This document shows positions 1-64,000 of a stretch of 64,000 nt of DNA, piece after piece (positions within the stretch are counted from its first letter, which is position 1; every line of letters starts with the position of its first letter). The notes under the pieces were generated by a model. That model made no database searches, had not been told where the DNA came from, and worked only from the letters and a program-made list of their open reading frames with translations. The position numbers were made by a program, and so were the translations under genes. This stretch comes from Planctomycetia bacterium (lineage in GTDB: Bacteria > Planctomycetota > Planctomycetia > Pirellulales > Thermoguttaceae), in assembly GCA_030527185.1 (NCBI GenBank), contig JAUNBF010000003.1:1-64000 (forward strand), given 5' to 3'.

Positions 1-39
1 AGCCTAACGGCTACCACCCCTCCCCAAGGGAGGGGCTTT
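1..39. repeat. Dispersed double-hairpin palindromic repeat, copy A
   Basis: Two small palindromes lie in tandem: AGCC-TAAC-GGCT, then CCCCTCCC-CAA-GGGAGGGG followed by CTTT. The same layout (short variable stem, then a CCCCT...AGGGG stem ending in GGGGCTT) recurs at 16806, 56456 (reverse orientation) and 56590, with a partial copy at 13863. The copy may extend beyond the window start. The rest of 1-275, downstream of the minus-strand DUF1559 gene, shows no gene I can support. Confidence 0.6.
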
Positions 40-275
40 CGTGCGGAAAACCGGAAATTTCAAGGAACACTGGTATAGAATTGCTTTGCTGCGTTTACCA
101 TTTTGAAAACATCGGTGGAGCCGTTAGTAGCGTGGAAGAGTTTCCGCAGAAGATTGAGACAAGGTATCTTTCATCCACTTGAGTTTTTCGGAAAAATTTC
201 CTGGAAAAGATGTGGATCGTGGATAATTTCACTCCTTCTTCCAGGAAACTTTCCAGTGAAACGGTCAGGAACCGC

Positions 276-1301
276 TTATGGCAGAGAGACAGCCTGTCTG
301 TCGTTTCGATTTCCGAGATAATAATGGACTTCCGGCTCGATAGCATACGAAATTCGCTGTGAAGAACCGTCGCACAGGGTCATTCCGAAACTTCCCGCGT
401 GAGGACTTCCGAAACGGCAGGAGTGGCGGTCATACTGTTCTCGATCCTGCAAAGGAGCATAATGGCTGGCGGGATTCGCAAAATCGTAATAAACACTCCG
501 ACACGTATCGTTGCAAGTTCCGTTATAAAGCGTTTCGTTGTCACCACCGCAATACTCCACGGAACCGGTTCCTTCTTCGTAATACGTGGGGCTAAGATAC
601 TTTTCACCGACAAAATAGGTATTCGTCGTCCCGTCCTGAATCTCCGCCAGAGAGACGGCACTGCGATAGAAAATCACCCCCTGTTGTGGATACGTTGGCC
701 AGTTGTTTTCCTGATTCCGTTTTTTCGCGTCCTCCAGACTGGAAGGTGCAGCATCCCCGCTCACTTCACTGAGCGTCACAACCCCATAATTCGCGGCATA
801 ATCCCCCTTGACCACCTGGGTCATATCGGTCAGAGCGTTCCGAAAAGAGGAGGCCTTTCGGGAATAATACGTTTTGGCACTTCGCCGGGAAGGACAGTGA
901 AAAAGGGAAAGTGGTGTTTGCAGACAAACCGCCACCCCCTTTTTTTGCACATCCCCACACGTGTCGGGGTCCCCGTCCGCTCCCGATTGAAAAAGTGCGT
1001 TTTGCTCCAGAAACGGAAGGAGGGAATATGTCCAGGAACCAGGCTGATCCACACCCAAACCGCGATCCGGGTCTCCCACCCAACGCCACGTCCACCCACC
1101 TGAAGGAAATGCGCGGACGGTCGTTTCGTAATTCAACGCCGCCAGTCCCATTTGTCGTAAGTGGTTGCCACATTGCAGGATACGAGCCGCTTCCCGTGCC
1201 TGCTGAACGGCTGGCAGCAAAAGCCCCACCAACATCCCGATAATGGCAATCACCACCAGCAATTCCACCAGTGTAAAACCATTCCATCTTTCTCGATCCA
1301 T
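276..1301 (-). CDS. DUF1559 domain-containing pseudopilin-like protein
   Basis: A 341-aa planctomycete DUF1559 protein. The N-terminus is a type IV prepilin-like signal (NGFTLVELLVVIAIIGML) followed by GLLLPAVQQAREAAR, and the C-terminal part carries the family H-x-G...DGS motif (SPHAGSFGMTLCDGSS). I chose the ATG at 1301: it lies 5 bp after the sialidase stop codon, has GGAAAG upstream, and puts the prepilin GF site about 8 residues in; the frame is open further upstream only because it overlaps the sialidase gene. The protein is probably inserted in the inner membrane or assembled like a pseudopilin; the function of the family is unknown. It is the last gene of a PEP-CTERM / sialidase / DUF1559 operon and resembles the DUF1559 at 44418 more than the one at 39231. 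Confidence 0.9.
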   Translation of the reverse strand: MDRERWNGFTLVELLVVIAIIGMLVGLLLPAVQQAREAARILQCGNHLRQMGLAALNYETTVRAFPSGGWTWRWVGDPDRGLGVDQPGSWTYSLLPFLEQNALFQSGADGDPDTCGDVQKKGVAVCLQTPLSLFHCPSRRSAKTYYSRKASSFRNALTDMTQVVKGDYAANYGVVTLSEVSGDAAPSSLEDAKKRNQENNWPTYPQQGVIFYRSAVSLAEIQDGTTNTYFVGEKYLSPTYYEEGTGSVEYCGGDNETLYNGTCNDTCRSVYYDFANPASHYAPLQDREQYDRHSCRFGSPHAGSFGMTLCDGSSQRISYAIEPEVHYYLGNRNDRQAVSLP

Positions 1302-1306
1302 GACGA

Positions 1307-2485
1307 TTACTTTCCATTCAAACGGGTTAATAAATCCTCCAACCGAAATCGAACACACATGATATAATTGGGAGAGTTCTTTTCCCATTTTCCATAAGTC
1401 ACCGTCACGATCGTTCCATCCGGGAGAATCTCCACGCCGGGATATGCGCAATCTCCACCATAACTTTCCATCAGTCGAATCCGAAAATCGCCTTGCGTAT
1501 CGTTAACGAGGTCTTCATACCGCCCGATCCACGCCACCCAATCTCCGCCAGTTGTCGTTTTTTTTGCCTGGTCGCGGAAAGAAATAAAAAGCCGTCCGTC
1601 GGGCAAATATTTTCCCACGTGTCGGTCTCCAGTAAGAGCGCCGTGAGAAATTTCCCGTGGTTCCGTCCACGTTTTTCCCTCGTCATTCGAGAACGTGATG
1701 TACGAATTTCCCAAATGACGATTATCCCGCCACAAAACCGCAATCTGTTTTCCGTCGGGGCTGCGAATCGCTCCCGGCTCACAGAGCCAGTACGTATCGT
1801 TGAAACCGATCATCTCCGGCAGGCTCCAGGTCAATCCACCGTCGGTGGTGAACGTTTTGAACTGAATAAAACCTTTCGGTCCGCCCGGTTTGCCATACCC
1901 GACGTTCTTTTTCAGCGTTTCGCCCATGAAAGGCCCCTCCAGTCCCATCTCTTTTCCGGTAAAATCGTGGAACAACGCCATGTAATGTCCCGGTTCCTTC
2001 AACGGAATCAACGACGAAAAAGCCACAATACCGCCCCAATCTCCCATGGGTCGCAGATCACTCCACGTTTTTCCGTCATCTTCCGAAATAGCCAGACAAG
2101 TACGCACCATTCCGCAAACCAGAATCAACCGTTTCTTTCCGGCAGCGTCCACCGTGCGAAAAATCGTGGGACAATTATCCACTTGTTCCCAACTCGCCGG
2201 GACGGAAAGATGTTCGCTCCACGTTTTCCCTCCATCCTCCGAACGTTTCAGATAAAGTTTTCCCCAGGCATGGCCGCCGGGATAGACGGTGTAAATCGTC
2301 TTTCCATCCTCCAACAAAGCGGTGGTGGGATGGCCGTAATACTGCTTCTCATCCCGATCGACCAGGACTTGAAATTCCTTCATGTGGGAAATATCCAGAA
2401 CGGGAATCGTGTAGCCCAGTTCCTTCCCCTGCAAGAGAGAAAAATTTCCCAGTAAAATCAGCCAACAAAGTATCTTTTTTTTCAT
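1307..2485 (-). CDS. Secreted sialidase-like (BNR/Asp-box) glycosidase
   Basis: A 392-aa protein with a signal peptide (MKKKILCWLILLGNFSLLQG) and at least four Asp-boxes of the S-x-D-x-G-x-T-W type (SEDGGKTW, SEDDGKTW, TTDGGLTW, SNDEGKTW), the hallmark of six-bladed beta-propeller sialidases. Planctomycete relatives are often annotated exo-alpha-sialidase, and a role in releasing sialic acids from mucin-type glycans in the periplasm or outside is plausible. The substrate is not proven: many BNR proteins of this group have other or no known activity. The start codon overlaps the stop of the upstream PEP-CTERM gene (ATGA), so translation is probably coupled to that gene and could be affected by the frame state of its homopolymer tract. 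Confidence 0.8.
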   Translation of the reverse strand: MKKKILCWLILLGNFSLLQGKELGYTIPVLDISHMKEFQVLVDRDEKQYYGHPTTALLEDGKTIYTVYPGGHAWGKLYLKRSEDGGKTWSEHLSVPASWEQVDNCPTIFRTVDAAGKKRLILVCGMVRTCLAISEDDGKTWSDLRPMGDWGGIVAFSSLIPLKEPGHYMALFHDFTGKEMGLEGPFMGETLKKNVGYGKPGGPKGFIQFKTFTTDGGLTWSLPEMIGFNDTYWLCEPGAIRSPDGKQIAVLWRDNRHLGNSYITFSNDEGKTWTEPREISHGALTGDRHVGKYLPDGRLFISFRDQAKKTTTGGDWVAWIGRYEDLVNDTQGDFRIRLMESYGGDCAYPGVEILPDGTIVTVTYGKWEKNSPNYIMCVRFRLEDLLTRLNGK

Positions 2486-3938
2486 TCTGCTCGTCCTTTC
2501 TTAAAATTTCGTAAACTCCATAAAAACAATCCTATTCCCAAAAGCCAGCAGGTCGCCGGTTCAGGAACGGCTGCCGTGTCAACGGAAACATTCAACGTTC
2601 CGGCATTCCAGACGGCATTCAGATAATAATCCTGCGTGGAATCGGCCAGAAGCGTATCCACAAACGAAAAGTTGGAAGCGGTCAAAACCGTCGTTTCCAC
2701 CCCCGGTCCCAGGGAAAGAATCTCCTGAAACCAATCCTCCGCCAGGATTACCCCCGCTCCTTCCTCGAAAATCAGCGTTCCCGTCCCTGCCATGTCGATT
2801 TTTTCCTCCAGATACAGTCTTTCACCAATCGTCAGACTTTCCCCTTCCAGAATCGTCAGCGTATCCGCCTCTTTCCCCCAATTCAACGTCCCAACAACAG
2901 ACGTATTGTCGATATTCCACGAACCTTTCTCAAAAGAAGCCGCATCGACAGAAAACGTTGTTTCTCCGGTGGTCGTCAAGCTCTTTTCCGACTTCCAGTT
3001 CCAGCCGCGGAGAGAAACCTCTCCCTCCAACGTCAGATCGGTATCCGAATGTGAATTATAAAAATACCCACCTTCCACCGTCAATGTTTTCCCGGAAATA
3101 TCCCCCCGCAGAAATATCTCTCCATTTCCATTGGCTGCGTACGGCAATAAGAGGGAATCGGCTCCGACTTCCAGATTCATCTCGTAAACGCATGCGTTGG
3201 TAGAAGAATCGTTCGTCATCTGGAGAATCCCACCGTTCAAAAGAATTTTGCCGACGTTGCCGTTGCGCTGAAGGATTTTATGGCCGTTGGTGGAGGATTC
3301 ATCCCAAAATCGAAGCATGGCATCTTTCTGAACAACGATTCCTTCCTCTATCGTGACATCCGCCCGACCATTGTTGTTGATACAGAAAACGCCTACCGCC
3401 ACCTCCAATTTCTTCAAATCGACCACACAACCATCCCGAAATTGAGGTTCCGTAACCTGCGTAATCAACTGCCCCAGCGTGGGCACGGCTCCCCAACTTT
3501 GGTTATACGCATACGTCGTGAGTGTGTAGTCTCCTTTTACGGAGCCTCGCAGCCAGATTTTGCTGTTGTCCACCGCTGTGATAGAGGCATTTCCCGCCAA
3601 AACCACATTTCCCGCAAAAGCTCCCCGTGCAGTTCCCGGAGTGCCAGTATTACACCAAAGAACGCCGTACGGAATGTCGGTTCGTTGAGAAAGGGGAGAA
3701 CCTGCCGTTCCGGTTCCCGAAATCGTAAGCGTTTGTCCGCGTCCCAATTCACGGTCAGCTTGATTCAAACAGAGTGTCTGCCCCGACAAAAGGGTGAGGG
3801 GAAAATCAGACACAGTCAAATCCGTGCCATAAAAAATCTCACCCGTACCACTTCGAGAAAGAAGCAGAAAAACCAGAAGAATACTTACCCGACCGACTTT
3901 GAAAATGTTAAAGTCGGGGGGGGGGGTAAAATAAACAT
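2482..3938 (-). CDS. PEP-CTERM secreted protein, frame broken at a poly-C tract in the signal peptide
   Basis: The C-terminus is a PEP-CTERM sorting signal: VPEPATCWLLGIGLFLWSL followed by RNFKKGR. The body (about 440 aa) is beta-rich and repetitive, like autotransporter passenger repeats. The uninterrupted frame has no ATG near a ribosome site. An ATG at 3938 preceded by AAGGAG at 7 nt opens MFILPPPP, then meets 11 C on the coding strand (3916-3926) and leaves the frame. With 12 or 9 C it would run on through a hydrophobic stretch (VSILLVFLLLS) into the body, which is a good signal peptide. I therefore annotate from 3938 as one gene that is out of frame as given. It overlaps the sialidase gene by ATGA. 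A phase-OFF allele or a homopolymer error are both possible. Confidence 0.75.
3916..3926. repeat. 11-bp G:C homopolymer in a signal-peptide coding region
   Basis: Eleven G on the plus strand (C on the coding strand) lie between the RBS-linked ATG at 3938 and the hydrophobic core of the PEP-CTERM signal peptide. One more base, or two fewer, restores the reading frame. A tract of this length is in the range known to slip in Campylobacter, Neisseria and Helicobacter phase-variable genes. Confidence 0.85.
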
Positions 3939-4019
3939 TTTCATTCTCCTTTTCCTGGGGAATCGAGAAAACTCCTTGACGGCCTGAAACGGATTTTTAT
4001 CCGCTTTCTGATAATTACC

Positions 4020-4048
4020 ATTATAACCACACTTCCCCCCAATGTCAA
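4020..4048 (-). promoter_or_regulatory. Consensus sigma-70 promoter for the 3938 PEP-CTERM operon
   Basis: On the minus strand TTGACA (4043-4048) and TATAAT (4020-4025) are both perfect consensus hexamers with a 17-bp spacer. Transcription would begin near 4012, giving an untranslated leader of about 75 nt before the ATG at 3938. The leader contains a small hairpin (CGGAT/ATCCG). Confidence 0.8.
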
Positions 4049-4056
4049 TTATGTTA

Positions 4057-4085
4057 TTGCGGCAAACCATTGTGTTTTAGCGGCA
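4057..4085 (+). promoter_or_regulatory. Candidate operator: GCGGCA direct repeat
   Basis: GCGGCA occurs at 4059-4064 and 4080-4085, exactly 21 bp apart (two helical turns), just upstream of the -35 box of the minus-strand promoter. Similar repeats in the same orientation relative to the promoter lie upstream of the PEP-CTERM genes at 12363 and 42989. Direct repeats on one helix face fit an AraC-family regulator. The rest of the 3939-4281 spacer holds no other feature I can support. Confidence 0.4.
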
Positions 4086-4281
4086 GAATTCTCCTTTTTT
4101 CTATCAAAGAATCAAACCTGATTGGATAATCCTGAGTAAATAGGATGGATGTGTAAAAGAATCCGGTAAAAATCTTTTTAGTGATTATTCTGATTCTCCA
4201 CGTCGATGTTAGGGGAAGAATTTATGGAGGAATTCTTTCTACACTTTATTTCACCACGCATTTTTTTACAAGGATGATGTT

Positions 4282-5706
4282 ATGCTGCGTGTTGTTTTTC
4301 CCCTGACGCTCTGGATGGCTATGTTGGGTAGTTTTTCCGCTTTGATGGCAGAAGAAACGCCGATTGCCGAGCCTGCCGAGATTTCTGCGTCGGAAGATTT
4401 TGTTCAAGTGCCTGCCAAAGAATGGGAAATGCTCCAGAAGGATTTGGAGACGATCAAAACCCAACTGAAAGAAGATAAGGAAAAAGCGGAAAAAAAGAAA
4501 GAGGAAGAAAAAGAGAAAAAATTCCGTACGCCGCAAACGAAAGTCATTGGCCGATTTTTCTTCGACGCCGCGGCAGGAACGCAAAACGACGCGAATGAGC
4601 GGATTCATGGCGACTACGTTTCTGGGACGCAATTCCGACAAGCCTGTTTGGGTATCAAGGGAACGCTTTACGATATGATCGAGTATGACAGCACGCTGGA
4701 TTGGGCGAGTGGGAAATTCGCGTCCAAAAATCTTTACATGGGTTTTTACAATCTCCCTGGCGGCATTAGTTATCGTGTGGGAAATTTCAAGGAACCGTGG
4801 AGTATGGAGGAATTGGTGCCGTATCCCGCTTCGATGTTTATTGAAAAGTCGGATTTGAACAACATGAAAACGATTTGCGGAGGCCGAAATAATGGCGTGA
4901 TGATGCACAACTGGCACAATGCGGATCGAATGACGTGGGCAGCGGGACTTTTTGCCGCGAGTATGACGGAAACGAATCTGGACTGTTTTTGCGATTCGGA
5001 AAATATCGCTTTTACCGGACGAATGACGTTTCTCCCATTTTACGAGGAATGCTCGGATGGTTCCAAGTATCTCTGGCACATCGGCGGGAGTTATAGTTTT
5101 CGCAAATACGATCAGGCACGGGCGAAAGATCGCGGCACTTCGATTCGACTGCGAGCGGACAACGCGATTGCGACACCCTTGATGGAAAGTGGTGAATTGG
5201 ATGGGCTGGATTCGCTCAACGCGTTTCTGATCGAGTCGAGCATTGTGCGGGGAGCGTTTTCGATCGATTTGGAGCATGCGGTTTTTCTGATGGACGATGA
5301 TAAATGCGGCGATGTGACGGCTCAGGCAGGGTATGTGCAGGTTTCGTATTTTCTGACTGGAGAGAGCCGAAATTACAACAAAAAAGGGGGAACGTTTGCG
5401 GTTTTGGACCCGAAATGCCCATTCGTGCGGATTTGCCGGGATGGCATGGGGGTCTTTTCCGGGCCGGGAGCGTGGGAAGTGGCGTACCGGTTTGCCTGGA
5501 CGGATATTGGAGAATTGGCACGTGGCTATAAAGACGCGACGTTGGGAACGACGCTGACGAACGCCTTTGGAATCAACTGGTATTTGAATCGGAATTGTCG
5601 GATGATGTTCAACTACATTCTGGCGAAGAGCGATTATGAGGGAAAATACGAGGGAATGACCGGTTGGGAACATGTTTTTGCCACACGATTCCAGATAACC
5701 TGGTAA
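4282..5706 (+). CDS. Outer-membrane porin, OprP/OprO (phosphate-selective) type
   Basis: A 474-aa protein with a signal peptide (cleavage near FSALMA-EE), a charged coiled-coil segment rich in Lys/Glu at about residues 45-75, and then a beta-barrel region of alternating aromatic residues ending in a terminal aromatic (RFQITW), typical of BAM-dependent outer-membrane proteins. The composition and layout match planctomycete porins of the OprP/OprO superfamily; the short coiled coil after the signal is common in trimeric planctomycete porins. The substrate cannot be read from the sequence, and phosphate selectivity should not be assumed. The ATG is preceded by AAGGATG at a suitable distance. It is transcribed away from the PEP-CTERM operon. 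Confidence 0.75.
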   Translation: MLRVVFPLTLWMAMLGSFSALMAEETPIAEPAEISASEDFVQVPAKEWEMLQKDLETIKTQLKEDKEKAEKKKEEEKEKKFRTPQTKVIGRFFFDAAAGTQNDANERIHGDYVSGTQFRQACLGIKGTLYDMIEYDSTLDWASGKFASKNLYMGFYNLPGGISYRVGNFKEPWSMEELVPYPASMFIEKSDLNNMKTICGGRNNGVMMHNWHNADRMTWAAGLFAASMTETNLDCFCDSENIAFTGRMTFLPFYEECSDGSKYLWHIGGSYSFRKYDQARAKDRGTSIRLRADNAIATPLMESGELDGLDSLNAFLIESSIVRGAFSIDLEHAVFLMDDDKCGDVTAQAGYVQVSYFLTGESRNYNKKGGTFAVLDPKCPFVRICRDGMGVFSGPGAWEVAYRFAWTDIGELARGYKDATLGTTLTNAFGINWYLNRNCRMMFNYILAKSDYEGKYEGMTGWEHVFATRFQITW

Positions 5707-5713
5707 AAATGTC

Positions 5714-5741
5714 TTGCAAAAAATCCAAAACCGGGTATACT
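5714..5741 (+). promoter_or_regulatory. Predicted sigma-70 promoter for mfd
   Basis: TTGCAA (5714-5719), a 16-bp spacer and TATACT (5736-5741) lie just after the porin stop codon, giving a start point near 5748 and a short leader to mfd. Confidence 0.5.
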
Positions 5742-5817
5742 TTGGAAAAATGGACTGCTTTTTCAACCGGTGAGAAAGAAGTCTCTCCAGGGTTCCGGTA
5801 AGACAGGATGTTGCGAG

Positions 5818-8800
5818 ATGGAAAAAATTTCCCCAGTCAAGGATGGGGTGGTTCTTCCTGAAGTGGTGGAAGGGATTGGTCGTTTTCTGGATGAGAAGGG
5901 GCTGCTTTCGCTCCTTTTGGCGGAAGAAGGTCCGCACCTGGAAGGGGTTTGGGGAGGCAGTGCGGCAGGGGTGGCGGCAGCGATTGTGCAACGGTTGCCG
6001 GACTGGAACATCGTGGTTTTGGCACCTTCGCAAAAGTCGGCGGAAGATTTTCACGAGGATTTTACACTCTTTTCGCGGGAAACGCCTCTTTTTTTTCCGT
6101 GGATTCCCGATGTTGGGGAAAAACCGCAGGAGCCGACCGAGTGGGAAACATTCCTCCCCAGCGCAGCGATTGGAGAACGTCTGCGTGTCTTGAAAACGCT
6201 CCAGAACGCTGGCGTGGGGGGGAAACGGGCGATTGTGATGGCTCCGATTCAGGCACTTCTGAAACCGTGCCCACCGAAAGAGTCGCTTCAGCAGGATTCG
6301 CTTTCGATTGCGTGCGGCGAGACGTTTTCGCTCGATTTTCTGACGGGATGGCTTGTGGATCATGGTTTTCAAAGCACGTCGGCAGTACAATTTCCAGGTG
6401 AATTTTTCGTCCGGGGGGGGTTGCTCGATATTTACGGCATGGAGATGGACGTTCCTGTTCGGGTGGAGTTTTTTGGGGACGAAGTGGAGTCGATCCGAAC
6501 GTTCGACCTGGAAACGCAACGTAGTCTGGAACGACTTTCACAGGTGGAAATCACCTCTTTTCTAACGATGTTTCGGGAGACGGACAAAGAGGAAAAGGTG
6601 GGGCTGACCTCGTATTTGCCGCGGCAGAGTCTGTTTTTGCTCTGGGATTCGGAAGATACGGTTTTGCAGGGAAAACGGTTCTATCAGGCACAGGAAAAGC
6701 CGGAAAAACTGCTGACGCCGGAGGAGGTTTTCCGGGCGGTGATGAAATTTCCGTTCCTGTCGATGGCAACGTTGGGAAGGGGAGCCGTCGGACCGCAATT
6801 TTCACTGGCGACGGAAACGGTGGAGCGGTTTTCAGGCGATTTTTCCAAAGTGCGGGAAGAGTTGGAAAAATTCAGCGACGGGCAGGATGTTTTTTTGCTC
6901 TGTCCGCATGAGGCGGAGGAAACGCGGCTGCGGATGTTGTTGGAAAATACCCGTCCGGCACGGGAAAAGAAGCTCCATCTCCGAATCGGAACGCTTTCGG
7001 AAGGTTTTCGGCTGGTGGAGAGTCGGATGTTGGTACTCACGTCGGACGCCATGTTTCAGCGAACGGAAGTCCGGCGGTCGTCGCACCGGAAAACGACGAA
7101 GGTGATCGACAGTTTTTCCGAACTCAGCGAAGGGGATTACGTCGTCCATGTGTCGCATGGAATTGCGGTCTATCGCGGGCTGAAACTGTTGGAAACGCAG
7201 ACGCAGAAAAAGAGTACCCATGGTGGAGCGGAGGAACATCTCGTACTGGAGTTCAGCGACCATGTACTTGTCTATGTTCCGGTCTCGAAAATTGCGCTGG
7301 TGCAAAAATACATCAACGGCGGCGGTGTGGCACCGAAACTCTCCACGTATGGCGGCAAAACGTGGGAGAGCCAGAAACGTGCCGTTTCGGAAGCGGTTCT
7401 CGATTTGGCGGTGGAGATGCTGGAAATGCAGGCGGTGCGACAGGCTCGGCCGGGGATTGCGTTTCCGATCGAGACCCCCTTGCAGAAAGATTTCGATGCC
7501 CTTTTTCCCTACACCGAAACGCCCGACCAGCAAAGTGCCATGGAGGCGATTCGCAAGGATATGACGCAGCCTCGCCCGATGGACCGCCTTCTGTGTGGTG
7601 ACGTGGGGTTCGGCAAAACGGAAGTTGCCATGCGGGCAGCATTTACGGCGGTCGAGGCAGGGTATCAGGTGGCGGTGATGGTGCCGACGACGATTCTGGC
7701 GGAACAGCACTTGCGGACGTTTTCGCAGCGAATGGCTCCGTTTCCGGTTCTTGTCGAGTCGCTTTCCCGCTTTTCCACGCCTGCCCAACAAAAGGAGACG
7801 CTTGCGCGTTTGCAAAATGGAACGGTCGATATTGTCATCGGAACGCACCGACTGGTTAGCCGGGACGTTCATTTTCAGAATCTGGGGCTGGTCATCATCG
7901 ACGAGGAACAACGTTTCGGCGTCGAGGTGAAAGAGGCTCTGAAACGCTTTCGCCGAACGGTGGATGTGCTGACAATGACCGCCACACCGATTCCACGGAC
8001 GCTGCACATGTCGCTTTTGGGAATTCGGGATATTTCGTCGCTGGAAACGCCGCCCGGAGAGCGAATGGCGGTGGAAACGCACGTCACGCGGTTTCAGGAT
8101 TCGCTGGTGCAAAACGCGATTCGACGGGAAATCGAACGGGACGGGCAGATTTTCTTCATTCACAATCGGGTTCATGATATTGAGGAAACGGCGGAACGTT
8201 TGCAGAGTCTGGTTCCAGAGGCGCGGATTCGGATTGGTCATGCGCAGATGTCGGAGCGGTCGCTGGAAAAGGTGATGCTGGATTTCGTCTCTCATCGGTG
8301 CGACGTGCTGGTGAGTACCACGATTGTCGAAAACGGGGTCGATATTCCGAATGCCAACACGATTTTTATCGACGAGGCGGATCGGTATGGACTTTCCGAT
8401 CTGCACCAGCTGCGAGGACGTGTCGGGCGGTTTCGGAACCATGCGTACTGCTATCTTCTGGTGAAGGAAAACGCGAATTTGACCCCGGACGGGATTCGTC
8501 GGCTCAAGGCGATTGAGGAATTCAGCCATCTGGGTTCGGGCTTCCACATTGCGATGCGGGACTTGGTAATTCGCGGCACCGGGAACATTCTCGGCACCCG
8601 GCAGAGTGGGCAAATTGCGATGGTCGGCTATGAAATGTATTGCGATATGCTGGAAAACGCGGTTCGGAAGCTGAAGAAAGTCCCGCCGCGTGAGAAGGTG
8701 GAAGTGGAGGTCGATTTGCCTGTCACGGCGTATATTCCGCACGACTATGTGCCGGACATGCGGGTGAAAATGGAGCTTTATCGCCGGCTTTCCCGTTTTA

Positions 8801-9144
8801 CAACCCTGGCACAGATAGAGGATTTCGTCCGGGAGATGAAAGACCGTTTCGGCAGGATTCCGGCACCCTTCTGGCGGCTGCTGAAAATCTATCGGATTCG
8901 GATTTTGGCACATCCCTGGCTGATTTACGCGATTCGGCGAGAGGAGAATTATCTGGTCGTTCATTTTTATTCATCCAAAGCGATCGAGCCGCTCACACGC
9001 CGCACAGTCGGGCGAAAAAAAGCTCGTCTGCGCATTGCCGACAGCCAAAGTGCCTACCTGCCACTGGACGAAAAAACGGCTCAGTCCCCTCCCGATTCCG
9101 ATTTTTTGCTAAAATATGTCGAATTGCTCTTGCGGGAAAGATAG
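5818..9144 (+). CDS. mfd: Transcription-repair coupling factor Mfd
   Basis: About 1,108 aa, the usual length for Mfd. It removes RNA polymerase stalled at DNA lesions and recruits UvrA. Visible in order: a UvrB-homology N-terminal region, an RNA polymerase interaction domain around residue 480 (LVLEFSDHVLVYVPVSKIAL), a RecG-like SF2 translocase with Walker A GDVGFGKTEVA (about residue 594), DEEQRFGV box (about 694), TATPIPRTLHMSLLG and the QLRGRVGRF motif, and a C-terminal TRCF domain. I chose the ATG at 5818 because AGGATG precedes it by 7 nt; an in-frame GTG at 5770 would add 16 residues. An 8-G run at 6413-6420 is in frame. The 3' end carries the promoter of the next gene. Confidence 0.97.
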   Translation: MEKISPVKDGVVLPEVVEGIGRFLDEKGLLSLLLAEEGPHLEGVWGGSAAGVAAAIVQRLPDWNIVVLAPSQKSAEDFHEDFTLFSRETPLFFPWIPDVGEKPQEPTEWETFLPSAAIGERLRVLKTLQNAGVGGKRAIVMAPIQALLKPCPPKESLQQDSLSIACGETFSLDFLTGWLVDHGFQSTSAVQFPGEFFVRGGLLDIYGMEMDVPVRVEFFGDEVESIRTFDLETQRSLERLSQVEITSFLTMFRETDKEEKVGLTSYLPRQSLFLLWDSEDTVLQGKRFYQAQEKPEKLLTPEEVFRAVMKFPFLSMATLGRGAVGPQFSLATETVERFSGDFSKVREELEKFSDGQDVFLLCPHEAEETRLRMLLENTRPAREKKLHLRIGTLSEGFRLVESRMLVLTSDAMFQRTEVRRSSHRKTTKVIDSFSELSEGDYVVHVSHGIAVYRGLKLLETQTQKKSTHGGAEEHLVLEFSDHVLVYVPVSKIALVQKYINGGGVAPKLSTYGGKTWESQKRAVSEAVLDLAVEMLEMQAVRQARPGIAFPIETPLQKDFDALFPYTETPDQQSAMEAIRKDMTQPRPMDRLLCGDVGFGKTEVAMRAAFTAVEAGYQVAVMVPTTILAEQHLRTFSQRMAPFPVLVESLSRFSTPAQQKETLARLQNGTVDIVIGTHRLVSRDVHFQNLGLVIIDEEQRFGVEVKEALKRFRRTVDVLTMTATPIPRTLHMSLLGIRDISSLETPPGERMAVETHVTRFQDSLVQNAIRREIERDGQIFFIHNRVHDIEETAERLQSLVPEARIRIGHAQMSERSLEKVMLDFVSHRCDVLVSTTIVENGVDIPNANTIFIDEADRYGLSDLHQLRGRVGRFRNHAYCYLLVKENANLTPDGIRRLKAIEEFSHLGSGFHIAMRDLVIRGTGNILGTRQSGQIAMVGYEMYCDMLENAVRKLKKVPPREKVEVEVDLPVTAYIPHDYVPDMRVKMELYRRLSRFTTLAQIEDFVREMKDRFGRIPAPFWRLLKIYRIRILAHPWLIYAIRREENYLVVHFYSSKAIEPLTRRTVGRKKARLRIADSQSAYLPLDEKTAQSPPDSDFLLKYVELLLRER

Positions 9145-9159
9145 AATTTTGTCTATAAT
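9130..9159 (+). promoter_or_regulatory. Predicted sigma-70 promoter for the SurA-like gene
   Basis: TTGCGG (9130-9135), an 18-bp spacer and a consensus TATAAT (9154-9159) span the end of mfd. The predicted start point (about 9166) lies just after the ATG at 9163, which argues that translation begins at 9211 or at the GTG at 9241 instead. Confidence 0.55.
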
Positions 9160-9210
9160 ACGATGGTATCCTGGCGATCAAATGAAAAATCGTCCAAGGT
9201 TTGGGAACGA

Positions 9211-10782
9211 ATGAGGCGATTTCCAAAAAGGAATGGGAACGTGCGAGGTTTACATCGGATTATCGGTTGGAGTATTTTGTTTCTGGGAATCTGCGTCACG
9301 CCGCTTGCTGCGCAGTGGTGGAAATCGGACAAAAGTTCCCAGGATTCCTCCAGTTCCGTCACGGAAATTAGTCGGGAACAGTTTGAAAGTTACTCGGAAG
9401 CCAAAAACCGTCAAAAGGAGGAAGCGAAAAGTAACAAAGGTTTTCTGATTCGTTTTCCGTGGGCCAAAAAAGAGGAGGAGGAACTTCGGAAAGAACTCCC
9501 GGCAGACGGAAAAAAAGAGGTGGCCGATCCATTTGGTCCGGCTCAATATCCGCAAACGCCCGTTTATCAGGATTTGAATGCACTGGAAAATCCCGAACCG
9601 AATTCTACGGTACAACCTTCCACTTCGATGGCCGCGGCAGCGCCAACCAGAGAAAACGTTGCCCCTCTTTCCCCTCTTCCTCCCCAGGCGAAACCCTCCG
9701 AAGAAACCCTCTTGACGAAAATTCCCTCTTTGCAAACAGACACATCCTCCCTTTCAGAAAAAGGAATCCAGTTTTATACCCACGGCCAGACGATTGCCCA
9801 AGTGGGAAGTCAGGTGGTTCTGGCCGGAGACATTATGGACTCGGTGGATCGGATTCTGGAAGAGAATAAGGATAAAATGCCTCCCGAAGCGGTTCCGATT
9901 CAACGGGAGATGATTGCGCGGGCGTTTCTGGAGCAGGCGGTGGAATCCAAATTGATTTATTGCGACATTTTACGTACCATTCCCCCGGAAGGATTGCAGA
10001 AAAATATCGAAATGATCGATAAACTATTTGAGAGCCAGGAATTGCCGCAACGAATGAAGAAAGCGAACGTGACGCTGCGGGAGGATTACGAAAAGTTGCT
10101 GGAAAGCCAGGGAACGACCATCCTGAAGCAAAAATACCTCTTCCGGGAAATCGTTTTGTGCCAGCAGTGGCTTCAGCAGTCGATTACGGTCAATGAAGAC
10201 GTTTCCCCAGCCGAAGTGATGGATTATTACCGGGAACATCTCCAGGAATTCGAGACACCTCCCAAAGCGCGTTGGGAAGAACTGGTGGTTCGGAAGTCGC
10301 GGTTTCATTCACGGGAAGATGCCTACCGGGAAATCATTCGGATCGGCTCGATGGTGGCGGTTCAGGGAAAACCCTTTGCGGAGGTGGCACGAGAGTTTTC
10401 CCACAAGGCAACCTCCATGGATGGTGGTCAACACGACTGGATTCAACCGGGAGAATTGGCCTCCAAACCGTTGGAAAACGCGGTTTTTTCCCAGCCGGTG
10501 GGACAGTTGAGTGAAAATATTATTGAGGATGACGATTGTTTTTACATCATTCGGGTTCTGGAACGCCAGGACTTGATTCGGAAACCGTTCGTCGATGCTC
10601 AGGTGGAAATTAAGGAAAAAATCGTCCAACAGAAAAAAGAAGAAGGAAAACAAGAATATTTAGACCGTCTCCGCAAAGAAATTCCCGTCCTGACGATTTT
10701 CGATGGGATTCCCACGCCGGAAGAACGGATGAAGAACGCTCAGAAAAGTCCCGCCTCGCAGAATCCCTGGGGACAACTTTAA
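9211..10782 (+). CDS. SurA-like periplasmic peptidylprolyl isomerase
   Basis: About 523 aa with a hydrophobic signal segment (GWSILFLGICVTPLAAQ), a low-complexity Pro/Ser/Glu linker to about residue 200, a SurA-type N-terminal chaperone region, and one PpiC/parvulin domain in the C-terminal third (ARWEELVVRKS, FAEVAREFSHK, DGGQHDWIQPGEL, YIIRVLER). The likely role is folding of outer-membrane or exported proteins. The start is uncertain: the ATG at 9163 overlaps the predicted transcription start, 9211 is the next ATG, and a GTG at 9241 has the best RBS (AAGGA at 8 nt). The next gene follows on the same strand after 39 bp. Confidence 0.85.
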   Translation: MRRFPKRNGNVRGLHRIIGWSILFLGICVTPLAAQWWKSDKSSQDSSSSVTEISREQFESYSEAKNRQKEEAKSNKGFLIRFPWAKKEEEELRKELPADGKKEVADPFGPAQYPQTPVYQDLNALENPEPNSTVQPSTSMAAAAPTRENVAPLSPLPPQAKPSEETLLTKIPSLQTDTSSLSEKGIQFYTHGQTIAQVGSQVVLAGDIMDSVDRILEENKDKMPPEAVPIQREMIARAFLEQAVESKLIYCDILRTIPPEGLQKNIEMIDKLFESQELPQRMKKANVTLREDYEKLLESQGTTILKQKYLFREIVLCQQWLQQSITVNEDVSPAEVMDYYREHLQEFETPPKARWEELVVRKSRFHSREDAYREIIRIGSMVAVQGKPFAEVAREFSHKATSMDGGQHDWIQPGELASKPLENAVFSQPVGQLSENIIEDDDCFYIIRVLERQDLIRKPFVDAQVEIKEKIVQQKKEEGKQEYLDRLRKEIPVLTIFDGIPTPEERMKNAQKSPASQNPWGQL

Positions 10783-10821
10783 GAATCCTTACCCCAAGAC
10801 TACAGGAAAAGGTGTTACGTT

Positions 10822-11376
10822 ATGAAAACAAAAAATGGAATTTTGGCTGTATGGACCGTGATGATTGTGACAATCGTTGGGATAGATTCGGCTTACGCAC
10901 AGAGACGTGCCTGGGGGGAACGTCCTTTTTCTGCCCGAAATCGGGATTTGGGAATGGAAAATCCGGGCAATCCTGTGGCTGTTCCTCCTGGTGAAAACTT
11001 CCCCGGCATGGCGAATGAAAATCGTCCTTTTCGGCGTAATCCTGAGGGAGGACTCTGGGGTCGTCAAACTCGCCGCCAGCGAGAAATGGAAGAAGCGGCC
11101 ATGCAGCAATGGCTGGAAGAGACACAGGGACTTGGAAATCACGATATTACGCAGGCCGAGACCGAAATTCCAGCCGGACGATCCGTTTTGCGAAGAAATC
11201 CCCAAAATCCTGCCGCCGCCCCAGCTTTCATTCCACGTGGCGAAGGACTTCTGGCCAATCCCAATGCCGCCATTCGCACACGTCGCCCCGCCGTTTCCGA
11301 AAACATCTCGCCGACCGACAAAAAACCACTCCGCGACATGACTTCCGAAGAAATCACATCGCTCTTTGATGAGTGA
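10822..11376 (+). CDS. Small secreted hypothetical protein
   Basis: 184 aa with a clear signal peptide (cleavage near SAYA-QRR). The mature part is hydrophilic, rich in Arg, Asn and Pro, and likely disordered, with runs such as RRNPEGG, RRNPQNPAAAP and RTRRPAVS and a short acidic C-terminus (TSEEITSLFDE). I recognise no family. It sits 39 bp after the SurA-like gene on the same strand, so a role as a cell-envelope accessory is possible, but this is inference only. It is convergent with the PEP-CTERM gene ending at 11503; the 126-bp spacer shows no convincing terminator. Confidence 0.7.
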   Translation: MKTKNGILAVWTVMIVTIVGIDSAYAQRRAWGERPFSARNRDLGMENPGNPVAVPPGENFPGMANENRPFRRNPEGGLWGRQTRRQREMEEAAMQQWLEETQGLGNHDITQAETEIPAGRSVLRRNPQNPAAAPAFIPRGEGLLANPNAAIRTRRPAVSENISPTDKKPLRDMTSEEITSLFDE

Positions 11377-11502
11377 GAGGAAATTTGCCTCCAGTCCCGG
11401 CAGGGAAGGTTGTAACGAAAGGAACGCCTTCCCCGAACGGGATTTTTCTGGACGCTACTCATTCCTCTTCTTCTCACGAATCCATAGGACCTACTCAACC
11501 AA

Positions 11503-12363
11503 TCAGACACGATTCCGTTTTTTTCGATACACCCACAAGCCTCCCACTCCCAAAATCAAAAGTAGCCAGGAAGCCGGTTCGGGAACGGAAGACTGGGGAG
11601 AGGAAGAAAGTACGGAAAGGTTCAAACATGTCAGGTCGCCAGAGAGATTATTTCTCGCATTTATCAGAAAGTCAATATAGGATAAACCCTCTGCGGAAAA
11701 CAGGATATTCTCCAAATTTATCTTGTAAATATTGGTACCACCCGAAGTATCTAGGAGCATGCTCAAATCCGAATCCGTCACTTGAGAAAAAAGTTCCACC
11801 TTCTCGTTATCCTCATACATGGCGGTGATGGAAAAACGGATTCCGTCCCTCTCTTTGTTAGGGGTGTTGGTGACAATGCTGGAAAGGACATCGCCCACGA
11901 TTTGTAAATCTCCCGTCATTTCCTCTGCTGGCGTCCATCGAAGAAGCATTCCTGTAGAGGTACTCAATGGATGGGTGAAAATATAGTCCGAGGTTCTATC
12001 AGCGTTGACAGCATACGGTGCCAGTTTACCCAAAGCTCCACCAGATGACGTGTCGGATACGGTATTGACCGAGCGAAACGAACCTGCCAACCCATTTCCC
12101 GCTCCTGAAGCATAATAGCCAAACCCCTCGTTATTGGTGGCTTTTGATGTGGTCACAGTACCTCCGTCATCGCGTAAACTCCACGTTCCCAAAATGGTTC
12201 CGTTTTCATCCAGAGAGGAAAAACTCCCCGAAACACCTGCGGCAGTCGGTTCCACGTAATCTGCCGTAAACGAGGTTGTGAAGCTGACCGGGGCGGCACC
12301 CACCCACGCATTTCCACTGCCGAACAACATTGTCAAAAAGACAATCAATACTCTGCGTTTCAT
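11503..12363 (-). CDS. PEP-CTERM secreted protein
   Basis: 286 aa with an intact signal peptide (MKRRVLIVFLTMLFGSGNAW, then VGAAP) and a C-terminal PEP-CTERM anchor (SVPEPASWLLLILGVGGLW, then basic KKRNR). The body is a beta-rich extracellular domain with no catalytic motif I recognise. The PEP-CTERM signal would be processed by an exosortase, which is not in this window. There is no homopolymer tract in this gene, in contrast with the PEP-CTERM genes at 3938 and 46795. It is divergent from a XylR-type regulator across a 237-bp spacer with operator-like repeats. Confidence 0.85.
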   Translation of the reverse strand: MKRRVLIVFLTMLFGSGNAWVGAAPVSFTTSFTADYVEPTAAGVSGSFSSLDENGTILGTWSLRDDGGTVTTSKATNNEGFGYYASGAGNGLAGSFRSVNTVSDTSSGGALGKLAPYAVNADRTSDYIFTHPLSTSTGMLLRWTPAEEMTGDLQIVGDVLSSIVTNTPNKERDGIRFSITAMYEDNEKVELFSQVTDSDLSMLLDTSGGTNIYKINLENILFSAEGLSYIDFLINARNNLSGDLTCLNLSVLSSSPQSSVPEPASWLLLILGVGGLWVYRKKRNRV

Positions 12364-12417
12364 GACATTCTACTCCTGTTCCATTTTCCTGTTTTGGTTG
12401 GTTTTACACACGGACTC

Positions 12418-12431
12418 TTTTTGATTTTGCG
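12418..12431 (+). promoter_or_regulatory. Candidate operator site 1, TTTTTGATTTTGCG
   Basis: A 14-bp word identical to the one at 12533-12546, 115 bp away (about 11 helical turns), so both lie on the same DNA face. Site 1 is downstream of the predicted PEP-CTERM promoter and site 2 upstream, as in AraC-type looping repression. Confidence 0.45.
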
Positions 12432-12482
12432 GAAATTCAAAAAATAACCACTCAAAATTTTTTCACCCCATCCCACAATAAC

Positions 12483-12511
12483 ATTGTATTCCACTGTAGA
12501 CAGAATAGCAA
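12483..12511 (-). promoter_or_regulatory. Predicted sigma-70 promoter for the 12363 PEP-CTERM gene
   Basis: On the minus strand TTGCTA (12506-12511) and TACAAT (12483-12488) are separated by 17 bp. The start point would be near 12476, leaving a leader of about 113 nt that contains operator site 1. Confidence 0.5.
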
Positions 12512-12532
12512 TAAGCAGAATGCGTAAAATAT

Positions 12533-12546
12533 TTTTTGATTTTGCG
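12533..12546 (+). promoter_or_regulatory. Candidate operator site 2, TTTTTGATTTTGCG
   Basis: The second identical 14-bp copy lies upstream of the PEP-CTERM -35 box and 55 bp before the start codon of the XylR-type regulator. It could serve both divergent genes. Confidence 0.45.
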
Positions 12547-12600
12547 TCAAACGGGTAGTCCCCCCTTTTATCCTGGGAGACCTTTTATAGAATCAAGTTT

Positions 12601-13767
12601 ATGAGCGAGATGAGAAACCGTATTCCGAGAGTCTGTATTTTACTGGAACTTTCCATGAAATCCTGTCGGGAGAAATTGCGTGGAATTCTGAGGTACGAAC
12701 GCCTCTACGGTCCATGGCGTATTTTTCTCCCGAATCGGGGAAGAACGTGTTCCACCAATCTTGCCTGGGAAAATTTTGACGGCATCATTTCAGGAAACGA
12801 CGCCGGGTTGCCTCTGCACTGTGCCGACACACTCCGAAACATCCCCGTCGCCCTGATTGATTACGGCGAATGGAACCCGCCCTTTCAAAACCAGATACAA
12901 ATTCGCTGCGATAACGAAGAAATCGGCGAAATGGGAGCCGAGTACCTGCTGGAATTGGGAATGAAACATTTTGCCTTTGTCGAGCAGGCTTTTGAGGTGA
13001 ACTGGTCGATCATTCGACGTCTGGCTTTTGAAAAAAGAATTGCCAAAGAAGGTTTTGACTGTTCCGTTTTCTCCTGTTACTCGGCTCGTGATCAGGATTC
13101 CAGGGAAGATACGGAAGCACTGAAACGCTGGCTCCTGAAACTGCCCCATCCAACAGGAATCATGACCGCCAACGATGCCCGTGGTCTTCAGGTTTTGTAT
13201 GCGTGTCAGGAGGCGGGACGGAATGTTCCTCAGGAAATGGCGATCCTGGGTGTGGACGACGATGAGATGCTCTGCCAGATGGGCGATCCCTCTCTTTCCA
13301 GCCTCCTTCTCGATTGTGAACAGGGAGGTTTTCTTGCTGCCGAATTGCTCGACAAACGAATGCGTGGAAAAGAGGTTCCGCCACAGACGCTTCATTATCA
13401 GACACTGCGTGTGTGCGAACGCCGAAGTACCTCCATCCACTACAAACTCGATCCTTTCATCGTTGAAGTGAAAGAATTTATTGAAGAAAATGCCTGGCTG
13501 GGAATTTCGGTGGCGGATATTGTCGCCCACTGTCAAGCGTCACGAAGCACTCTGGAGCGGGCTTTCAAACAAGCTTATCGCTGTACTCTTCTGGAAGAGA
13601 TTCAACGTGTCCGATTTGAACGGGTTTGTCGTTTTCTTTTGGAAACCGATTTGACAGTGGCGGAAATTGCCTCTCTATGTGGTTTTCGCAGTGTCAGTGC
13701 CCTGAGTTTTCAGTTCAAAAAAAGATTCGGAAAAACGACCGGCGAGTTCCGAAGAAATCGCCGATAA
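12601..13767 (+). CDS. XylR-type AraC-family transcriptional regulator
   Basis: 388 aa with two parts: a LacI/periplasmic-binding-protein-like sensor (about residues 10-275, including TGIMTANDARGLQVLYAC and the GVDDDEMLC strand) and a C-terminal AraC HTH pair (about 285-385: SVADIVAHCQASRSTLERAF and SVSALSFQFKKRFGKTTGEF). This is the architecture of xylose-type activators, widespread in PVC and gut bacteria, that respond to a sugar and control neighbouring catabolic genes. The RBS at the ATG is weak; an internal ATG 9 bp later is possible. It is divergent from a PEP-CTERM gene, with matching direct repeats between them. The inducing sugar cannot be predicted. Confidence 0.88.
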   Translation: MSEMRNRIPRVCILLELSMKSCREKLRGILRYERLYGPWRIFLPNRGRTCSTNLAWENFDGIISGNDAGLPLHCADTLRNIPVALIDYGEWNPPFQNQIQIRCDNEEIGEMGAEYLLELGMKHFAFVEQAFEVNWSIIRRLAFEKRIAKEGFDCSVFSCYSARDQDSREDTEALKRWLLKLPHPTGIMTANDARGLQVLYACQEAGRNVPQEMAILGVDDDEMLCQMGDPSLSSLLLDCEQGGFLAAELLDKRMRGKEVPPQTLHYQTLRVCERRSTSIHYKLDPFIVEVKEFIEENAWLGISVADIVAHCQASRSTLERAFKQAYRCTLLEEIQRVRFERVCRFLLETDLTVAEIASLCGFRSVSALSFQFKKRFGKTTGEFRRNRR

Positions 13768-13862
13768 CCTTTTTCCCCATCCATTAGAGTACTTCCAGAT
13801 TGAAAACATCGGCTGAGAATTTGGTACTCCTTCCACTTTGAATTTCAGGAAAACGAAAGAAA

Positions 13863-13890
13863 AACCCCTACCTTGGGGAGGGGCTTGGGG
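13863..13890. repeat. Partial copy B of the palindromic repeat
   Basis: ACCCCTACCTTGGGGAGGGG followed by CTT matches the second-hairpin part of the dispersed repeat (CCCCT...AGGGGCTT). It lies between the XylR-type gene and the DUF1080 gene, which converge. The rest of this 179-bp spacer shows nothing else. Confidence 0.45.
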
Positions 13891-13946
13891 AAGGGAGTCC
13901 CAAAAACTCAAGTAGATGAAGTATAAATTATCAATGGAACAAAACG

Positions 13947-14591
13947 CTAGGGGAGTTCTTTGATCCGAATATTGCGGAATTCCACGCGGTCGCCATGACC
14001 ACAGAAGGCAATCGCCCCAGAAGGATTGTGCAGACCGGGATGTTCCCGACCGTCGATCGTTTTTTCGATTTGCGAAATGTCCGCGTCAACCACGACCTGG
14101 CCGTTGATCGTGACGCGAATTTTGCCGCCGTCAGCCACGATTTCCTCACAGTTCCACTCTCCCGCAGGTTTCGTCGCTCCACGTTTGACCGCGACAACGC
14201 CGTAAATCGAGCCGCAGAACTGGTACGGTTTCAATCCCTTGTACTTTTCCGCGTAGTCGTCGAGAATCTGAATCTCCATGCCATGATACGCCGCGTCTTT
14301 TCCCGGCACACAACGAATGCCGATACCATTGTTTCCCCCTTCCGGGACGCGAAATTCCAGCCGCAGGACGAAATTTTTGTAATCCTTCGGGAAATAGAGA
14401 AAACCGCCCGGATTGCAGGTCAAAACCCCATCTTTGGCCGTGTAGCCTTTCGTGTCGCCCCGCCAGCCGTCGAGATTTTCGCCGTTGAAAACCTGGACGA
14501 AACCCTCTTTCTGCTCCGCTTCGGGAAGGGTCGCCGCTTCTGCCGCCAGCGCACAGAGCAACCCGGTCAAAAAACATCCCAATCGTTTCAT
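13947..14591 (-). CDS. DUF1080 (3-keto-disaccharide hydrolase-like) protein
   Basis: 214 aa with a signal peptide (cleavage near AAEAA-TLPEAE) and a single DUF1080 jelly-roll domain: FVQVFNGENLDGWRGD, GGFLYFPKDYKNFVLRLEFR, GNNGIGIRC, GMEIQILDD and the terminal VEFRNIRIKEL. DUF1080 members include 3-keto-glucoside hydrolases acting with Gfo/Idh/MocA oxidoreductases in oxidative glycoside cleavage. The gene is translationally coupled (ATGA overlap) to exactly such an oxidoreductase, which supports that reading; enzymatic activity is inferred. Location is probably periplasmic. Confidence 0.85.
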   Translation of the reverse strand: MKRLGCFLTGLLCALAAEAATLPEAEQKEGFVQVFNGENLDGWRGDTKGYTAKDGVLTCNPGGFLYFPKDYKNFVLRLEFRVPEGGNNGIGIRCVPGKDAAYHGMEIQILDDYAEKYKGLKPYQFCGSIYGVVAVKRGATKPAGEWNCEEIVADGGKIRVTINGQVVVDADISQIEKTIDGREHPGLHNPSGAIAFCGHGDRVEFRNIRIKELP

Positions 14592-15772
14592 CGTTCATCC
14601 TCCACAAGTTTTTGTGCCCGTTCGTTGCCAATCACTTTTCCCGCCGCAGCGTCCCAGTACAGCGTTTCGCCACACCGATACGCCACCACGCCGAGTAAAA
14701 CCGCCTCGGTCAAACGTCCGGTATAACCAAAATGACAGGAAGGTTCTTCCTGCGTCCGAATACCTTGCAGCCACTCCTTCAAATGCCCCGGCGAAGGGGG
14801 AATCGTCGCCGGAGGTGGCTCGTAATTCGCAAAATCCGCTTCCGGGAGCAAAATCCGGTGCGTGTAGTCCGCCAGCAACATCCCCCGACTTCCGACGAAC
14901 AATACCCCTCCCAGCCAGAGCGGAAGTTGGTTTTTCACAAGGACTTCCGGCGTTTCGTCACCGTCGTACCACGTGAGTTGAATCTCCTCTTGCGGCGTCG
15001 GGAAAACATAATCCACCCGCAATCGCAACGGTGCCATTTCCGTCTGCGTTTCCAGCGACGGCCCGGTCGCGCGGATCGTTTTCGGAGCGTCGAGATTCAA
15101 TGCCCAAAACGCCAAGTCCATGTAATGACACCCCATATCTCCCAACGTGCCACTCCCGAAATCCCACCAACGCCGCCAGTTGGCCGGATGGTAACACTGC
15201 GAGTGATACGGTCGCTGCGGGGCATTTCCCAGCCACAAATCCCAGTGCAAATTCCTCGGTGGTTCCTGGGTTTCCGCAGGTCGCACGTCGTTTCCGCCCC
15301 ATCCCTTACCACACCAGACGTGGACTTCCGACACGGTGCCAATCGCGTCACTTTGAATCATCTCCACCACCCGGCGGTAATTTTCCAGAGCGTGCATTTG
15401 CATTCCGGTCTGGGTAATAACCTTTTTTTCCCGTGCCTTTTCCGCCATGAGCCGGCATTCCCGGACACTGTGTGCCAACGGCTTTTCGCAATAGACATGC
15501 AAACCATACTCCATCGCCAGCATGGAAATCGGAAAATGCGTATGATCCGGCGTGTTGACCACCACACCGTCCAGCCGCGTATGATTTTCCTCCAACAGAC
15601 GGCGGTAGTCGTTGTACAACTTCGTCTCACCGCAACACCGCAACGCCGCTTTTCTCAGAAAATCTTCATCGACATCCGCAATTGCCACCACATTTTCGAC
15701 AAAAGCCCCTCCCAGCACCTCTTTCCCCCGTCCCCCAACGCCGATCACGGCCAAATTCAAACGACGCTCCAT
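14588..15772 (-). CDS. Gfo/Idh/MocA family oxidoreductase
   Basis: 394 aa, starting directly with a Rossmann NAD(P) site (LAVIGVGGRGKEVLGG) and the family EKPLA motif (YCEKPLAHSVRECRLM), followed by a C-terminal alpha/beta domain with GDMGCHYMDLAFWAL. Such enzymes oxidise sugar or inositol derivatives, often to 3-keto sugars. No signal peptide is visible, although many planctomycete members carry a Tat signal, so this one is likely cytoplasmic. It is coupled by ATGA overlap to the DUF1080 protein. The two probably act in 3-keto-glycoside metabolism (inference). Confidence 0.88.
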   Translation of the reverse strand: MERRLNLAVIGVGGRGKEVLGGAFVENVVAIADVDEDFLRKAALRCCGETKLYNDYRRLLEENHTRLDGVVVNTPDHTHFPISMLAMEYGLHVYCEKPLAHSVRECRLMAEKAREKKVITQTGMQMHALENYRRVVEMIQSDAIGTVSEVHVWCGKGWGGNDVRPAETQEPPRNLHWDLWLGNAPQRPYHSQCYHPANWRRWWDFGSGTLGDMGCHYMDLAFWALNLDAPKTIRATGPSLETQTEMAPLRLRVDYVFPTPQEEIQLTWYDGDETPEVLVKNQLPLWLGGVLFVGSRGMLLADYTHRILLPEADFANYEPPPATIPPSPGHLKEWLQGIRTQEEPSCHFGYTGRLTEAVLLGVVAYRCGETLYWDAAAGKVIGNERAQKLVEDER

Positions 15773-15955
15773 ACCACCTCATTCACTTCCATACCAAATC
15801 TTTCCACAACATCTTTTTACCTCATGACCTCTCATTTTGCCCCATTTCCCACCATCCGTCAAGGGTTGCCCGGAAAAATCCTCCCAAAATCGCAAAATAA
15901 ACCATCCTTCCCCCCCTTTTCCTCCCCTTTTTTTAAGAATATACTGCATTCTTAC

Positions 15956-15990
15956 CCCACCCATTAACCATTATATCATTCACCATTAAA
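15956..15990. repeat. Degenerate seven-base tandem repeat upstream of comF
   Basis: Units of seven such as ATTAACC, ATTATAT, CATTCAC and CATTAAA run up to the comF start codon. It resembles the clearer arrays at 16731, 16884, 51625 and 62802, but is degenerate. Confidence 0.35.
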
Positions 15991-15991
15991 A

Positions 15992-16732
15992 ATGTTTCCT
16001 TTTCCGATTCAACCGTTGGCTGAGTTGCTTTTTCCGAGGCGGTGTTATGGTTGTGGGAGGTTGCTGGAAGAAAGTGCGGAGCGGGAGTGGTGCGAAACGT
16101 GTCGGGAACGGTTGATGCCGGAACCGTTTGTGGGATGTCCGTTCTGCGGGACGTTTCTGGAGAAAAGTCCACCGCTTGCCCACCATTGCCATTTTTGTCA
16201 AAATGAGGTAAACTATTTTGACCGCGTGATTCCTTTCGGGAAATATGTGGGGAATTTGCGGTATCTGGTGCTGGAAATGAAAAAGGCGAGAAAAGAGCCG
16301 CTTGTCCGAGCCGTGGCGGAACTGGTTTGGGAACATCGGCGGCAGTGGCTTCGGCGGTGTCGTGCCGATGTCGTGATTCCCGTCCCCATGCACTGGTTTT
16401 ATCGTTACTGTCGGGGAATGAACAATCCCGATATTCTGGCCGAGGTGCTGGCGGAAAAGCTGGAACTTCCCCTGGAAAATCGACGAGTTCGCGTGCGGCG
16501 GATGACACTTTCCCAACGGAGTGTGGAATTTTCCCAACGGAAAGAGAATGTTCGGAACCTCTTCCAATTGACGCCGCCCCCCTCCCCATGGGAAGGAAAA
16601 CGGGTTTTGCTCGTGGACGACGTCGTGACTTCAGGTGCCACCTGCAATGCCCTGGCACATTTGTTAAAAACTGAGTGGAAAGTCTCCTTCGTCGCTGTTG
16701 TCGTGGTCGCTCGCGCGGGGAGAAAACAATGA
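15992..16732 (+). CDS. comF: ComF family phosphoribosyltransferase-like protein
   Basis: 246 aa with four-cysteine zinc-finger-like motifs at the N-terminus (CYGCGRLL, CETC, CPFCG, CHFC) and a C-terminal type I phosphoribosyltransferase domain with the PRPP loop VLLVDDVVTSGATCNAL. This is the ComF/GntX architecture, linked in other bacteria to DNA uptake and recombination; its biochemical role is not settled. The stop codon overlaps the first unit of a seven-base tandem repeat (16731-16758). The gene stands alone between the oxidoreductase pair and hemC. Confidence 0.9.
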   Translation: MFPFPIQPLAELLFPRRCYGCGRLLEESAEREWCETCRERLMPEPFVGCPFCGTFLEKSPPLAHHCHFCQNEVNYFDRVIPFGKYVGNLRYLVLEMKKARKEPLVRAVAELVWEHRRQWLRRCRADVVIPVPMHWFYRYCRGMNNPDILAEVLAEKLELPLENRRVRVRRMTLSQRSVEFSQRKENVRNLFQLTPPPSPWEGKRVLLVDDVVTSGATCNALAHLLKTEWKVSFVAVVVVARAGRKQ

Positions 16733-16758
16733 TTAGTGGTTAGTGATTAATATTGATC
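16731..16758. repeat. Seven-base tandem repeat at the comF stop codon
   Basis: Four units: GATTAGT, GGTTAGT, GATTAAT, ATTGATC. The period of seven places TAG/TAA/TGA in different frames. The first unit overlaps the comF TGA. Confidence 0.6.
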
Positions 16759-16805
16759 ACCTTTGGATGGTAGTAGAGTTGCAATAAAACGTTCAATATC
16801 CATTC

Positions 16806-16860
16806 AACCCAGCCCACTCTACCAACTTTTGCCAGCCACCCCTTCCAGAGGTTGGGGCTT
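16806..16860. repeat. Palindromic repeat, copy C
   Basis: CCCAGCCCACTC, then a short variable segment, then CCCCTTCC-AGA-GGTTGGGG followed by CTT matches the family layout seen at 56456 and 56590. It is flanked by two seven-base tandem arrays (16731-16758 and 16884-16911). Confidence 0.55.
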
Positions 16861-16883
16861 GGACTTGAAAACCCATTCTCCAC

Positions 16884-16911
16884 ATTAATCATTAATCATT
16901 AATCATTATTT
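16884..16911. repeat. Seven-base tandem repeat upstream of hemC
   Basis: Three perfect ATTAATC units followed by ATTATTT, ending just before the hemC ribosome site (AAGGG). Confidence 0.65.
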
Positions 16912-16928
16912 GATAAGGGTTGGTTTCG

Positions 16929-17876
16929 ATGATTCGTATAGGGACGCGTGCCAGTCAATTGGCACAATGGCAGGCTTACTGGTGTGCCAACCAACTGAAA
17001 AACGCGGGGATTGCGGTTGAGGTGGTGCTGATGACCACTTCCGGGGATAAGTGGTTGCCGCAAAATTCCTCTCTGCCGACACTGGCTGGGGGGAGTATGG
17101 GGCTTTTTACCAAGGAAATCCAAGTGGCTCTGTTGGAAAACCGGGTCGATTTGGCCGTACACAGTCTGAAAGATTTGCCGACAGAAACGACGCCAGGACT
17201 GACGCTGGCCGCCATTCCGCCGCGTGGCGTGGTGGAGGACGCAATTGTGCCGGGGAAGCATTTTGCCCACGATGCCACTTCGCTGGAACACCTTCCCGAC
17301 GGGACGATTCTGGGCACCAGCAGTCTGCGGCGGCAGGCACAATTACTCGCTCTGGCTCGCCAGTATGACCGAAAATGGACGATTCGCCCGATTCGCGGAA
17401 ATCTCAATACGCGGCTGCAAAAGTGCGATTCCGGGGAATACGACGTTCTGATTCTGGCACGCGCAGGTGTCGAACGGTTGGGGCTGGCTCACCGAATTGC
17501 CGGAATTTTGCCCCAAGAAGTCGTTTTTCCCGCTGTGGGACAGGGGGCACTGGGACTGGAAACGCGGGCTGATGATACCGAAACGATCGCCATTTTGCAA
17601 GACCTTCTCCACCATCCCCCGACCGCACGGGAAGTCTTGGCCGAACGTACTCTTTTGCAGGCTCTCGACGGTGGTTGCACAACGCCGATTGGTGCGTATT
17701 CCTCAGAAAAAACGCTCCACGCCCGAGTCATTGCTCTCGATGGCCGAACGTGGTTGGATGCGGAAGGAACCGGCGACGACCCCATTCTGTTAGGGCAACA
17801 GGTGGCTGCCGAGTTGAAAAAAAAGGGGGCCGGAAGCCTGATTCAGGAAGCCAGAACACGAGCCACGGTTCCCTGA
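16929..17876 (+). CDS. hemC: Hydroxymethylbilane synthase (porphobilinogen deaminase)
   Basis: About 315 aa, the standard length. The enzyme polymerises four porphobilinogens into hydroxymethylbilane in haem biosynthesis. Visible: IRIGTRASQLAQWQA at the N-terminus, VDLAVHSLKDLPTE (substrate site), ILGTSSLRRQAQLL and IRPIRGNLNTRL, and the dipyrromethane cofactor cysteine in ALDGGCTTPIGAYS. I chose the ATG at 16929 with AAGGG upstream rather than a TTG three codons earlier. It converges on hemL, another gene of the same pathway, with only 9 bp between stops. Confidence 0.97.
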   Translation: MIRIGTRASQLAQWQAYWCANQLKNAGIAVEVVLMTTSGDKWLPQNSSLPTLAGGSMGLFTKEIQVALLENRVDLAVHSLKDLPTETTPGLTLAAIPPRGVVEDAIVPGKHFAHDATSLEHLPDGTILGTSSLRRQAQLLALARQYDRKWTIRPIRGNLNTRLQKCDSGEYDVLILARAGVERLGLAHRIAGILPQEVVFPAVGQGALGLETRADDTETIAILQDLLHHPPTAREVLAERTLLQALDGGCTTPIGAYSSEKTLHARVIALDGRTWLDAEGTGDDPILLGQQVAAELKKKGAGSLIQEARTRATVP

Positions 17877-17885
17877 TAGGGATGG

Positions 17886-19178
17886 TTACTTCGTTTTCAT
17901 CTCGGCAAAAATGGTGTCCGCGGCGTGGATCGTCTCTCGGATATGTTCCTCACGATGAGCCGCCGAAACGAACAGTGCCTCAAACTGGCTGCATGGGAAG
18001 TAGATTCCCCGATGGAGCATTTCCCGGAAAAAGTGGGCGTAAGCCCTGGTATCCGAACGGGATGCGGTTTCCCAATCGTAAACCGGTCCCTCCTGAAAGA
18101 AAAAGGTCATCATGGAGCCAACCCGATTGACGCAAAGCGGAATATTGTGTTTTTTCGCGGCCTGAGCTATTCCCGCGGCCAATTCTGCGGAAAGTTGTTC
18201 CAAATAGGGATACGGATTCGTCTTTTCCAGAATCTCCAGCGTACACAATCCCGCGGTCATGGCCAGAGGATTGCCACTCAACGTTCCTGCCTGAAAAACC
18301 GGACCGGAGGGAAGAATTTGCCGCATGATTTCTCGCAGCCCGCCATACGCTCCCACGGGAAGCCCGCCGCCGATGATTTTGCCCAGCGTCGTGATGTCCG
18401 GCTGAATTTTCAGCAGGTGTTGCGCACCGCGATAATCGACCCGGAAACCGGTCATCACCTCGTCACATATCAGCAAAATGCCATACAATTCCCGCACTTC
18501 GCGCAAAGCCGCACAAAATTCCTCCGTGGCGACGACGCACCCCATATTTCCCACAATCGGCTCGAAAATGATTCCCGCCACCTCTTTTCCCACATCCTCC
18601 ATCGTCTGGAGCAGTTTTTCCGCATTATTATAAGGCAAAACCAGCGTATCCTGCGAAGTTCCAGGAGTAACGCCAGGGGAATTCGGAACGCCGAACGTCG
18701 CGGCTGCCGACCCTGCCGCCACCAGAAGGGAATCGGCATGACCGTGATAATTTCCCTCGAATTTGACAATTTTATTGCGACCTGTAAAACCACGCGCCAG
18801 CCGAATCGCACTCATCGTCGCTTCCGTCCCGGAATTGACAAACCGAACCATTTCGATGGAGGGAATTGCCGCCACCACTTTTTGTGCCAACCGCGTCTCC
18901 AGGAGTGTCGGAGTACCGTAGCTGGTTCCTTGCTGAATCGCCTTTTCGAGTGCCGCCGTTACCTCCGGGTGAGCATGCCCCAAAATCATCGGCCCCCACG
19001 AACCAATATAATCTATCAGCGCGTTTCCGTCCAAATCATAAAGGTACGCACCTGCGGCACGCTCGATAAACAACGGATCACAACCCACCGCTCCGAAAGC
19101 TCTGGCCGGACTGTCCACACCGCCGGGAATCCAGTGCTGCGCTTCCGCAAATGCCTGACTGCTGCGAGAAAATTCCAT
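17886..19178 (-). CDS. hemL: Glutamate-1-semialdehyde 2,1-aminomutase
   Basis: 430 aa, the usual length. It converts glutamate-1-semialdehyde to 5-aminolevulinate in the C5 haem pathway, using PLP/PMP. Visible: RVFG-type start replaced by FAEAQHWIPGGVDSPARAFG, YIGSWGPMILGHAHP, FVNSGTEATMSAIRLARGFT, KFEGNYHGHADSLLV, and the PLP lysine in LGKIIGGGLPVGAYGG. It lies 17 bp downstream of the DUF1573 gene on the same strand and may be cotranscribed with it. Confidence 0.97.
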   Translation of the reverse strand: MEFSRSSQAFAEAQHWIPGGVDSPARAFGAVGCDPLFIERAAGAYLYDLDGNALIDYIGSWGPMILGHAHPEVTAALEKAIQQGTSYGTPTLLETRLAQKVVAAIPSIEMVRFVNSGTEATMSAIRLARGFTGRNKIVKFEGNYHGHADSLLVAAGSAAATFGVPNSPGVTPGTSQDTLVLPYNNAEKLLQTMEDVGKEVAGIIFEPIVGNMGCVVATEEFCAALREVRELYGILLICDEVMTGFRVDYRGAQHLLKIQPDITTLGKIIGGGLPVGAYGGLREIMRQILPSGPVFQAGTLSGNPLAMTAGLCTLEILEKTNPYPYLEQLSAELAAGIAQAAKKHNIPLCVNRVGSMMTFFFQEGPVYDWETASRSDTRAYAHFFREMLHRGIYFPCSQFEALFVSAAHREEHIRETIHAADTIFAEMKTK

Positions 19179-19195
19179 GATCGACTCCTGGAGGG

Positions 19196-20830
19196 CTATC
19201 GGGAAGATTTTTTCAATAAATTGCGACCTGCCGGACGTGTCTGTTTTTCCGGCTCCTCCAATTCTTCCGGCTCCTTATCCGCCTCGACTTCCACAACAGG
19301 AATATCGGGCAATTCCCCATCCGACTCCTCAACCTTGGAAGCAGGCGTTTCCTCTGTTTCCGCAGGAACCGTTTCCGGGAGTTCTTCCAGCAAATCCGGG
19401 ACTTCCTCTTCCGCCTTTTCTTCCAAATCAGCCTTATCAGCCTCTTCCGAAAGGTCTGTTTCTACAGAATCCACCTCTTCCGTCTCCGTTCCTTCAGGAA
19501 TGGCTGGCATTTCCTGAAGTTCCCCGGAACCTTCTTCGTCGTCCAACAACTGAAGTGGTTCCAGATCATCAGGAGGGAGTTCCGTCTCAGGGGGAATCGC
19601 TTCTTTTTTATCGTCCGCATTTTCCTTATTGTCCGCGTTTTCCTCATTTGCAGATTCCACTTCCGGCAATGCGTCGGGAAGGGACTCCAACGAAGGAATC
19701 TCTTCGTCTGAGGTCTTTACATCCGGTTCCGGCAAAATATTCCGCGGCGTCCTCTCTTTCGGCTCTTCTTTCTCAGCCACTTCGGCATTTTCCTCTTCAG
19801 GAACTTCCACCACAGGCACATCCACCTCCGATTTTTCCGTTTCGGGAGCAGGAACGATTTTGCCATTGTACGCCACCTGCGTGTTGGTACGTCCCTCCAA
19901 ATCGGTCATGATCGTGATGGAACCGTTGATGTTCCGGGGGCGATCTCCCTGATACGAAAGTTTCACCACATGGACTTTTTGAGGCAACGTTTTAATCGAC
20001 GCGGAAATATTCGGGTCTTCCGAGGTAATGTCCAAAATCTTGAACGGAACGGCTCCCTGCAACACCAACGATTTTTCCGTCACCTTTCCCACCTCCAGCA
20101 AACCAAAGGAAAGCGGCGACGGATTCACCGAAAGCGTCGGGCGAATTCGGCCTTCCACCGGAACCAGAAATCGGGAACTGCGGGGATTGGGGTCGTTCGT
20201 CACCAGTTCCAGATACTCGGTGAAATTCCCAGGAGGGGCGTTATCCTTCAAATGAACCAGCATCTGATACGAAACACGGTTATACTGTCGGGCAATCTGT
20301 TTCAAATCGACCGCCAGGAATCCACACGTACTCTGCACATCCAGAATCCGCCAGTTCATATCTTTCACACTGTTGACATTCACCGAAATGACCGGTTTTT
20401 GTCCTGCCGAAACCGTCCCGAAATAGACGACTCCCGGTTCCACATCCACATCGGTACGGATATAAACATACGAATGAAGCTGAACTTCCATGTAATACGG
20501 CTTGGAAAATCGCACTGTAATGGTGGCGTTTTTGTTGCCGACAAAATTTTTGGTATTGACAGCGACATGAATCACCCCTTTCTCCCACGACTTGATCGGG
20601 CCACGCGGAGAAAAAGAAGGGGTCGTACACTGACAGGAAGAAGAGACGGACTGAATTTCAAAGTCCTCTTTATATTTATTGGTGAAAACAAAATCGAATT
20701 CTGTTTTGGAACCTTTTACCACCACGCCAAAGTCGTGGGAGGTCGTTTCAAACATTTCCGCAGCATAATTCACGGAAGTGCTGTTATAGGTTCCCGCCAG
20801 TAAAAAACATGAAAGTAATAGGGCTTGCAT
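19196..20830 (-). CDS. DUF1573 protein with a long acidic C-terminal tail
   Basis: 544 aa with an N-terminal signal-like hydrophobic stretch (MQALLLSCFLLAG), a DUF1573 Ig-like domain (about residues 28-115: SHDFGVVVKGSKTEFDFVF and SVSSSCQCTTP), further beta-rich repeats to about residue 335, and then about 190 residues dominated by Glu, Asp and Pro with internal repetition (EEADKADLEEKAEEE, PDLLEELPETVPAETEE), closing with a basic end (GRNLLKKSSR). Extracytoplasmic location is likely. The acidic tail is probably disordered and may bind cations or basic surfaces (inference). It is divergent from the giant-protein operon; the 462-bp spacer has AT-rich sequence and TATAAT-like boxes but no promoter I would defend. 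Confidence 0.75.
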   Translation of the reverse strand: MQALLLSCFLLAGTYNSTSVNYAAEMFETTSHDFGVVVKGSKTEFDFVFTNKYKEDFEIQSVSSSCQCTTPSFSPRGPIKSWEKGVIHVAVNTKNFVGNKNATITVRFSKPYYMEVQLHSYVYIRTDVDVEPGVVYFGTVSAGQKPVISVNVNSVKDMNWRILDVQSTCGFLAVDLKQIARQYNRVSYQMLVHLKDNAPPGNFTEYLELVTNDPNPRSSRFLVPVEGRIRPTLSVNPSPLSFGLLEVGKVTEKSLVLQGAVPFKILDITSEDPNISASIKTLPQKVHVVKLSYQGDRPRNINGSITIMTDLEGRTNTQVAYNGKIVPAPETEKSEVDVPVVEVPEEENAEVAEKEEPKERTPRNILPEPDVKTSDEEIPSLESLPDALPEVESANEENADNKENADDKKEAIPPETELPPDDLEPLQLLDDEEGSGELQEMPAIPEGTETEEVDSVETDLSEEADKADLEEKAEEEVPDLLEELPETVPAETEETPASKVEESDGELPDIPVVEVEADKEPEELEEPEKQTRPAGRNLLKKSSR

Positions 20831-21292
20831 TTTTCATTCCATCCAAGTCACAAGGTTTGTCCAACTCGGCAGGTGCCATTTCGCTTCGTCGACAGGAATG
20901 CAGGTAATCCTCCCTGCCAGGACGTTCGGAAAGGATTTGACTGCCGTTTCCTGAAAAACCGATATACTTCATTATACCTTCCGAAGGCAATCTTTCCGCC
21001 TTCAGTATAATCACTTTCGTCCCAAAAGTCCAGACAGGATTATCGTTATTATCGTCATTTTTTAAAGATAAAATCATTAAAATTGTTATAAAACGATTCT
21101 TTTTGGAAAAAGTTACAAAGTTTCCATGCCTCCCATCTCCCATTTTCCCTTTTTTGAGGTATAATACAATTAGGAAGGTTTTCTTGATAGAAAAGGAAGG
21201 GATTTCACGCCCCAATCAGAGTACTCATGGAAAAGATGGGTTAAAAATAGAGCCAAATGGGGATACTTTTTGAAAATCAGCAGGTGGCAGGT

Positions 21293-24200
21293 ATGTTCCT
21301 TGTAAGAAAAAAATGGGAGAAAGGAAAAACGATCGGTTGCGGAATCGTTTTGTCGCAGATTTTTCTCGCAGGAATGATTTTTGCACAAGAAGCACCATCA
21401 GAAACCATCCCTGTTGTTGAAAAAAATATCGAAAAACAGGAGACCTCCATTCCCGAAGAGACACCCCCGGTTCCGCCTACGTTCACGGAAGAAACGTCGG
21501 ACTTGAAAAGTAGCGAGAAAACAGAAACGGAAACGGCTCCCTCGGAAGAGGCTTCCCTGAACACCCTGTTCCCGTTTCAGCGTCGTGCCCTGGGGGAATC
21601 CATCCCGCTTTATCTCTCCCGAAAGGATGGAAAATGGATTGCCATTCCGGGAATTGGCCTGGAGCAGGTGGAGGAGTTGCTTCACTCGGTCGTGACACAG
21701 CGGGACAAAAACGATGCCAAACCGACACCGGAGTACGTTTTTCATTCCATGCTGGCGGATGGCAAAGTGGAAAAAGAGGCGGTTCGGTTGCAGGTCACAT
21801 TTCAGGTGGAAACATTTCAGGATCGTCCTGTTCGGATTCCCCTGCGATTGGATGAGGGGATTTTACTTTCCGATCCCAGGGAAGCTGCGAAAGAGGCCGA
21901 TCTTGTCGAACCGCCGACCGCGCAAAAGCCTGAAAATGTTGTTTCGCGGACAGCGGAAACCACCTCCTCGGAAAATATCGAGACGGTTCCCCCTCCACTG
22001 CCGCAGCCACCCACGGAAAAGGGACGGTTGTGGGTCGAATTTTCAGAAAAAAACGGATTTGTGGCTTGGGTGACGGGACGGGGTATTCATGAATTGGAGT
22101 TGACATTTCTCGTGCCAATCGTATCGGGAGCCGGGGATCGTCAATTTTGCCTGCAATTTCCGTACGCAACGACTTCGGAACTGAAAATGTCGATTCCCCA
22201 GACTCGTTGGGAGTCGGAAATGACGCATTTTTCCATGAATGGCGGGACGCTTTTGCAATCGGCTCATTTTGTTCCCGGTTCCTCCAATGCCGACGAGGGA
22301 GAGACTCAATTGCTGGCCATGCGGTTGGGAGGGGAATACTCTCTTTCCTGGAAAGTGACGCAGAAACCGGAGGAAAATACGCCTACCGTTCTGGAAGCGG
22401 AGGGGTTGATTTTCACCATCATCGGCAAAGACCTCATCGAATACGACGCACGGTTGAAAATCCTTTTCAATGAGGAAAGTCATGATACTTTTCGCGTACG
22501 GTTGCCGGAAAATGCCCAGTTGGTGCCCGTTTCCAACGCACACTATTCTGTGGAGTACGTTTCGGAAGAGGAGGCAGGGGGGAATCCTGAAGGAACGGGA
22601 AATCGACCTTTGGTGGAGGTGAGGTTGAAAACGCGACGGACTTCGGGAATGCAGCGTGTCGACATTCATGCCAAAGTCCCCTTGCAGACGGGTGAAATTT
22701 CCAACTGGTTCGACATTTCCGGCTTTGAGGTTCTTTCTGCCGTTCGCCAGTCGGGTTACTATGCCATCAAAACCCTCTCCGGCCAACATGCCAACTGGAC
22801 GCCGGGGCCAGGGGTCAATCGGTACGAGGAACTCCCCTTCACACTCGATTCGTGGCGGCCTGTTTCCCAGACACCGCCTACGCTGATTCCTGTTTCCCGT
22901 CGGGAATCTTCCTATTCCCTCTCTTGGAGTGCCAGTACCACGGAAGGGAGTGAAACGGAAGTGGAAACGGAAATTTCCGCCCCACCCATACCGGAAACTC
23001 CTGTGGTGGAAACCTTGCCGATGAGTCCGGTATCGACGGTGCCAGTGCCGGGAATTTCGCAGACAGTGGAGTGGGACGCTGTTTTTGAGTACGTTTCCCA
23101 ACCCGCCCCCCTGTGGACACGGATTATCACGCGAACCACACGAGTGAATATCGAGCCGTCGTATGTGGTGACGGTCAAACGGGATGAGCTTTGTCTGGAA
23201 GCGACGTGGAACTGCACGATTCGCGGTGGAAAAATCACCTGGCTGGACATCGACCTGGGAGACTGGGCTTTTCGGTCTGTCGGGCCAGACAATCTGGTCT
23301 CGATGGATTCGCTGGAAGTGGACGCTTCAGGTCGGATTTCCGTCCCTCTGGTACAGGCTTCGGGGGGACATTTGACGCTGACGTTTCAGGCATATCGAAA
23401 ATTGGAGGAGGGGATAACCGACGTTGCTTTTACGCTCCCGAAAAAAGTCTCTTCCACCATTCCGTCGGTGGTGATTACCTCAACGCCCTCAGAACTGATT
23501 GTTCTGTCTGCCGCGAATGTGGAACTGACGCCGGAAAGTGAAAAATGTTATCGTCTGGTACGCCAGCCAGCCCCTTCCATGAGTCCTCTTTTGACTGCTG
23601 AAACGCCGGAAATGCTGCTGTATCGCTGTGAGTCGGAGGAGGCTCAATTTGCCGCCAAACGGCACATCCATCAGCGAACGATTGCGGTACGAGAATACAC
23701 GCAGTTGGAAATTTATCGGCAGGAATATCGCATTCGAAAAACGTTTGAATATTCGGTTGCCTATGGAAGTGTGAATCAGTTACGATTCCAGGTTCCTGAA
23801 ATGAGTGCGGAAAAGATGGAAATTCAGATTTCCGCCCCCCCATCTCTTTCCCCCCAAACGGGATTGGCTTCTTCTCCCACAACACCCGCGGCAGAAATAC
23901 CACCGGAGATTCCTCCCCTGGCAGCCAAGGGGGTTCCGTTGGTTCCTGGAGTGGGGGCAGGTGTGGGAAATGGTGTGGCAGGAGAAACGACAACGGTTCC
24001 GTCCCCCTCATTGATTCCTGTGCCGGGAGCGGAGACCGTCGCCAGTCTGGCCTCCAAACCGCCCGTTGTGAAGATTAAGCCGACAACAGAATCTTCCTCA
24101 CCGTGGATGGAGGTAACGATGCTGTTGCCGGAAGAGCGGATGGGAATTTTTTCCGTCACGTTGCAGTATGCGTTTCCACTGGAAAAACTGGAGGTGAATC

Positions 24201-25564
24201 GAATTCAGAAGCGAGATTTCCATCTGGCCTGGTCGTTAGATGGTCGAGTGGTGGAAAATCTTCTCGAAATTGCCTCGGAAGATTCGATTCAGATTCTGCC
24301 GCCGCAGACGATTGATTCGGAAACGCCGTGGGAAGAATTGGGAACGTTCCTGGCACGCAGAACATTTGCGCAGGAAAGCGATTCGGGGAAAAAACGGAAC
24401 CTGATTCCCTGCATGTTGTGCAAATCGGAAAAAATGCCGAATAAGATTACGTTGGGGATGGACTTGAAGGAGGTTTCCCCGCAGGATATTACGATTATTG
24501 ACCGATATTGGCTGCAAACGTGGTTGACCGGAACAACCCGTCAGGATCGAGCCGTTTTCCTCTTTCCACCGATTGTGGATGTTCAGGATCAGTCCTTTTT
24601 TGCCAGCGTCCCCCAGGAAAAGGAAGGGGAAAATACCGTTCCGGCACGGGCTTTTACCATCAATCTTCCTCAACGTGCGGCGGCGGACAGTGCGGAGGTC
24701 TGGATTGATCGCAAACCGGCTCAACTGGGAACCGAGGTCAAACGGCTTTCCGCCAATTCCCTTCAGGTGATTTTGCCCGCCACACCACGGAATATTCCAC
24801 GAACGGTGGAAATTCGCTACCAGTTCGAGAAAAAACTCCCCAAGGAAGGGAATTTTCAGATGGAAATCCCCTACGTGCAAGATATTACGTGGGTTCGGGG
24901 AATGTACTGGCAGGTGGTTTTGCCGGGAGATACGCATATTTTGAAAACTCCGCCGGGATTCTCCATGGAATATCGATGGGGCTGGAATCAATGTTTCTGG
25001 GGTCGCGTTCCGATTTGGGAGCAAAATTCTCTGGAACGATGGTCAGGAGCTATCCAGGGTTCGCCGGCACCGATGAAAATGAACCGCTACGTCTTTGCCG
25101 GCATGGGGTCACGCGAGACGCTGGCGACAGGAGCGACATTTTACCTTGTCAATCGGACGACTCTGGTCGTGGTATTGGCCGTGGGAGTTTTCTGGCTGGG
25201 CGTTTTGTTTTTGTATTTTGCCTTCATGCGGCGTCCGATGGTTTTGCTCCTTTTCCTGATTTTGCTGGGAGCCTTTGTGGTACGTTCCCCCGATTTGGCT
25301 CTGCTGGGATTGCAGGCCATTTCCCTGGGTGGCGTTTTGCTACTGATTTCGTCGCTCTGCGGCCTGTTTCGGCTGGCACAACGGGAACCGCAATATCCCC
25401 TGATGCGAGATGAGGACACAACTGTCGTTCAATCGTCACGAACCATCATCTCCCTATTGGACGAATCCCCTGTTTCGCAGGAAGCCAAAACCATCACCTA
25501 CGAACAGGCACTCGAAATTCCCGACCAGGATGCCACCGTGGCACGAAAAATCAAAACCAGTTAA
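21293..25564 (+). CDS. Giant membrane-anchored extracytoplasmic protein 1
   Basis: 1,423 aa from the ATG at 21293 (AGGTGG upstream; the frame is open 36 bp earlier). Signal peptide: basic start (VRKKWEKGK), hydrophobic core, cleavage near MIFA-QEA. Then a Pro/Glu/Thr-rich linker, a long beta-rich region of about 1,150 residues with several PETP-type low-complexity inserts, and C-terminal membrane helices at about residues 1286-1366 (VVVLAVGVFWLGVLFLYFAF, VLLLFLILLGAFVV, ISLGGVLLLISSLCGLF) followed by a soluble tail of about 70 residues. No catalytic motif is visible. First of three tandem giant genes that share this layout. I know no named family. Confidence 0.8.
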   Translation: MFLVRKKWEKGKTIGCGIVLSQIFLAGMIFAQEAPSETIPVVEKNIEKQETSIPEETPPVPPTFTEETSDLKSSEKTETETAPSEEASLNTLFPFQRRALGESIPLYLSRKDGKWIAIPGIGLEQVEELLHSVVTQRDKNDAKPTPEYVFHSMLADGKVEKEAVRLQVTFQVETFQDRPVRIPLRLDEGILLSDPREAAKEADLVEPPTAQKPENVVSRTAETTSSENIETVPPPLPQPPTEKGRLWVEFSEKNGFVAWVTGRGIHELELTFLVPIVSGAGDRQFCLQFPYATTSELKMSIPQTRWESEMTHFSMNGGTLLQSAHFVPGSSNADEGETQLLAMRLGGEYSLSWKVTQKPEENTPTVLEAEGLIFTIIGKDLIEYDARLKILFNEESHDTFRVRLPENAQLVPVSNAHYSVEYVSEEEAGGNPEGTGNRPLVEVRLKTRRTSGMQRVDIHAKVPLQTGEISNWFDISGFEVLSAVRQSGYYAIKTLSGQHANWTPGPGVNRYEELPFTLDSWRPVSQTPPTLIPVSRRESSYSLSWSASTTEGSETEVETEISAPPIPETPVVETLPMSPVSTVPVPGISQTVEWDAVFEYVSQPAPLWTRIITRTTRVNIEPSYVVTVKRDELCLEATWNCTIRGGKITWLDIDLGDWAFRSVGPDNLVSMDSLEVDASGRISVPLVQASGGHLTLTFQAYRKLEEGITDVAFTLPKKVSSTIPSVVITSTPSELIVLSAANVELTPESEKCYRLVRQPAPSMSPLLTAETPEMLLYRCESEEAQFAAKRHIHQRTIAVREYTQLEIYRQEYRIRKTFEYSVAYGSVNQLRFQVPEMSAEKMEIQISAPPSLSPQTGLASSPTTPAAEIPPEIPPLAAKGVPLVPGVGAGVGNGVAGETTTVPSPSLIPVPGAETVASLASKPPVVKIKPTTESSSPWMEVTMLLPEERMGIFSVTLQYAFPLEKLEVNRIQKRDFHLAWSLDGRVVENLLEIASEDSIQILPPQTIDSETPWEELGTFLARRTFAQESDSGKKRNLIPCMLCKSEKMPNKITLGMDLKEVSPQDITIIDRYWLQTWLTGTTRQDRAVFLFPPIVDVQDQSFFASVPQEKEGENTVPARAFTINLPQRAAADSAEVWIDRKPAQLGTEVKRLSANSLQVILPATPRNIPRTVEIRYQFEKKLPKEGNFQMEIPYVQDITWVRGMYWQVVLPGDTHILKTPPGFSMEYRWGWNQCFWGRVPIWEQNSLERWSGAIQGSPAPMKMNRYVFAGMGSRETLATGATFYLVNRTTLVVVLAVGVFWLGVLFLYFAFMRRPMVLLLFLILLGAFVVRSPDLALLGLQAISLGGVLLLISSLCGLFRLAQREPQYPLMRDEDTTVVQSSRTIISLLDESPVSQEAKTITYEQALEIPDQDATVARKIKTS

Positions 25565-25619
25565 GTTGGCAATTATCAATTCAATCATTCGCCCTTTGCG
25601 TTTTTTTCATAGGAGCGTT

Positions 25620-28600
25620 ATGTTTCCGCATTTCCAGGATCATTTGCGAGAGAAAAAGAACGACCGCCTGATTTTTGGTCATGGAGGTAGGGAATGTCTG
25701 TTCCGAAGGTTCGTTTGGGAAAGTTGTTTGGGAGTGGTTTTTTGGGGGATTTTGGGAGGTCTGGCTTGTGCGGAAGAAAAAATGGAACCACTTCAGGCTT
25801 TTCGTCGGGTTTACGTTCCGCAATCTTTTCTGGATAACCTGCCGACAGGAGGCATCACGTATTGGCCTATTGCCGCGGAGGAATTTGAGCGTTGGGTGAA
25901 GGATTATGGGCAGGGCACCTCCCCCATGCGTCAGGATTCCGCAATTTTGGCACGTTCCGCAACGTATCAGGCAGCACTGCGTCCGCGAATGGTTCTGGAA
26001 GGGGAGGGAACGCTCTGTTTTGAGAAGAATTTCCCCGATTTGCCGGAAGCATCTCGCCCGGAACATCTTTTCTGGCGTTTTCCCGAAGTACGGTTTGCCA
26101 TGAACGAGGTTTACGGGGTACGTCTTTCCACCCCACAAACGTCGGAATCGGAAAAACCGTCGGCACCTGTCATGCGCAGTGTCCATTTTTACCCGGATGG
26201 AAGTGGGGAATTGGAGTTGTTCAAAAGCGACTTTCAGGAAGGAAAATGCTGGCTCGATTTTCAATGGTCGCAACGCGGCGAAATGGCAGAATCGGGAAAA
26301 GTTGTTTTTTCCCTTCAATTTTTGCCCGCGACGAATATTGTTTTGGACTTGCAGCTCCCCGGACGATGGACGCCTCAAATTCGGCATGGTCTGGTGGAAC
26401 TCCGGGAAAATGTCGAAGTTCCTCAAGGCTGGAAAGCATGGCGATTCCATCTGGGGGGGAATCCTTCGGTGGAACTGGAATTGACCTCCTCCGTTCGTGA
26501 GGAAATCACTCCTGCGGTACGGCCTGCGGTAGCGGTTTCCCAGCATAATCACTATCAATTTCATAAGGAAGGATTGGATGTCACCTGCCAGATGACACTG
26601 GAGTCGATCGGAACGTCGGAGCGAAAAAATGCCACGCTGCAATTCCAACTGGAGGAAGGTTTTCTTCTGACGGAAGTTCTCTACCAATCCCAGATGCTGA
26701 AATGGAGTTACCAAACTCAGGGGGAAGATTCCGAACGTCTGGCCATTGTGGAGCTTCCTGAAAGTATTTCCGGCCAGGGAAATCTTCTCGAATTGAAGGG
26801 TATTCAGGAAATGCCCGCCCCCACTTCTCAGGAGACGGCGGTTTTGCGGAAACTGCCGAAAATTCGCCTTTTAGACGTCTTGTGGAAAGAGGGGAAAACG
26901 GAAGTGGAAGTGGTGGAGCCGTTGGAAGTGGTCGATTTGGATGTGAAAGAGAGCCGAATTTTGCAAAATCGCCGAAGCCGCCATCCCAACGCTGTGATTG
27001 TGGAAATTCAGGAATTTTCGCCTTACGCCACCGTCCAGATGGCTATTCGGAACCAGCCTGCCGGAGTGCGTCTGGATACGACGACGGCAGTGAATTTTCT
27101 GGAAAACGAAATTGCCTCTCAAATGGAAATCACCGCCAGTATCGCGGATGGAGAATGTTTTGAAATTCGTGGGCTGGTAAACCGTTCGTGGACGATCGAC
27201 TCGATTGAAACGCTGGAATCAGGGGTGATTGAGGACTGGAATCTGGACGTTTCGCCCGACGCGGTGGGACAGGTGTTGCGTGGTCTGACGCCGGAACAGG
27301 GAAAAACTCGTCTTCCGCAGGGATGGGATGAAGATTCACTTTGCGTACTGCGGATTCAGTTGGCTCACAGTGTCCGTCCCCACCGGAACCTTTCGTTCAA
27401 GATCAAGGCCAGGCGGCTGGAATATCCGCAGAATTATCTCTTTACCGGAATTCAGCTTACGCCGGTCTATTTCCCGGAATACCAGACAGGGGAATCGTGG
27501 ATTCTGGCGGGCACGACCTGGTTGTGGCGGGTACGTTTTCTGGAACCGTACCGTTCATTGGATGTTTTTTGGGAAAACACCCCATCGGAAACGCAGTTCA
27601 CCTCCTTTTCCGCAACCCTGACGCGAGCCCGGGAACTTTTCCCCGAAAAGTTGAAATTTCTGGTCGCGACGCAGGATTTCAAAGATATTCCGATGATTCA
27701 ACTGGAACGTCGTCCCAAAGCGTTTACCGCGTCGGTGGAAGGTTTTTACGATCTGACCTCTTCGCCGCACGCGATTTACCGAATCCAATGCGACCCTCAA
27801 GGTTCGCTGATCGATACGGTGCGGGTGCAGATTCGACCGGGGTCACTTTTGGGGGTAACGTGGAATTTTCCGAAAAATCTCTTGGGAAGTGAAGCGAGAA
27901 GTCTGGGCAAAAAGTCGTACAATCCGGGTGGAGATATTCAGGATTCGTCGGAATTGTGGGAAATCAAACTCCGCAATCCACAGCAGGAACCGTTTGAGAT
28001 AGAACTGGTTTTGCTGACCGACCAGTCGCTTATTCCGCAACATTTTTCCAATGGAGAAGATGAGGAACTGATTCCACCTGCGGATCAGGTGCAGATTCGC
28101 GCGTGGTGGACAAGCCGGTTTCCCGAAGGCGTCAAGCTACCTTTGGTGCATTTACCGCAGGCACAGCAATGTACCGGCCAGGTTTCCCTCCAACGCGACA
28201 TTACGGACGACCTGTTCGTGCAGGCCGAGGAAATGGTTCCTATTCTTTCGCCCTCCTCCGAAGGGAATGGTCATCACGCCTCCACGGAAGGTGTCTGGAC
28301 GTATCGCTATTCCCCATCGTCGCTGACGAATACGATTTCCCCTTCCCTTCGGCTGCAATGGAAAAATGGAAAAGAGACGCAGCAAGCATGGATTTGGAAG
28401 GAAGAGTACCAGACGCAATGTTTTCCCGGAGGGGTCGCTTTGCATGTGGCAACGCTTCGGATCGAAAATCTTGGGGAAAACTTTTTGACGGTGAGTCTGC
28501 CGGAAATTCGTACGGAGGAAATTTCGTTATTTGGCGTGATTGTCAATGGTCAACGGATTCTCAATGCCACCCACCGGACGCAAACGAAAGAGTCGGGCGA

Positions 28601-29351
28601 GGAGAAGGAACGCACGCTGCGAATTTCGCTTCCGGTCTGGCAACGGAATCATGAGGTCATTATTCAGTGGGTGAGCAAGATTTCTCCACTGGGCGTTTGT
28701 TCTGTGTTGGAACCGCCGCGACTGAAGACGAATTTTCTGGTTCTGCAATCTTCCTGGAAGGTGTGGATTCCCGACAATTACGTTCCTCTGAATCCTGTGC
28801 TTCAAAATCGTGAGCGGGAAGGGGACGATACTGTTTTGCTCCGTATTCTTGGCAATTTCCGCCTGGGAAAGAGTATTTTCAATCGGACTCCCAGTGGCAA
28901 TCTGGCGGAGATTCCTTCTCCGGTGGAAGAAAATCAGGTAAACAGGCGAATGCTGGAGTCGGGAGAACCTCTCTCCCTGGTAGCGATTTCCCAGGATGTC
29001 GAAGGAAAGCAGGAGATGGTGGGGTGGAGTTGTTATCAACAGACCGATTCCGCCTCCCTCTGGATTGTGAATGGGAACGCGATGGAAGCCACACGCTGGT
29101 TTGGAATGCTTCTGGCCTTTTGGATTTCGTTTTACTGGCTCTCCCCCTGGCGGCCACTGCGGGTGGGATTGTGCGGGATTTCCGCCGTTTTGGCGTTGCT
29201 GGTTCCGCTGAGCCTTTCACCAGTTTTTTCAGGCTTTTTCCTGGGATTACTCCTGACGTTTGGTTGGCACTCCGTCGTTCGGTACCAAAAACGACAACAG
29301 GACAATACCCAGAAAAGAATCCGTATTTTGGGAGAAAACGAGCAGGTATGA
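25620..29351 (+). CDS. Giant membrane-anchored extracytoplasmic protein 2
   Basis: 1,243 aa from the ATG at 25620 with AGGAG five bases upstream. It has a signal segment (SCLGVVFWGILGGLACAEE) after a charged start, an N-terminal module resembling those of its two neighbours (RRVYVPQSFLDNLP...YWPIAAEEFERWV...YQAALRPRMVLEGEGTL), about 1,000 residues of beta-rich sequence, and C-terminal membrane helices at about residues 1159-1223 ending in a short basic tail (RYQKRQQDNTQKR). Its stop overlaps the start of gene 3 (ATGA), so the two are translationally coupled. Function unknown; a structural or adhesive envelope role is inference. Confidence 0.8.
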   Translation: MFPHFQDHLREKKNDRLIFGHGGRECLFRRFVWESCLGVVFWGILGGLACAEEKMEPLQAFRRVYVPQSFLDNLPTGGITYWPIAAEEFERWVKDYGQGTSPMRQDSAILARSATYQAALRPRMVLEGEGTLCFEKNFPDLPEASRPEHLFWRFPEVRFAMNEVYGVRLSTPQTSESEKPSAPVMRSVHFYPDGSGELELFKSDFQEGKCWLDFQWSQRGEMAESGKVVFSLQFLPATNIVLDLQLPGRWTPQIRHGLVELRENVEVPQGWKAWRFHLGGNPSVELELTSSVREEITPAVRPAVAVSQHNHYQFHKEGLDVTCQMTLESIGTSERKNATLQFQLEEGFLLTEVLYQSQMLKWSYQTQGEDSERLAIVELPESISGQGNLLELKGIQEMPAPTSQETAVLRKLPKIRLLDVLWKEGKTEVEVVEPLEVVDLDVKESRILQNRRSRHPNAVIVEIQEFSPYATVQMAIRNQPAGVRLDTTTAVNFLENEIASQMEITASIADGECFEIRGLVNRSWTIDSIETLESGVIEDWNLDVSPDAVGQVLRGLTPEQGKTRLPQGWDEDSLCVLRIQLAHSVRPHRNLSFKIKARRLEYPQNYLFTGIQLTPVYFPEYQTGESWILAGTTWLWRVRFLEPYRSLDVFWENTPSETQFTSFSATLTRARELFPEKLKFLVATQDFKDIPMIQLERRPKAFTASVEGFYDLTSSPHAIYRIQCDPQGSLIDTVRVQIRPGSLLGVTWNFPKNLLGSEARSLGKKSYNPGGDIQDSSELWEIKLRNPQQEPFEIELVLLTDQSLIPQHFSNGEDEELIPPADQVQIRAWWTSRFPEGVKLPLVHLPQAQQCTGQVSLQRDITDDLFVQAEEMVPILSPSSEGNGHHASTEGVWTYRYSPSSLTNTISPSLRLQWKNGKETQQAWIWKEEYQTQCFPGGVALHVATLRIENLGENFLTVSLPEIRTEEISLFGVIVNGQRILNATHRTQTKESGEEKERTLRISLPVWQRNHEVIIQWVSKISPLGVCSVLEPPRLKTNFLVLQSSWKVWIPDNYVPLNPVLQNREREGDDTVLLRILGNFRLGKSIFNRTPSGNLAEIPSPVEENQVNRRMLESGEPLSLVAISQDVEGKQEMVGWSCYQQTDSASLWIVNGNAMEATRWFGMLLAFWISFYWLSPWRPLRVGLCGISAVLALLVPLSLSPVFSGFFLGLLLTFGWHSVVRYQKRQQDNTQKRIRILGENEQV

Positions 29352-32300
29352 AAACGATCCAGCAAAACCGATTTTCCCGGATATTTTACGAAAAGATGAG
29401 GATTTTGTTCCAACGGGGACTCCTGGGGTTGTTCTTCCTGGGAGTGGTGGGGAGTTCGTTCCTCTTTTCGCAGGAAAAACAGGATAAAAAGAACGATGTT
29501 CCGTGGGTTTTCATTCCGTTGGACGAAAAAGGAAAACCGGTTCAGGAGGAATATTACCTCCCTCTGGAGATGTTTCGGAATCTCTACCGGGAACGTTCCA
29601 CGGAGCCGGAAAAACAGAAGGCCTATTTTTTTCACAGTGCCGTCTATCAGGGAACGTTGGCCTATTTGCTGACACCACGGGATTTGTCGGTGGAGTCGAT
29701 GAAGGTGACGTTCGATGTGGAAGTTTTACGGCCGCATACCGAAATTCATTTTCCCGTCACGTCGGAGGAAGTCTATCTCTCTCCCGGCTCGGTTCGTCTC
29801 AACGGCACGCCTCAACAGGTCGATTGGGAAAATCAGCATCTGGTTCTCTCCATTCCTGAAGTGGGACGTTATACGTTGGAGATTTCCTTCCTGCCGATTT
29901 TGTCCGATACGGGCGAAAAACTGCTTCGGAACACCACGGGAACAGAATCGGGGCTGTCTCCTTCTCAAACAGGTTTCCGTTTTGCCATCCCGGCAATTGC
30001 CAATTCCCGACTGGAGTTGCAAACGCCCGCCGCATTTTCCAATCTGGAATTTCCCACCGCCATCGGACGTTCGACATACCAGTCCAACACCCGGCTCTGG
30101 ACCGTCCAGTTGGGAGCAACCCCCACATTGACAGTACGTTGGAACAAGCCTTACGCCTCTGCCCCGGAGGAGACGCTCAATGTGGAGGAACTGTACTGGT
30201 GGACGATTGAGAAAGACTGGATGAATGTTCTGTGTCGTTATCGGTTTCTGTGCCCCGAAAAAGGGTGTAACCGTCTGGAATGGCGGGTCGACTCCCGACT
30301 GCGACTGGAACCTTCGGAAGTGCAGGTTTCCCTCTTCCAGGAAACGAGTCGGGAAGTGGTTTCGGCAGAAGGGAGTTCGGCAGTTGCTCTGCAACCGGAA
30401 GTTCTGGTCGAGCCGCAGGGGAATTTCCATCGGATTACGGTGACATTTCCAACCCCCGTGCAGGGACGGATTCTGGTTTCGTTTCCGCTTCGTTCCCAAC
30501 CGATTTCCGGGGCGGGAAACTACCTTTTTCCGGCGATTTATACGGAAAAAACCCGTGTGGTGAAACGCTGGATCAATATTTATCCCGAAATGACGTTACA
30601 GGTTTCTCTGCCGGAAAACGAACATTTGCAAGCCGTTGCCATCCCGGAATTCCTGGCGGCGTGGAACGATTTTTCGATGGAAAAAAGCGACTTTTCCGGT
30701 GTTCAGCAACGATTGTCGCAGGCCATTGTGGTGGATGATACGCTTTCTGCCAACTCCCGCCGGACACACTGGAACGTGCGAGTTCGCCCCATTCCCGAAA
30801 TATCCTCTTTTCAGGAAACGTTGTCCTGCCTGTGCGACTGGGACACTCTCCGTGTGCAGTATGTTTTGCAGGCCCCCTTTTCTTCGACCATTCCCGCCCT
30901 GCTCCATCTGGAAGTGCCGGAAGATTTGATCGTGGAAAAAGTCCTTTCCAGCGAAGGTTATCAGCAGAAGACACTCCGTTTTTCCCGCATTTCCTCCCAA
31001 CGTCTGGCCATTTTTCCTGAAAAAAACGAGTCGCCTGCCTCCTCCACACCTACCACTTTCAACCAAACACAAATTATTTTGACCGGCAGTCTCGACATCC
31101 GTGGAGACGAAAATGGTGAAAAGGAAGAGCGAAATCGAACGGTGCCGCAAATTCGACTTTTGGGAGAGGATGTGCGAGTGACCTCCCGTCTGATGAATCT
31201 TTATCGAACGGATCAGGTTTTGGTGGAGTGGGAGAAAACGAGTGAGAGTCCCACCCCCGCAGCCGCCTCCTACATTGCGGAAAACAGTGGCACCTCGTTC
31301 GGAAACGTCCGTTTGGTAAGCAGCCGAACGCTTTTGCCCCAGGAAACCCTTTCCGAAACGATTCATATCCGCCCCAATCGGCCTCAGACGCAAATTTATA
31401 CCTGCACATTTTTACAACGCTCGAAAGAAGAACCGGGAGCGTCCGAATCGATTCAGGAACGTTGGGAACTGCGTAAGGAGATTGTTCTGAACACGTCTGA
31501 AGGGGTTCTGGATGAGTTGACCATTGAAATTCCCGCGTATTTGCAAGGGCCTTTTTTACTGGAACCATCCATGCAGTACACATTGGAACCTGTTTTGTCG
31601 GAGGAGTGGATTGCCAATAGGAGGACGTGGCAGGGAGAGGGAAACCGGAATACGGAAACGTTTCAGGAAGAGGCACCTCCCGAACGTGTACGGATGATTA
31701 TCCGGCCACTGCACTCATTTCTGGGAGAAACCCGGCTGACATTGAGTTGTGAGCTGAAAGAGTCGACGAATTTACTGGAGGGAAAGGGAACCTTGGTACG
31801 ACTGCCGATTTTTCGGTTTCCAGGCATTTCAGATGTTCAGGAAGAGGTGGTTTTGCCAGTTGTGAAAAAGGATGAGGAGACGCCAGACTGCACCTGGACA
31901 ACGCAGGGAATGATTCCGGTGAAAATGACTTCGGTGCCTGGGGAAAAGCCTTTGCAGTACCATTCGGAAAAAGACCTTCAGCAAGTTTATCGAATCGTTG
32001 ATAAACATTTCAGTGCCCGTCTGGAACGTTTGACGAATCATTCTTTCTATCCTCAGGTTGTCTGGAACATCCACGCCGTTTTATGGAACCCACGGAAAGA
32101 ATTTCTGGCCTTAACCACACTGGATTTGAATCCGCAAATGGCTCGTACCTGTATTGTGCGGATGGACGCACGTGTGGAACCGTTGGAATTTCGTCTGAAT
32201 GCGCAGCCCGTACAGATTGAAGAGATTTCGGGGGAAAGCCTGGGAAACAATTCCTCCTCGAAATATCGCTATTTTCGGATTTATCTGTACTCCAACACCT

Positions 32301-33277
32301 TTCTTCAGCGACTGGAAATTCTGACGCATGGGAAAACGGAACAACTTCTGATGCGGGACGTTCCCGACCGCTCCCTCACTCAGGGGAAATGGGATACTTT
32401 TTTTCAACTTCCCTTGCCGGAAGTGGTTTCTTCTTTGGGTGAACCACTCCCCACCGAACGGGGAATCTGTTTTTTCTATCGGATGAATCAGGAACCGGTT
32501 CGACTGTGGAAAGAATCAGCTCAAACATCGGGAAAACTGGAATTGTTGACAGGCCGACCCTTGCCGCGAATGGAGTTGGTAGCGGTGAGTGAAATTTTGC
32601 AGCAGGCTAAAAAAATCTCCGAAAATCGGCTGATAACCTCTATCCCCATGGAAACTCACAATCGGGAACTTCGGAATACATTTCAGGATTCCCCGGAAAC
32701 GCAGGCCGAAAATGAAGTGGAACGCTGGTTTCGGCTCTGGACGCCTATCTGGGAGTGTGCCATCAGGAATTTACAACAAAAACTGGCAAAAGATTCCTCT
32801 TCCGATACACTGGAATATCAAAAAGAATTAGAGACTTTGCGGGAAGATGGAAAACTGGTCTTTGACACGCCAACCCATCCGTCAACACCAGGAAACAGTC
32901 CGTCTCTCCAGCAGATTTTTGTCGGAAATTTGCCGGCGGAGATTCCTCAAACGTTGGCGTTTGACACGGCTGGCGCTTCGGAATTTTACCTTTGCGAATC
33001 CTTTTTCCCGGAGGATCGGCGGCCACCCTTCTTATTTACCGCCATCGGGCTGTTGTTTTTGACCATTTTCATCCTCGGAGTTCTCTTCCTTTTCCCAGGG
33101 ATGCTCAACGAAGTGCGCACTTCCCCCTTCTGGTTGATGATTTTAGGGATTTTATGGATTCTTTGCGGCGAACTTTCCTGGTTGGGTTACTTACTTCTCC
33201 TGTCGGGATTTGTCCTCTTGCTGGTACGTCTGGGAGGCATGAAAAATCCTTCCGGGAACGGGGGAAATTATGGTTAA
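29348..33277 (+). CDS. Giant membrane-anchored extracytoplasmic protein 3
   Basis: 1,309 aa from the ATG at 29348, which overlaps the stop of gene 2. It has a signal peptide (GLLGLFFLGVVGSSFLFSQ), an N-terminal module like its neighbours (WVFIPLDEKGKPV...YYLPLEMFRNLY...FFHSAVYQGTLAYLL...VTFDVEVL), a long beta-rich body with no enzymatic motif, and C-terminal helices at about residues 1224-1290 (FTAIGLLFLTIFILGVLFLF, FWLMILGILWILCG, YLLLLSGFVLLLVRLGG) with a short polar tail. It converges on ispG. The three genes together cover about 12 kb and probably form one operon. Confidence 0.8.
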   Translation: MKTIQQNRFSRIFYEKMRILFQRGLLGLFFLGVVGSSFLFSQEKQDKKNDVPWVFIPLDEKGKPVQEEYYLPLEMFRNLYRERSTEPEKQKAYFFHSAVYQGTLAYLLTPRDLSVESMKVTFDVEVLRPHTEIHFPVTSEEVYLSPGSVRLNGTPQQVDWENQHLVLSIPEVGRYTLEISFLPILSDTGEKLLRNTTGTESGLSPSQTGFRFAIPAIANSRLELQTPAAFSNLEFPTAIGRSTYQSNTRLWTVQLGATPTLTVRWNKPYASAPEETLNVEELYWWTIEKDWMNVLCRYRFLCPEKGCNRLEWRVDSRLRLEPSEVQVSLFQETSREVVSAEGSSAVALQPEVLVEPQGNFHRITVTFPTPVQGRILVSFPLRSQPISGAGNYLFPAIYTEKTRVVKRWINIYPEMTLQVSLPENEHLQAVAIPEFLAAWNDFSMEKSDFSGVQQRLSQAIVVDDTLSANSRRTHWNVRVRPIPEISSFQETLSCLCDWDTLRVQYVLQAPFSSTIPALLHLEVPEDLIVEKVLSSEGYQQKTLRFSRISSQRLAIFPEKNESPASSTPTTFNQTQIILTGSLDIRGDENGEKEERNRTVPQIRLLGEDVRVTSRLMNLYRTDQVLVEWEKTSESPTPAAASYIAENSGTSFGNVRLVSSRTLLPQETLSETIHIRPNRPQTQIYTCTFLQRSKEEPGASESIQERWELRKEIVLNTSEGVLDELTIEIPAYLQGPFLLEPSMQYTLEPVLSEEWIANRRTWQGEGNRNTETFQEEAPPERVRMIIRPLHSFLGETRLTLSCELKESTNLLEGKGTLVRLPIFRFPGISDVQEEVVLPVVKKDEETPDCTWTTQGMIPVKMTSVPGEKPLQYHSEKDLQQVYRIVDKHFSARLERLTNHSFYPQVVWNIHAVLWNPRKEFLALTTLDLNPQMARTCIVRMDARVEPLEFRLNAQPVQIEEISGESLGNNSSSKYRYFRIYLYSNTFLQRLEILTHGKTEQLLMRDVPDRSLTQGKWDTFFQLPLPEVVSSLGEPLPTERGICFFYRMNQEPVRLWKESAQTSGKLELLTGRPLPRMELVAVSEILQQAKKISENRLITSIPMETHNRELRNTFQDSPETQAENEVERWFRLWTPIWECAIRNLQQKLAKDSSSDTLEYQKELETLREDGKLVFDTPTHPSTPGNSPSLQQIFVGNLPAEIPQTLAFDTAGASEFYLCESFFPEDRRPPFLFTAIGLLFLTIFILGVLFLFPGMLNEVRTSPFWLMILGILWILCGELSWLGYLLLLSGFVLLLVRLGGMKNPSGNGGNYG

Positions 33278-33310
33278 GGAGTGTTCACACAACGCAACGT
33301 GAAAAGAGGC

Positions 33311-34459
33311 TCACTCCGAAGAATCCGTCCTGGCAAGAATCAGATCGTCGAGCGTCTCCTTTACTTTTTCCAGAATCGTATCGTACGAAAAACTTCCCAG
33401 GAGTTTTCCACGTAATTTCATATTCACGCGATCCGCCCCACACCACAATCCGATGTCGGCATGGTCGCTCTCGCCAGGGCCATTGACACGGCAGCCCATG
33501 ACCGCAATGGTAAAAGGATACGCTTTGGCGTAGGTGGTCATTTCGTGTACTTTCATGGCCAAGTCGACAAAACGGGCATTCTGAACGCGGGAGCAACTGG
33601 GACAACTGATGATGTTCAGCCCCGCCTGATTCCAGTCGCTCGGCACGGTGACACGGTTGGCGGCAACGTCGTCGAGAAGTGCCTGTCCCGCTTCGACTTC
33701 TTCCCGCTTTCGTTCGTTGGGTACGGTCAGCGAAATTCGGAGCGTATCGCCAATTCCCTCCCGCAAAAGTGGCTCCAGAGCAGCACGACTTTTCGGGATT
33801 CCAACGCTCGGCACGCCCGCTTCCGTCACGCCGAGGTGGATCGGGATGGAGGGACGTTTTTGGGCAAAAAGCCGATTGATTTTCAGGACATTTTCGGGGT
33901 GGGAATCTTTCAGAGAGACGCAAAACCGCTCGAATCCCAACTCCTCCAACCAGTCGGCATGTTCCAACGCACTGGCAAAAACAGGGTCTTCCCCGGTCTT
34001 TTTTTCCGGGTCGATGGAACCGCAATTGACTCCCACCCGCAGTGCCACGTCCTCTTTTTGCGCCACTTCCACCAACCAGCGAACCTTCTCCCGCCAAGAA
34101 ATATCTTTTTCCAGATGGTGCAGATGCCCCGGATTGTACCGGATTTTCGCCACCCATGGAGCCAACGCCTCGGCCAGGCGAAAATTTTCCTGCAAATCGA
34201 CGGAAAGATTGATTTTTTCCCGCAACGGCAAATCGAGAGCGGCAATTTTTCGACTCAACGCCTCCACCGCCGCCACATCTCGTGGATGATCCACCGCCAC
34301 GCGGACGATTCCCGCCCCCGCTTCCGTCAGTTGAATCACCTGGGCAAACGTCGCTTCCACATCCTGTGTCGGGGTTGCGCACATGCTCTGAACCACCACC
34401 GGATGATAATTTCCGATACAAACCGAACCAATCGATACTTCACGTGTGGGATTTCTCAT
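33311..34459 (-). CDS. ispG: 4-hydroxy-3-methylbut-2-enyl diphosphate synthase (IspG/GcpE)
   Basis: About 382 aa from the ATG at 34459 (MRNPTREVSIG). It carries out the penultimate step of the MEP isoprenoid pathway with a [4Fe-4S] cluster. Visible: the TIM-barrel start (VVVQSMCATPTQDVEATFAQ), the LRVGVNCGS strand region, and the cluster cysteines in ISCPSCSRVQNA and VMGCRVNGPGE. The length is that of the short two-domain bacterial form. Frame upstream of 34459 lacks the conserved start, so the longer reading is rejected. Confidence 0.97.
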   Translation of the reverse strand: MRNPTREVSIGSVCIGNYHPVVVQSMCATPTQDVEATFAQVIQLTEAGAGIVRVAVDHPRDVAAVEALSRKIAALDLPLREKINLSVDLQENFRLAEALAPWVAKIRYNPGHLHHLEKDISWREKVRWLVEVAQKEDVALRVGVNCGSIDPEKKTGEDPVFASALEHADWLEELGFERFCVSLKDSHPENVLKINRLFAQKRPSIPIHLGVTEAGVPSVGIPKSRAALEPLLREGIGDTLRISLTVPNERKREEVEAGQALLDDVAANRVTVPSDWNQAGLNIISCPSCSRVQNARFVDLAMKVHEMTTYAKAYPFTIAVMGCRVNGPGESDHADIGLWCGADRVNMKLRGKLLGSFSYDTILEKVKETLDDLILARTDSSE

Positions 34460-34684
34460 TTTCAGCCAATTTGGAAAAAAATTAACAATCGAGGAAAAAT
34501 TTGCCGATAAAAGAGTATGCAGGAACAAGGATGTTTGCTTTCCTTATCATTTTACAGGATAAACGCGAAGTTCCAAGTGGAGAGGTGGGAAATTTTTCCA
34601 TTTTTTCTCCCCTTTTTTTCGTTTTTTCCTCAATGTTCCTGCACAAAATCGGAAATGATATTTCAAATAAGGGAGAGTATCGCT

Positions 34685-34891
34685 GTGAGTCAGGATGTTC
34701 ATGTGTTGGCGCTGGTCAAAGGTGCGGAACGTTACGTTTTTTTGTTCAACGAAGAGAATCGTGCCCAGACGTTTCGGGCACTGGCGCGGTATGCCTCCAA
34801 CCCGGAATTGAGTTTCACCTGGTACGACGCGGCCGTTCTGAGTCAGAAAATCCGTAACGAAAGTCAGGAACCCGCAGAATCGGTGGAATAA
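34685..34891 (+). CDS. Small conserved-type protein upstream of xerD
   Basis: 68 aa from a GTG at 34685 with GGGAGAG upstream. The frame is open further back to 34517 but that part is low-complexity Phe/Pro sequence over a T-rich spacer and is unlikely to be coding. The protein (DVHVLALVKGAERYVFLFN, then AQTFRALARYASNPELSFTW) looks compact and globular, with no membrane segment. It lies 17 bp before xerD on the same strand. I do not know its function; small proteins like this may be conserved among planctomycetes (impression, not checked). Confidence 0.65.
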   Translation: MSQDVHVLALVKGAERYVFLFNEENRAQTFRALARYASNPELSFTWYDAAVLSQKIRNESQEPAESVE

Positions 34892-34908
34892 ACGAGGATT
34901 TCCTCACG

Positions 34909-35808
34909 ATGATTCAAGCTCTCACACGTTTTTTGAAATTTCTGGTAGTGGAGCAAAACGCCTCGGAGTACACCGTCAAAAGTTATCGTGAGGATTTGAC
35001 CGGGCTTGTGGAATATCTGCTCCAGACACGTGGAAAATCCCCGCCGCCGGAAGCGGTGACGATTCCCGAACTGCGAGCTTACGTTTCCGCCCTGCATGAA
35101 GCCCAATATTCTCCCGCGACTATCTCCCGCCACCTGGCTTCTTTGCGGAGTTTTTTCAAATTTTGCCAGCGTGAAGGTCTGGTGGAAACCAATCCGGCCA
35201 AAGTTCTGCGAAATCCGCGTGCGGCTCGAAAACTGCCTCATTTTCTCACCACCGACGACATGGATCGTCTGCTGCACGCGCCGCCAGCCAATACGCCTGC
35301 CGGGTTGCGGGATCGGGCGATTCTGGAGGTGATGTATTCGGGAGGGCTGCGCGTCAGTGAACTGGTAGGACTTTCCGACGAAGACCTCGATTTCGACGAA
35401 GGGGTTCTCATCATCCACGGAAAAGGAAAAAAAGAGCGGCTGGCACTTTTGGGTCCCTTTGCCGGAGAGGCACTTCAGGAGTGGCTGGCGGTGCGACTTT
35501 TACACCCGCAATGGGAAAACACGTCGAAAAAGCCGGTTTTTACCAACAAATACGGCAACCGTCTCACCACGCGAAGCATTGGTCGAATGCTGGAAAAGTA
35601 CCTGAAAGAAACGGGACTGGATCGTCGCACCACGCCACACACGCTCCGCCACAGTTTCGCCACCCACCTCCTCGACCGGGGAGCCGACATCCGCAGCGTC
35701 CAGGAACTCCTCGGCCATAAAAGTCTCGAAACGACCCAAATTTACACCCACCTGACCACCGCCACCCTCCTCTCCGTCTACGAAAAAGCCCATCCACGGG
35801 CGAAATGA
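34909..35808 (+). CDS. xerD: Tyrosine recombinase XerD
   Basis: 299 aa, the normal length. It resolves chromosome dimers at dif with XerC. An N-terminal SAM-like core-binding domain (about residues 1-90) precedes the catalytic domain with the full R-K-H-R-H-Y set: SGGLRVSELVGL (Arg), HGKGKKERL (Lys), TPHTLRHSFATHLLDRGAD (His, Arg), LGHKSLETTQIYTH (His, Tyr). Chromosomal context with ispG and no mobile-element genes favours XerD over a phage or integron integrase. XerC versus XerD cannot be fully separated without alignment. It converges on the cytochrome gene. Confidence 0.9.
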   Translation: MIQALTRFLKFLVVEQNASEYTVKSYREDLTGLVEYLLQTRGKSPPPEAVTIPELRAYVSALHEAQYSPATISRHLASLRSFFKFCQREGLVETNPAKVLRNPRAARKLPHFLTTDDMDRLLHAPPANTPAGLRDRAILEVMYSGGLRVSELVGLSDEDLDFDEGVLIIHGKGKKERLALLGPFAGEALQEWLAVRLLHPQWENTSKKPVFTNKYGNRLTTRSIGRMLEKYLKETGLDRRTTPHTLRHSFATHLLDRGADIRSVQELLGHKSLETTQIYTHLTTATLLSVYEKAHPRAK

Positions 35809-35846
35809 CCCAAACGTTCTCGAATGGCTCATTGACTTCCGAGGTT

Positions 35847-38800
35847 CTATTTTTGTGGAAGTCCATCCAATTCCTGCCGAGCAAAAATTTCCCGTTTTTC
35901 CTGATAGTAGCGATAACGTTCTTTCTGCTCCGCACTCCAAAGATTGGCTTGGGGGTAGGCTCCACAAAAGGGTACGGCCAAATCAATCCAGCAGGCGATG
36001 GTTCGTTTTTCCTCCTCCGAAAGCTGAACGTTATAATGGGACGGTTCCAGATAGGCCATCAACCGACTTTGGGTGGAACCCGCGGCGTAGGGGGGAAGCA
36101 TGGTTGCTGGCCCCTGGGCATGATACCAGCATGTGAGAGGAAGTTTCCCATACTTTTCCTGAAAGTCATGAAGCTCTTCGGGGCAGGAAATCATCCGGCC
36201 TTCTTCGGTCAACGTTTTGTATGCGTGAGAGAAGGAACGCAGGGAAGTGTTTTCCATTTCGGCAAATGCTCCGGTCAGATTCAGCATACTTCCTTCCGGT
36301 TTTCCAGGATGGCAGGAAATGCAGTGTTTATCCAGAATCGGCTGAATACGCTGGGAAAAACTGAACCCCTCCGTCGGTGCATGGGCATCTATTTTGCGGG
36401 GCTGATTCACTCCCAGATAATTGTTGATATTCGCCAGAAGTCCCTCTTTTTCCAGCCGTTCCAGCAAGGGATGGAAGAAGCCGGCAGAGGGTTGGAGTTT
36501 TTGAGGAGCTTTCCCCATGGCAAGGGTGGCTTTGGACTGGGATACGTCTCCCACCTGCCGTTTATCTTCGTGACATCCCAGACACGCAAACGTTTCCCCA
36601 GGCATGAGGGTAGACCAGCTTCGCATGGTTTGAACGCAGCGTCCCTGAGCATCCAGAAGTTGAAAATACACAGCGTTGTTTGCGGGAACTTCAAAAAAAC
36701 AACTTCCGTCCGATTCCACATCGACTTCTCCCAAAACGTGCTTGACATCGTAAGAACCATTTCCAATGGAGGGGGGGGTCTGAACGGGAGTATCGCCTCC
36801 CATTCCTCTGTTGAAGTTCCAGCCAATACGTGTCGGACGGAATTCCAGCGCCACAACACGGAGTTTTCGGATCGTTCCTGGTGGAACATCTTTCAGTCCC
36901 TCTCCCCAATAGACATTTTGAACGTAATACCGTCCGAAAGACTGTTTCAGGTCTACCTGACTTCCTCGAAGGGGGGGCGTTTTCCGCACGATGCGTGGGA
37001 CGGCCTGCGAGGCGGAAATGGTGGGGTCAAACGCGAGCAGTTCCCGCTCTCCATCGCTGGTCATCCAGTAAATTCCAAACGGCGGATTGAAGGGGCCTTT
37101 GATATACTGGCATCCTTCCGGGAGGAACGTCACCAGATAACGCGTCTCGTCGAAAGCATAGGGATATTGATACTGTTTACCTGTCTGACCAAAACAGTCA
37201 ATGTAGGTGAGCCATTTCCCTTTTTCCCACTTCTGTCCGGTAAATACGTTGGACTGTTGGCGGCCTTCCGTTCCATCCGGCGCAGCCCCCGCGACAAACT
37301 CAATCCCAGCATCTCCCTGTGTCCCCCGCGAAGGGTCGATAATAGCCAATTTCCCTTTTTGAACGACATGATGCCCCGAAACCAGGGCAATGACCTTATT
37401 CGTTCCGGGAATTCCGCGAGCGTGCAAAAGGGAACAAGGATACCACGAGTTGTTTCCGTAGTATTCCGTTTGTGCTGTGCCATCGCTGTTCATGGTTAAA
37501 AGTGGTTGCTGGAATGTGTGATTGCGGTCGTTGTATTCCCAACGGGTAAAAATAATCCGTCCATCGTCCAGCACCTGCGGATAATGCGTATGCACCTGAT
37601 CGTAAGCCAATCGCCGCATAAAAAGTCCGTTTCGGTCGCACGTGTAAATGTTCGACGCGCTTTGAATCCAGCAGTCGTCCTGATGGCCACATCGAGTGGA
37701 CTGAAACACCAGATTCCCTTCGGCGGTGAAAGCTGGTTCAATATCGGCACACGGAATGATTTTTCCATTGACTTCCGGGGAAAACGTAATCTGACGGATT
37801 CGCAGCGTCTCCATGTCCATGAGGTACAGATGATAATCGTCATTCACAAAATTATCCCGCATGGAAAATACCAGGGTGTTTCCGTCAAACGAAAAATTCG
37901 GGTCCCGAATCAGGCCGTTTGGCTTTTCCAAAAGAACTTCATGACGCAACTTGCCATTATCGTCCCAGGTGATTCGGCAGAGTTGCGAACCGGGTCGCCA
38001 ATCGGAATTACGGATATCGTGTTCCCCATCGGAGAGTTCTTCGGTACTGGATTTGCCAGTCCATCCCCCCAAAACGCAGTGTTTGACGTAAACGATTTCC
38101 TTCGTCTTTTCTCGCAGGTATTTCAAACGGAAAGCCCGTCGCTCCCAACAAGCCTGAAAATAGAGTTCCTTCCATCTTGGATCGTTTCCAGGGATGTTTT
38201 CCACAAGGAGTTGATTCATTCGCGTGGTAATCTCTTCCGAACAGGCACCACTTGCCAGCACTTTGGCGAGCATTCCTTTTTCGATTTCCGCGTTTTTTCC
38301 CGAACGAAAACAGTCGATCCAGCGAAAGCCATAATCCTGAAGAATCCAGTCTCGATGAAGCCGTGCTTCAGGAAAGGGAAGTTCTGGAGGATTTGGCTCC
38401 ACAAAATCGAAAGGTTTTTCACAAAAACAGGTAATCTCCGCAATCTGGATATTGAAAAACTTCCCCAAACCGGCAAAATCCTTGTCGTAATTTTCGCGTT
38501 GGGTCAAAAAGGCCATCGCACCGTTCCATCCCTGGTATGGCGGAAACGCACGATAGCGAAACTCGGAATTTTTCAAATCGTATTGAATTGCCGAGGAGGA
38601 ATAACCTGGAGAGTGATTCTTGTTCCACGAGTCTTCGATTTGGATTCCAATGTAGCGCGCGGAAATTTCAGGCCAGACAACAAACGCGGAATTCCCAGAG
38701 GCCACCGGAGCCAGTTCCTGATGGGCTTTGAGAATTTGTCGATGAATTTTCCCTTCCGGGTCGTCGCACTTGAAGAGAGTCACACGCTGTGCATTGCGGT

Positions 38801-39113
38801 AAGCCCACGAAATTGGCGAAACCATACGAATTCCCGAAACGGGTTGAACTTTTCCCAAGTCCAGTACAATGGTGGCCGTTACGGGTGTGGAACCAAACGG
38901 AGGGTGAACCTGAGTACTTTTTCCATCGCGGGAATCATCGAGAAAAACCGCGTGTGTACTCCAATCGCCGTCGTACACCTTGTCGAGTGTCCGCACATCC
39001 GGCGTTTCTGCCGACGTCCACGCGGAAACAGGACGTATTTCCAAAGTTTCCGCGGAGAGATTTCCCATCGCAAAAAACGCCACCGTAAATAGACCGATTC
39101 TCCATCGAAACAT
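35847..39113 (-). CDS. HzsA-related dihaem c-type cytochrome with PD40-like repeats
   Basis: 1,088 aa with a signal peptide (GLFTVAFFAMGNLSAE), an N-terminal discoidin-like region (about residues 25-180), a helical section, PD40/beta-propeller-type repeats (about 370-640: DPNFSFDGNTLVFSMRDN, IEPAFTAEGNLVFQSTRCG), and two CxxCH haem sites, CLGCH (about 843) and CISCH (about 930). This matches the large planctomycete proteins called HzsA-related, after the alpha subunit of hydrazine synthase. Anammox chemistry is not implied: no other hydrazine gene is present. It is the last gene of the operon starting with the PEP-CTERM gene at 42989, with AGGAG before the ATG. Electron transfer or sugar oxidation outside the membrane is a guess. 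Confidence 0.8.
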   Translation of the reverse strand: MFRWRIGLFTVAFFAMGNLSAETLEIRPVSAWTSAETPDVRTLDKVYDGDWSTHAVFLDDSRDGKSTQVHPPFGSTPVTATIVLDLGKVQPVSGIRMVSPISWAYRNAQRVTLFKCDDPEGKIHRQILKAHQELAPVASGNSAFVVWPEISARYIGIQIEDSWNKNHSPGYSSSAIQYDLKNSEFRYRAFPPYQGWNGAMAFLTQRENYDKDFAGLGKFFNIQIAEITCFCEKPFDFVEPNPPELPFPEARLHRDWILQDYGFRWIDCFRSGKNAEIEKGMLAKVLASGACSEEITTRMNQLLVENIPGNDPRWKELYFQACWERRAFRLKYLREKTKEIVYVKHCVLGGWTGKSSTEELSDGEHDIRNSDWRPGSQLCRITWDDNGKLRHEVLLEKPNGLIRDPNFSFDGNTLVFSMRDNFVNDDYHLYLMDMETLRIRQITFSPEVNGKIIPCADIEPAFTAEGNLVFQSTRCGHQDDCWIQSASNIYTCDRNGLFMRRLAYDQVHTHYPQVLDDGRIIFTRWEYNDRNHTFQQPLLTMNSDGTAQTEYYGNNSWYPCSLLHARGIPGTNKVIALVSGHHVVQKGKLAIIDPSRGTQGDAGIEFVAGAAPDGTEGRQQSNVFTGQKWEKGKWLTYIDCFGQTGKQYQYPYAFDETRYLVTFLPEGCQYIKGPFNPPFGIYWMTSDGERELLAFDPTISASQAVPRIVRKTPPLRGSQVDLKQSFGRYYVQNVYWGEGLKDVPPGTIRKLRVVALEFRPTRIGWNFNRGMGGDTPVQTPPSIGNGSYDVKHVLGEVDVESDGSCFFEVPANNAVYFQLLDAQGRCVQTMRSWSTLMPGETFACLGCHEDKRQVGDVSQSKATLAMGKAPQKLQPSAGFFHPLLERLEKEGLLANINNYLGVNQPRKIDAHAPTEGFSFSQRIQPILDKHCISCHPGKPEGSMLNLTGAFAEMENTSLRSFSHAYKTLTEEGRMISCPEELHDFQEKYGKLPLTCWYHAQGPATMLPPYAAGSTQSRLMAYLEPSHYNVQLSEEEKRTIACWIDLAVPFCGAYPQANLWSAEQKERYRYYQEKREIFARQELDGLPQK

Positions 39114-39230
39114 GGCAGGACTCCTTATTTTGAGAATGAAATTTGATTTTCCGTAAAAATACGACGTTGGTTTGATGATATTCGCAAGTTTTTCTGGTCA
39201 TTCGTCCACAGATTTCCCTTCCGATACGAA

Positions 39231-40235
39231 CTACTCCATCCCTAAAAGGGTTTCCCCCCTGGCGATCGTTCCCATCGCAATCCATATTTCGGAGTCGATA
39301 CTGTTGCTCACAAACACCAGCGAACCGTCGCCGCGAACCGCATTGACACCTCCCGAATGTCGGCTTCGAGCGGACGTGAAATACGGAACCGAATTGACAC
39401 TCACCACGTTGGGAAGCGGGTATTGGGCATTATCACAAAGAATGTAATCCGTACCGGAGTTGGGCTGGTGGTTTGTCATAAAATGGGAACCACCAGGTCG
39501 GGGAGCCATAATTCCGCCACGCCAATCCCGTGCCTCATCTGCCACCGGAACCAGGCATTCCGACATGAGAACGGTGTTGGAAAGTCCGTCCCGAAACTCA
39601 CTCACCTGACGACGGGTATTCAATTCAAACGGTGCCCGCATCTCCGAATCGACCACGTTGCATTTTCCCGAACTGGCTTCGCGGTTGAGAAAACCGAAAT
39701 TGAGTACATAGTTTCCTTTGGACGAAATATACAAGTCGCCATCCCCTTTCCAGGTCGCGTTGGGGCGATCGTCCGGGCAAAAGTAAATCGCCTCCGGTTG
39801 GCAGTAAGGCAAATTCCGAGGTGCGGTGTAATTGTATTCCTGATCGAACCCCTGATAATTTCCCATCAGCTCCAGATACGGCCACAAGGGAAGTGTCCAA
39901 CCTCGCAGAATACCGTTGTATCCTTTCCCGGAAACACCCTGTTTGATGTTCCCGAGGGTCTCAAAAACGGCCTTTTTCTGACAGGAAGTGATACCATCAC
40001 CATGTTGGGCACCATAAATGAAATAACGATTCGACGATTCGTAATTCAGATGTGCCAAACCAATCTGTCGTAACTTGTTCGCGCACTGCATGCGTCGGGC
40101 TGCTGCGCGTGCCTGCTGGACAGCTGGTAAAAGCAGACCCACCAACATTCCGATAATCGCAATCACCACAAGCAACTCCACCAGCGTAAACCCGGTTCGG
40201 GACAATCGGATACCTGAAACCTTACGGATAATCAT
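39231..40235 (-). CDS. DUF1559 domain-containing pseudopilin-like protein
   Basis: 334 aa with the prepilin-like N-terminus (RTGFTLVELLVVIAIIGML, then GLLLPAVQQARAAARRMQC) and the C-terminal H-x-G-G...DGS motif (SRHSGGVNAVRGDGSL). The sequence between differs from the other two DUF1559 proteins here. Its start overlaps the end of the lipoprotein gene by 14 bp, and the HzsA-like cytochrome follows after 117 bp of spacer in which I see no feature. Function of the family is unknown; pseudopilin-like insertion in the envelope is expected. Confidence 0.9.
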   Translation of the reverse strand: MIIRKVSGIRLSRTGFTLVELLVVIAIIGMLVGLLLPAVQQARAAARRMQCANKLRQIGLAHLNYESSNRYFIYGAQHGDGITSCQKKAVFETLGNIKQGVSGKGYNGILRGWTLPLWPYLELMGNYQGFDQEYNYTAPRNLPYCQPEAIYFCPDDRPNATWKGDGDLYISSKGNYVLNFGFLNREASSGKCNVVDSEMRAPFELNTRRQVSEFRDGLSNTVLMSECLVPVADEARDWRGGIMAPRPGGSHFMTNHQPNSGTDYILCDNAQYPLPNVVSVNSVPYFTSARSRHSGGVNAVRGDGSLVFVSNSIDSEIWIAMGTIARGETLLGME

Positions 40236-40602
40236 AATTTTGCACTCCTTTTTGGATGGTCATTTTCTTTGTGGAGGTGTCGTTATCTTCCACCAGCAGG
40301 ACGTTCTGAAACGCCTGGGAATCCGGGATTTCCTTTCCATAAAGATACCTGGTGGGAAACTTTTCCAGTTTGTAGAGCCGAAGAACCACTTCCCCACAGG
40401 GAACCTCGGCGGAATATTTTCCATCGTGAATCTCGGCGGAAACGGTCGGAAGGGTTCGGTCCCCCGCCGGAACAAACTCGATTCGGCCATATTCCACCGG
40501 TTTTCCCTTCCACCAGACCGTTCCTGAAACCTTTCCCGTCGGCATTCGGTCACAACCTGCCAATAGGATGACTCCGAGAATAAGCAGGAACATTCGCTTC
40601 AT
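40222..40602 (-). CDS. Small lipoprotein with a carboxypeptidase-regulatory-like fold
   Basis: 126 aa from the ATG at 40602: a lipoprotein signal with lipobox LLAGC (MKRMFLLILGVILLAGC) and one beta-rich domain (GKVSGTVWWKGKPVEYGRIE, then FVPAG and GKYSAEVPCGEVVLRLYKLE). The TV.W.GKPV...I.F.P...G.Y...V.G pattern is the short Ig-like/transthyretin-like domain that planctomycetes often place next to DUF1559 genes. The start overlaps the stop of the PEP-CTERM gene (ATGA), and the end overlaps the DUF1559 start. The role is unknown. Confidence 0.8.
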   Translation of the reverse strand: MKRMFLLILGVILLAGCDRMPTGKVSGTVWWKGKPVEYGRIEFVPAGDRTLPTVSAEIHDGKYSAEVPCGEVVLRLYKLEKFPTRYLYGKEIPDSQAFQNVLLVEDNDTSTKKMTIQKGVQNYDYP

Positions 40603-42989
40603 TTCCGCCTCCAGAACCAGCCCAACAGACCACAGACCAAAAGCAGCCACGAAGCTGGTTCCGGGACGGAAGTGTCCGGCACCTGGAACGTTACCGCGCC
40701 GGTCAGGGAATCATACTCCCAATTACCAGCGATATTCGACAGAATGGAGGAAAAATGGAATGCCGATGGTTCCTCAAAGGTGAAAAATTGGTACGTGGTA
40801 TCCGTTTGGGGAGCGGAATCGAGAAAGTGCAGGTACAACTCGGTATTCTCTATGTCAAACGAAATCGCGTTGATTTTCTGTATCTCGGTCTCCGTACCGA
40901 TGTCCAACGTGATTCTTCCCAATTTCTGCTGGAATGAGCCGGTAACGGTCATTTTATCAGCATCCACCACCAGATTGGCCCCCGCGTTGACGAAATTTCC
41001 GGTAAATGTGCCTGCCGAGAACATTCCGCCGGTGAGGTAAAAAGAATCGTCTTCTCCCCCCACCTGGAAAGCCTCCGCGTGGAATTCTCCACCTTTTTGG
41101 ACGAACGTTCCCGTTCCCACCGTTCCCAATGTTACTTTTTTGACTTTCGTGATGCCACCGGCAATCCAGATTGTCCCCTCGGCGGAACTGGAAGTACACT
41201 GGTATCCGGCGACACATAACATGCCAAGATTCACCGTACCGCCTGCCACGGTCACATTTCCCCCCTTTCCACCAGCATAACCGATGTCAAGAGAATACAG
41301 ATTGACGTTTGCGTCGTCACGGATGGTCAAGGCTCCCGTATTATTCCCCGCCGCGTTTCCAATATGCCAACGGCCTTGGGTTGTATTTCCTGCCGTTCCT
41401 ACCACACCGCCAGTGATATAGGCGGAACCATGATTGACAATCAATCCACTGTTGCTGTCAAAAGAAGTAAACGTCCCCCCTGTCATGAAAAACGTACTGT
41501 CAGCAGAACTGGGGCCAAACCAGGTATTGGTGGCTCCCATCGCAATGGTTCCGCCATCTTCAAGAAAAATAGCGGAAGCGACATTCTCGCCAGCGTACTG
41601 ATGGAAACGTCCTGTGACAGTCAGGTTTCCCCCAGTCTTGACCGTCAGGTTGCTGCCAGTGAAGGTCGACGCGCCCACCGTGAGGGGCGAGGTAACGATC
41701 ACATGGGAACCTGCCGAAACATTTCCGCCCGTCCAATCGGTTTTGTCCGTCAGTTTCCCAATATATGTCAATGTTCCCTCGGTAGTGTTGAAACTCCAGT
41801 TGGCCGCGTCGTTGGTTCGGTTGTTGAAAACGAAGCCGGCGTTCCCTTTTGTAATGCTGTCTCCATCCATGATGTCGAAAACCGAACCTGCCGTCACCTC
41901 GGACGGAGCATTCACGTAAAGTTTTCCGCCGTTGAGCGTCACACTTCCCGTGGCCACCAGTTTGTCCGCCGTTCCTGAACCCAGGTCGAACGTTACAGAA
42001 CCGCTGTTTTGTGTATAATTTCCCGCAATGTTCATCGTTCCGACAGTCGAAAAGTCGGCGGTGGCGGAATGGGCAATTTCCATACAGGTTCCGTTATTGG
42101 TCAGAGACGCTCCATACGAATTGGCCTGAAAAGTACCTCCCCGATAATTCGTGGCAACACTTTCCGCGTTGAAAGTCTCCACACGCATCGTTCCCGACCA
42201 GAGGTTCAACGTTGCGGTTCCCAATCCTTTGTTCAACGGTTGGGTAAAAGTTATCCTCCCCTCCCCGGCATAGTTGGAAGCTCCAATATTCAGCGTCCCG
42301 TTGCCCGAATCCTGATCACCAGCAATACGGTTGTCGCCCGAAGAGACGAGAACCGTCCCCCCCAAAAGGTTGAACGTCCCTTTGGCTCCCGTGACATGAT
42401 TGCTCCTGGCTCCGATCCAGAGAGCGTCTCCCTGGATATTGACCGTTCCGCCCAGAACATTCACCGTTCCGTCTCCGCAACCACTGGCAATTGCGAAATA
42501 TCCACCAACATGGACAACCGTATCCGTCCCGGAAATGTTCAGAATTCCTCCCGTGCCTCCAGACGCATTGGTGGAAAGGGCAATCCCGCCATTCGCATGA
42601 AGGGTCCCTCCTGTCACGGAAATGGTGGGAAGCGTCGTTCCCTGGGTTCGTGTTGCCCCGGAATATCCCGCGCGCAAATAACCGCTGAGTGTCAACGTTC
42701 CCCCCGTCATCCGTATTTCCGAATCGTAGTCGAGAACATTCATCGTACCTGCCGAAACCGTTCCCGAATCGAAATTCAGCGAGTTTCCCGCCGTGAGATA
42801 CGGAAATGTCAGAACCTCGGTATCATCTGGAATTTCCCTGGAATCCCAGTTGGTCGCCGTTCCCCATTCGGAACTGGTCTCACCTGTCCACGTCTTTGCG
42901 GCCTGTACGGTAGAACTTTCCCATGTCCCGGCAAGAAACAGAACGACTGCTCCGGCAAGGCACAACCGTGTGAAATACGTCTTTTTCAT
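40599..42989 (-). CDS. PEP-CTERM autotransporter-repeat-like surface protein
   Basis: 796 aa from the ATG at 42989 (AGGAGA upstream). Signal peptide: MKKTYFTRLCLAGAVVLFLA with cleavage near VQA-AKTW. The body is a long Gly/Thr/Asn-rich beta-helix-like repeat region (patterns such as GGTLTLSGYLRAG, GGTVNIQGDALWIG, LLGGTVLVSSGDN), as in autotransporter passenger repeats, and the C-terminus is PEP-CTERM (SVPEPASWLLLVCGLLGW, then FWRRK). The signal peptide has no homopolymer tract, unlike two other PEP-CTERM genes here. First gene of an operon with lipoprotein, DUF1559 and cytochrome; divergent from the XylR-type gene at 43254. Confidence 0.88.
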   Translation of the reverse strand: MKKTYFTRLCLAGAVVLFLAGTWESSTVQAAKTWTGETSSEWGTATNWDSREIPDDTEVLTFPYLTAGNSLNFDSGTVSAGTMNVLDYDSEIRMTGGTLTLSGYLRAGYSGATRTQGTTLPTISVTGGTLHANGGIALSTNASGGTGGILNISGTDTVVHVGGYFAIASGCGDGTVNVLGGTVNIQGDALWIGARSNHVTGAKGTFNLLGGTVLVSSGDNRIAGDQDSGNGTLNIGASNYAGEGRITFTQPLNKGLGTATLNLWSGTMRVETFNAESVATNYRGGTFQANSYGASLTNNGTCMEIAHSATADFSTVGTMNIAGNYTQNSGSVTFDLGSGTADKLVATGSVTLNGGKLYVNAPSEVTAGSVFDIMDGDSITKGNAGFVFNNRTNDAANWSFNTTEGTLTYIGKLTDKTDWTGGNVSAGSHVIVTSPLTVGASTFTGSNLTVKTGGNLTVTGRFHQYAGENVASAIFLEDGGTIAMGATNTWFGPSSADSTFFMTGGTFTSFDSNSGLIVNHGSAYITGGVVGTAGNTTQGRWHIGNAAGNNTGALTIRDDANVNLYSLDIGYAGGKGGNVTVAGGTVNLGMLCVAGYQCTSSSAEGTIWIAGGITKVKKVTLGTVGTGTFVQKGGEFHAEAFQVGGEDDSFYLTGGMFSAGTFTGNFVNAGANLVVDADKMTVTGSFQQKLGRITLDIGTETEIQKINAISFDIENTELYLHFLDSAPQTDTTYQFFTFEEPSAFHFSSILSNIAGNWEYDSLTGAVTFQVPDTSVPEPASWLLLVCGLLGWFWRRK

Positions 42990-43058
42990 CTCTTTCGTCT
43001 CCTCTATTGGAATACAAGGATTGCCCGTTTTTTCATTTCTGAAAAAGTCACTCTGTCC

Positions 43059-43087
43059 ATCATAACCCATAAATTTCTTGAATGCAA
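43059..43087 (-). promoter_or_regulatory. Predicted sigma-70 promoter for the 42989 PEP-CTERM operon
   Basis: On the minus strand TTGCAT (43082-43087) and TATGAT (43059-43064) are separated by 17 bp, with a start point near 43052 and a leader of about 60 nt. Confidence 0.55.
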
Positions 43088-43100
43088 TCAAAAGTATATA

Positions 43101-43134
43101 AAATAGCGGCATAATATCATTTAAATATACGGCA
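43101..43134 (+). promoter_or_regulatory. Candidate operator: CGGCA direct repeat
   Basis: AAATAGCGGCA (43101-43111) and AAATATACGGCA (43123-43134) are 23 bp apart, just upstream of the minus-strand -35 box. The word and orientation match the GCGGCA pair at 4059/4080. The adjacent XylR-type regulator is the obvious candidate ligand. Confidence 0.4.
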
Positions 43135-43253
43135 ATCCCCCTCAGGTACGAATAAAAATAAGATAACAGTACCCAATACGCCTTCCCGGAAACTGGAAAT
43201 CCTTTTATTTTGTCCTCTCATCCCTACGGAAATGATTTTTTACGAGAAAAAAT

Positions 43254-44384
43254 ATGGCAAATTACAAAGTAGCGATTTTAGTAGAAACCTCCAACGCCTT
43301 TTCACGTGGATGTATTCAGGGAATTTCCCAATACATCGAAGAACATGGGCCTTGGGCTATCTATTACGAAGAACGTTCTCTGGACAGTCCGGTTCCCGCA
43401 TGGTTGCCCGGATGGGATGGAGATGGGGTGATTGTTCGCTCCATGAAATCAGATACGCTGCAATGTGCCCTGAAAACCCGTGCCAAAGTCGTCAATATGG
43501 GAATCGACCACATACCGGGAATACCAGAAGTATTTCAGGATTTTCACCGCAACACCGAATGGATTGTCAAGCACTTTCGGGAACGCTTTTACACCAACTA
43601 TGCTTACGTCGGAATCCAGGGAAAGTATTACTCCGATTGTGGAAAAGAAGCTTTTTGCGAATTACTCCACGAATATCCCGTCGCTTTGCTCGATTTGGAA
43701 CAGGAGCATCTGCCCCATTATGGTTTTGGCACCAATACGCAACTCGATGAATGGCTGCAAACGCTCTCACGGCCATGTGCGATTATGGCCTGTTACGATC
43801 TGGTCGGCGTTTACGTCATCCAAGCCTGTCGTCGGATAGGGATTCTCGTTCCCGATGAAATTGCCATTGCGGGTCTGAACGATGATGATATTCAGTGTCG
43901 TTTCTCTCCCGTTCCCTTGACCAGTGTTCATCCTGATTCGGTACGTTGCGGTTATGAAGGTACAAAACTTCTCCACCAATTGATGCAAGGAGAAAAAACA
44001 TCGGAAACATCCCTTCGGATACCTTCTCTTTATCTCGTTTCCCGACGTTCCACAGATTCCTGCGTGGTGGGAGACAAAATCATTCAGGAAGCCTTCAAAA
44101 TCATTCATCGTGACGCGTGTCAGGGGTTGACGATTTCCCACATTGCCAAAGAGCTGGGAGTTCACCGTCGAACCCTGGAACGTAATTTTCGGAAGATTTT
44201 CAATCGATCCATTCACGACGAAATTATCCGCGTTCAACTGAACAAGGCCGTTCATTTATTGGAGAACACGGATTTGCCGATTGCTGTCATTGCGCGTCGG
44301 GTGGGATTTGCCAATGGTCCCTACCTGAACACACTTTACCGAAAGTATTTTCATACCACACCGCGAAGAAAAAAACATACCTGA
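43254..44384 (+). CDS. XylR-type AraC-family transcriptional regulator
   Basis: 376 aa with an N-terminal LacI/periplasmic-binding-like sensor domain (about residues 3-270: VAILVETSNAFSRGCIQGIS, CAIMACYDLVGVYVIQACRR, GLNDDDIQCR) and a C-terminal AraC HTH pair (about 280-375: GLTISHIAKELGVHRRTLER and LPIAVIARRVGFANGPYLNT). Same architecture as the protein at 12601. It is divergent from a PEP-CTERM operon, as that one is. The effector is probably a sugar, but its identity cannot be read from the sequence. It converges on the DUF1559 gene at 44418. Confidence 0.88.
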   Translation: MANYKVAILVETSNAFSRGCIQGISQYIEEHGPWAIYYEERSLDSPVPAWLPGWDGDGVIVRSMKSDTLQCALKTRAKVVNMGIDHIPGIPEVFQDFHRNTEWIVKHFRERFYTNYAYVGIQGKYYSDCGKEAFCELLHEYPVALLDLEQEHLPHYGFGTNTQLDEWLQTLSRPCAIMACYDLVGVYVIQACRRIGILVPDEIAIAGLNDDDIQCRFSPVPLTSVHPDSVRCGYEGTKLLHQLMQGEKTSETSLRIPSLYLVSRRSTDSCVVGDKIIQEAFKIIHRDACQGLTISHIAKELGVHRRTLERNFRKIFNRSIHDEIIRVQLNKAVHLLENTDLPIAVIARRVGFANGPYLNTLYRKYFHTTPRRKKHT

Positions 44385-44417
44385 AGTTGCCTTTCAGGAA
44401 CTTTGATTCCTCAATCA

Positions 44418-45485
44418 TTATTGTCCCGACCAATTCACGGCCTGGTGGTCGGCCTTATCTCCCAAACAGTGAAATACTTGCGGGTCGATGCTGTAGGGGA
44501 TGCGTTGGACGGAACCGTCGCACATGCCCATGCCGAGCGATCCGGCGTGGGCACTGCCGAAATGGGAAAGGCAGGCTCCGTACCCCGAACGATCCTGAAG
44601 TGGGATGTAGGGTGCGCTGGACTTGGTAAACGTGGTGCCGGAAAACGTGCCGCAATGGGTGTAACGACAGACTTCCGCGTCCCCTTCACTGCAAAAATCG
44701 GGATAGTCGGTGGCCCAGGTGGTTGTTTCCGGTTCGTAGTATTCCGGCTGGACTCCACGTTCGCCGTAGAGAAACGTATTGGAGGTTCCATCACGAATTT
44801 CTCCAATACGTACCTGCGAAAGATTGTACGTCGTGCCAGAGTAATCCGCCGCTCCAGTAAAACCGACTTCTTGGGCTTTGGGATAGTCGTACCACCCCAT
44901 GGTTCCCGTACGGATGCTCGCTACCTCTTTGGCTGAGGGACCATGGTTACTCCAGTACGCCTGTCCCTTCTTAAAAGAACCAAAGCAACCGGCATAGTCT
45001 CCTTTGAAACCCGTATTTTTGCGAGAGCCATTGTAAAGTCCACCCTCACCGACTTTGATCAGTTTCGGTGCCCGCCGAGAGGGGCAACTGAACACCGAAA
45101 CGGGCGTTTGATGTAACTGGACGGAATTCGTCGTCTGGATGGACGAGGGACTTTCAGGCGGCTGGCCATCGGCTGTTATTTGAAACAGTGCGTTTTGTTC
45201 CAACGCCGGCAAAAGCGTATAACACCAACTCCCCGGCTGGCCGAATCCCAACCCGCCTTCCGGGTCGCCTGTCCACTGATACCCCCACCCACCCGACGGC
45301 AATGCCCGCGTGGAACTTTCCACGTTCAGCGCCGCCAGATTCAACTGCCGCAGGTGGTTGTTGCACTGCATTTGCCGGGCGGCCTCCCGTGCCTGTTGCA
45401 CTGCTGGAAGGAGCAGCCCCACCAACATCCCGATAATGGCAATCACCACCAATAACTCCACCAACGTAAACCCGCACCGTTTCAT
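44418..45485 (-). CDS. DUF1559 domain-containing pseudopilin-like protein
   Basis: 355 aa with the N-terminal CGFTLVELLVVIAIIGML and GLLLPAVQQAREAARQMQC. The internal ALPSGGWGYQWTGDPEGGLG and QPGSWCYTLLPALEQNALFQ closely parallel the DUF1559 at 276, and the C-terminal motif is SAHAGSLGMGMCDGSV. It starts 3 bp after the stop of a PEP-CTERM gene, so the two are surely cotranscribed; it is the second case of a tract-bearing PEP-CTERM gene followed by this DUF1559 subtype. Function unknown. Confidence 0.9.
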   Translation of the reverse strand: MKRCGFTLVELLVVIAIIGMLVGLLLPAVQQAREAARQMQCNNHLRQLNLAALNVESSTRALPSGGWGYQWTGDPEGGLGFGQPGSWCYTLLPALEQNALFQITADGQPPESPSSIQTTNSVQLHQTPVSVFSCPSRRAPKLIKVGEGGLYNGSRKNTGFKGDYAGCFGSFKKGQAYWSNHGPSAKEVASIRTGTMGWYDYPKAQEVGFTGAADYSGTTYNLSQVRIGEIRDGTSNTFLYGERGVQPEYYEPETTTWATDYPDFCSEGDAEVCRYTHCGTFSGTTFTKSSAPYIPLQDRSGYGACLSHFGSAHAGSLGMGMCDGSVQRIPYSIDPQVFHCLGDKADHQAVNWSGQ

Positions 45486-45488
45486 GAC

Positions 45489-46795
45489 TTACCCCTTTTT
45501 CTGAAATTTCCTCCAAAGGCATAATAACATCCCGCCCAAAACGCACATTCCCCACGTCCCCGGCTCTGGCACGGCCGCGGAATCGACCGAAAGTACCAAT
45601 GAATTGCCCACTTGCGACAAATTCCAGTAATACCCAACCTCCGGCGACAAAAGATTTTCCAAATTCTCCGGCAACGCAAACCCGCCATCGGAGTTCCAGA
45701 CCGCATAACTCGCCCCGCCTTGAAGCAGAAAATCGTCCGCCAGCACCAAATCCAGCAAAACCCCTTCCGCAAGCGTACTTTTTCCCGTCACCTCCAACAC
45801 ATCCCAACCATCGTTCGTCATCTCGATCCGCACCGAACCGTCATTCAGAGCATAATCCCCCTGAATCGTCGTCGTCCCGAGGGCAATTTCCCCACTTTTT
45901 GTCCAGTCAATCCCCGGCGAAAGTATCCCCCCATCTTGCGTCAAACCGTTCTGAATCGTCCTCGCCGAAAGCACTCCACCTGTAAAATTGAAATTACTGG
46001 CCGACTTGGAGAGTATTCCGCTTACATTCAAAACTCCATCCGATAAAGAATAGGATGCGTTGTTCCCTACACGCAATTCAAGCTCAAGTGCCGAAGTTCC
46101 GATGGTTACCGTTCCGCCGGACTGCTTGAATTGGCTTGTTCGCCCCAAATACAAACCATTACCGTATACGGAGGCATTGGAAGCTACATTGACATTGAAC
46201 TCTCCCCCCGTCATTTCACAGACCGCCCCGTCGCTAAATTCCCCAAAAACACAGACTCCGCCACCATTAAAGTTGACAACGGCATTGTCCTGAATGTAAA
46301 GTGTCCCTGCACTGTTTCGCCCTGGAACAAAATTCCCACGGATATTGAACACCGCATTGTCTTTCAACGTGAGTGTGCTTCCTGCCTGTTCACCTGCGGT
46401 TCCCGAACCTGTAGTAGCCAAATATAAACCACCCGCCGAGACAACCGCATTCCCGGAAAAAATAGCATGGGCTGCCGTCGTATGTCCAATCATTAGGACG
46501 TTCGTAGCATTGATAACGGTACCATCGCCAGTCACTTCAATGATGGTTCCATTCTCATTGTAGAAATTGGAAATCGTCTGACTGCCATCGAAAGAAAGAA
46601 TCCCCTTCCAACCAGCAGTACGCTGCGACAATGCCACTCCATCCGCCCAGTTGACACCACTTTGCAAATCGCCACCTGTGGTAGAAATCCATTGTGTCTC
46701 ATTTTCCTGAGACGTAGCGGCCTGTTGAAGACCCTCTATAATACCCCCCCCCCGCAGATTAACACCGCTACCAACAAAAATTGCCGATTTTTCAT
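45489..46795 (-). CDS. PEP-CTERM surface protein, frame broken at a poly-G tract in the signal peptide
   Basis: The body (about 420 aa) is a Gly/Asn-rich autotransporter-like repeat region and the C-terminus is PEP-CTERM (AVPEPGTWGMCVLGGMLLCL, then WRKFQKKG). An ATG at 46795 with GGAGG five bases upstream opens a good signal peptide (MKNRQFLLVAVLIC), then enters 10 G (46744-46753) and meets TAG six bases after the tract. With 11 or 8 G the frame continues into the body (GIIEGLQQAATSQ). The only uninterrupted frame starts at 46847 with no RBS or signal peptide. I annotate one gene that is out of frame as given: a phase-OFF allele or a miscounted homopolymer. Confidence 0.78.
46744..46753. repeat. 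10-bp G:C homopolymer in a signal-peptide coding region
   Basis: Ten C on the plus strand (G on the coding strand) encode glycines at the end of the hydrophobic core of a PEP-CTERM signal peptide. One additional base restores the frame, the same offset as at 3916-3926. Confidence 0.85.
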
Positions 46796-46845
46796 AAAAA
46801 CCTCCACATGTTCCAAAAATTTCTCCACCACTACCATTTTGATTC

Positions 46846-46874
46846 ATTTTACCTTAAAAAAATTCCCCTGGCAA
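46846..46874 (-). promoter_or_regulatory. Predicted sigma-70 promoter for the 46795 PEP-CTERM gene
   Basis: On the minus strand TTGCCA (46869-46874) and TAAAAT (46846-46851) are separated by 17 bp; the start point is near 46838. The leader contains GGAGG before the ATG at 46795. Confidence 0.6.
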
Positions 46875-46904
46875 GTAGCAAACCTCTCAACCGGGGAATT
46901 TTTT
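46857..46904. promoter_or_regulatory. 12-bp inverted repeat overlapping the 46795 promoter
   Basis: AAAAAATTCCCC (46857-46868) and GGGGAATTTTTT (46893-46904) are perfect inverted arms with a 24-bp centre that contains the -35 box. It lies in the spacer between divergent PEP-CTERM and GH32-like genes and is not transcribed from the PEP-CTERM promoter, so an operator is more likely than a terminator for that gene. Confidence 0.45.
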
Positions 46905-47048
46905 CAAAAATTTTTCCATCTTTTATCCCCCTAACTTCAAAATCCAGAAAATTTTCACAGAAAGAGGCAAAAAACTTCTTTTCAAGGTATAAATTAATAG
47001 ACAAACAATTTTGGCAAAAAATTTTTCCTCATTCAGGAGTAACAAATA

Positions 47049-49202
47049 ATGAAACAAAGGAATATTGTAGGCTGGATTTTACTGGCTCTGACAGGAGGGG
47101 GAGGGGTGTGTGGAGCTTCCCCACTAGAAGACGCAATGGCGGTATGGCATTTTCAGGACGTTCGGGAATCGGTAAATCCCGATCGGTTGTTGAAGGTGGT
47201 GGGTGAAGTGGAACTGAACGTTCCTTTGGAAGGTGAAGCTCTGGCAGCGTCCCAAAAACGTGGCGGAGATGGGAAAGTGGCACGTTTTCACGGAAATGGG
47301 TATCTGGATGCCGAAGGAGTTGATCTGTGGAATTTGGAAGGAAACGAAATGACATTCTACGTTCGTCTCCAACCTGGCACCATTCCTGGAAGTGTTCCGA
47401 TTTTTTCCAAACATGGCGGGCATGCGAAGATGGGTTACAATCTTTTCGCGTTCGAGGACTATCTCGGTGTGGAAATCGGCACGACAGGAAATAAAGCTCA
47501 TCGGGAGGCCCAAGAAACCGCCCCACTATCGGGCAAAGCATGGTTTTCGGAAATGCGTTCCCCCGAAACGGCCAGCCAACGTTGGCACGACGTAATTTGT
47601 CGCGTGAATGAGGCGAAAATGGAACTTTTCGTTGACGGACGGTGTGTCGATGAAGATTTTGTTCTGGGGAAGCTGAAACAGAATGACGTTTCCCTGCTCT
47701 TCGGGGCACAGGATTTTGGAGAGGGAGCAAACGGAAAATTTTACGGCTCTCTGGATACGGTCGCGATTTGGAATCGTGCTCTGACGGAAGAGGAAATCGT
47801 GTCGCTTTGCGGAGGTGTGGAGGAAATTGATACCCGCCAGCGAACCGACCGTGGAAATGGCGAAAACTTGCAGTACTGGCGTCCACCCAATGAATACGGC
47901 GTGGGAGATTGTATGCCTTTTACGCATGATGGCGTTTTCCATCTCGTTTACCTCCTCGACAAAAAACGTCATGGAGCGAAGAATGGGTTCGGGGCACACC
48001 AGTGGATTCAAGCCACGTCACGCGACCTGATTCATTGGGAGCATCAACCCTTTGTCGTGCCGATTACTCGCCAAAATGAAGGTTCCATCTGCACCGGTTC
48101 CATCTTTTACCACGAAGGTATTTTTTATGCCCTTTACGCCAATCGTTCGTTGGATGCCGGGGGGAAGCTGGCCTACGCCACCAGTACGGATGGAATTCAC
48201 TTTACCAAACAACAGGAACCGATGGTCTCGCTCCCAGAAGGTTATTCCGGTTCGTTGCGTGACCCTGTGGCATTGTATGATTCCGAAGACGGGCTGGTTC
48301 ATCTCTACGCCACCACCACGTATCGTGGGCGGGGATGTTGGGCGCATATTGTTTCCCAAGATATGAAAAACTGGCAGTTGCGCGATCCGATCTACCTTCA
48401 TTCACACGGTGAACCGGAATGTCCCGACTGGTTCCAGTGGGGCGACTTTTTCTACACCATTGCCGGATATGGGAGTGGGCTGTACCGAATTTCGGAAAAA
48501 GCAACCGGGCCATGGCGGATACCGGAAGGGTCGAATCAACTGATGCGGGGAATTCTGCGTGTCCCGAAAACCGCACCCTGGAAAGAGGGACGACGGATTA
48601 TTTGCGGCTGGACATCTCAGCGTGGTTTTGGCGGGGATGTGGTTTTCCATGAGTTAGTTCAGAGAGAAAATGGAAGTCTGGGTGAAAAATTCGTCCCAGA
48701 GATGATACCTCCCACGGAAACGCCGACGGTGATGGAAAAAAACCTGCAATTTCGGGAAAAAACGTGGGAAGACCTCCCGCCTCATTACCGTTTGCAGGCC
48801 AAAATTACTTTTGTGCCGGAAAAAATCAACCACCTGCTCGATTATACGCTAACACTGGCGGAAGGGTTGGAAATTCGCCTGATTCCGACGGAAAATCGGA
48901 TTCTTGCGGGAAATATCTCGCTGGAGGGTGTCGATTTTTCTCAGGGAATCCTGACGCTCGACGCGATTGTCATTCGTGACCTTTGCGACCTCTGTTTTCA
49001 GGAGTGCCACACCGTTACGTTGGCAATTCCCCGGCAGGAGAAACGAAGTCTGACGTTGCGGGATACCTCCGAAGTGCTGGAAAAGGAGGTTCCGCTAAAG
49101 CGTCTGGAAAAACTCCCTCAGGAACAACTGCCGGTGCGACCTGGGTATGTTTTGGAATCGTTGCGTATTGCCCCTCTGAAACCGCTCCCTTATTCGCATT
49201 AA
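47049..49202 (+). CDS. Secreted GH32-like glycoside hydrolase with an N-terminal LamG-type domain
   Basis: 717 aa with a signal peptide (GWILLALTGGGGVCGA), a LamG/concanavalin-like domain (about residues 25-250, with AVWHFQD and the typical end GSLDTVAIWNRALTEEEI), a five-bladed propeller of the GH32/GH43/GH68 group (about 275-560) and a C-terminal beta-sandwich. GH32-type motifs: GSLRDPVAL (about residue 402, RDP) and GEPECPDWF (about 456, EC); the nucleophile is probably in the NEYGVGDCMPF region. Fructan or sucrose-like substrates are typical of GH32, but this subgroup is uncharacterised to my knowledge. AGGAG precedes the ATG. First gene of a run that continues into a sigma factor and a PTS. 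Confidence 0.8.
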   Translation: MKQRNIVGWILLALTGGGGVCGASPLEDAMAVWHFQDVRESVNPDRLLKVVGEVELNVPLEGEALAASQKRGGDGKVARFHGNGYLDAEGVDLWNLEGNEMTFYVRLQPGTIPGSVPIFSKHGGHAKMGYNLFAFEDYLGVEIGTTGNKAHREAQETAPLSGKAWFSEMRSPETASQRWHDVICRVNEAKMELFVDGRCVDEDFVLGKLKQNDVSLLFGAQDFGEGANGKFYGSLDTVAIWNRALTEEEIVSLCGGVEEIDTRQRTDRGNGENLQYWRPPNEYGVGDCMPFTHDGVFHLVYLLDKKRHGAKNGFGAHQWIQATSRDLIHWEHQPFVVPITRQNEGSICTGSIFYHEGIFYALYANRSLDAGGKLAYATSTDGIHFTKQQEPMVSLPEGYSGSLRDPVALYDSEDGLVHLYATTTYRGRGCWAHIVSQDMKNWQLRDPIYLHSHGEPECPDWFQWGDFFYTIAGYGSGLYRISEKATGPWRIPEGSNQLMRGILRVPKTAPWKEGRRIICGWTSQRGFGGDVVFHELVQRENGSLGEKFVPEMIPPTETPTVMEKNLQFREKTWEDLPPHYRLQAKITFVPEKINHLLDYTLTLAEGLEIRLIPTENRILAGNISLEGVDFSQGILTLDAIVIRDLCDLCFQECHTVTLAIPRQEKRSLTLRDTSEVLEKEVPLKRLEKLPQEQLPVRPGYVLESLRIAPLKPLPYSH

Positions 49203-49214
49203 GGGGAGGGAGGT

Positions 49215-49724
49215 GTGTCCAACGAATGTCTTTTTCGGGAAATGTTTGGGGAATGCCGGACGCAAATCCGAACCTTTGTGCAAATGATTGTGCGTGACTA
49301 CGATGCTACGGAAGAAATTTTACAGGAAACGGCTCTGACTTTGTGGAAAAAATACCCCCACATCACCGACCGCGAAGCGTTTAGGCGACTTGCCTTCACC
49401 GTTGCCCGATTCCAGATTCTGGCATGGCGGCGGAACAGGGCTGCCGATAAACTTTTTTTCGATGAGAACGTGATGGAATTGTTAGCCAATGAATCCGTGA
49501 ACGTCTGGCAACAGAAGTCGCCACCTCAGGAATATCTGGAAGAAGCCCTCCAGTGCCTCAAAGAAGGGGAACGGAAGTTGATTCTGGAAGCGTATTCCTC
49601 ACGCCTGAAATTGCGCGAAGTGGCAGAACAACAAGGAAAAACACCGATGGCTTTGTATAAAAAACTTCAAAAAATTCGCGGAAAACTCGTCGCGTTCATT
49701 CAAAAACGGATACAGGGAGAATGA
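49215..49724 (+). CDS. ECF-type RNA polymerase sigma factor (planctomycete group)
   Basis: 169 aa, starting at a GTG directly after a purine-rich GGGAGG site. Region 2 is seen in DYDATEEILQETALTLWKKY and FTVARFQILAWRRN, region 4 in LKEGERKLILEAYSSRL and LREVAEQQGKTPMALYKKL. This is the sigma-70 type common in Rhodopirellula/Verrucomicrobium genomes, usually paired with a FecR/LamG membrane anti-sigma. Here it lies 12 bp after a LamG-containing hydrolase and 3 bp before a short anti-sigma-like gene, and then PTS genes follow. Confidence 0.9.
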   Translation: MSNECLFREMFGECRTQIRTFVQMIVRDYDATEEILQETALTLWKKYPHITDREAFRRLAFTVARFQILAWRRNRAADKLFFDENVMELLANESVNVWQQKSPPQEYLEEALQCLKEGERKLILEAYSSRLKLREVAEQQGKTPMALYKKLQKIRGKLVAFIQKRIQGE

Positions 49725-49727
49725 TTC

Positions 49728-50036
49728 ATGGATGATTCGGCAAAAAAAGAATCCCGACAGTGGATTCAGAAATATTTTGACCACACAATCCAACCGGAAG
49801 AATTGGCTCAATTGCAGAAACTTCTCTCGGAAGACGCTGGCTTTCGACGTGATTTTCTGCTTTACGCTCAGGTGGAAGTAGTGATGGAAGAGATGGTCCT
49901 TTTTCATAATTTTATGGAAGAACCCTCTTCGCTGGAAAAGCCTTCGATTTCGAAAAAGAGAGCTTTTCTGGCTTCTGTTCCCACCTGTTTTCAAAGTGTG
50001 TGGAAAAAAATTCTCACCCTGTTACGTCACGCGTGA
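49728..50036 (+). CDS. Short anti-sigma-like protein lacking membrane and FecR parts
   Basis: 102 aa. The first half (KKESRQWIQKYFDHTIQPEE, then LAQLQKLLSEDAGFRRDFLL) resembles the cytosolic N-terminal domain of planctomycete anti-sigma/FecR proteins, which normally continues into a transmembrane helix, a FecR domain and often LamG. This protein stops where the helix would be expected (WKKILTLLRHA). It follows the sigma gene by 3 bp. Either a truncated relic or a soluble anti-sigma; no in-frame continuation lies between its stop and the PTS IIB gene. Confidence 0.65.
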   Translation: MDDSAKKESRQWIQKYFDHTIQPEELAQLQKLLSEDAGFRRDFLLYAQVEVVMEEMVLFHNFMEEPSSLEKPSISKKRAFLASVPTCFQSVWKKILTLLRHA

Positions 50037-50073
50037 TTCCTTTTAAAAATATCCTCAAAAATGGGAGAAAAAA

Positions 50074-50346
50074 ATGAAAATATTGGCTATTTGCGGAATG
50101 GGGATGGGAAGTAGCATGATTTTGAAAATGCAGATTGAAAAAATCATCCAGGAGTGGGAAATTCCCGATGTCATGGTTGAACACAGCGACATCACCACCG
50201 CCAATAGTTCGACAGCAGACTATTACGTGGTGGCTCAGGATTTGGCTCCAGCGATTCATCGGGAACCTAAAATCGTGGTTCAAAGTATCCTGAATCAGGC
50301 CGAATTGAAAGAAAAACTTTCCGTTTTCCGAACGGACACACCTTGA
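50074..50346 (+). CDS. PTS EIIB component, ascorbate (UlaB/SgaB) type
   Basis: 90 aa. The phosphorylated cysteine is in the N-terminal loop ILAICGMGMGSSMIL, the P-loop-like signature of lactose/ascorbate-type IIB domains. It passes phosphate from IIA to the substrate entering via IIC. GGGAG lies before the ATG. It is the first of five PTS genes in the order IIB, IIC, IIA, HPr, EI. The family label ascorbate reflects sequence class; other sugars are possible. Confidence 0.88.
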   Translation: MKILAICGMGMGSSMILKMQIEKIIQEWEIPDVMVEHSDITTANSSTADYYVVAQDLAPAIHREPKIVVQSILNQAELKEKLSVFRTDTP

Positions 50347-50365
50347 ATCCACGGGAGATTTTGGC

Positions 50366-51814
50366 ATGTTGGACTTTTTTGGAGACTTGCTGCGCCAGAC
50401 GTTGGCAACACCGGCACTTCTGGTCGGTTTTTTCACATTTTTGGGACTGCTACTCCAGAAAACCGAATGGACGGCCATTCTTCAAGGCTCGATCAAGGCG
50501 ATTCTGGGATTCGTCATTTTGCAGTGCGGAGCCGAAGTTCTGGCACGTTCGCTCGGCACGTTCGGCAACCTCTTTGACCAGGCATTCGGTTTGCAAGGGG
50601 TCGTTCCCAACAACGAAGCGGTCGTTTCCCTTTTGCTTCAAAAATACGGAATGCCGATTTCGATGGTGATGTTTCTGGGAATGTTTTTCAATCTTCTGTT
50701 GGCACGCCTGACACCGATGAAATACATCTTCCTCACCGGACATCATACCCTTTTTATGGCCGCGTTACTGGTTCTGATTTTGCAGACAGGGGAATTCACT
50801 CCCTGGCAAGTCATTCTCTGGGGAGCTTTTTTGCTGGGTCTGCTTCAGACCTCTTTCCCGGCACTGATTCAGTGGGGAATGCGGAAAATTACGGGAAGTA
50901 ATGACTTTGCACTGGGGCATTTCGGTACGTTGGGCTATTGTCTGGCCGCGTTGGTGGGCAAGTTGGTGGGCAAAAATTCACGTTCCACAGAAGCGATTAC
51001 TTTTCCGAAAGCATTTCTCTTTTTCCGAGAAACGAGCATATCCATTGTCGTTACCATGTTCCCGCTCTTTGTGATTGTTTCGTCGATTGTATGGCGGCAT
51101 GGTGGTCTGGAGAGCTGGAAAACAATTACCGGAAGTGAGCAAAATATCCTTCTTTTTTGCCTTATGCAGTCGATTCTGTTTGCGGCGGGAATTTTCATCG
51201 TTTTGCAGGGAGTTCGCCTTATTCTGGGAGAGATTCTTCCCGCTTTCAAGGGAATTTCCGATCGTCTGGTTCCTGAAGCCAAACCGGCATTGGACTGTCC
51301 GTTGGTCTTTCCCTACGCTCCGAACGCCGTGATTCTCGGTTTTTTAAGCAGTTTTCTCGGCGGCCTGGCGGGATTGCTCCTCTGTGGCTGGTTTCACTGG
51401 ACGTTGATTTTGCCGGGAGTGATTCCCCATTTTTTCTGTGGTGCCACGGCTGGTGTTTTTGGCAATGCCACCGGTGGCATCCGAGGTTGCCTTGTGGGAG
51501 CGTTTGCCCATGGAATTCTCATCACGCTCCTACCACTGCTGGTACTCTCCTGTGTCTCCATCGAAGGAATGCCAACCACCTTCGGCGACACCGATTTCAA
51601 CATCGTCGGCGCCATCTTATACCGAATCACTAACCACCAACCACCAACCATTATCAATTATCAATTTTACCATGTTGCTTTTTTCCTATCTGAAAAAACA
51701 TCGAACGCTGGCATTGCGACAGGAAGCTGGCGACTGTGGAGAAGCGATTCGCCTGGCGACACGACTGTTGCGGGAGAGTGGAAGCATTACGGAAGTTTAT
51801 ACCACGGCTATTGA
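50366..51814 (+). CDS. PTS EIIC component, ascorbate (UlaA/SgaT) type, C-terminus extended by repeats
   Basis: 482 aa of polytopic membrane protein with UlaA-type segments (LAGLLLC-type helices, SVSFPIY-free; GHHTLFMAALLVLILQTGEF, GVIPHFFCGATAGVFGNATG, GMPTTFGDTDFNIVGAIL). Family members typically end close to the last motif. Here the frame runs on at about residue 420 through a seven-base tandem repeat (51625-51666, giving TNHQPPTIINYQF) and then overlaps the IIA gene in another frame for 143 nt. The last 60 or so residues are thus probably not native; the original stop seems to have been lost to the repeat. Transports a sugar acid or sugar with phosphorylation. Confidence 0.85.
   Translation: MLDFFGDLLRQTLATPALLVGFFTFLGLLLQKTEWTAILQGSIKAILGFVILQCGAEVLARSLGTFGNLFDQAFGLQGVVPNNEAVVSLLLQKYGMPISMVMFLGMFFNLLLARLTPMKYIFLTGHHTLFMAALLVLILQTGEFTPWQVILWGAFLLGLLQTSFPALIQWGMRKITGSNDFALGHFGTLGYCLAALVGKLVGKNSRSTEAITFPKAFLFFRETSISIVVTMFPLFVIVSSIVWRHGGLESWKTITGSEQNILLFCLMQSILFAAGIFIVLQGVRLILGEILPAFKGISDRLVPEAKPALDCPLVFPYAPNAVILGFLSSFLGGLAGLLLCGWFHWTLILPGVIPHFFCGATAGVFGNATGGIRGCLVGAFAHGILITLLPLLVLSCVSIEGMPTTFGDTDFNIVGAILYRITNHQPPTIINYQFYHVAFFLSEKTSNAGIATGSWRLWRSDSPGDTTVAGEWKHYGSLYHGY
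51625..51666. repeat. Seven-base tandem repeat inside the end of the IIC gene
   Basis: Six units in a row: AATCACT, AACCACC, AACCACC, AACCATT, ATCAATT, ATCAATT. It lies at the IIC/IIA junction and ends six bases before the IIA start codon. It is read through in the IIC frame without a stop. Confidence 0.75.
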
Positions 51815-52130
51815 GCAGAACCTGGCTCAAAATGGACCGTATTTCGTTCTGGTTCCCGGTTTTGCCATGATTCACGCGGAACCAGGCATCGGCGTGCGAG
51901 AGATGGGGTTCAGCCTCGTTACGCTGAAAAAACCGGTATTTTTCGGACATCCTGAAAACGATCCGGTGGATATTGTACTCTGCGTTGCGGCTGTCCATCG
52001 TCAGGAAATGAACGAAGAGGCGATCGTCTCCATCATGGCTTTATTGGAAGAGGAAACGTTGTTGGAGGAACTGCGGAAAGCGACTTCCCTGGATACGTTT
52101 TGGGAATATTGGCAAAATATTTTAGCGTGA
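51672..52130 (+). CDS. PTS EIIA component, fructose/ascorbate (EIIA type 2)
   Basis: 152 aa from the ATG at 51672, immediately after the seven-base repeat; the frame is open further back inside IIC but the conserved EIIA start is here. The phosphorylated histidine lies in VPGFAMIHAEPGIGV, followed by the typical FSLVTLKKPVFFGHPENDPV segment. It accepts phosphate from HPr and donates it to IIB. No strong RBS is visible because the repeat occupies that position. HPr follows after 19 bp. Confidence 0.88.
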   Translation: MLLFSYLKKHRTLALRQEAGDCGEAIRLATRLLRESGSITEVYTTAIEQNLAQNGPYFVLVPGFAMIHAEPGIGVREMGFSLVTLKKPVFFGHPENDPVDIVLCVAAVHRQEMNEEAIVSIMALLEEETLLEELRKATSLDTFWEYWQNILA

Positions 52131-52149
52131 AACACGAAAGGAACTTTTT

Positions 52150-52413
52150 ATGCAAGAATTTTCCGTCACCCTCCAGGCTACCTCCGGTCTCCATGCTCGT
52201 CCAGCAACGGAATTGGTGCGGTTGCTGAAACCGTTTGCTTCCGAAATCATCCTTCAAAAAGGGGAACGCCGAGGGAACGCGAAAAGCCTGATTCAGTGCT
52301 TGAAACTGGGACTGATTCAGGGAGACACCATCACCTTTCACCTCGATGGAACCGATGAAGAGGAAGCTCTGGGTACACTGAAAACATTTTTCAAACAATG
52401 GAACATGCCATGA
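52150..52413 (+). CDS. ptsH: Phosphocarrier protein HPr
   Basis: 87 aa, the normal length. The active histidine is in TSGLHARPATELVRLL (about residue 16) and the regulatory-serine region reads GNAKSLIQCLKLGL, so the serine is present. No HPr kinase gene lies in the window. The stop overlaps the start of the EI gene (ATGA), a sign of coupled translation. Confidence 0.93.
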   Translation: MQEFSVTLQATSGLHARPATELVRLLKPFASEIILQKGERRGNAKSLIQCLKLGLIQGDTITFHLDGTDEEEALGTLKTFFKQWNMP

Positions 52414-54011
52414 ATCCAACACTTGTGGGAACTCCCGTTTCGGATGGCATTGCCATTGCCCGCGCCGTCTGGATCACTTCTTCCGCGCGGCAGGAATCTT
52501 CCAAAACCATTCCCCCGGAAGAGGTGGAAAAGGAACTTGCCCGGTGGGAAAAAACGTGTCGGGAAGTGACGGAACATCTTCAAAAACAAAGGAATTTCGC
52601 GGAAAAAACATCTGCTGAGATTCTGGAAATCTATCTCGAAATGTTGGACGACCCGGAATGGAACACGGAAGTTTGCCGCCAAATCCAAACCTGTCGAAAG
52701 TCGGTGCCGGCAGCGATTTCGGAGGTTTTAAGACCGTGGATTTTGGAAATGGAGTCTTTGGAGGATGATTATGCTCGCCAACGTGCGGAAGATTTACGTG
52801 CATTGGAGAATCTTTTGCAAGAAATTCTTTCCTCTGCCGCCCCGATGGAGACCATCCCCCAAAACGAACCTTTCATTGCCGTGGGAGAGGAGATTCCCCC
52901 CGTTTTTCTCATTGGAAAAAGGAATTCGCACCTTCGGGGAATTCTTTCTCAAAGAGGTGGGACGACTTCGCATACCGCCATTTTAGCGCAAACGCTCGGC
53001 ATTCCAGCCGTGATGGGGTGTGACGGTCTTTTCGGAAAAGTGCGGACTGGCGACCTGTTGTTGCTGGACGGTTCGGAAGGAAAAATCTGGCTTCATCCCG
53101 ACTCCTCCCTTCAGGAAATGTACCGAAAGCGACTTGTCCGAAAAAAAATGCCTGACATTTCCACCCCGCCACTCCCTGTCGCGTATCAAGGACGCAGGAT
53201 TTCTCTCAAAATCAACGCTGCCGATCTTTCTGCCGTGGAAGCTGTCCGACAATATCAGGCGGATGGCGTGGGACTCTTTCGCTCCGAATTCCTGTTTATG
53301 TCCGAAACACCGGATGAGGAGACGCAATTCCTTTTCTATCGCCAACTTCTGGAAAACGTTCCCGGTCCGGTCTTCATTCGGACACTCGATGTCGGTGGTG
53401 ACAAACCAATTCCTGGCATTTCGCTCCCACCCGAAACGAATCCTTTTCTGGGGATGCGCGGATGTCGCCTTTATCCGCTTCATTTCTCGTTGATTTTTCA
53501 GCAGTTACGTGCTCTTTTGCGAGCTTCCATGAATGGAAACCTGCGTATCCTTTTTCCCATGATTATTTCCCCCGACGAAGTGACTTTCCTGCGACAGTTG
53601 ATTTTTCAGGTGCAGGAATCGCTGGAGGCAGAATCGCTCCCATTTCAGAAAAACGTTCCGGTAGGGCTTATGATCGAAACGCCTGCCGCCGTGATGATGG
53701 CCTCGGAATTGGCCGCGCAAGTTGACTTTTTCAACCTCGGAACGAACGATTTAACACAATATACACTGGCCGTGGATCGAAATCACCCTGACGTGGGAAA
53801 ACTCTATAACCCTCGGCATCCCGCGGTGTTACGGATGATTGAAAGAACCCTTCAGGCGGCTTCTGAGGCATCCATTGAGGTCTGTCTCTGTGGGGAACTG
53901 GCAGGTGAACCGGAAATGGTCAAAATCTTGTTGGAAATGGGACTCAATGAGTGGAGCGTAACACCTTCCAAAATTCCTCTCATTCGGGAAACATTGCGGA
54001 AATACGTTTAA
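52410..54011 (+). CDS. ptsI: PTS enzyme I (phosphoenolpyruvate-protein phosphotransferase)
   Basis: About 533 aa, slightly short for EI. It autophosphorylates with PEP and passes phosphate to HPr. Visible: N-terminal GTPVSDGIAIARAV, the active histidine loop GGTTSHTAILAQTLGIPAVM, the PEP-binding barrel with DGVGLFRSEFLFM, FIRTLDVGGDKPIPG, FLGMRGCRL, MIETPAAVMM and FNLGTNDLTQYTLAVDR, and the catalytic cysteine region EVCLCGELAGE. I chose the ATG at 52410, which overlaps the ptsH stop, over one at 52398. It converges on the polyamine cluster with a 4-bp overlap of 3' ends. Confidence 0.95.
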   Translation: MNPTLVGTPVSDGIAIARAVWITSSARQESSKTIPPEEVEKELARWEKTCREVTEHLQKQRNFAEKTSAEILEIYLEMLDDPEWNTEVCRQIQTCRKSVPAAISEVLRPWILEMESLEDDYARQRAEDLRALENLLQEILSSAAPMETIPQNEPFIAVGEEIPPVFLIGKRNSHLRGILSQRGGTTSHTAILAQTLGIPAVMGCDGLFGKVRTGDLLLLDGSEGKIWLHPDSSLQEMYRKRLVRKKMPDISTPPLPVAYQGRRISLKINAADLSAVEAVRQYQADGVGLFRSEFLFMSETPDEETQFLFYRQLLENVPGPVFIRTLDVGGDKPIPGISLPPETNPFLGMRGCRLYPLHFSLIFQQLRALLRASMNGNLRILFPMIISPDEVTFLRQLIFQVQESLEAESLPFQKNVPVGLMIETPAAVMMASELAAQVDFFNLGTNDLTQYTLAVDRNHPDVGKLYNPRHPAVLRMIERTLQAASEASIEVCLCGELAGEPEMVKILLEMGLNEWSVTPSKIPLIRETLRKYV

Positions 54012-55141
54012 GAAAGCCGATTTTTGAAATCTTCGTAGCCAAACTGCCGCACCTGGAAAAGCTCTCCCTGCGTGTTCCGCCAGACAATTGCGGGAAGGTT
54101 CATCCCGTTGAACGTGTTCGTTTTCACCATCGTGTAAAGCGCCATGTCTTCCAGAATCACCGTATCTCCTTCTTTCAAAGGCACTTCAAAAGAATAATCC
54201 CCCATCACATCCCCCGCCAGGCAGGTTGGTCCGGCCAGCCGAAATGTGTAAGGTTTTTCGCCCGGCTCGCCCACCCCTTGAACCGGCGGTCGGTACGGCA
54301 TTTCCAGCACGTCCGGCATGTGGCACGCCGCTGACGTGTCCAAAATGGCAATCGGCAGTCCATTCTCCACCACTTCCAACACCCGCGAAACGAGAAAACC
54401 AGCGTTCAGAACCACCGCTTCCCCCGGTTCCAGATACACCTCCGTCCGGTATGTTTCCCGCAGCCGCCGCACAATCCGAATCAGCCGTTGGCGGTCGTAA
54501 TCGTTTCGCGTGATGTGATGTCCGCCCCCCAGATTGAGCCATTTTCGCCCATGCAGGTATTTGCCAAAACGAGCTTCTACCGCATTTACCGTCGTTTCGA
54601 GCGCGTCGGAATTCTGCTCGCAGAGGGTATGAAAATGGAAACCGTCGAGCCACGGCAAAATCTCCTCCTCGAAATTGGCCAGCGTCGTCCCCAATCGCGA
54701 ACCGGGAGCGCACGGATCGTAAATCGCGTGTCCCTCCTGCGTGGAACATTCGGGATTCAGCCGCAGCCCCACACTTTTTCCCCTGGCTCTGGCGTACTCG
54801 GCATATTTCCGCACCTGCCGGGGTGAATTGAAGACGAAATCGTCCGCGTAACGGAGCAATTCGTCAAACTCATCCTCCCGATAGGCCGGGGAAAAAACGT
54901 GCGTCTCGCCCCCGAAATATTCGTGTCCCAGCCGAGCTTCGTGCAGGCCACTGGCGGTCGTCCCAGCCAGATATTCCCGCAAAATCGGATAGACCGAGAA
55001 CATGGAAAACGCTTTTTGCGCCAGAAGAATCTTGCAACCAGCCGCTTCTCCAACGGACTGCAAAATTTCCAAATTCCGGCGCAAACAACTCTCATCCACC
55101 AGAAAATACGGCGTGCGAGGCATTTCCTGCAACTTTTCCAT
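54008..55141 (-). CDS. nspC: Carboxynorspermidine/carboxyspermidine decarboxylase
   Basis: About 377 aa from the ATG at 55141. It is a PLP-dependent alanine-racemase-fold decarboxylase that converts carboxyspermidine (or carboxynorspermidine) to spermidine (norspermidine). Visible: PYFLVDESCLRRNLEIL, the PLP lysine in KILLAQKAFSMFSVYP, GLRLNPECSTQEGHAIYD, FHFHTLCEQNSDALE, LNLGGGHHIT and LDTSAACHMPDVLEMPYR. The start codon shares a base with the stop of the dehydrogenase gene (TGATG). The frame is open far upstream only because it overlaps that gene. Last gene of the polyamine cluster. Confidence 0.93.
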   Translation of the reverse strand: MEKLQEMPRTPYFLVDESCLRRNLEILQSVGEAAGCKILLAQKAFSMFSVYPILREYLAGTTASGLHEARLGHEYFGGETHVFSPAYREDEFDELLRYADDFVFNSPRQVRKYAEYARARGKSVGLRLNPECSTQEGHAIYDPCAPGSRLGTTLANFEEEILPWLDGFHFHTLCEQNSDALETTVNAVEARFGKYLHGRKWLNLGGGHHITRNDYDRQRLIRIVRRLRETYRTEVYLEPGEAVVLNAGFLVSRVLEVVENGLPIAILDTSAACHMPDVLEMPYRPPVQGVGEPGEKPYTFRLAGPTCLAGDVMGDYSFEVPLKEGDTVILEDMALYTMVKTNTFNGMNLPAIVWRNTQGELFQVRQFGYEDFKNRLS

Positions 55142-56400
55142 CAGTCCACCAGTACCGGATTTTCCTGAATTTTCCACGGAAGGCCGTACTGATTCAGAGC
55201 GTCCATAAAGGGATCGGGGTCGAATTCTTCCGGCGTGAAAACTCCCGGTTTTTTCCACTTCTCGGTCAACATCATCATCGCGCCAATCATCGCCGGAACG
55301 CCCGTCGTGTAGGAAATGGCCTGTGAGCCGACTTCCCGATAACATTCCTGATGGTCGCAGACGTTGTAGATGTAAACCGACTTCTCCTGCCCATCCTTTT
55401 TCCCGGTGAAAATGCAGCCGATGTTCGTTTTCCCCACCGTCCGCGGACCGAGACTTGCCGGGTCGGGCAAAAGAGCCTTCAAAAACTGAATCGGCACGAT
55501 GGAATGTCCTTCGTAAAGAATCGGTTCCGTGGAAAGCAGCCCCACATTCTCCAGGCATTTCATGTGCGTCAGGTAACTTTGCCCAAATGTCATGAAAAAG
55601 CGAATCCGCCGAACGTTCGGAATGTTTTTTGCCAGCGACTCGATCTCCTCATGGTGCAGCAGGTACATATCTTTCCGTCCCACCTGGTCAAAATCGTATT
55701 CCCGGTGGATACTCATCGCCGGAATTTCCACCCAGCGTCCCTCTTCCCAATACGAACCCGGCGCGGAGACTTCCCGAAGGTTGATTTCCGGGTTGAAATT
55801 CGTGGCAAAAGGATACCCATGGTCGCCGCCGTTGCAGTCCAGAATGTCGATCGTGTCGATCGTGTCGAGAAGATGTTTTTGCGCATACGCACAGAAAACC
55901 TGCGTCACGCCAGGATCGAATCCCGATCCCAGAAGTGCCGTAAGTCCTGCTTTTTCAAAACGTTCCCGATATGCCCACTGCCAGGAATAGTCGAAGTAGG
56001 CGGAGAAACCCGCTTCCTTGCAACGTTTTTCGTAAGCTGCCCGCCAGATCGGTTCTTGAATATCCTCCGGCTCGTAATTGGCCGTGTCCATGTAAGAAAC
56101 GCCACACGCCAGACAGGCTTCCATAATCGTCAAATCCTGGTACGGCAACGCGATATTCATCACCAAATCAGGCTCTATTTTCCGAATCAACGCCTTCACT
56201 TCCTCCACGTGATCCGCATTCACCTGCTCGGTCGTGATTCGCGTTTGCGTCTGGTCTTGCAGCTTTTCCTTCAACGCATCACACTTCGATTTCGTTCGGC
56301 TCGCAATGCAAATCTCCTCAAAAACGTCGCTCTTCTGGCAACATTTGTGAATTGCCACGGAAGCAACTCCGCCACAGCCGATAATCAAGACTTTACTCAT
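55141..56400 (-). CDS. Carboxynorspermidine/carboxyspermidine synthase (saccharopine dehydrogenase family)
   Basis: 419 aa from the ATG at 56400 (AAGGA five bases upstream). It condenses aspartate semialdehyde with putrescine or diaminopropane using NAD(P)H. Visible: the Rossmann start KVLIIGCGGVASVAIHKCCQ, SRTKSKCDALKEKL, DLVMNIALPYQDLTIMEACL and CGVSYMDTANYEPEDI. Its coupling to nspC identifies it as the polyamine enzyme rather than a lysine-pathway saccharopine dehydrogenase. It is separated from speB by a 265-bp spacer with two inverted palindromic repeats, so it may have its own promoter. Confidence 0.92.
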   Translation of the reverse strand: MSKVLIIGCGGVASVAIHKCCQKSDVFEEICIASRTKSKCDALKEKLQDQTQTRITTEQVNADHVEEVKALIRKIEPDLVMNIALPYQDLTIMEACLACGVSYMDTANYEPEDIQEPIWRAAYEKRCKEAGFSAYFDYSWQWAYRERFEKAGLTALLGSGFDPGVTQVFCAYAQKHLLDTIDTIDILDCNGGDHGYPFATNFNPEINLREVSAPGSYWEEGRWVEIPAMSIHREYDFDQVGRKDMYLLHHEEIESLAKNIPNVRRIRFFMTFGQSYLTHMKCLENVGLLSTEPILYEGHSIVPIQFLKALLPDPASLGPRTVGKTNIGCIFTGKKDGQEKSVYIYNVCDHQECYREVGSQAISYTTGVPAMIGAMMMLTEKWKKPGVFTPEEFDPDPFMDALNQYGLPWKIQENPVLVD

Positions 56401-56455
56401 TAGGTTCCTTTCTTTTATATTGTTTCTACATGTGTTTTTCGGATATTCCCCCCCA

Positions 56456-56512
56456 AAGCCCCTCCCCATGGGAGGGGTGGCAGCCGTCAGGCTGGCGGGG
56501 TGGGCTGGGGTA
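56456..56512. repeat. Palindromic repeat, copy D (reverse orientation)
   Basis: AAGCCCCTCCCCATGGGAGG begins the copy, followed by the short stem CAGCC-GTCAG-GCTGG-type segment and CGGGGTGGGCTGGGGT. It is the inverted counterpart of copy E, 78 bp away, so the pair could fold back on itself as a long inverted repeat. Confidence 0.65.
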
Positions 56513-56589
56513 GAATGGTCATGAATCGTTCTATCGTCATTCAATAGACCGTTCTATCACAATTTATTCACGGGAGCATCTTCCTGCAC

Positions 56590-56647
56590 GGCTACCAACC
56601 CACCCCGGTCTGTTTCGCAGACTACCCCTCCCAGAGGTAGGGGCTTC
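56590..56647. repeat. Palindromic repeat, copy E
   Basis: GGCTACCAACCCACCCC, then hairpin GTCTG-TTTCG-CAGAC, then CCCCTCCCAGAGGTAGGGG and CTTC. The first stem has different bases from the one in copy D but is still paired, suggesting selection for the hairpin. Confidence 0.65.
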
Positions 56648-56665
56648 GGGAGTCCATCGAAAATG

Positions 56666-57526
56666 TTACCCTTCATGTCCCAACGCCAGCAACATTTCTC
56701 GCACGATTTTACACGCCACCATCGTGGAAACGCCACTGACATCGTACGGCGGACTGAGTTCGGTAACATCGCACCCCACCACACGAGCGTTTTGACAAAT
56801 CCCGGTCACGACACGGCGTAGATCCTCAAAACGCACCCCGCCCGGCTCCGGCGTTCCTGTTCCAGGAAAAATCGACGGATCCAAAACGTCTAAATCAAGC
56901 GTCAGGTAAATCGGTTTTTCGCCCCATTTTTCGAGCGTTTCCTCCCAACCCTGCAAATCAAACATCCGCGTCTGAACATGCTCTTTTCCCCAACGAAACT
57001 CCTCTCTGTCTCCCGAGCGGATGCCAAACTGGAAAATACGGCCATCCCCTACGATTTCCCAACAACGTCGGATGACCGAAGCGTGCGAAAGCGGAACTCC
57101 GAGATAATCTTCCCGCAAATCCGCGTGAGCGTCGAGGTGAAAAATCGCCACGTCGGGATACTTTTCCGCCACGGCACGAAAAGCACCGAGCGTCACCAGA
57201 TGTTCTCCGCCGAGCATAAACGGGATTTTTTCCGCGTCCCAAATCGTCCGCGTCTGCGTTTCAATGACGGAAAGGGCTGCCGATGGATCTCCGAAGGGGA
57301 GTTCCAGATCGCCGCAGTCCAAAACCGCACACTCGGTCAAATCTCGATTCTGGTACGGGCTGTACGTTTCGATACCATAGGATTCCCGGCGAATGGCGGC
57401 GCTGCCGAAGCGGGAACCGGGACGGTAGGAGGTCGTCGAATCGAACGGCGCTCCGAAAAGGATGATCTTCGCAGCCTCAAACGTTGCCTCACATGCCAGA
57501 AATGCGTCGGAACTTTTACTCCACAT
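56666..57526 (-). CDS. speB: Agmatinase / ureohydrolase family protein
   Basis: 286 aa. It hydrolyses agmatine to putrescine and urea with a dimanganese centre. Metal-binding motifs are present: MLGGEHLVTLG (GGEH), FHLDAHADLREDY (DAHAD), SHASVIRR and LTLDLDVLDPS (DxDxxDP), plus GTGTPEPGG. Its start overlaps the end of speE by 11 bp. In bacteria that aminopropylate agmatine first (as in Thermus), a SpeB-type enzyme acts on aminopropylagmatine instead; that cannot be excluded here. Confidence 0.93.
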   Translation of the reverse strand: MWSKSSDAFLACEATFEAAKIILFGAPFDSTTSYRPGSRFGSAAIRRESYGIETYSPYQNRDLTECAVLDCGDLELPFGDPSAALSVIETQTRTIWDAEKIPFMLGGEHLVTLGAFRAVAEKYPDVAIFHLDAHADLREDYLGVPLSHASVIRRCWEIVGDGRIFQFGIRSGDREEFRWGKEHVQTRMFDLQGWEETLEKWGEKPIYLTLDLDVLDPSIFPGTGTPEPGGVRFEDLRRVVTGICQNARVVGCDVTELSPPYDVSGVSTMVACKIVREMLLALGHEG

Positions 57527-58367
57527 TTTTCAACAACTCCTCCACATACGCTGGCAGACAAAACGCTCCACGGTGCAATGCCGGGGTATAATACCGACAG
57601 GCCAGATTTCGCTTCTTCCAAACTTCCACGTTCAAATCCTTCCACGGATGGTACTTTTTCGACGCAAAACCGAAAAGCCAATGCCCGGAAGGGTAGGTGG
57701 GGATGTGTGCCTGATAGACGCGACTGATGGGAAACGACTCCACAATCCGCTTGTGTGCCCTCTGGCAGGCCAACGCATCCTCCGCGTAAAACGGGCTTTC
57801 ATGCTGGTTGATCATCATCCCGTCTTCCCGCAGTGCCTTGAAACAATTGCCGTAAAATTCCAGCGTAAAGAGTCCTTCCCCCGGTCCAAACGGGTCGGTC
57901 GAATCGACGATAATCAAATCGTAGCAATCCTGGCACGTGCGGACAAATTTCAGCCCATCCTCATAATGAATCCGCAGCCGCGAATCGTCCAGGCAACACG
58001 CCGTTTGCGGCAGGTATTCCCGACAGACCTCCACCACCAGAGGGTCGATTTCCACCATATCCATCCGCTCAATTTCAGGATAACGCGCCAGTTCCCGAAT
58101 CACGCCGCCGTCTCCCGCTCCGATGACCAACACATCCCGCACATGCGGATGAACTGCCAACGGAACGTGCGTCATCATTTCGTGATACACAAATTCGTCC
58201 TTTTCCGTCAACATCATGTAACCATCCAGCGTTAAAAAACGGCCAAATTCCGGGGATTCAAACACGTCAATCCGCTGAAATTCGCTCTTTCCGCTGTACA
58301 GTTGCCGATCGACGCGAATCGACATTTTGACATGCGGCGTATGCCTTTCCGAAAACCAGAATTCCAT
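57516..58367 (-). CDS. speE: Spermidine synthase (polyamine aminopropyltransferase)
   Basis: 283 aa, the usual length. It transfers the aminopropyl group of decarboxylated SAM to a diamine. Visible: an N-terminal beta domain (SIRVDRQLYSGKSEFQRIDV, then GRFLTLDGYMMLTEKDEF), EMMTHVPLAVHP, the binding motif VIGAGDGGVIRELARY, MVEIDPLVVEVC and DSTDPFGPGEGLFTLEFY. It starts 1 bp after the decarboxylase stop and overlaps speB, so a tight operon. Putrescine or agmatine may be the acceptor. Confidence 0.95.
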   Translation of the reverse strand: MEFWFSERHTPHVKMSIRVDRQLYSGKSEFQRIDVFESPEFGRFLTLDGYMMLTEKDEFVYHEMMTHVPLAVHPHVRDVLVIGAGDGGVIRELARYPEIERMDMVEIDPLVVEVCREYLPQTACCLDDSRLRIHYEDGLKFVRTCQDCYDLIIVDSTDPFGPGEGLFTLEFYGNCFKALREDGMMINQHESPFYAEDALACQRAHKRIVESFPISRVYQAHIPTYPSGHWLFGFASKKYHPWKDLNVEVWKKRNLACRYYTPALHRGAFCLPAYVEELLKNVE

Positions 58368-58368
58368 C

Positions 58369-59820
58369 TCAGCCCTCTCCTTTCAACACATTCAACCGTT
58401 GAATCCGGGCATCTTCCGGTCCCGTCATCAGACATCCCTTCTCGCGGGCATACTCCACCGACGCCAAAATCGACTTCGTAATCCGTTCCCCCGGAGCCAG
58501 AATCGGAATCCCCGGCGGATAGCACATCAAAAACTCACAACAAACCCGTCCCGCCGTCTTTTCCAACGGAAGCGACTCCTTTTCCGCGTAAAACGCTTCC
58601 TGCGGCGAAACGGCCACTTCCGGCTCGATATATTCCTGCCGCAAAAGTTCCCGTCCCGGAGAGCCAAACCGACGACGCACCTCGCTCAACGCACTGACCA
58701 GCCGTTCCACTTCCCGGGGGCGGTCGCCGATCGACAGATACGCCAGGATGTTTCCAAAATCGCCAAACTCAATCTGAATATCGTATTCGTCCCGCAGCAA
58801 ATCGTAAACCTCGATCCCCGCCAGCCCAACATCCAGCGTATTGACCGAAAGTTTCGTCACATCAAAATCGAAAATACTTCCACCATTGATCAATTCCCGA
58901 CCATAGGCGTAATAATCCCCAATCGCGTTGATTTCCGACCGAGCATATTCCGCCAATTGAATCACCTGCGCAAACGCTTCCTTCCCGCGCAAGGCCAGAT
59001 TCCGCCGCGAAATATCGAGACTCGACAGCAGCAGATACGATCCGCTCGTCGTCTGCGTCAAATTGATAATCTGCCGGACGTGCCCTTCCTGAATCGCGGG
59101 ACCGATGAGCAAAAACGAACTCTGCGTCAGGCTTCCTCCCGATTTGTGCATGGAAACCGCCGCCATATCCGCTCCGGCAGCCATGGCCGCGACAGGAAAC
59201 CCCTCCCCAAAGTAAAAGTGCGTCCCGTGTGCCTCGTCCGCCAGGCAGAGCATTCCATGCGAATGAGCCAGCCGCACCATTTTCCGCAAATCGGAGCAAA
59301 TCCCGTAATACGTCGGATTGTTCACCAAAACCGCTTTGGCATCGGGATTCTCCAGGATTGCCTTTTCCACCGCTTCCGGCCGCATTCCCAGCGCAATTCC
59401 CAGACGCTCGTCGCACTCCGGGTTGACATAAACCGGCACCGCTCCGCACAACACCATCGCTCCCATGACGCTTCGGTGGACGTTCCGTGGCAGGATGATT
59501 TTATCTCCACGCTTGGCCACCGACAGAATCATGCTCTGCACCGCCGAAGTTGTCCCCCCCACCATCAAAAACGCGTGCGACGCTCCAAACGCTTCTGCCG
59601 CCAACTCTTCCGCGTCCCGAATCACGGAAACCGGATGGCACAGATTGTCCAACGGCTTCATCGAGTTGACATCCATCCCGACGCATTTTTCCCCCAACAA
59701 TTCTGCCAGTTCAGGATTCCCTCGCCCCCGTTTGTGGCCGGGAACGTCGAACGGAACGATCCGCATCCGTCGGAACTCTTCCAACGCCTCGTAAATGGGA
59801 GCCTGTTTTTGCGACAACAT
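58369..59820 (-). CDS. speA: Arginine (Orn/Lys/Arg) decarboxylase, aspartate-aminotransferase fold
   Basis: About 483 aa from the ATG at 59820 (GAGGAAAT upstream). Similar in length to the B. subtilis SpeA type. Visible: FDVPGHKRGRGNPELAELLG, FLMVGGTTSAVQSMILS, LADEAHGTHFYFGEGFP and the PLP lysine in SMHKSGGSLTQSSFLL, then YHCP-like closing segments (ERLVSALSEVRRRFG, PPGIPILAPGERI). The presence of an agmatinase downstream argues for arginine as substrate; lysine or ornithine is possible. Second gene in the cluster, 38 bp after speD. Confidence 0.92.
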   Translation of the reverse strand: MLSQKQAPIYEALEEFRRMRIVPFDVPGHKRGRGNPELAELLGEKCVGMDVNSMKPLDNLCHPVSVIRDAEELAAEAFGASHAFLMVGGTTSAVQSMILSVAKRGDKIILPRNVHRSVMGAMVLCGAVPVYVNPECDERLGIALGMRPEAVEKAILENPDAKAVLVNNPTYYGICSDLRKMVRLAHSHGMLCLADEAHGTHFYFGEGFPVAAMAAGADMAAVSMHKSGGSLTQSSFLLIGPAIQEGHVRQIINLTQTTSGSYLLLSSLDISRRNLALRGKEAFAQVIQLAEYARSEINAIGDYYAYGRELINGGSIFDFDVTKLSVNTLDVGLAGIEVYDLLRDEYDIQIEFGDFGNILAYLSIGDRPREVERLVSALSEVRRRFGSPGRELLRQEYIEPEVAVSPQEAFYAEKESLPLEKTAGRVCCEFLMCYPPGIPILAPGERITKSILASVEYAREKGCLMTGPEDARIQRLNVLKGEG

Positions 59821-59858
59821 GATTTCCTCAGACGTTTTTGACGAATTTCCCGAAAATT

Positions 59859-60623
59859 TCAAAGCGAATAAATATTCCGACTGCTGAAAATCTCGATCAT
59901 TTCCCGACGTAAATTGTTCATGATTTCCAGCCGGACTTTGGGCGGAAGCTCGTAAACGTCCGTTTTGAAAAGGTAGTTCTGCAAGTCAATCTCCTTGATC
60001 ATCATGCTGGTATGAAAGAGATTGGCCGCGTACACATTCGTATCCACCGCGTCGTAACGGTGCAGAATCTCCGGGGCAATGTATTCCTGAATCGACGTAA
60101 TTTTATGATCCAAAAAGAGTTTGTTGCCATTCATATCCCGCGTAAAACCACGTACCCGATAGTCCATCGTGATGATGTCCGAGTCGAAAGAGCCAATCAG
60201 GTAATCCAGCGTGGAAAGCGGCGTAATCTCTCCGCACGTCGCTACGTCAATATCGACACGAAACGTCGCCAAACAGGTCTCCGGGTGGTACTCCGGGTAC
60301 GTATGCACGGTCACATGGCTCTTGTCCAGATGAGCCAGATACGTCTCACCGGCAGGAACCATGGAACCTTCTGCCACCAGAATCGCCACGGAAGCTCCCT
60401 GCGGCTCGTAATCCTGGCACGCAATGCTGAGAATTTTCGCACCGATCATATCCGTCAACGTCGTCAGGATTTTCGTCAGACGCTCGGAATTGTACTGTTT
60501 GTCGATGTAAGCCAGATAATCCCGTTGTTCCCGCTCCGTTTTGGCATAGCAGACATCGTAGATATTGAAACTGAGCGCTTTGGTCAGGTTATTGAATCCA
60601 TACAGCTTGAGCTTCTCCCCCAT
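59859..60623 (-). CDS. speD: S-adenosylmethionine decarboxylase proenzyme (E. coli-type)
   Basis: 254 aa from the ATG at 60623 with AGGAGA upstream. It makes decarboxylated SAM, the aminopropyl donor for SpeE, and self-cleaves to form a pyruvoyl group; the processing serine lies in LDKSHVTVHTYPE. Other class 1A motifs: KLYGFNNLTKALSFNIYD, TCGEITPLSTLDYLIGSFD, DYRVRGFTRDMNG. The frame continues 53 codons upstream, but through a predicted terminator hairpin, so I reject the longer form. First gene of the polyamine cluster, behind a long structured leader. Confidence 0.95.
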   Translation of the reverse strand: MGEKLKLYGFNNLTKALSFNIYDVCYAKTEREQRDYLAYIDKQYNSERLTKILTTLTDMIGAKILSIACQDYEPQGASVAILVAEGSMVPAGETYLAHLDKSHVTVHTYPEYHPETCLATFRVDIDVATCGEITPLSTLDYLIGSFDSDIITMDYRVRGFTRDMNGNKLFLDHKITSIQEYIAPEILHRYDAVDTNVYAANLFHTSMMIKEIDLQNYLFKTDVYELPPKVRLEIMNNLRREMIEIFSSRNIYSL

Positions 60624-61052
60624 GGGTACTCTCCTTTCCCTCAAAAAGGGACAAAAAAACAGGCGGCACACACTCGCACACCGCCTGTCAACGTTCCTGT
60701 CCAAGCTCGCCCGGAAACAGGGTTTCCCCTCTCTCCGGTTTCCAGGGAGGAAAATGGAAACAATCTCCCACCCCATGACCATGAACTTTTCAGAGTCTAT
60801 ATAGCAAATACTTACTTTTACTACTCTTTATTGACCGTTTTACAAGTTGATGTGCGAAAACACCAGTTGCAAGCAACTTATAAAATTGAGTTTCTCTCTC
60901 GCCGGGCGTAAAATTTCCCAACCGATACACTCAATCAATAATGGCAATTCCTGCCGATCGGCAATTGACCCGGCTGTCCGTATGGCCTCAACCCTTGCGG
61001 GTGGTCGAAGTTATTTGCATGGATACTCTGAAAAAACCTCATATCCCATGTA
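60624..61052 (-). ncRNA. Candidate structured leader RNA / attenuator of the speD operon
   Basis: The transcript from the promoter at 61059-61086 would have about 430 nt before speD. A perfect 10-bp pairing (61025-61034 with 60787-60796) would close a domain of about 250 nt. Inside lie ATTGAGT/ACTCAAT (60885-60891 with 60929-60935), a hairpin with a GCAA loop (ACCC-GCAA-GGGT), and competing AAGTTG/AGTTGC arms (60844-60879). Downstream, GTTTCC/GGAAAC words alternate (60713-60761) and precede an intrinsic terminator. I recognise no known riboswitch, tmRNA, RNase P, 6S or SRP RNA. Either a leader riboswitch or a free-standing RNA of about 400 nt. Confidence 0.5.
60653..60688 (-). terminator. Intrinsic terminator upstream of speD
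   Basis: On the minus strand ACAGGCGG (60681-60688), a 14-nt loop, CCGCCTGT (60659-60666) and seven T: an 8-bp perfect stem with a U-tract, ending about 30 nt before the speD start codon. Position in a leader suggests conditional read-through. CCTGT at 60717-60721 could pair with the ACAGG arm as an anti-terminator. Confidence 0.75.
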
Positions 61053-61058
61053 ATTTTC

Positions 61059-61086
61059 ATTATACCACAAAAAAGATACACGTCAA
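61059..61086 (-). promoter_or_regulatory. Sigma-70 promoter of the polyamine operon
   Basis: On the minus strand TTGACG (61081-61086) and TATAAT (61059-61064) are separated by 16 bp. The -35 box overlaps the stop codon of the upstream gene. Start point about 61052. Confidence 0.75.
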
Positions 61087-62774
61087 GTGACCTTTTTCCC
61101 AATGGACAATGAACTATTATCGATTACCAGGAGCCGGAGTATTTGCAGCAAAATCGCTTCCCCGGCAGAATCCAGTTCCAGCGTCACGGCGGGATACAAC
61201 CGTGGCTTTTCATCCGTCAGAACGTACGGAAAGAGGGCGGAACTCGTTACAAAACCAAAATCGTCGGAAACGATGCCGATAATCCATCGTCGAGCGGGAG
61301 TACGCAGTTCCACAACCGGTTTCGCCCCTTCAGGAAGGGATTCCAGAAAAACTCTTCCCGACGGCCAGAACCACCCCGCGTTTCCCTGAGGAATCCTGCG
61401 GTAACGCCACGATTTCTCCCCTTCGCACAAGCCCACCGACGATTCCATCAAAACCTCCATCGAAACCGGATAGGCAGGGCGGGCATATCGATCCCTCTCC
61501 TCACATTCCCGCCACGAAAGTGCCAATTCGGGAGCCACGCCACGTGGCGGGATCCCTCCCACCCAAAGGATTTTCCCTCCGGCCGCCCGATATTCCTCAA
61601 GAACCTCCTCCCAACGTTCCCGCCGCAGCCCATGGTACGAGCCGCAACGTTGGGCAGGAACCACGAGCAATTCGATTCCCTTTCCCGCCAAACCTTCATC
61701 TAATGCTTCCCGAACATCCAAAACCGTGACGGAAAATCCCTCTTTCCGCAACGTTCCGGCAATCTGCCCCGCCACGATTCGGTCGCCGCCATGAAAGAAA
61801 CCTTCGCTGAAACGCCCTGTCGGATCATAGACCACGCGAATCGGAGTCTGCTCCCCCGCACCCGGCAAAAAAGGACGAATCAGCGACTCCTTGGCAATCG
61901 GACGTTGGGCAATGAACGTATCGACTTGCGATGCCATTGCCGCCGCCATTTCCTTCCGCCAAACGACCGTTTCACCTCGTCGAGCCAATTCTACCGCAGC
62001 ATAAAAAACCTCCAGCGTCCGCTCCACGCCCCATGCGGCCAGTTCGCTCAAATGTTCCGCCAATTCTTCCCCTGCCGCCCAGTTTCGATCCGCTTCCCAA
62101 CGACTGGCCGCCTCCAGAATCGGGACACCATAGGCAAACATATTCACCGCTTCCCACTCACAAAAACAGAGTTGCTCAAAAATCTCATTCGCGTTTCCAG
62201 TGAACGCGGGAAATCCCCTTTTTCGGTAGCGTTTTTCCCAAATTTCCCGACTGAAATCCTGTTTCGGAAGCCAGCCCGCATCCAAAATCAGCGCCGGCGA
62301 AACGTTCAGCCCTTCCCGACCGAGCGTGTACGTCACATACTGAATCAAAGGTTCGTGATTGCAGGCCACCTGGTCGGAAATCGAATGTGCCAGCACCGCC
62401 AACGCCAGAAAAACCTCCTCGTCACGATTTTGCCCAATGGCGTCCACCAGAATCTGGAACGCGACGCACCGCCCCTCCGCAGAGTGGAAACCATACCGAT
62501 CCTCAATTCCGTGCGACGCAAAGAGTGCCAGATGGGTCTCCCCCCAGCGATTTTTCTCCAAATTTTCCCGACTGTCCGGGTAATGGTTGTCGTGGATGAA
62601 TTGCCTGTAAACCGCTTCGTTTTCTAGCAATTTTTCCCGCCACGGCGAAGGCAACCGTTCCGCCACCGCCTTTCCCACCACGTCGTGCCCATCCCCCCAA
62701 CCCCATCCCTCCTGCGTCAGCGTCCCTCCGCAAAACAGCACCAACACCACCATTTTCCAAAAATTTTCCCGCAT
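61083..62774 (-). CDS. Secreted phospholipase C/P1 nuclease-like protein with a C-terminal amidotransferase-like domain
   Basis: 563 aa from the ATG at 62774 (AGGAAGGA upstream). Signal peptide: NFWKMVVLVLFCGGTLTQEG. The mature start WGWGDGHDVVGKAVAERL and later metal-type residues (FIHDNHYPD, GETHLALF, LAVLAHSISDQVACNHEPL) fit the all-helical zinc-dependent phospholipase C / S1-P1 nuclease fold (about residues 20-290). The second half (about 300-560: GGDRIVAGQIAGTLRKEGFS, LLVVPAQRCGSYHG, AAGGKILWVGGIPP) resembles a ThuA/class I amidotransferase-like Rossmann domain. Substrate unknown. It lies downstream of the gene cut by the window end. Confidence 0.65.
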   Translation of the reverse strand: MRENFWKMVVLVLFCGGTLTQEGWGWGDGHDVVGKAVAERLPSPWREKLLENEAVYRQFIHDNHYPDSRENLEKNRWGETHLALFASHGIEDRYGFHSAEGRCVAFQILVDAIGQNRDEEVFLALAVLAHSISDQVACNHEPLIQYVTYTLGREGLNVSPALILDAGWLPKQDFSREIWEKRYRKRGFPAFTGNANEIFEQLCFCEWEAVNMFAYGVPILEAASRWEADRNWAAGEELAEHLSELAAWGVERTLEVFYAAVELARRGETVVWRKEMAAAMASQVDTFIAQRPIAKESLIRPFLPGAGEQTPIRVVYDPTGRFSEGFFHGGDRIVAGQIAGTLRKEGFSVTVLDVREALDEGLAGKGIELLVVPAQRCGSYHGLRRERWEEVLEEYRAAGGKILWVGGIPPRGVAPELALSWRECEERDRYARPAYPVSMEVLMESSVGLCEGEKSWRYRRIPQGNAGWFWPSGRVFLESLPEGAKPVVELRTPARRWIIGIVSDDFGFVTSSALFPYVLTDEKPRLYPAVTLELDSAGEAILLQILRLLVIDNSSLSIGKKVT

Positions 62775-62801
62775 GAATCCTTCCTCTCCTCTCAAAGCCC
62801 C

Positions 62802-62836
62802 ACTAACCACTAACCACTAATCACTAATCACTAATC
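62802..62836. repeat. Seven-base tandem repeat forming a gene's stop codon
   Basis: Five units: ACTAACC, ACTAACC, ACTAATC, ACTAATC, ACTAATC. The last codons (Ile-Ser-Asp) and the TAG of the minus-strand gene ending at 62824 are made of repeat units. AAAGCCC just before resembles the end of the palindromic repeat family. Confidence 0.75.
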
Positions 62837-64000
62837 ATTTCGAGCATTCTCGCCTGGGCGTTGAGGAAATGAGCGGTGATCCAAAAGACGGTCCACGATT
62901 CGGAGTAGCCGCCGCGAAGTTTCAGAACGTCGGACATATCGCCATGTTGCGCGAAGTTCGTCTGCTGGATTTGCTCTCCCTGCGAACCGAAGGGGTCGAT
63001 GATTTGGCCGCAGGTGCAAAACATCACATCGGCCAGTTGGCGGTAACTTTCTTCCTGAAGGAGTTCTCCCATACGCGAAATTTCCGGCGTGTACAAAACG
63101 GCATACACGTCCAAATGCTGATTTTGCGGCGAAACGACCGTCCAGCCACGGGTTTTGAAAGCGTGATCCGCCAGTCGCCCCGGAGGAAGGGGAATATCCC
63201 ATACCACCGTATAACTCAGACAAACATCGCACGCATGCCTGGCCCAATCGAGATACTTTTTCTCACCGGTGACTTCGTACAAATGGAGAAATCCCTGAAA
63301 CGCTGCCCAGGCACCCTCTTTGTCCTCACACTGTGCATCCAGCGTCCCGCCCCAGTACGGTTCCTCCATCGACAAATGCCGTTGAGCATAGTGGGAGGCC
63401 GCTTTTTCCGCCGCCTGCCGAAAGAGCGGTTCGTCAAAGAGCCGGGAAGCCAGAATCAACGGTGCCATCAGAAAACCTTCCGCCGTGGAACGTGGCCGCC
63501 AGTCCTCTTGTAAAATCCGCTGTGCCTGCACCGCACATGCGTTTCGGAGGAACGCTTCCCACGCCGATGTGTCGTAAAACTTGTTACGGCGGGCACTTTC
63601 GATCGCTTTGGCAAAATTGTACATCCCCTGTCCCATCGAAACGTAATCGGTTTTCGGAAGCCATTTTCCCGTAGAAGGCTCAAATTCCACCGGAAAACCT
63701 TCTTCCGTCACAGGCGACGTGGCAAGGTGGTCGAGCGAACGCTGAACTGCCCTCCGAATCCAGTTTCGCATCTCCGTTTTCTCCTCATCAGACGCACTCA
63801 TCCGCAAAATCTCCGGCTCCAGCACCTGAAGCGCATATCCCAGCGACGCGGCCTGACCACACCACCCCATCACCAGTCGCGGTGCCACGTGAGCGGGATA
63901 CATGTTGAAACCGGCGTAGGAAATGCCGTTCGTTTCCCCTTCCATCCAACGGGAACGCGCAAAAGCGAATTTCTGCTTCAAAATCTCTCCCCGCGTCGGT
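62824..64000 (-). CDS. Six-hairpin (alpha/alpha-barrel) glycosidase-like protein, partial
   Basis: At least 392 residues; the frame is still open at the window end, so the start is missing. Only a TTG occurs near the left limit. The sequence is helical with repeated pairs typical of (alpha/alpha)6 barrels (AWAAFQGFLHLYEVTGEKKY, LDWARHACDVCLSYTVVWD, YSESWTVFWITAHFLNAQAR) and aromatic-rich loops (SMEEPYWGGTLDAQ). Related planctomycete proteins act on or are predicted to act on carbohydrates; I cannot assign a family. The last codons are supplied by a seven-base repeat. The hydrolase gene at 62774 lies 49 bp downstream. Confidence 0.6.
   Translation of the reverse strand, partial: PTRGEILKQKFAFARSRWMEGETNGISYAGFNMYPAHVAPRLVMGWCGQAASLGYALQVLEPEILRMSASDEEKTEMRNWIRRAVQRSLDHLATSPVTEEGFPVEFEPSTGKWLPKTDYVSMGQGMYNFAKAIESARRNKFYDTSAWEAFLRNACAVQAQRILQEDWRPRSTAEGFLMAPLILASRLFDEPLFRQAAEKAASHYAQRHLSMEEPYWGGTLDAQCEDKEGAWAAFQGFLHLYEVTGEKKYLDWARHACDVCLSYTVVWDIPLPPGRLADHAFKTRGWTVVSPQNQHLDVYAVLYTPEISRMGELLQEESYRQLADVMFCTCGQIIDPFGSQGEQIQQTNFAQHGDMSDVLKLRGGYSESWTVFWITAHFLNAQARMLEMISD

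Follow-up and report, generated by a model that had tools for sequence, protein, structure and literature searches.

A poly-G tract in the leader of a planctomycete PEP-CTERM gene probably belongs to a set of about 100 homopolymer contingency loci

The window (the whole 64,000-nucleotide stretch of contig JAUNBF010000003.1 that was analysed) carries on its minus strand a gene starting at ATG 46795, in which a run of ten G in the leader separates the start from a frame ending in a PEP-CTERM sorting signal. A second gene of the same construction lies near the other end of the window. The features of the two loci are as follows.

46846–46874, minus strand: putative promoter TTGCCA-17-TAAAAT, a consensus match only
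46801–46805, minus strand: Shine-Dalgarno sequence GGAGG, 5 nt upstream of ATG 46795
46754–46795, minus strand: ATG and first 14 codons, MKNRQFLLVAVLIC, signal-peptide hydrophobic core
46744–46753, minus strand: G10 leader tract of the PEP-CTERM gene, 1 G short of the open frame
46736–46764, minus strand: copy of a ~29-bp element, TGTTAATCTGC-G10-TATTATAG, in glycine (sense) orientation
45489–46743, minus strand: body frame, open only with 11 G
45498–45572, minus strand: PEP-CTERM sorting signal (TIGR02595, 19.0 bits, cut-off 16)
44418–45485, minus strand: downstream DUF1559 gene with a prepilin-type start and no tract
2497–3944, minus strand: PEP-CTERM gene with a C11 leader tract, 1 base short (2497 is the low end of the sorting-signal match)
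3906–3934, plus strand: second element copy, TGTTAAAGTC-G11-TAAAATAA, antisense to its PEP-CTERM gene (C11, prolines)

The tract at 46744–46753 reads as C10 on the plus strand and as G10 on the minus strand, 42 nt past the A of ATG 46795. Translated in silico with ten G, the gene runs into a stop after 19 codons (MKNRQFLLVAVLICGGGVL, then the stop); eleven G give a 435-codon frame that extends to the PEP-CTERM end, and with 9 or 12 G translation stops at about 31-32 codons (32 with 12 G). The C-terminus follows the PEP-CTERM pattern of a PEP motif, a transmembrane stretch and a basic end, and finishes with AVPEPGTWGMCVLGGMLLCLWRKFQKKG, while the body contains no Pfam or NCBIfam domain at the default cut-off. 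The DUF1559 gene downstream is the probable partner of this gene in one unit. Upstream, the body frame stays open as far as ATG 46847 as well, but the intact reading frame from this codon was discounted, since the ATG overlaps the -10 hexamer and has neither a Shine-Dalgarno sequence nor a signal peptide, and is thus not a credible start. The anatomy given in the original prediction, namely G10, GGAGG at 5 nt, TTGCCA-17-TAAAAT and restoration of the frame by 11 G, proved exact on re-reading.

Two G/C runs of at least 9 are present in the window in total, both inside PEP-CTERM leaders. The second, G11 at 3916–3926, is read as C11 from ATG 3944 or 3938, and one added base gives 487 or 485 codons, respectively. 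As foreseen, its gene has the same offset and needs +1 like the gene at 46795, and the PEP-CTERM genes at 12363 and 42989, described as intact and tract-free, are indeed intact, and the longest G/C run within 150 nt of their start does not exceed 4.

The genome that includes the window comprises 4,285,130 bases (4.29 Mb) in 174 contigs and is 91% complete. It was found to contain 149 distinct G/C runs of at least 9 and 129 matches to the PEP-CTERM profile TIGR02595, and the surroundings of all these matches and of 146 of the 149 long runs, about 1.03 Mb, were taken for analysis. In this set G/C runs of lengths 5, 6, 7 and 8 number 1257, 358, 93 and 11, and runs of lengths 9, 10, 11, 12 and 13 number 20, 38, 64, 19 and 5, a bimodal distribution whose second peak, at 11, is enriched relative to the genome because the set holds nearly every long run. 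With the short-run counts scaled about fourfold to the genome, length 8 is still rarer than length 11. A/T runs in the same set fall off steadily, with no second peak. A run lies at the 5'-end of 77 of the 129 PEP-CTERM genes, and the 76 distinct runs concerned compare with 1.3 expected by area. In-frame G/C runs of 10-12 were also observed deep in PEP-CTERM bodies, at G000:C88:37507, C112:22558 and C174:104150.

A strict screen, which required an ATG, a Shine-Dalgarno sequence, one long frame and a hydrophobic or prepilin leader, retained 90 leader tracts: 61 in PEP-CTERM genes, 18 in DUF1559 genes and 11 in other genes, several truncated at contig ends. The starts of these genes have a Shine-Dalgarno match of at least 5 in 58 of 90 cases, against 3.5% at random positions. 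In the strict cases the tract is always in the leader, at codons 4-21, mostly before the hydrophobic core and just after it in 14. A start codon downstream of the tract was considered and rejected, an in-frame start with a Shine-Dalgarno sequence being present within 25 codons in just 16 of the 90. Ten more tracts were located between TTGACA-like and TANAAT-like boxes, that is, in promoter spacers, most of them with a PEP-CTERM or DUF1559 start and its Shine-Dalgarno sequence about 55-80 nt further on; spacers with a tract are 14-15 long, against the usual 16-18. A switchable family such as the original prediction drew from two genes is supported and extends far beyond them, with further tract-bearing PEP-CTERM genes in clear excess. 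Its picture of tracts in PEP-CTERM leaders was incomplete, given the 18 strict DUF1559 cases and the tracts in promoter spacers.

The pairing with a downstream DUF1559 gene, likewise proposed from the window, extends to the genome at large: a DUF1559 start comes after 61 of 74 PEP-CTERM genes with a tract and after 17 of 51 without one (p = 3e-8). Lone DUF1559 genes bear a tract of their own. At G000:C26:13179-15728 three DUF1559 genes stand in tandem, each with a leader tract, and show two different reading states. The genome has one exosortase (PF09721, 163 bits), at C110.

Alignment of the flanks disclosed a common motif of ~29 bp on the G strand, TGTTAA-n3-5-G(9-13)-TAAAATAG, which occurs in both orientations. 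The element is degenerate, with about 0.5-1 bit per position. In the fetched DNA the string TGTTAAWWYRC occurs 21 times, where ~1 is expected in all, and 20 of these occurrences flank a tract that is intact or interrupted; TGTTAAAG[TC]C adjoins a tract in 12 of 12 occurrences. The spacing from TGTTAA to TAAAAT is 15 in 39 of 54 element copies, and tract length partly offsets flank length. The two tracts of the window had been thought to have arisen independently, one encoding prolines and the other glycines; as the same motif is present whichever way the tract is read, they are instead one element in opposite orientations. In glycine orientation the TAAAATAG end yields stops in two frames, and the nearest OFF frame meets a stop within 5 codons for 62 of the 90 leader tracts, against 20% in controls. 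A clean empty site for the element was not seen; tract-free paralogs exist, and their leaders differ throughout. Antisense copies at G000:C17:23860, C154:6463 and C119:7773 lie outside the leader, 87-213 nt upstream of the start.

The occurrence of one motif in both orientations, together with its constant neighbour and preferred spacing, could also be expected of a DNA site that acts like a promoter or binds a protein and has poly-G as its spacer, for which the effect on the reading frame would be secondary. Promoter copies of the motif are indeed similar, as in TTGACATCTGC-G10-TAGAATAGG compared with TGTTAATCTGC-G10-TAATCTAG. This explanation nevertheless appears unlikely, for a promoter facing backwards within a leader would serve no obvious purpose, the sister species G007 does not preserve the spacing, and the readable copies of other genera are nearly all coding DUF1559 leaders.

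The reading states of the 90 leader tracts are unequally represented: 62 need +1, 16 need +2 or -1, and 12 are in frame. This split departs from thirds with p = 7e-12, and the in-frame deficit has p = 3e-5, both values assuming independent tracts, although related copies do not fulfil that assumption. A length preference alone was rejected as the cause of the bias, as permutation of lengths over frame classes (20,000 runs) gave a mean of 33.7 and a maximum of 52 and never reached 62. The one-short register goes with the spacing of 15 (34 of 39 copies, against 5 of 15 at other spacings), and its frequency is more than free switching alone would give.

A deficit of exactly one base in so many tracts would be produced if sequencing or assembly under-counted long G/C runs by one, in which case the genes would truly be in frame and the OFF state an artefact; the growth of the bias with longer in-frame length and the shortened promoter spacers are in line with this. 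Runs of 10-12 that are in frame in the middle of genes argue against it. In a small control of eight gene-body runs of 9-12, seven are in frame, among them runs of 10, 11 and 12; the one that is not belongs to a copy of the element. G9 in hisF (G000:C4:4221) and G10 in a HicA-like toxin gene (G000:C12:41877), both named from reading of the sequences, are in frame, and the bias is absent from the separately assembled genomes G004, G005 and G026. Miscalling, judged improbable but still a live alternative, would even if true leave the tracts and the element in place.

When 196 genomes of the order were scanned for TGTTAAN5G7, this genome gave 39 matches, other members of its family gave a few, and the remaining genomes hardly any. 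The element recurs in DUF1559 leaders in other genera of the family: in G035, G026, G187, G177 and G211 nearly all readable matches have this position, e.g. MKNCNVKLGGGGEN...GFTLVELL, and the copies are in mixed reading states with mostly G10-G14; the G177 copy has a length of just 8 and is antisense. In the sister species, tracts needing +1, tracts needing +2 or -1 and tracts in frame number 8, 5 and 3 in G001, 9, 3 and 1 in G007, 1, 3 and 3 in G004, and 2, 2 and 4 in G005. Between-species ortholog pairs have the same state in 9 of 17 cases and different states in 8, close to the expectation from state frequencies alone, and their tract lengths differ in most. Relatives with a fixed, shorter in-frame tract were not seen, the tracts being mostly long and in mixed frames. 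A search of the genome collection with the PEP-CTERM body of the 46795 gene returned no relatives. The neighbouring GH32 gene matched Thermoguttaceae and other planctomycete MAGs, many of them from ruminant gut (best 65%); in the matched stretches of these relatives the longest run is 8, which occurs once. Many G10 runs in G058, G046, G011 and G036 lie within ~100 nt of contig ends and look like assembly or sequencing artefacts, not switches, so that family-wide G10 counts were not taken as evidence.

These comparisons bear on programmed recoding, in which slippage of RNA polymerase or of the ribosome would release a fixed full-length fraction from the one-short register. Such recoding could explain why this register is dominant in all frame classes here, at a count never reached on permutation of lengths, as well as in G007 and half of G001, and why some paralogs hold it despite a changed tract length or flank. 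However, neither G004 and G005 nor other genera hold to this register, and it follows the element spacing of 15 and is not preserved at differing spacing. The agreement of just 9 of 17 ortholog pairs and the non-uniform bias of the sister species fit switching and speak against a conserved programmed frameshift, and we regard recoding as very unlikely.

Switching thus offers the best account, and the G10 tract is probably one of ~100 homopolymer contingency loci that form a slippage-driven ON/OFF repertoire. Replication slippage, which we infer together with its rate and reversibility, would lengthen or shorten the leader tract by one G/C and thereby bring the protein in or out of frame. Leader regions are removed by signal peptidase or prepilin peptidase. 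The tract would fall in the cleaved part, either the PEP-CTERM signal peptide or the DUF1559 leader before the prepilin cleavage motif; being in the cut-off leader, it would leave the mature protein the same whenever the gene is ON, also after a triplet change. In glycine orientation the TAAAATAG end would provide early stops in the OFF frames, and the ~10 promoter-spacer tracts, between -35 and -10, would tune transcription instead. Since the switch would usually head a PEP-CTERM and DUF1559 pair or a lone DUF1559 gene, a population could show varied combinations of exported proteins, presumably at the cell surface. The repeat is slippable and beyond chance (G/C runs of 9-13, bimodal, in excess in leaders), its number alters the frame of one gene in silico in all 90 strict cases, and number and state vary between related genomes (8 of 17 pairs, with mixed states in other genera). 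By their anatomy the leader tracts would be contingency loci.

A MutS_V domain (PF00488) was not detected in the 91% complete genome; it was found in 11 of 14 control genomes. The absence may be due to the incomplete assembly, or the lineage of the window may be without MutS-type mismatch repair. Loss of mismatch repair destabilises homopolymers. A bolder version of the switching hypothesis, possible but doubtful, takes the ~29-bp element as a switch cassette with a poly-G core that spread in either orientation into ~100 cleavable leaders of exported proteins, where it would be held one base short; the repertoire would then be silent by default, and single insertions would release one protein each.

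Homopolymer phase variation has become familiar mainly through a handful of host-adapted pathogens, in which it reaches ~80 loci. If the present interpretation is true, the ~100 leader switches of this uncultured planctomycete would rank with the largest repertoires of the kind. The genome probably belongs to the family Thermoguttaceae, and its named relatives are largely from ruminant gut. Such a repertoire would suggest selection on PEP-CTERM and DUF1559 proteins that rewards variety (phage, host immunity, competition), and the common element and the one-short bias make the spread and the silencing of the switches testable. No report of phase variation in planctomycetes or in PEP-CTERM proteins, homopolymer switching included, was found in the literature searched, and a large switchable repertoire of this kind is, to our knowledge, new for the phylum.

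In Neisseria, opa genes carry CTCTT/CTTCT repeats near the start of surface-protein genes. As judged by anatomy, the repertoire described here is similar in being an exported family in which each gene has its own leader repeat and a frame-based ON/OFF state; it differs in its G/C homopolymers, in the common flanking element in both orientations, and in the protein families and phylum concerned. There are about 4-12 opa genes (PMC5953494), against about 80-100 loci here, and phase-variable genes average 39 per meningococcal and 54 per gonococcal genome (PMC5953494). Poly-G loci of Campylobacter number 5-81 per strain (PMC6321876). They too are G tracts of at least 8 in reading frames, with mixed frames between strains. 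Their mode is G9-10, whereas it is 11 here, and the loci in this genome are more numerous, fall mainly into two families of exported proteins and without exception occupy the leader. The C-terminal PEP-CTERM signal and the genomic exosortase are shared with the PEP-CTERM/exosortase system. Neisseria porA and opc have poly-G/C switches in their promoter spacers. The ~10 spacer cases found here likewise have a homopolymer between -35 and -10, but unlike porA and opc they are similar to the coding element, and the gene families in which they occur have leader tracts too. Overall, this is a real and strong case of a familiar kind of switch in a large repertoire, made unusual by its bidirectional flanking element and its one-short bias.
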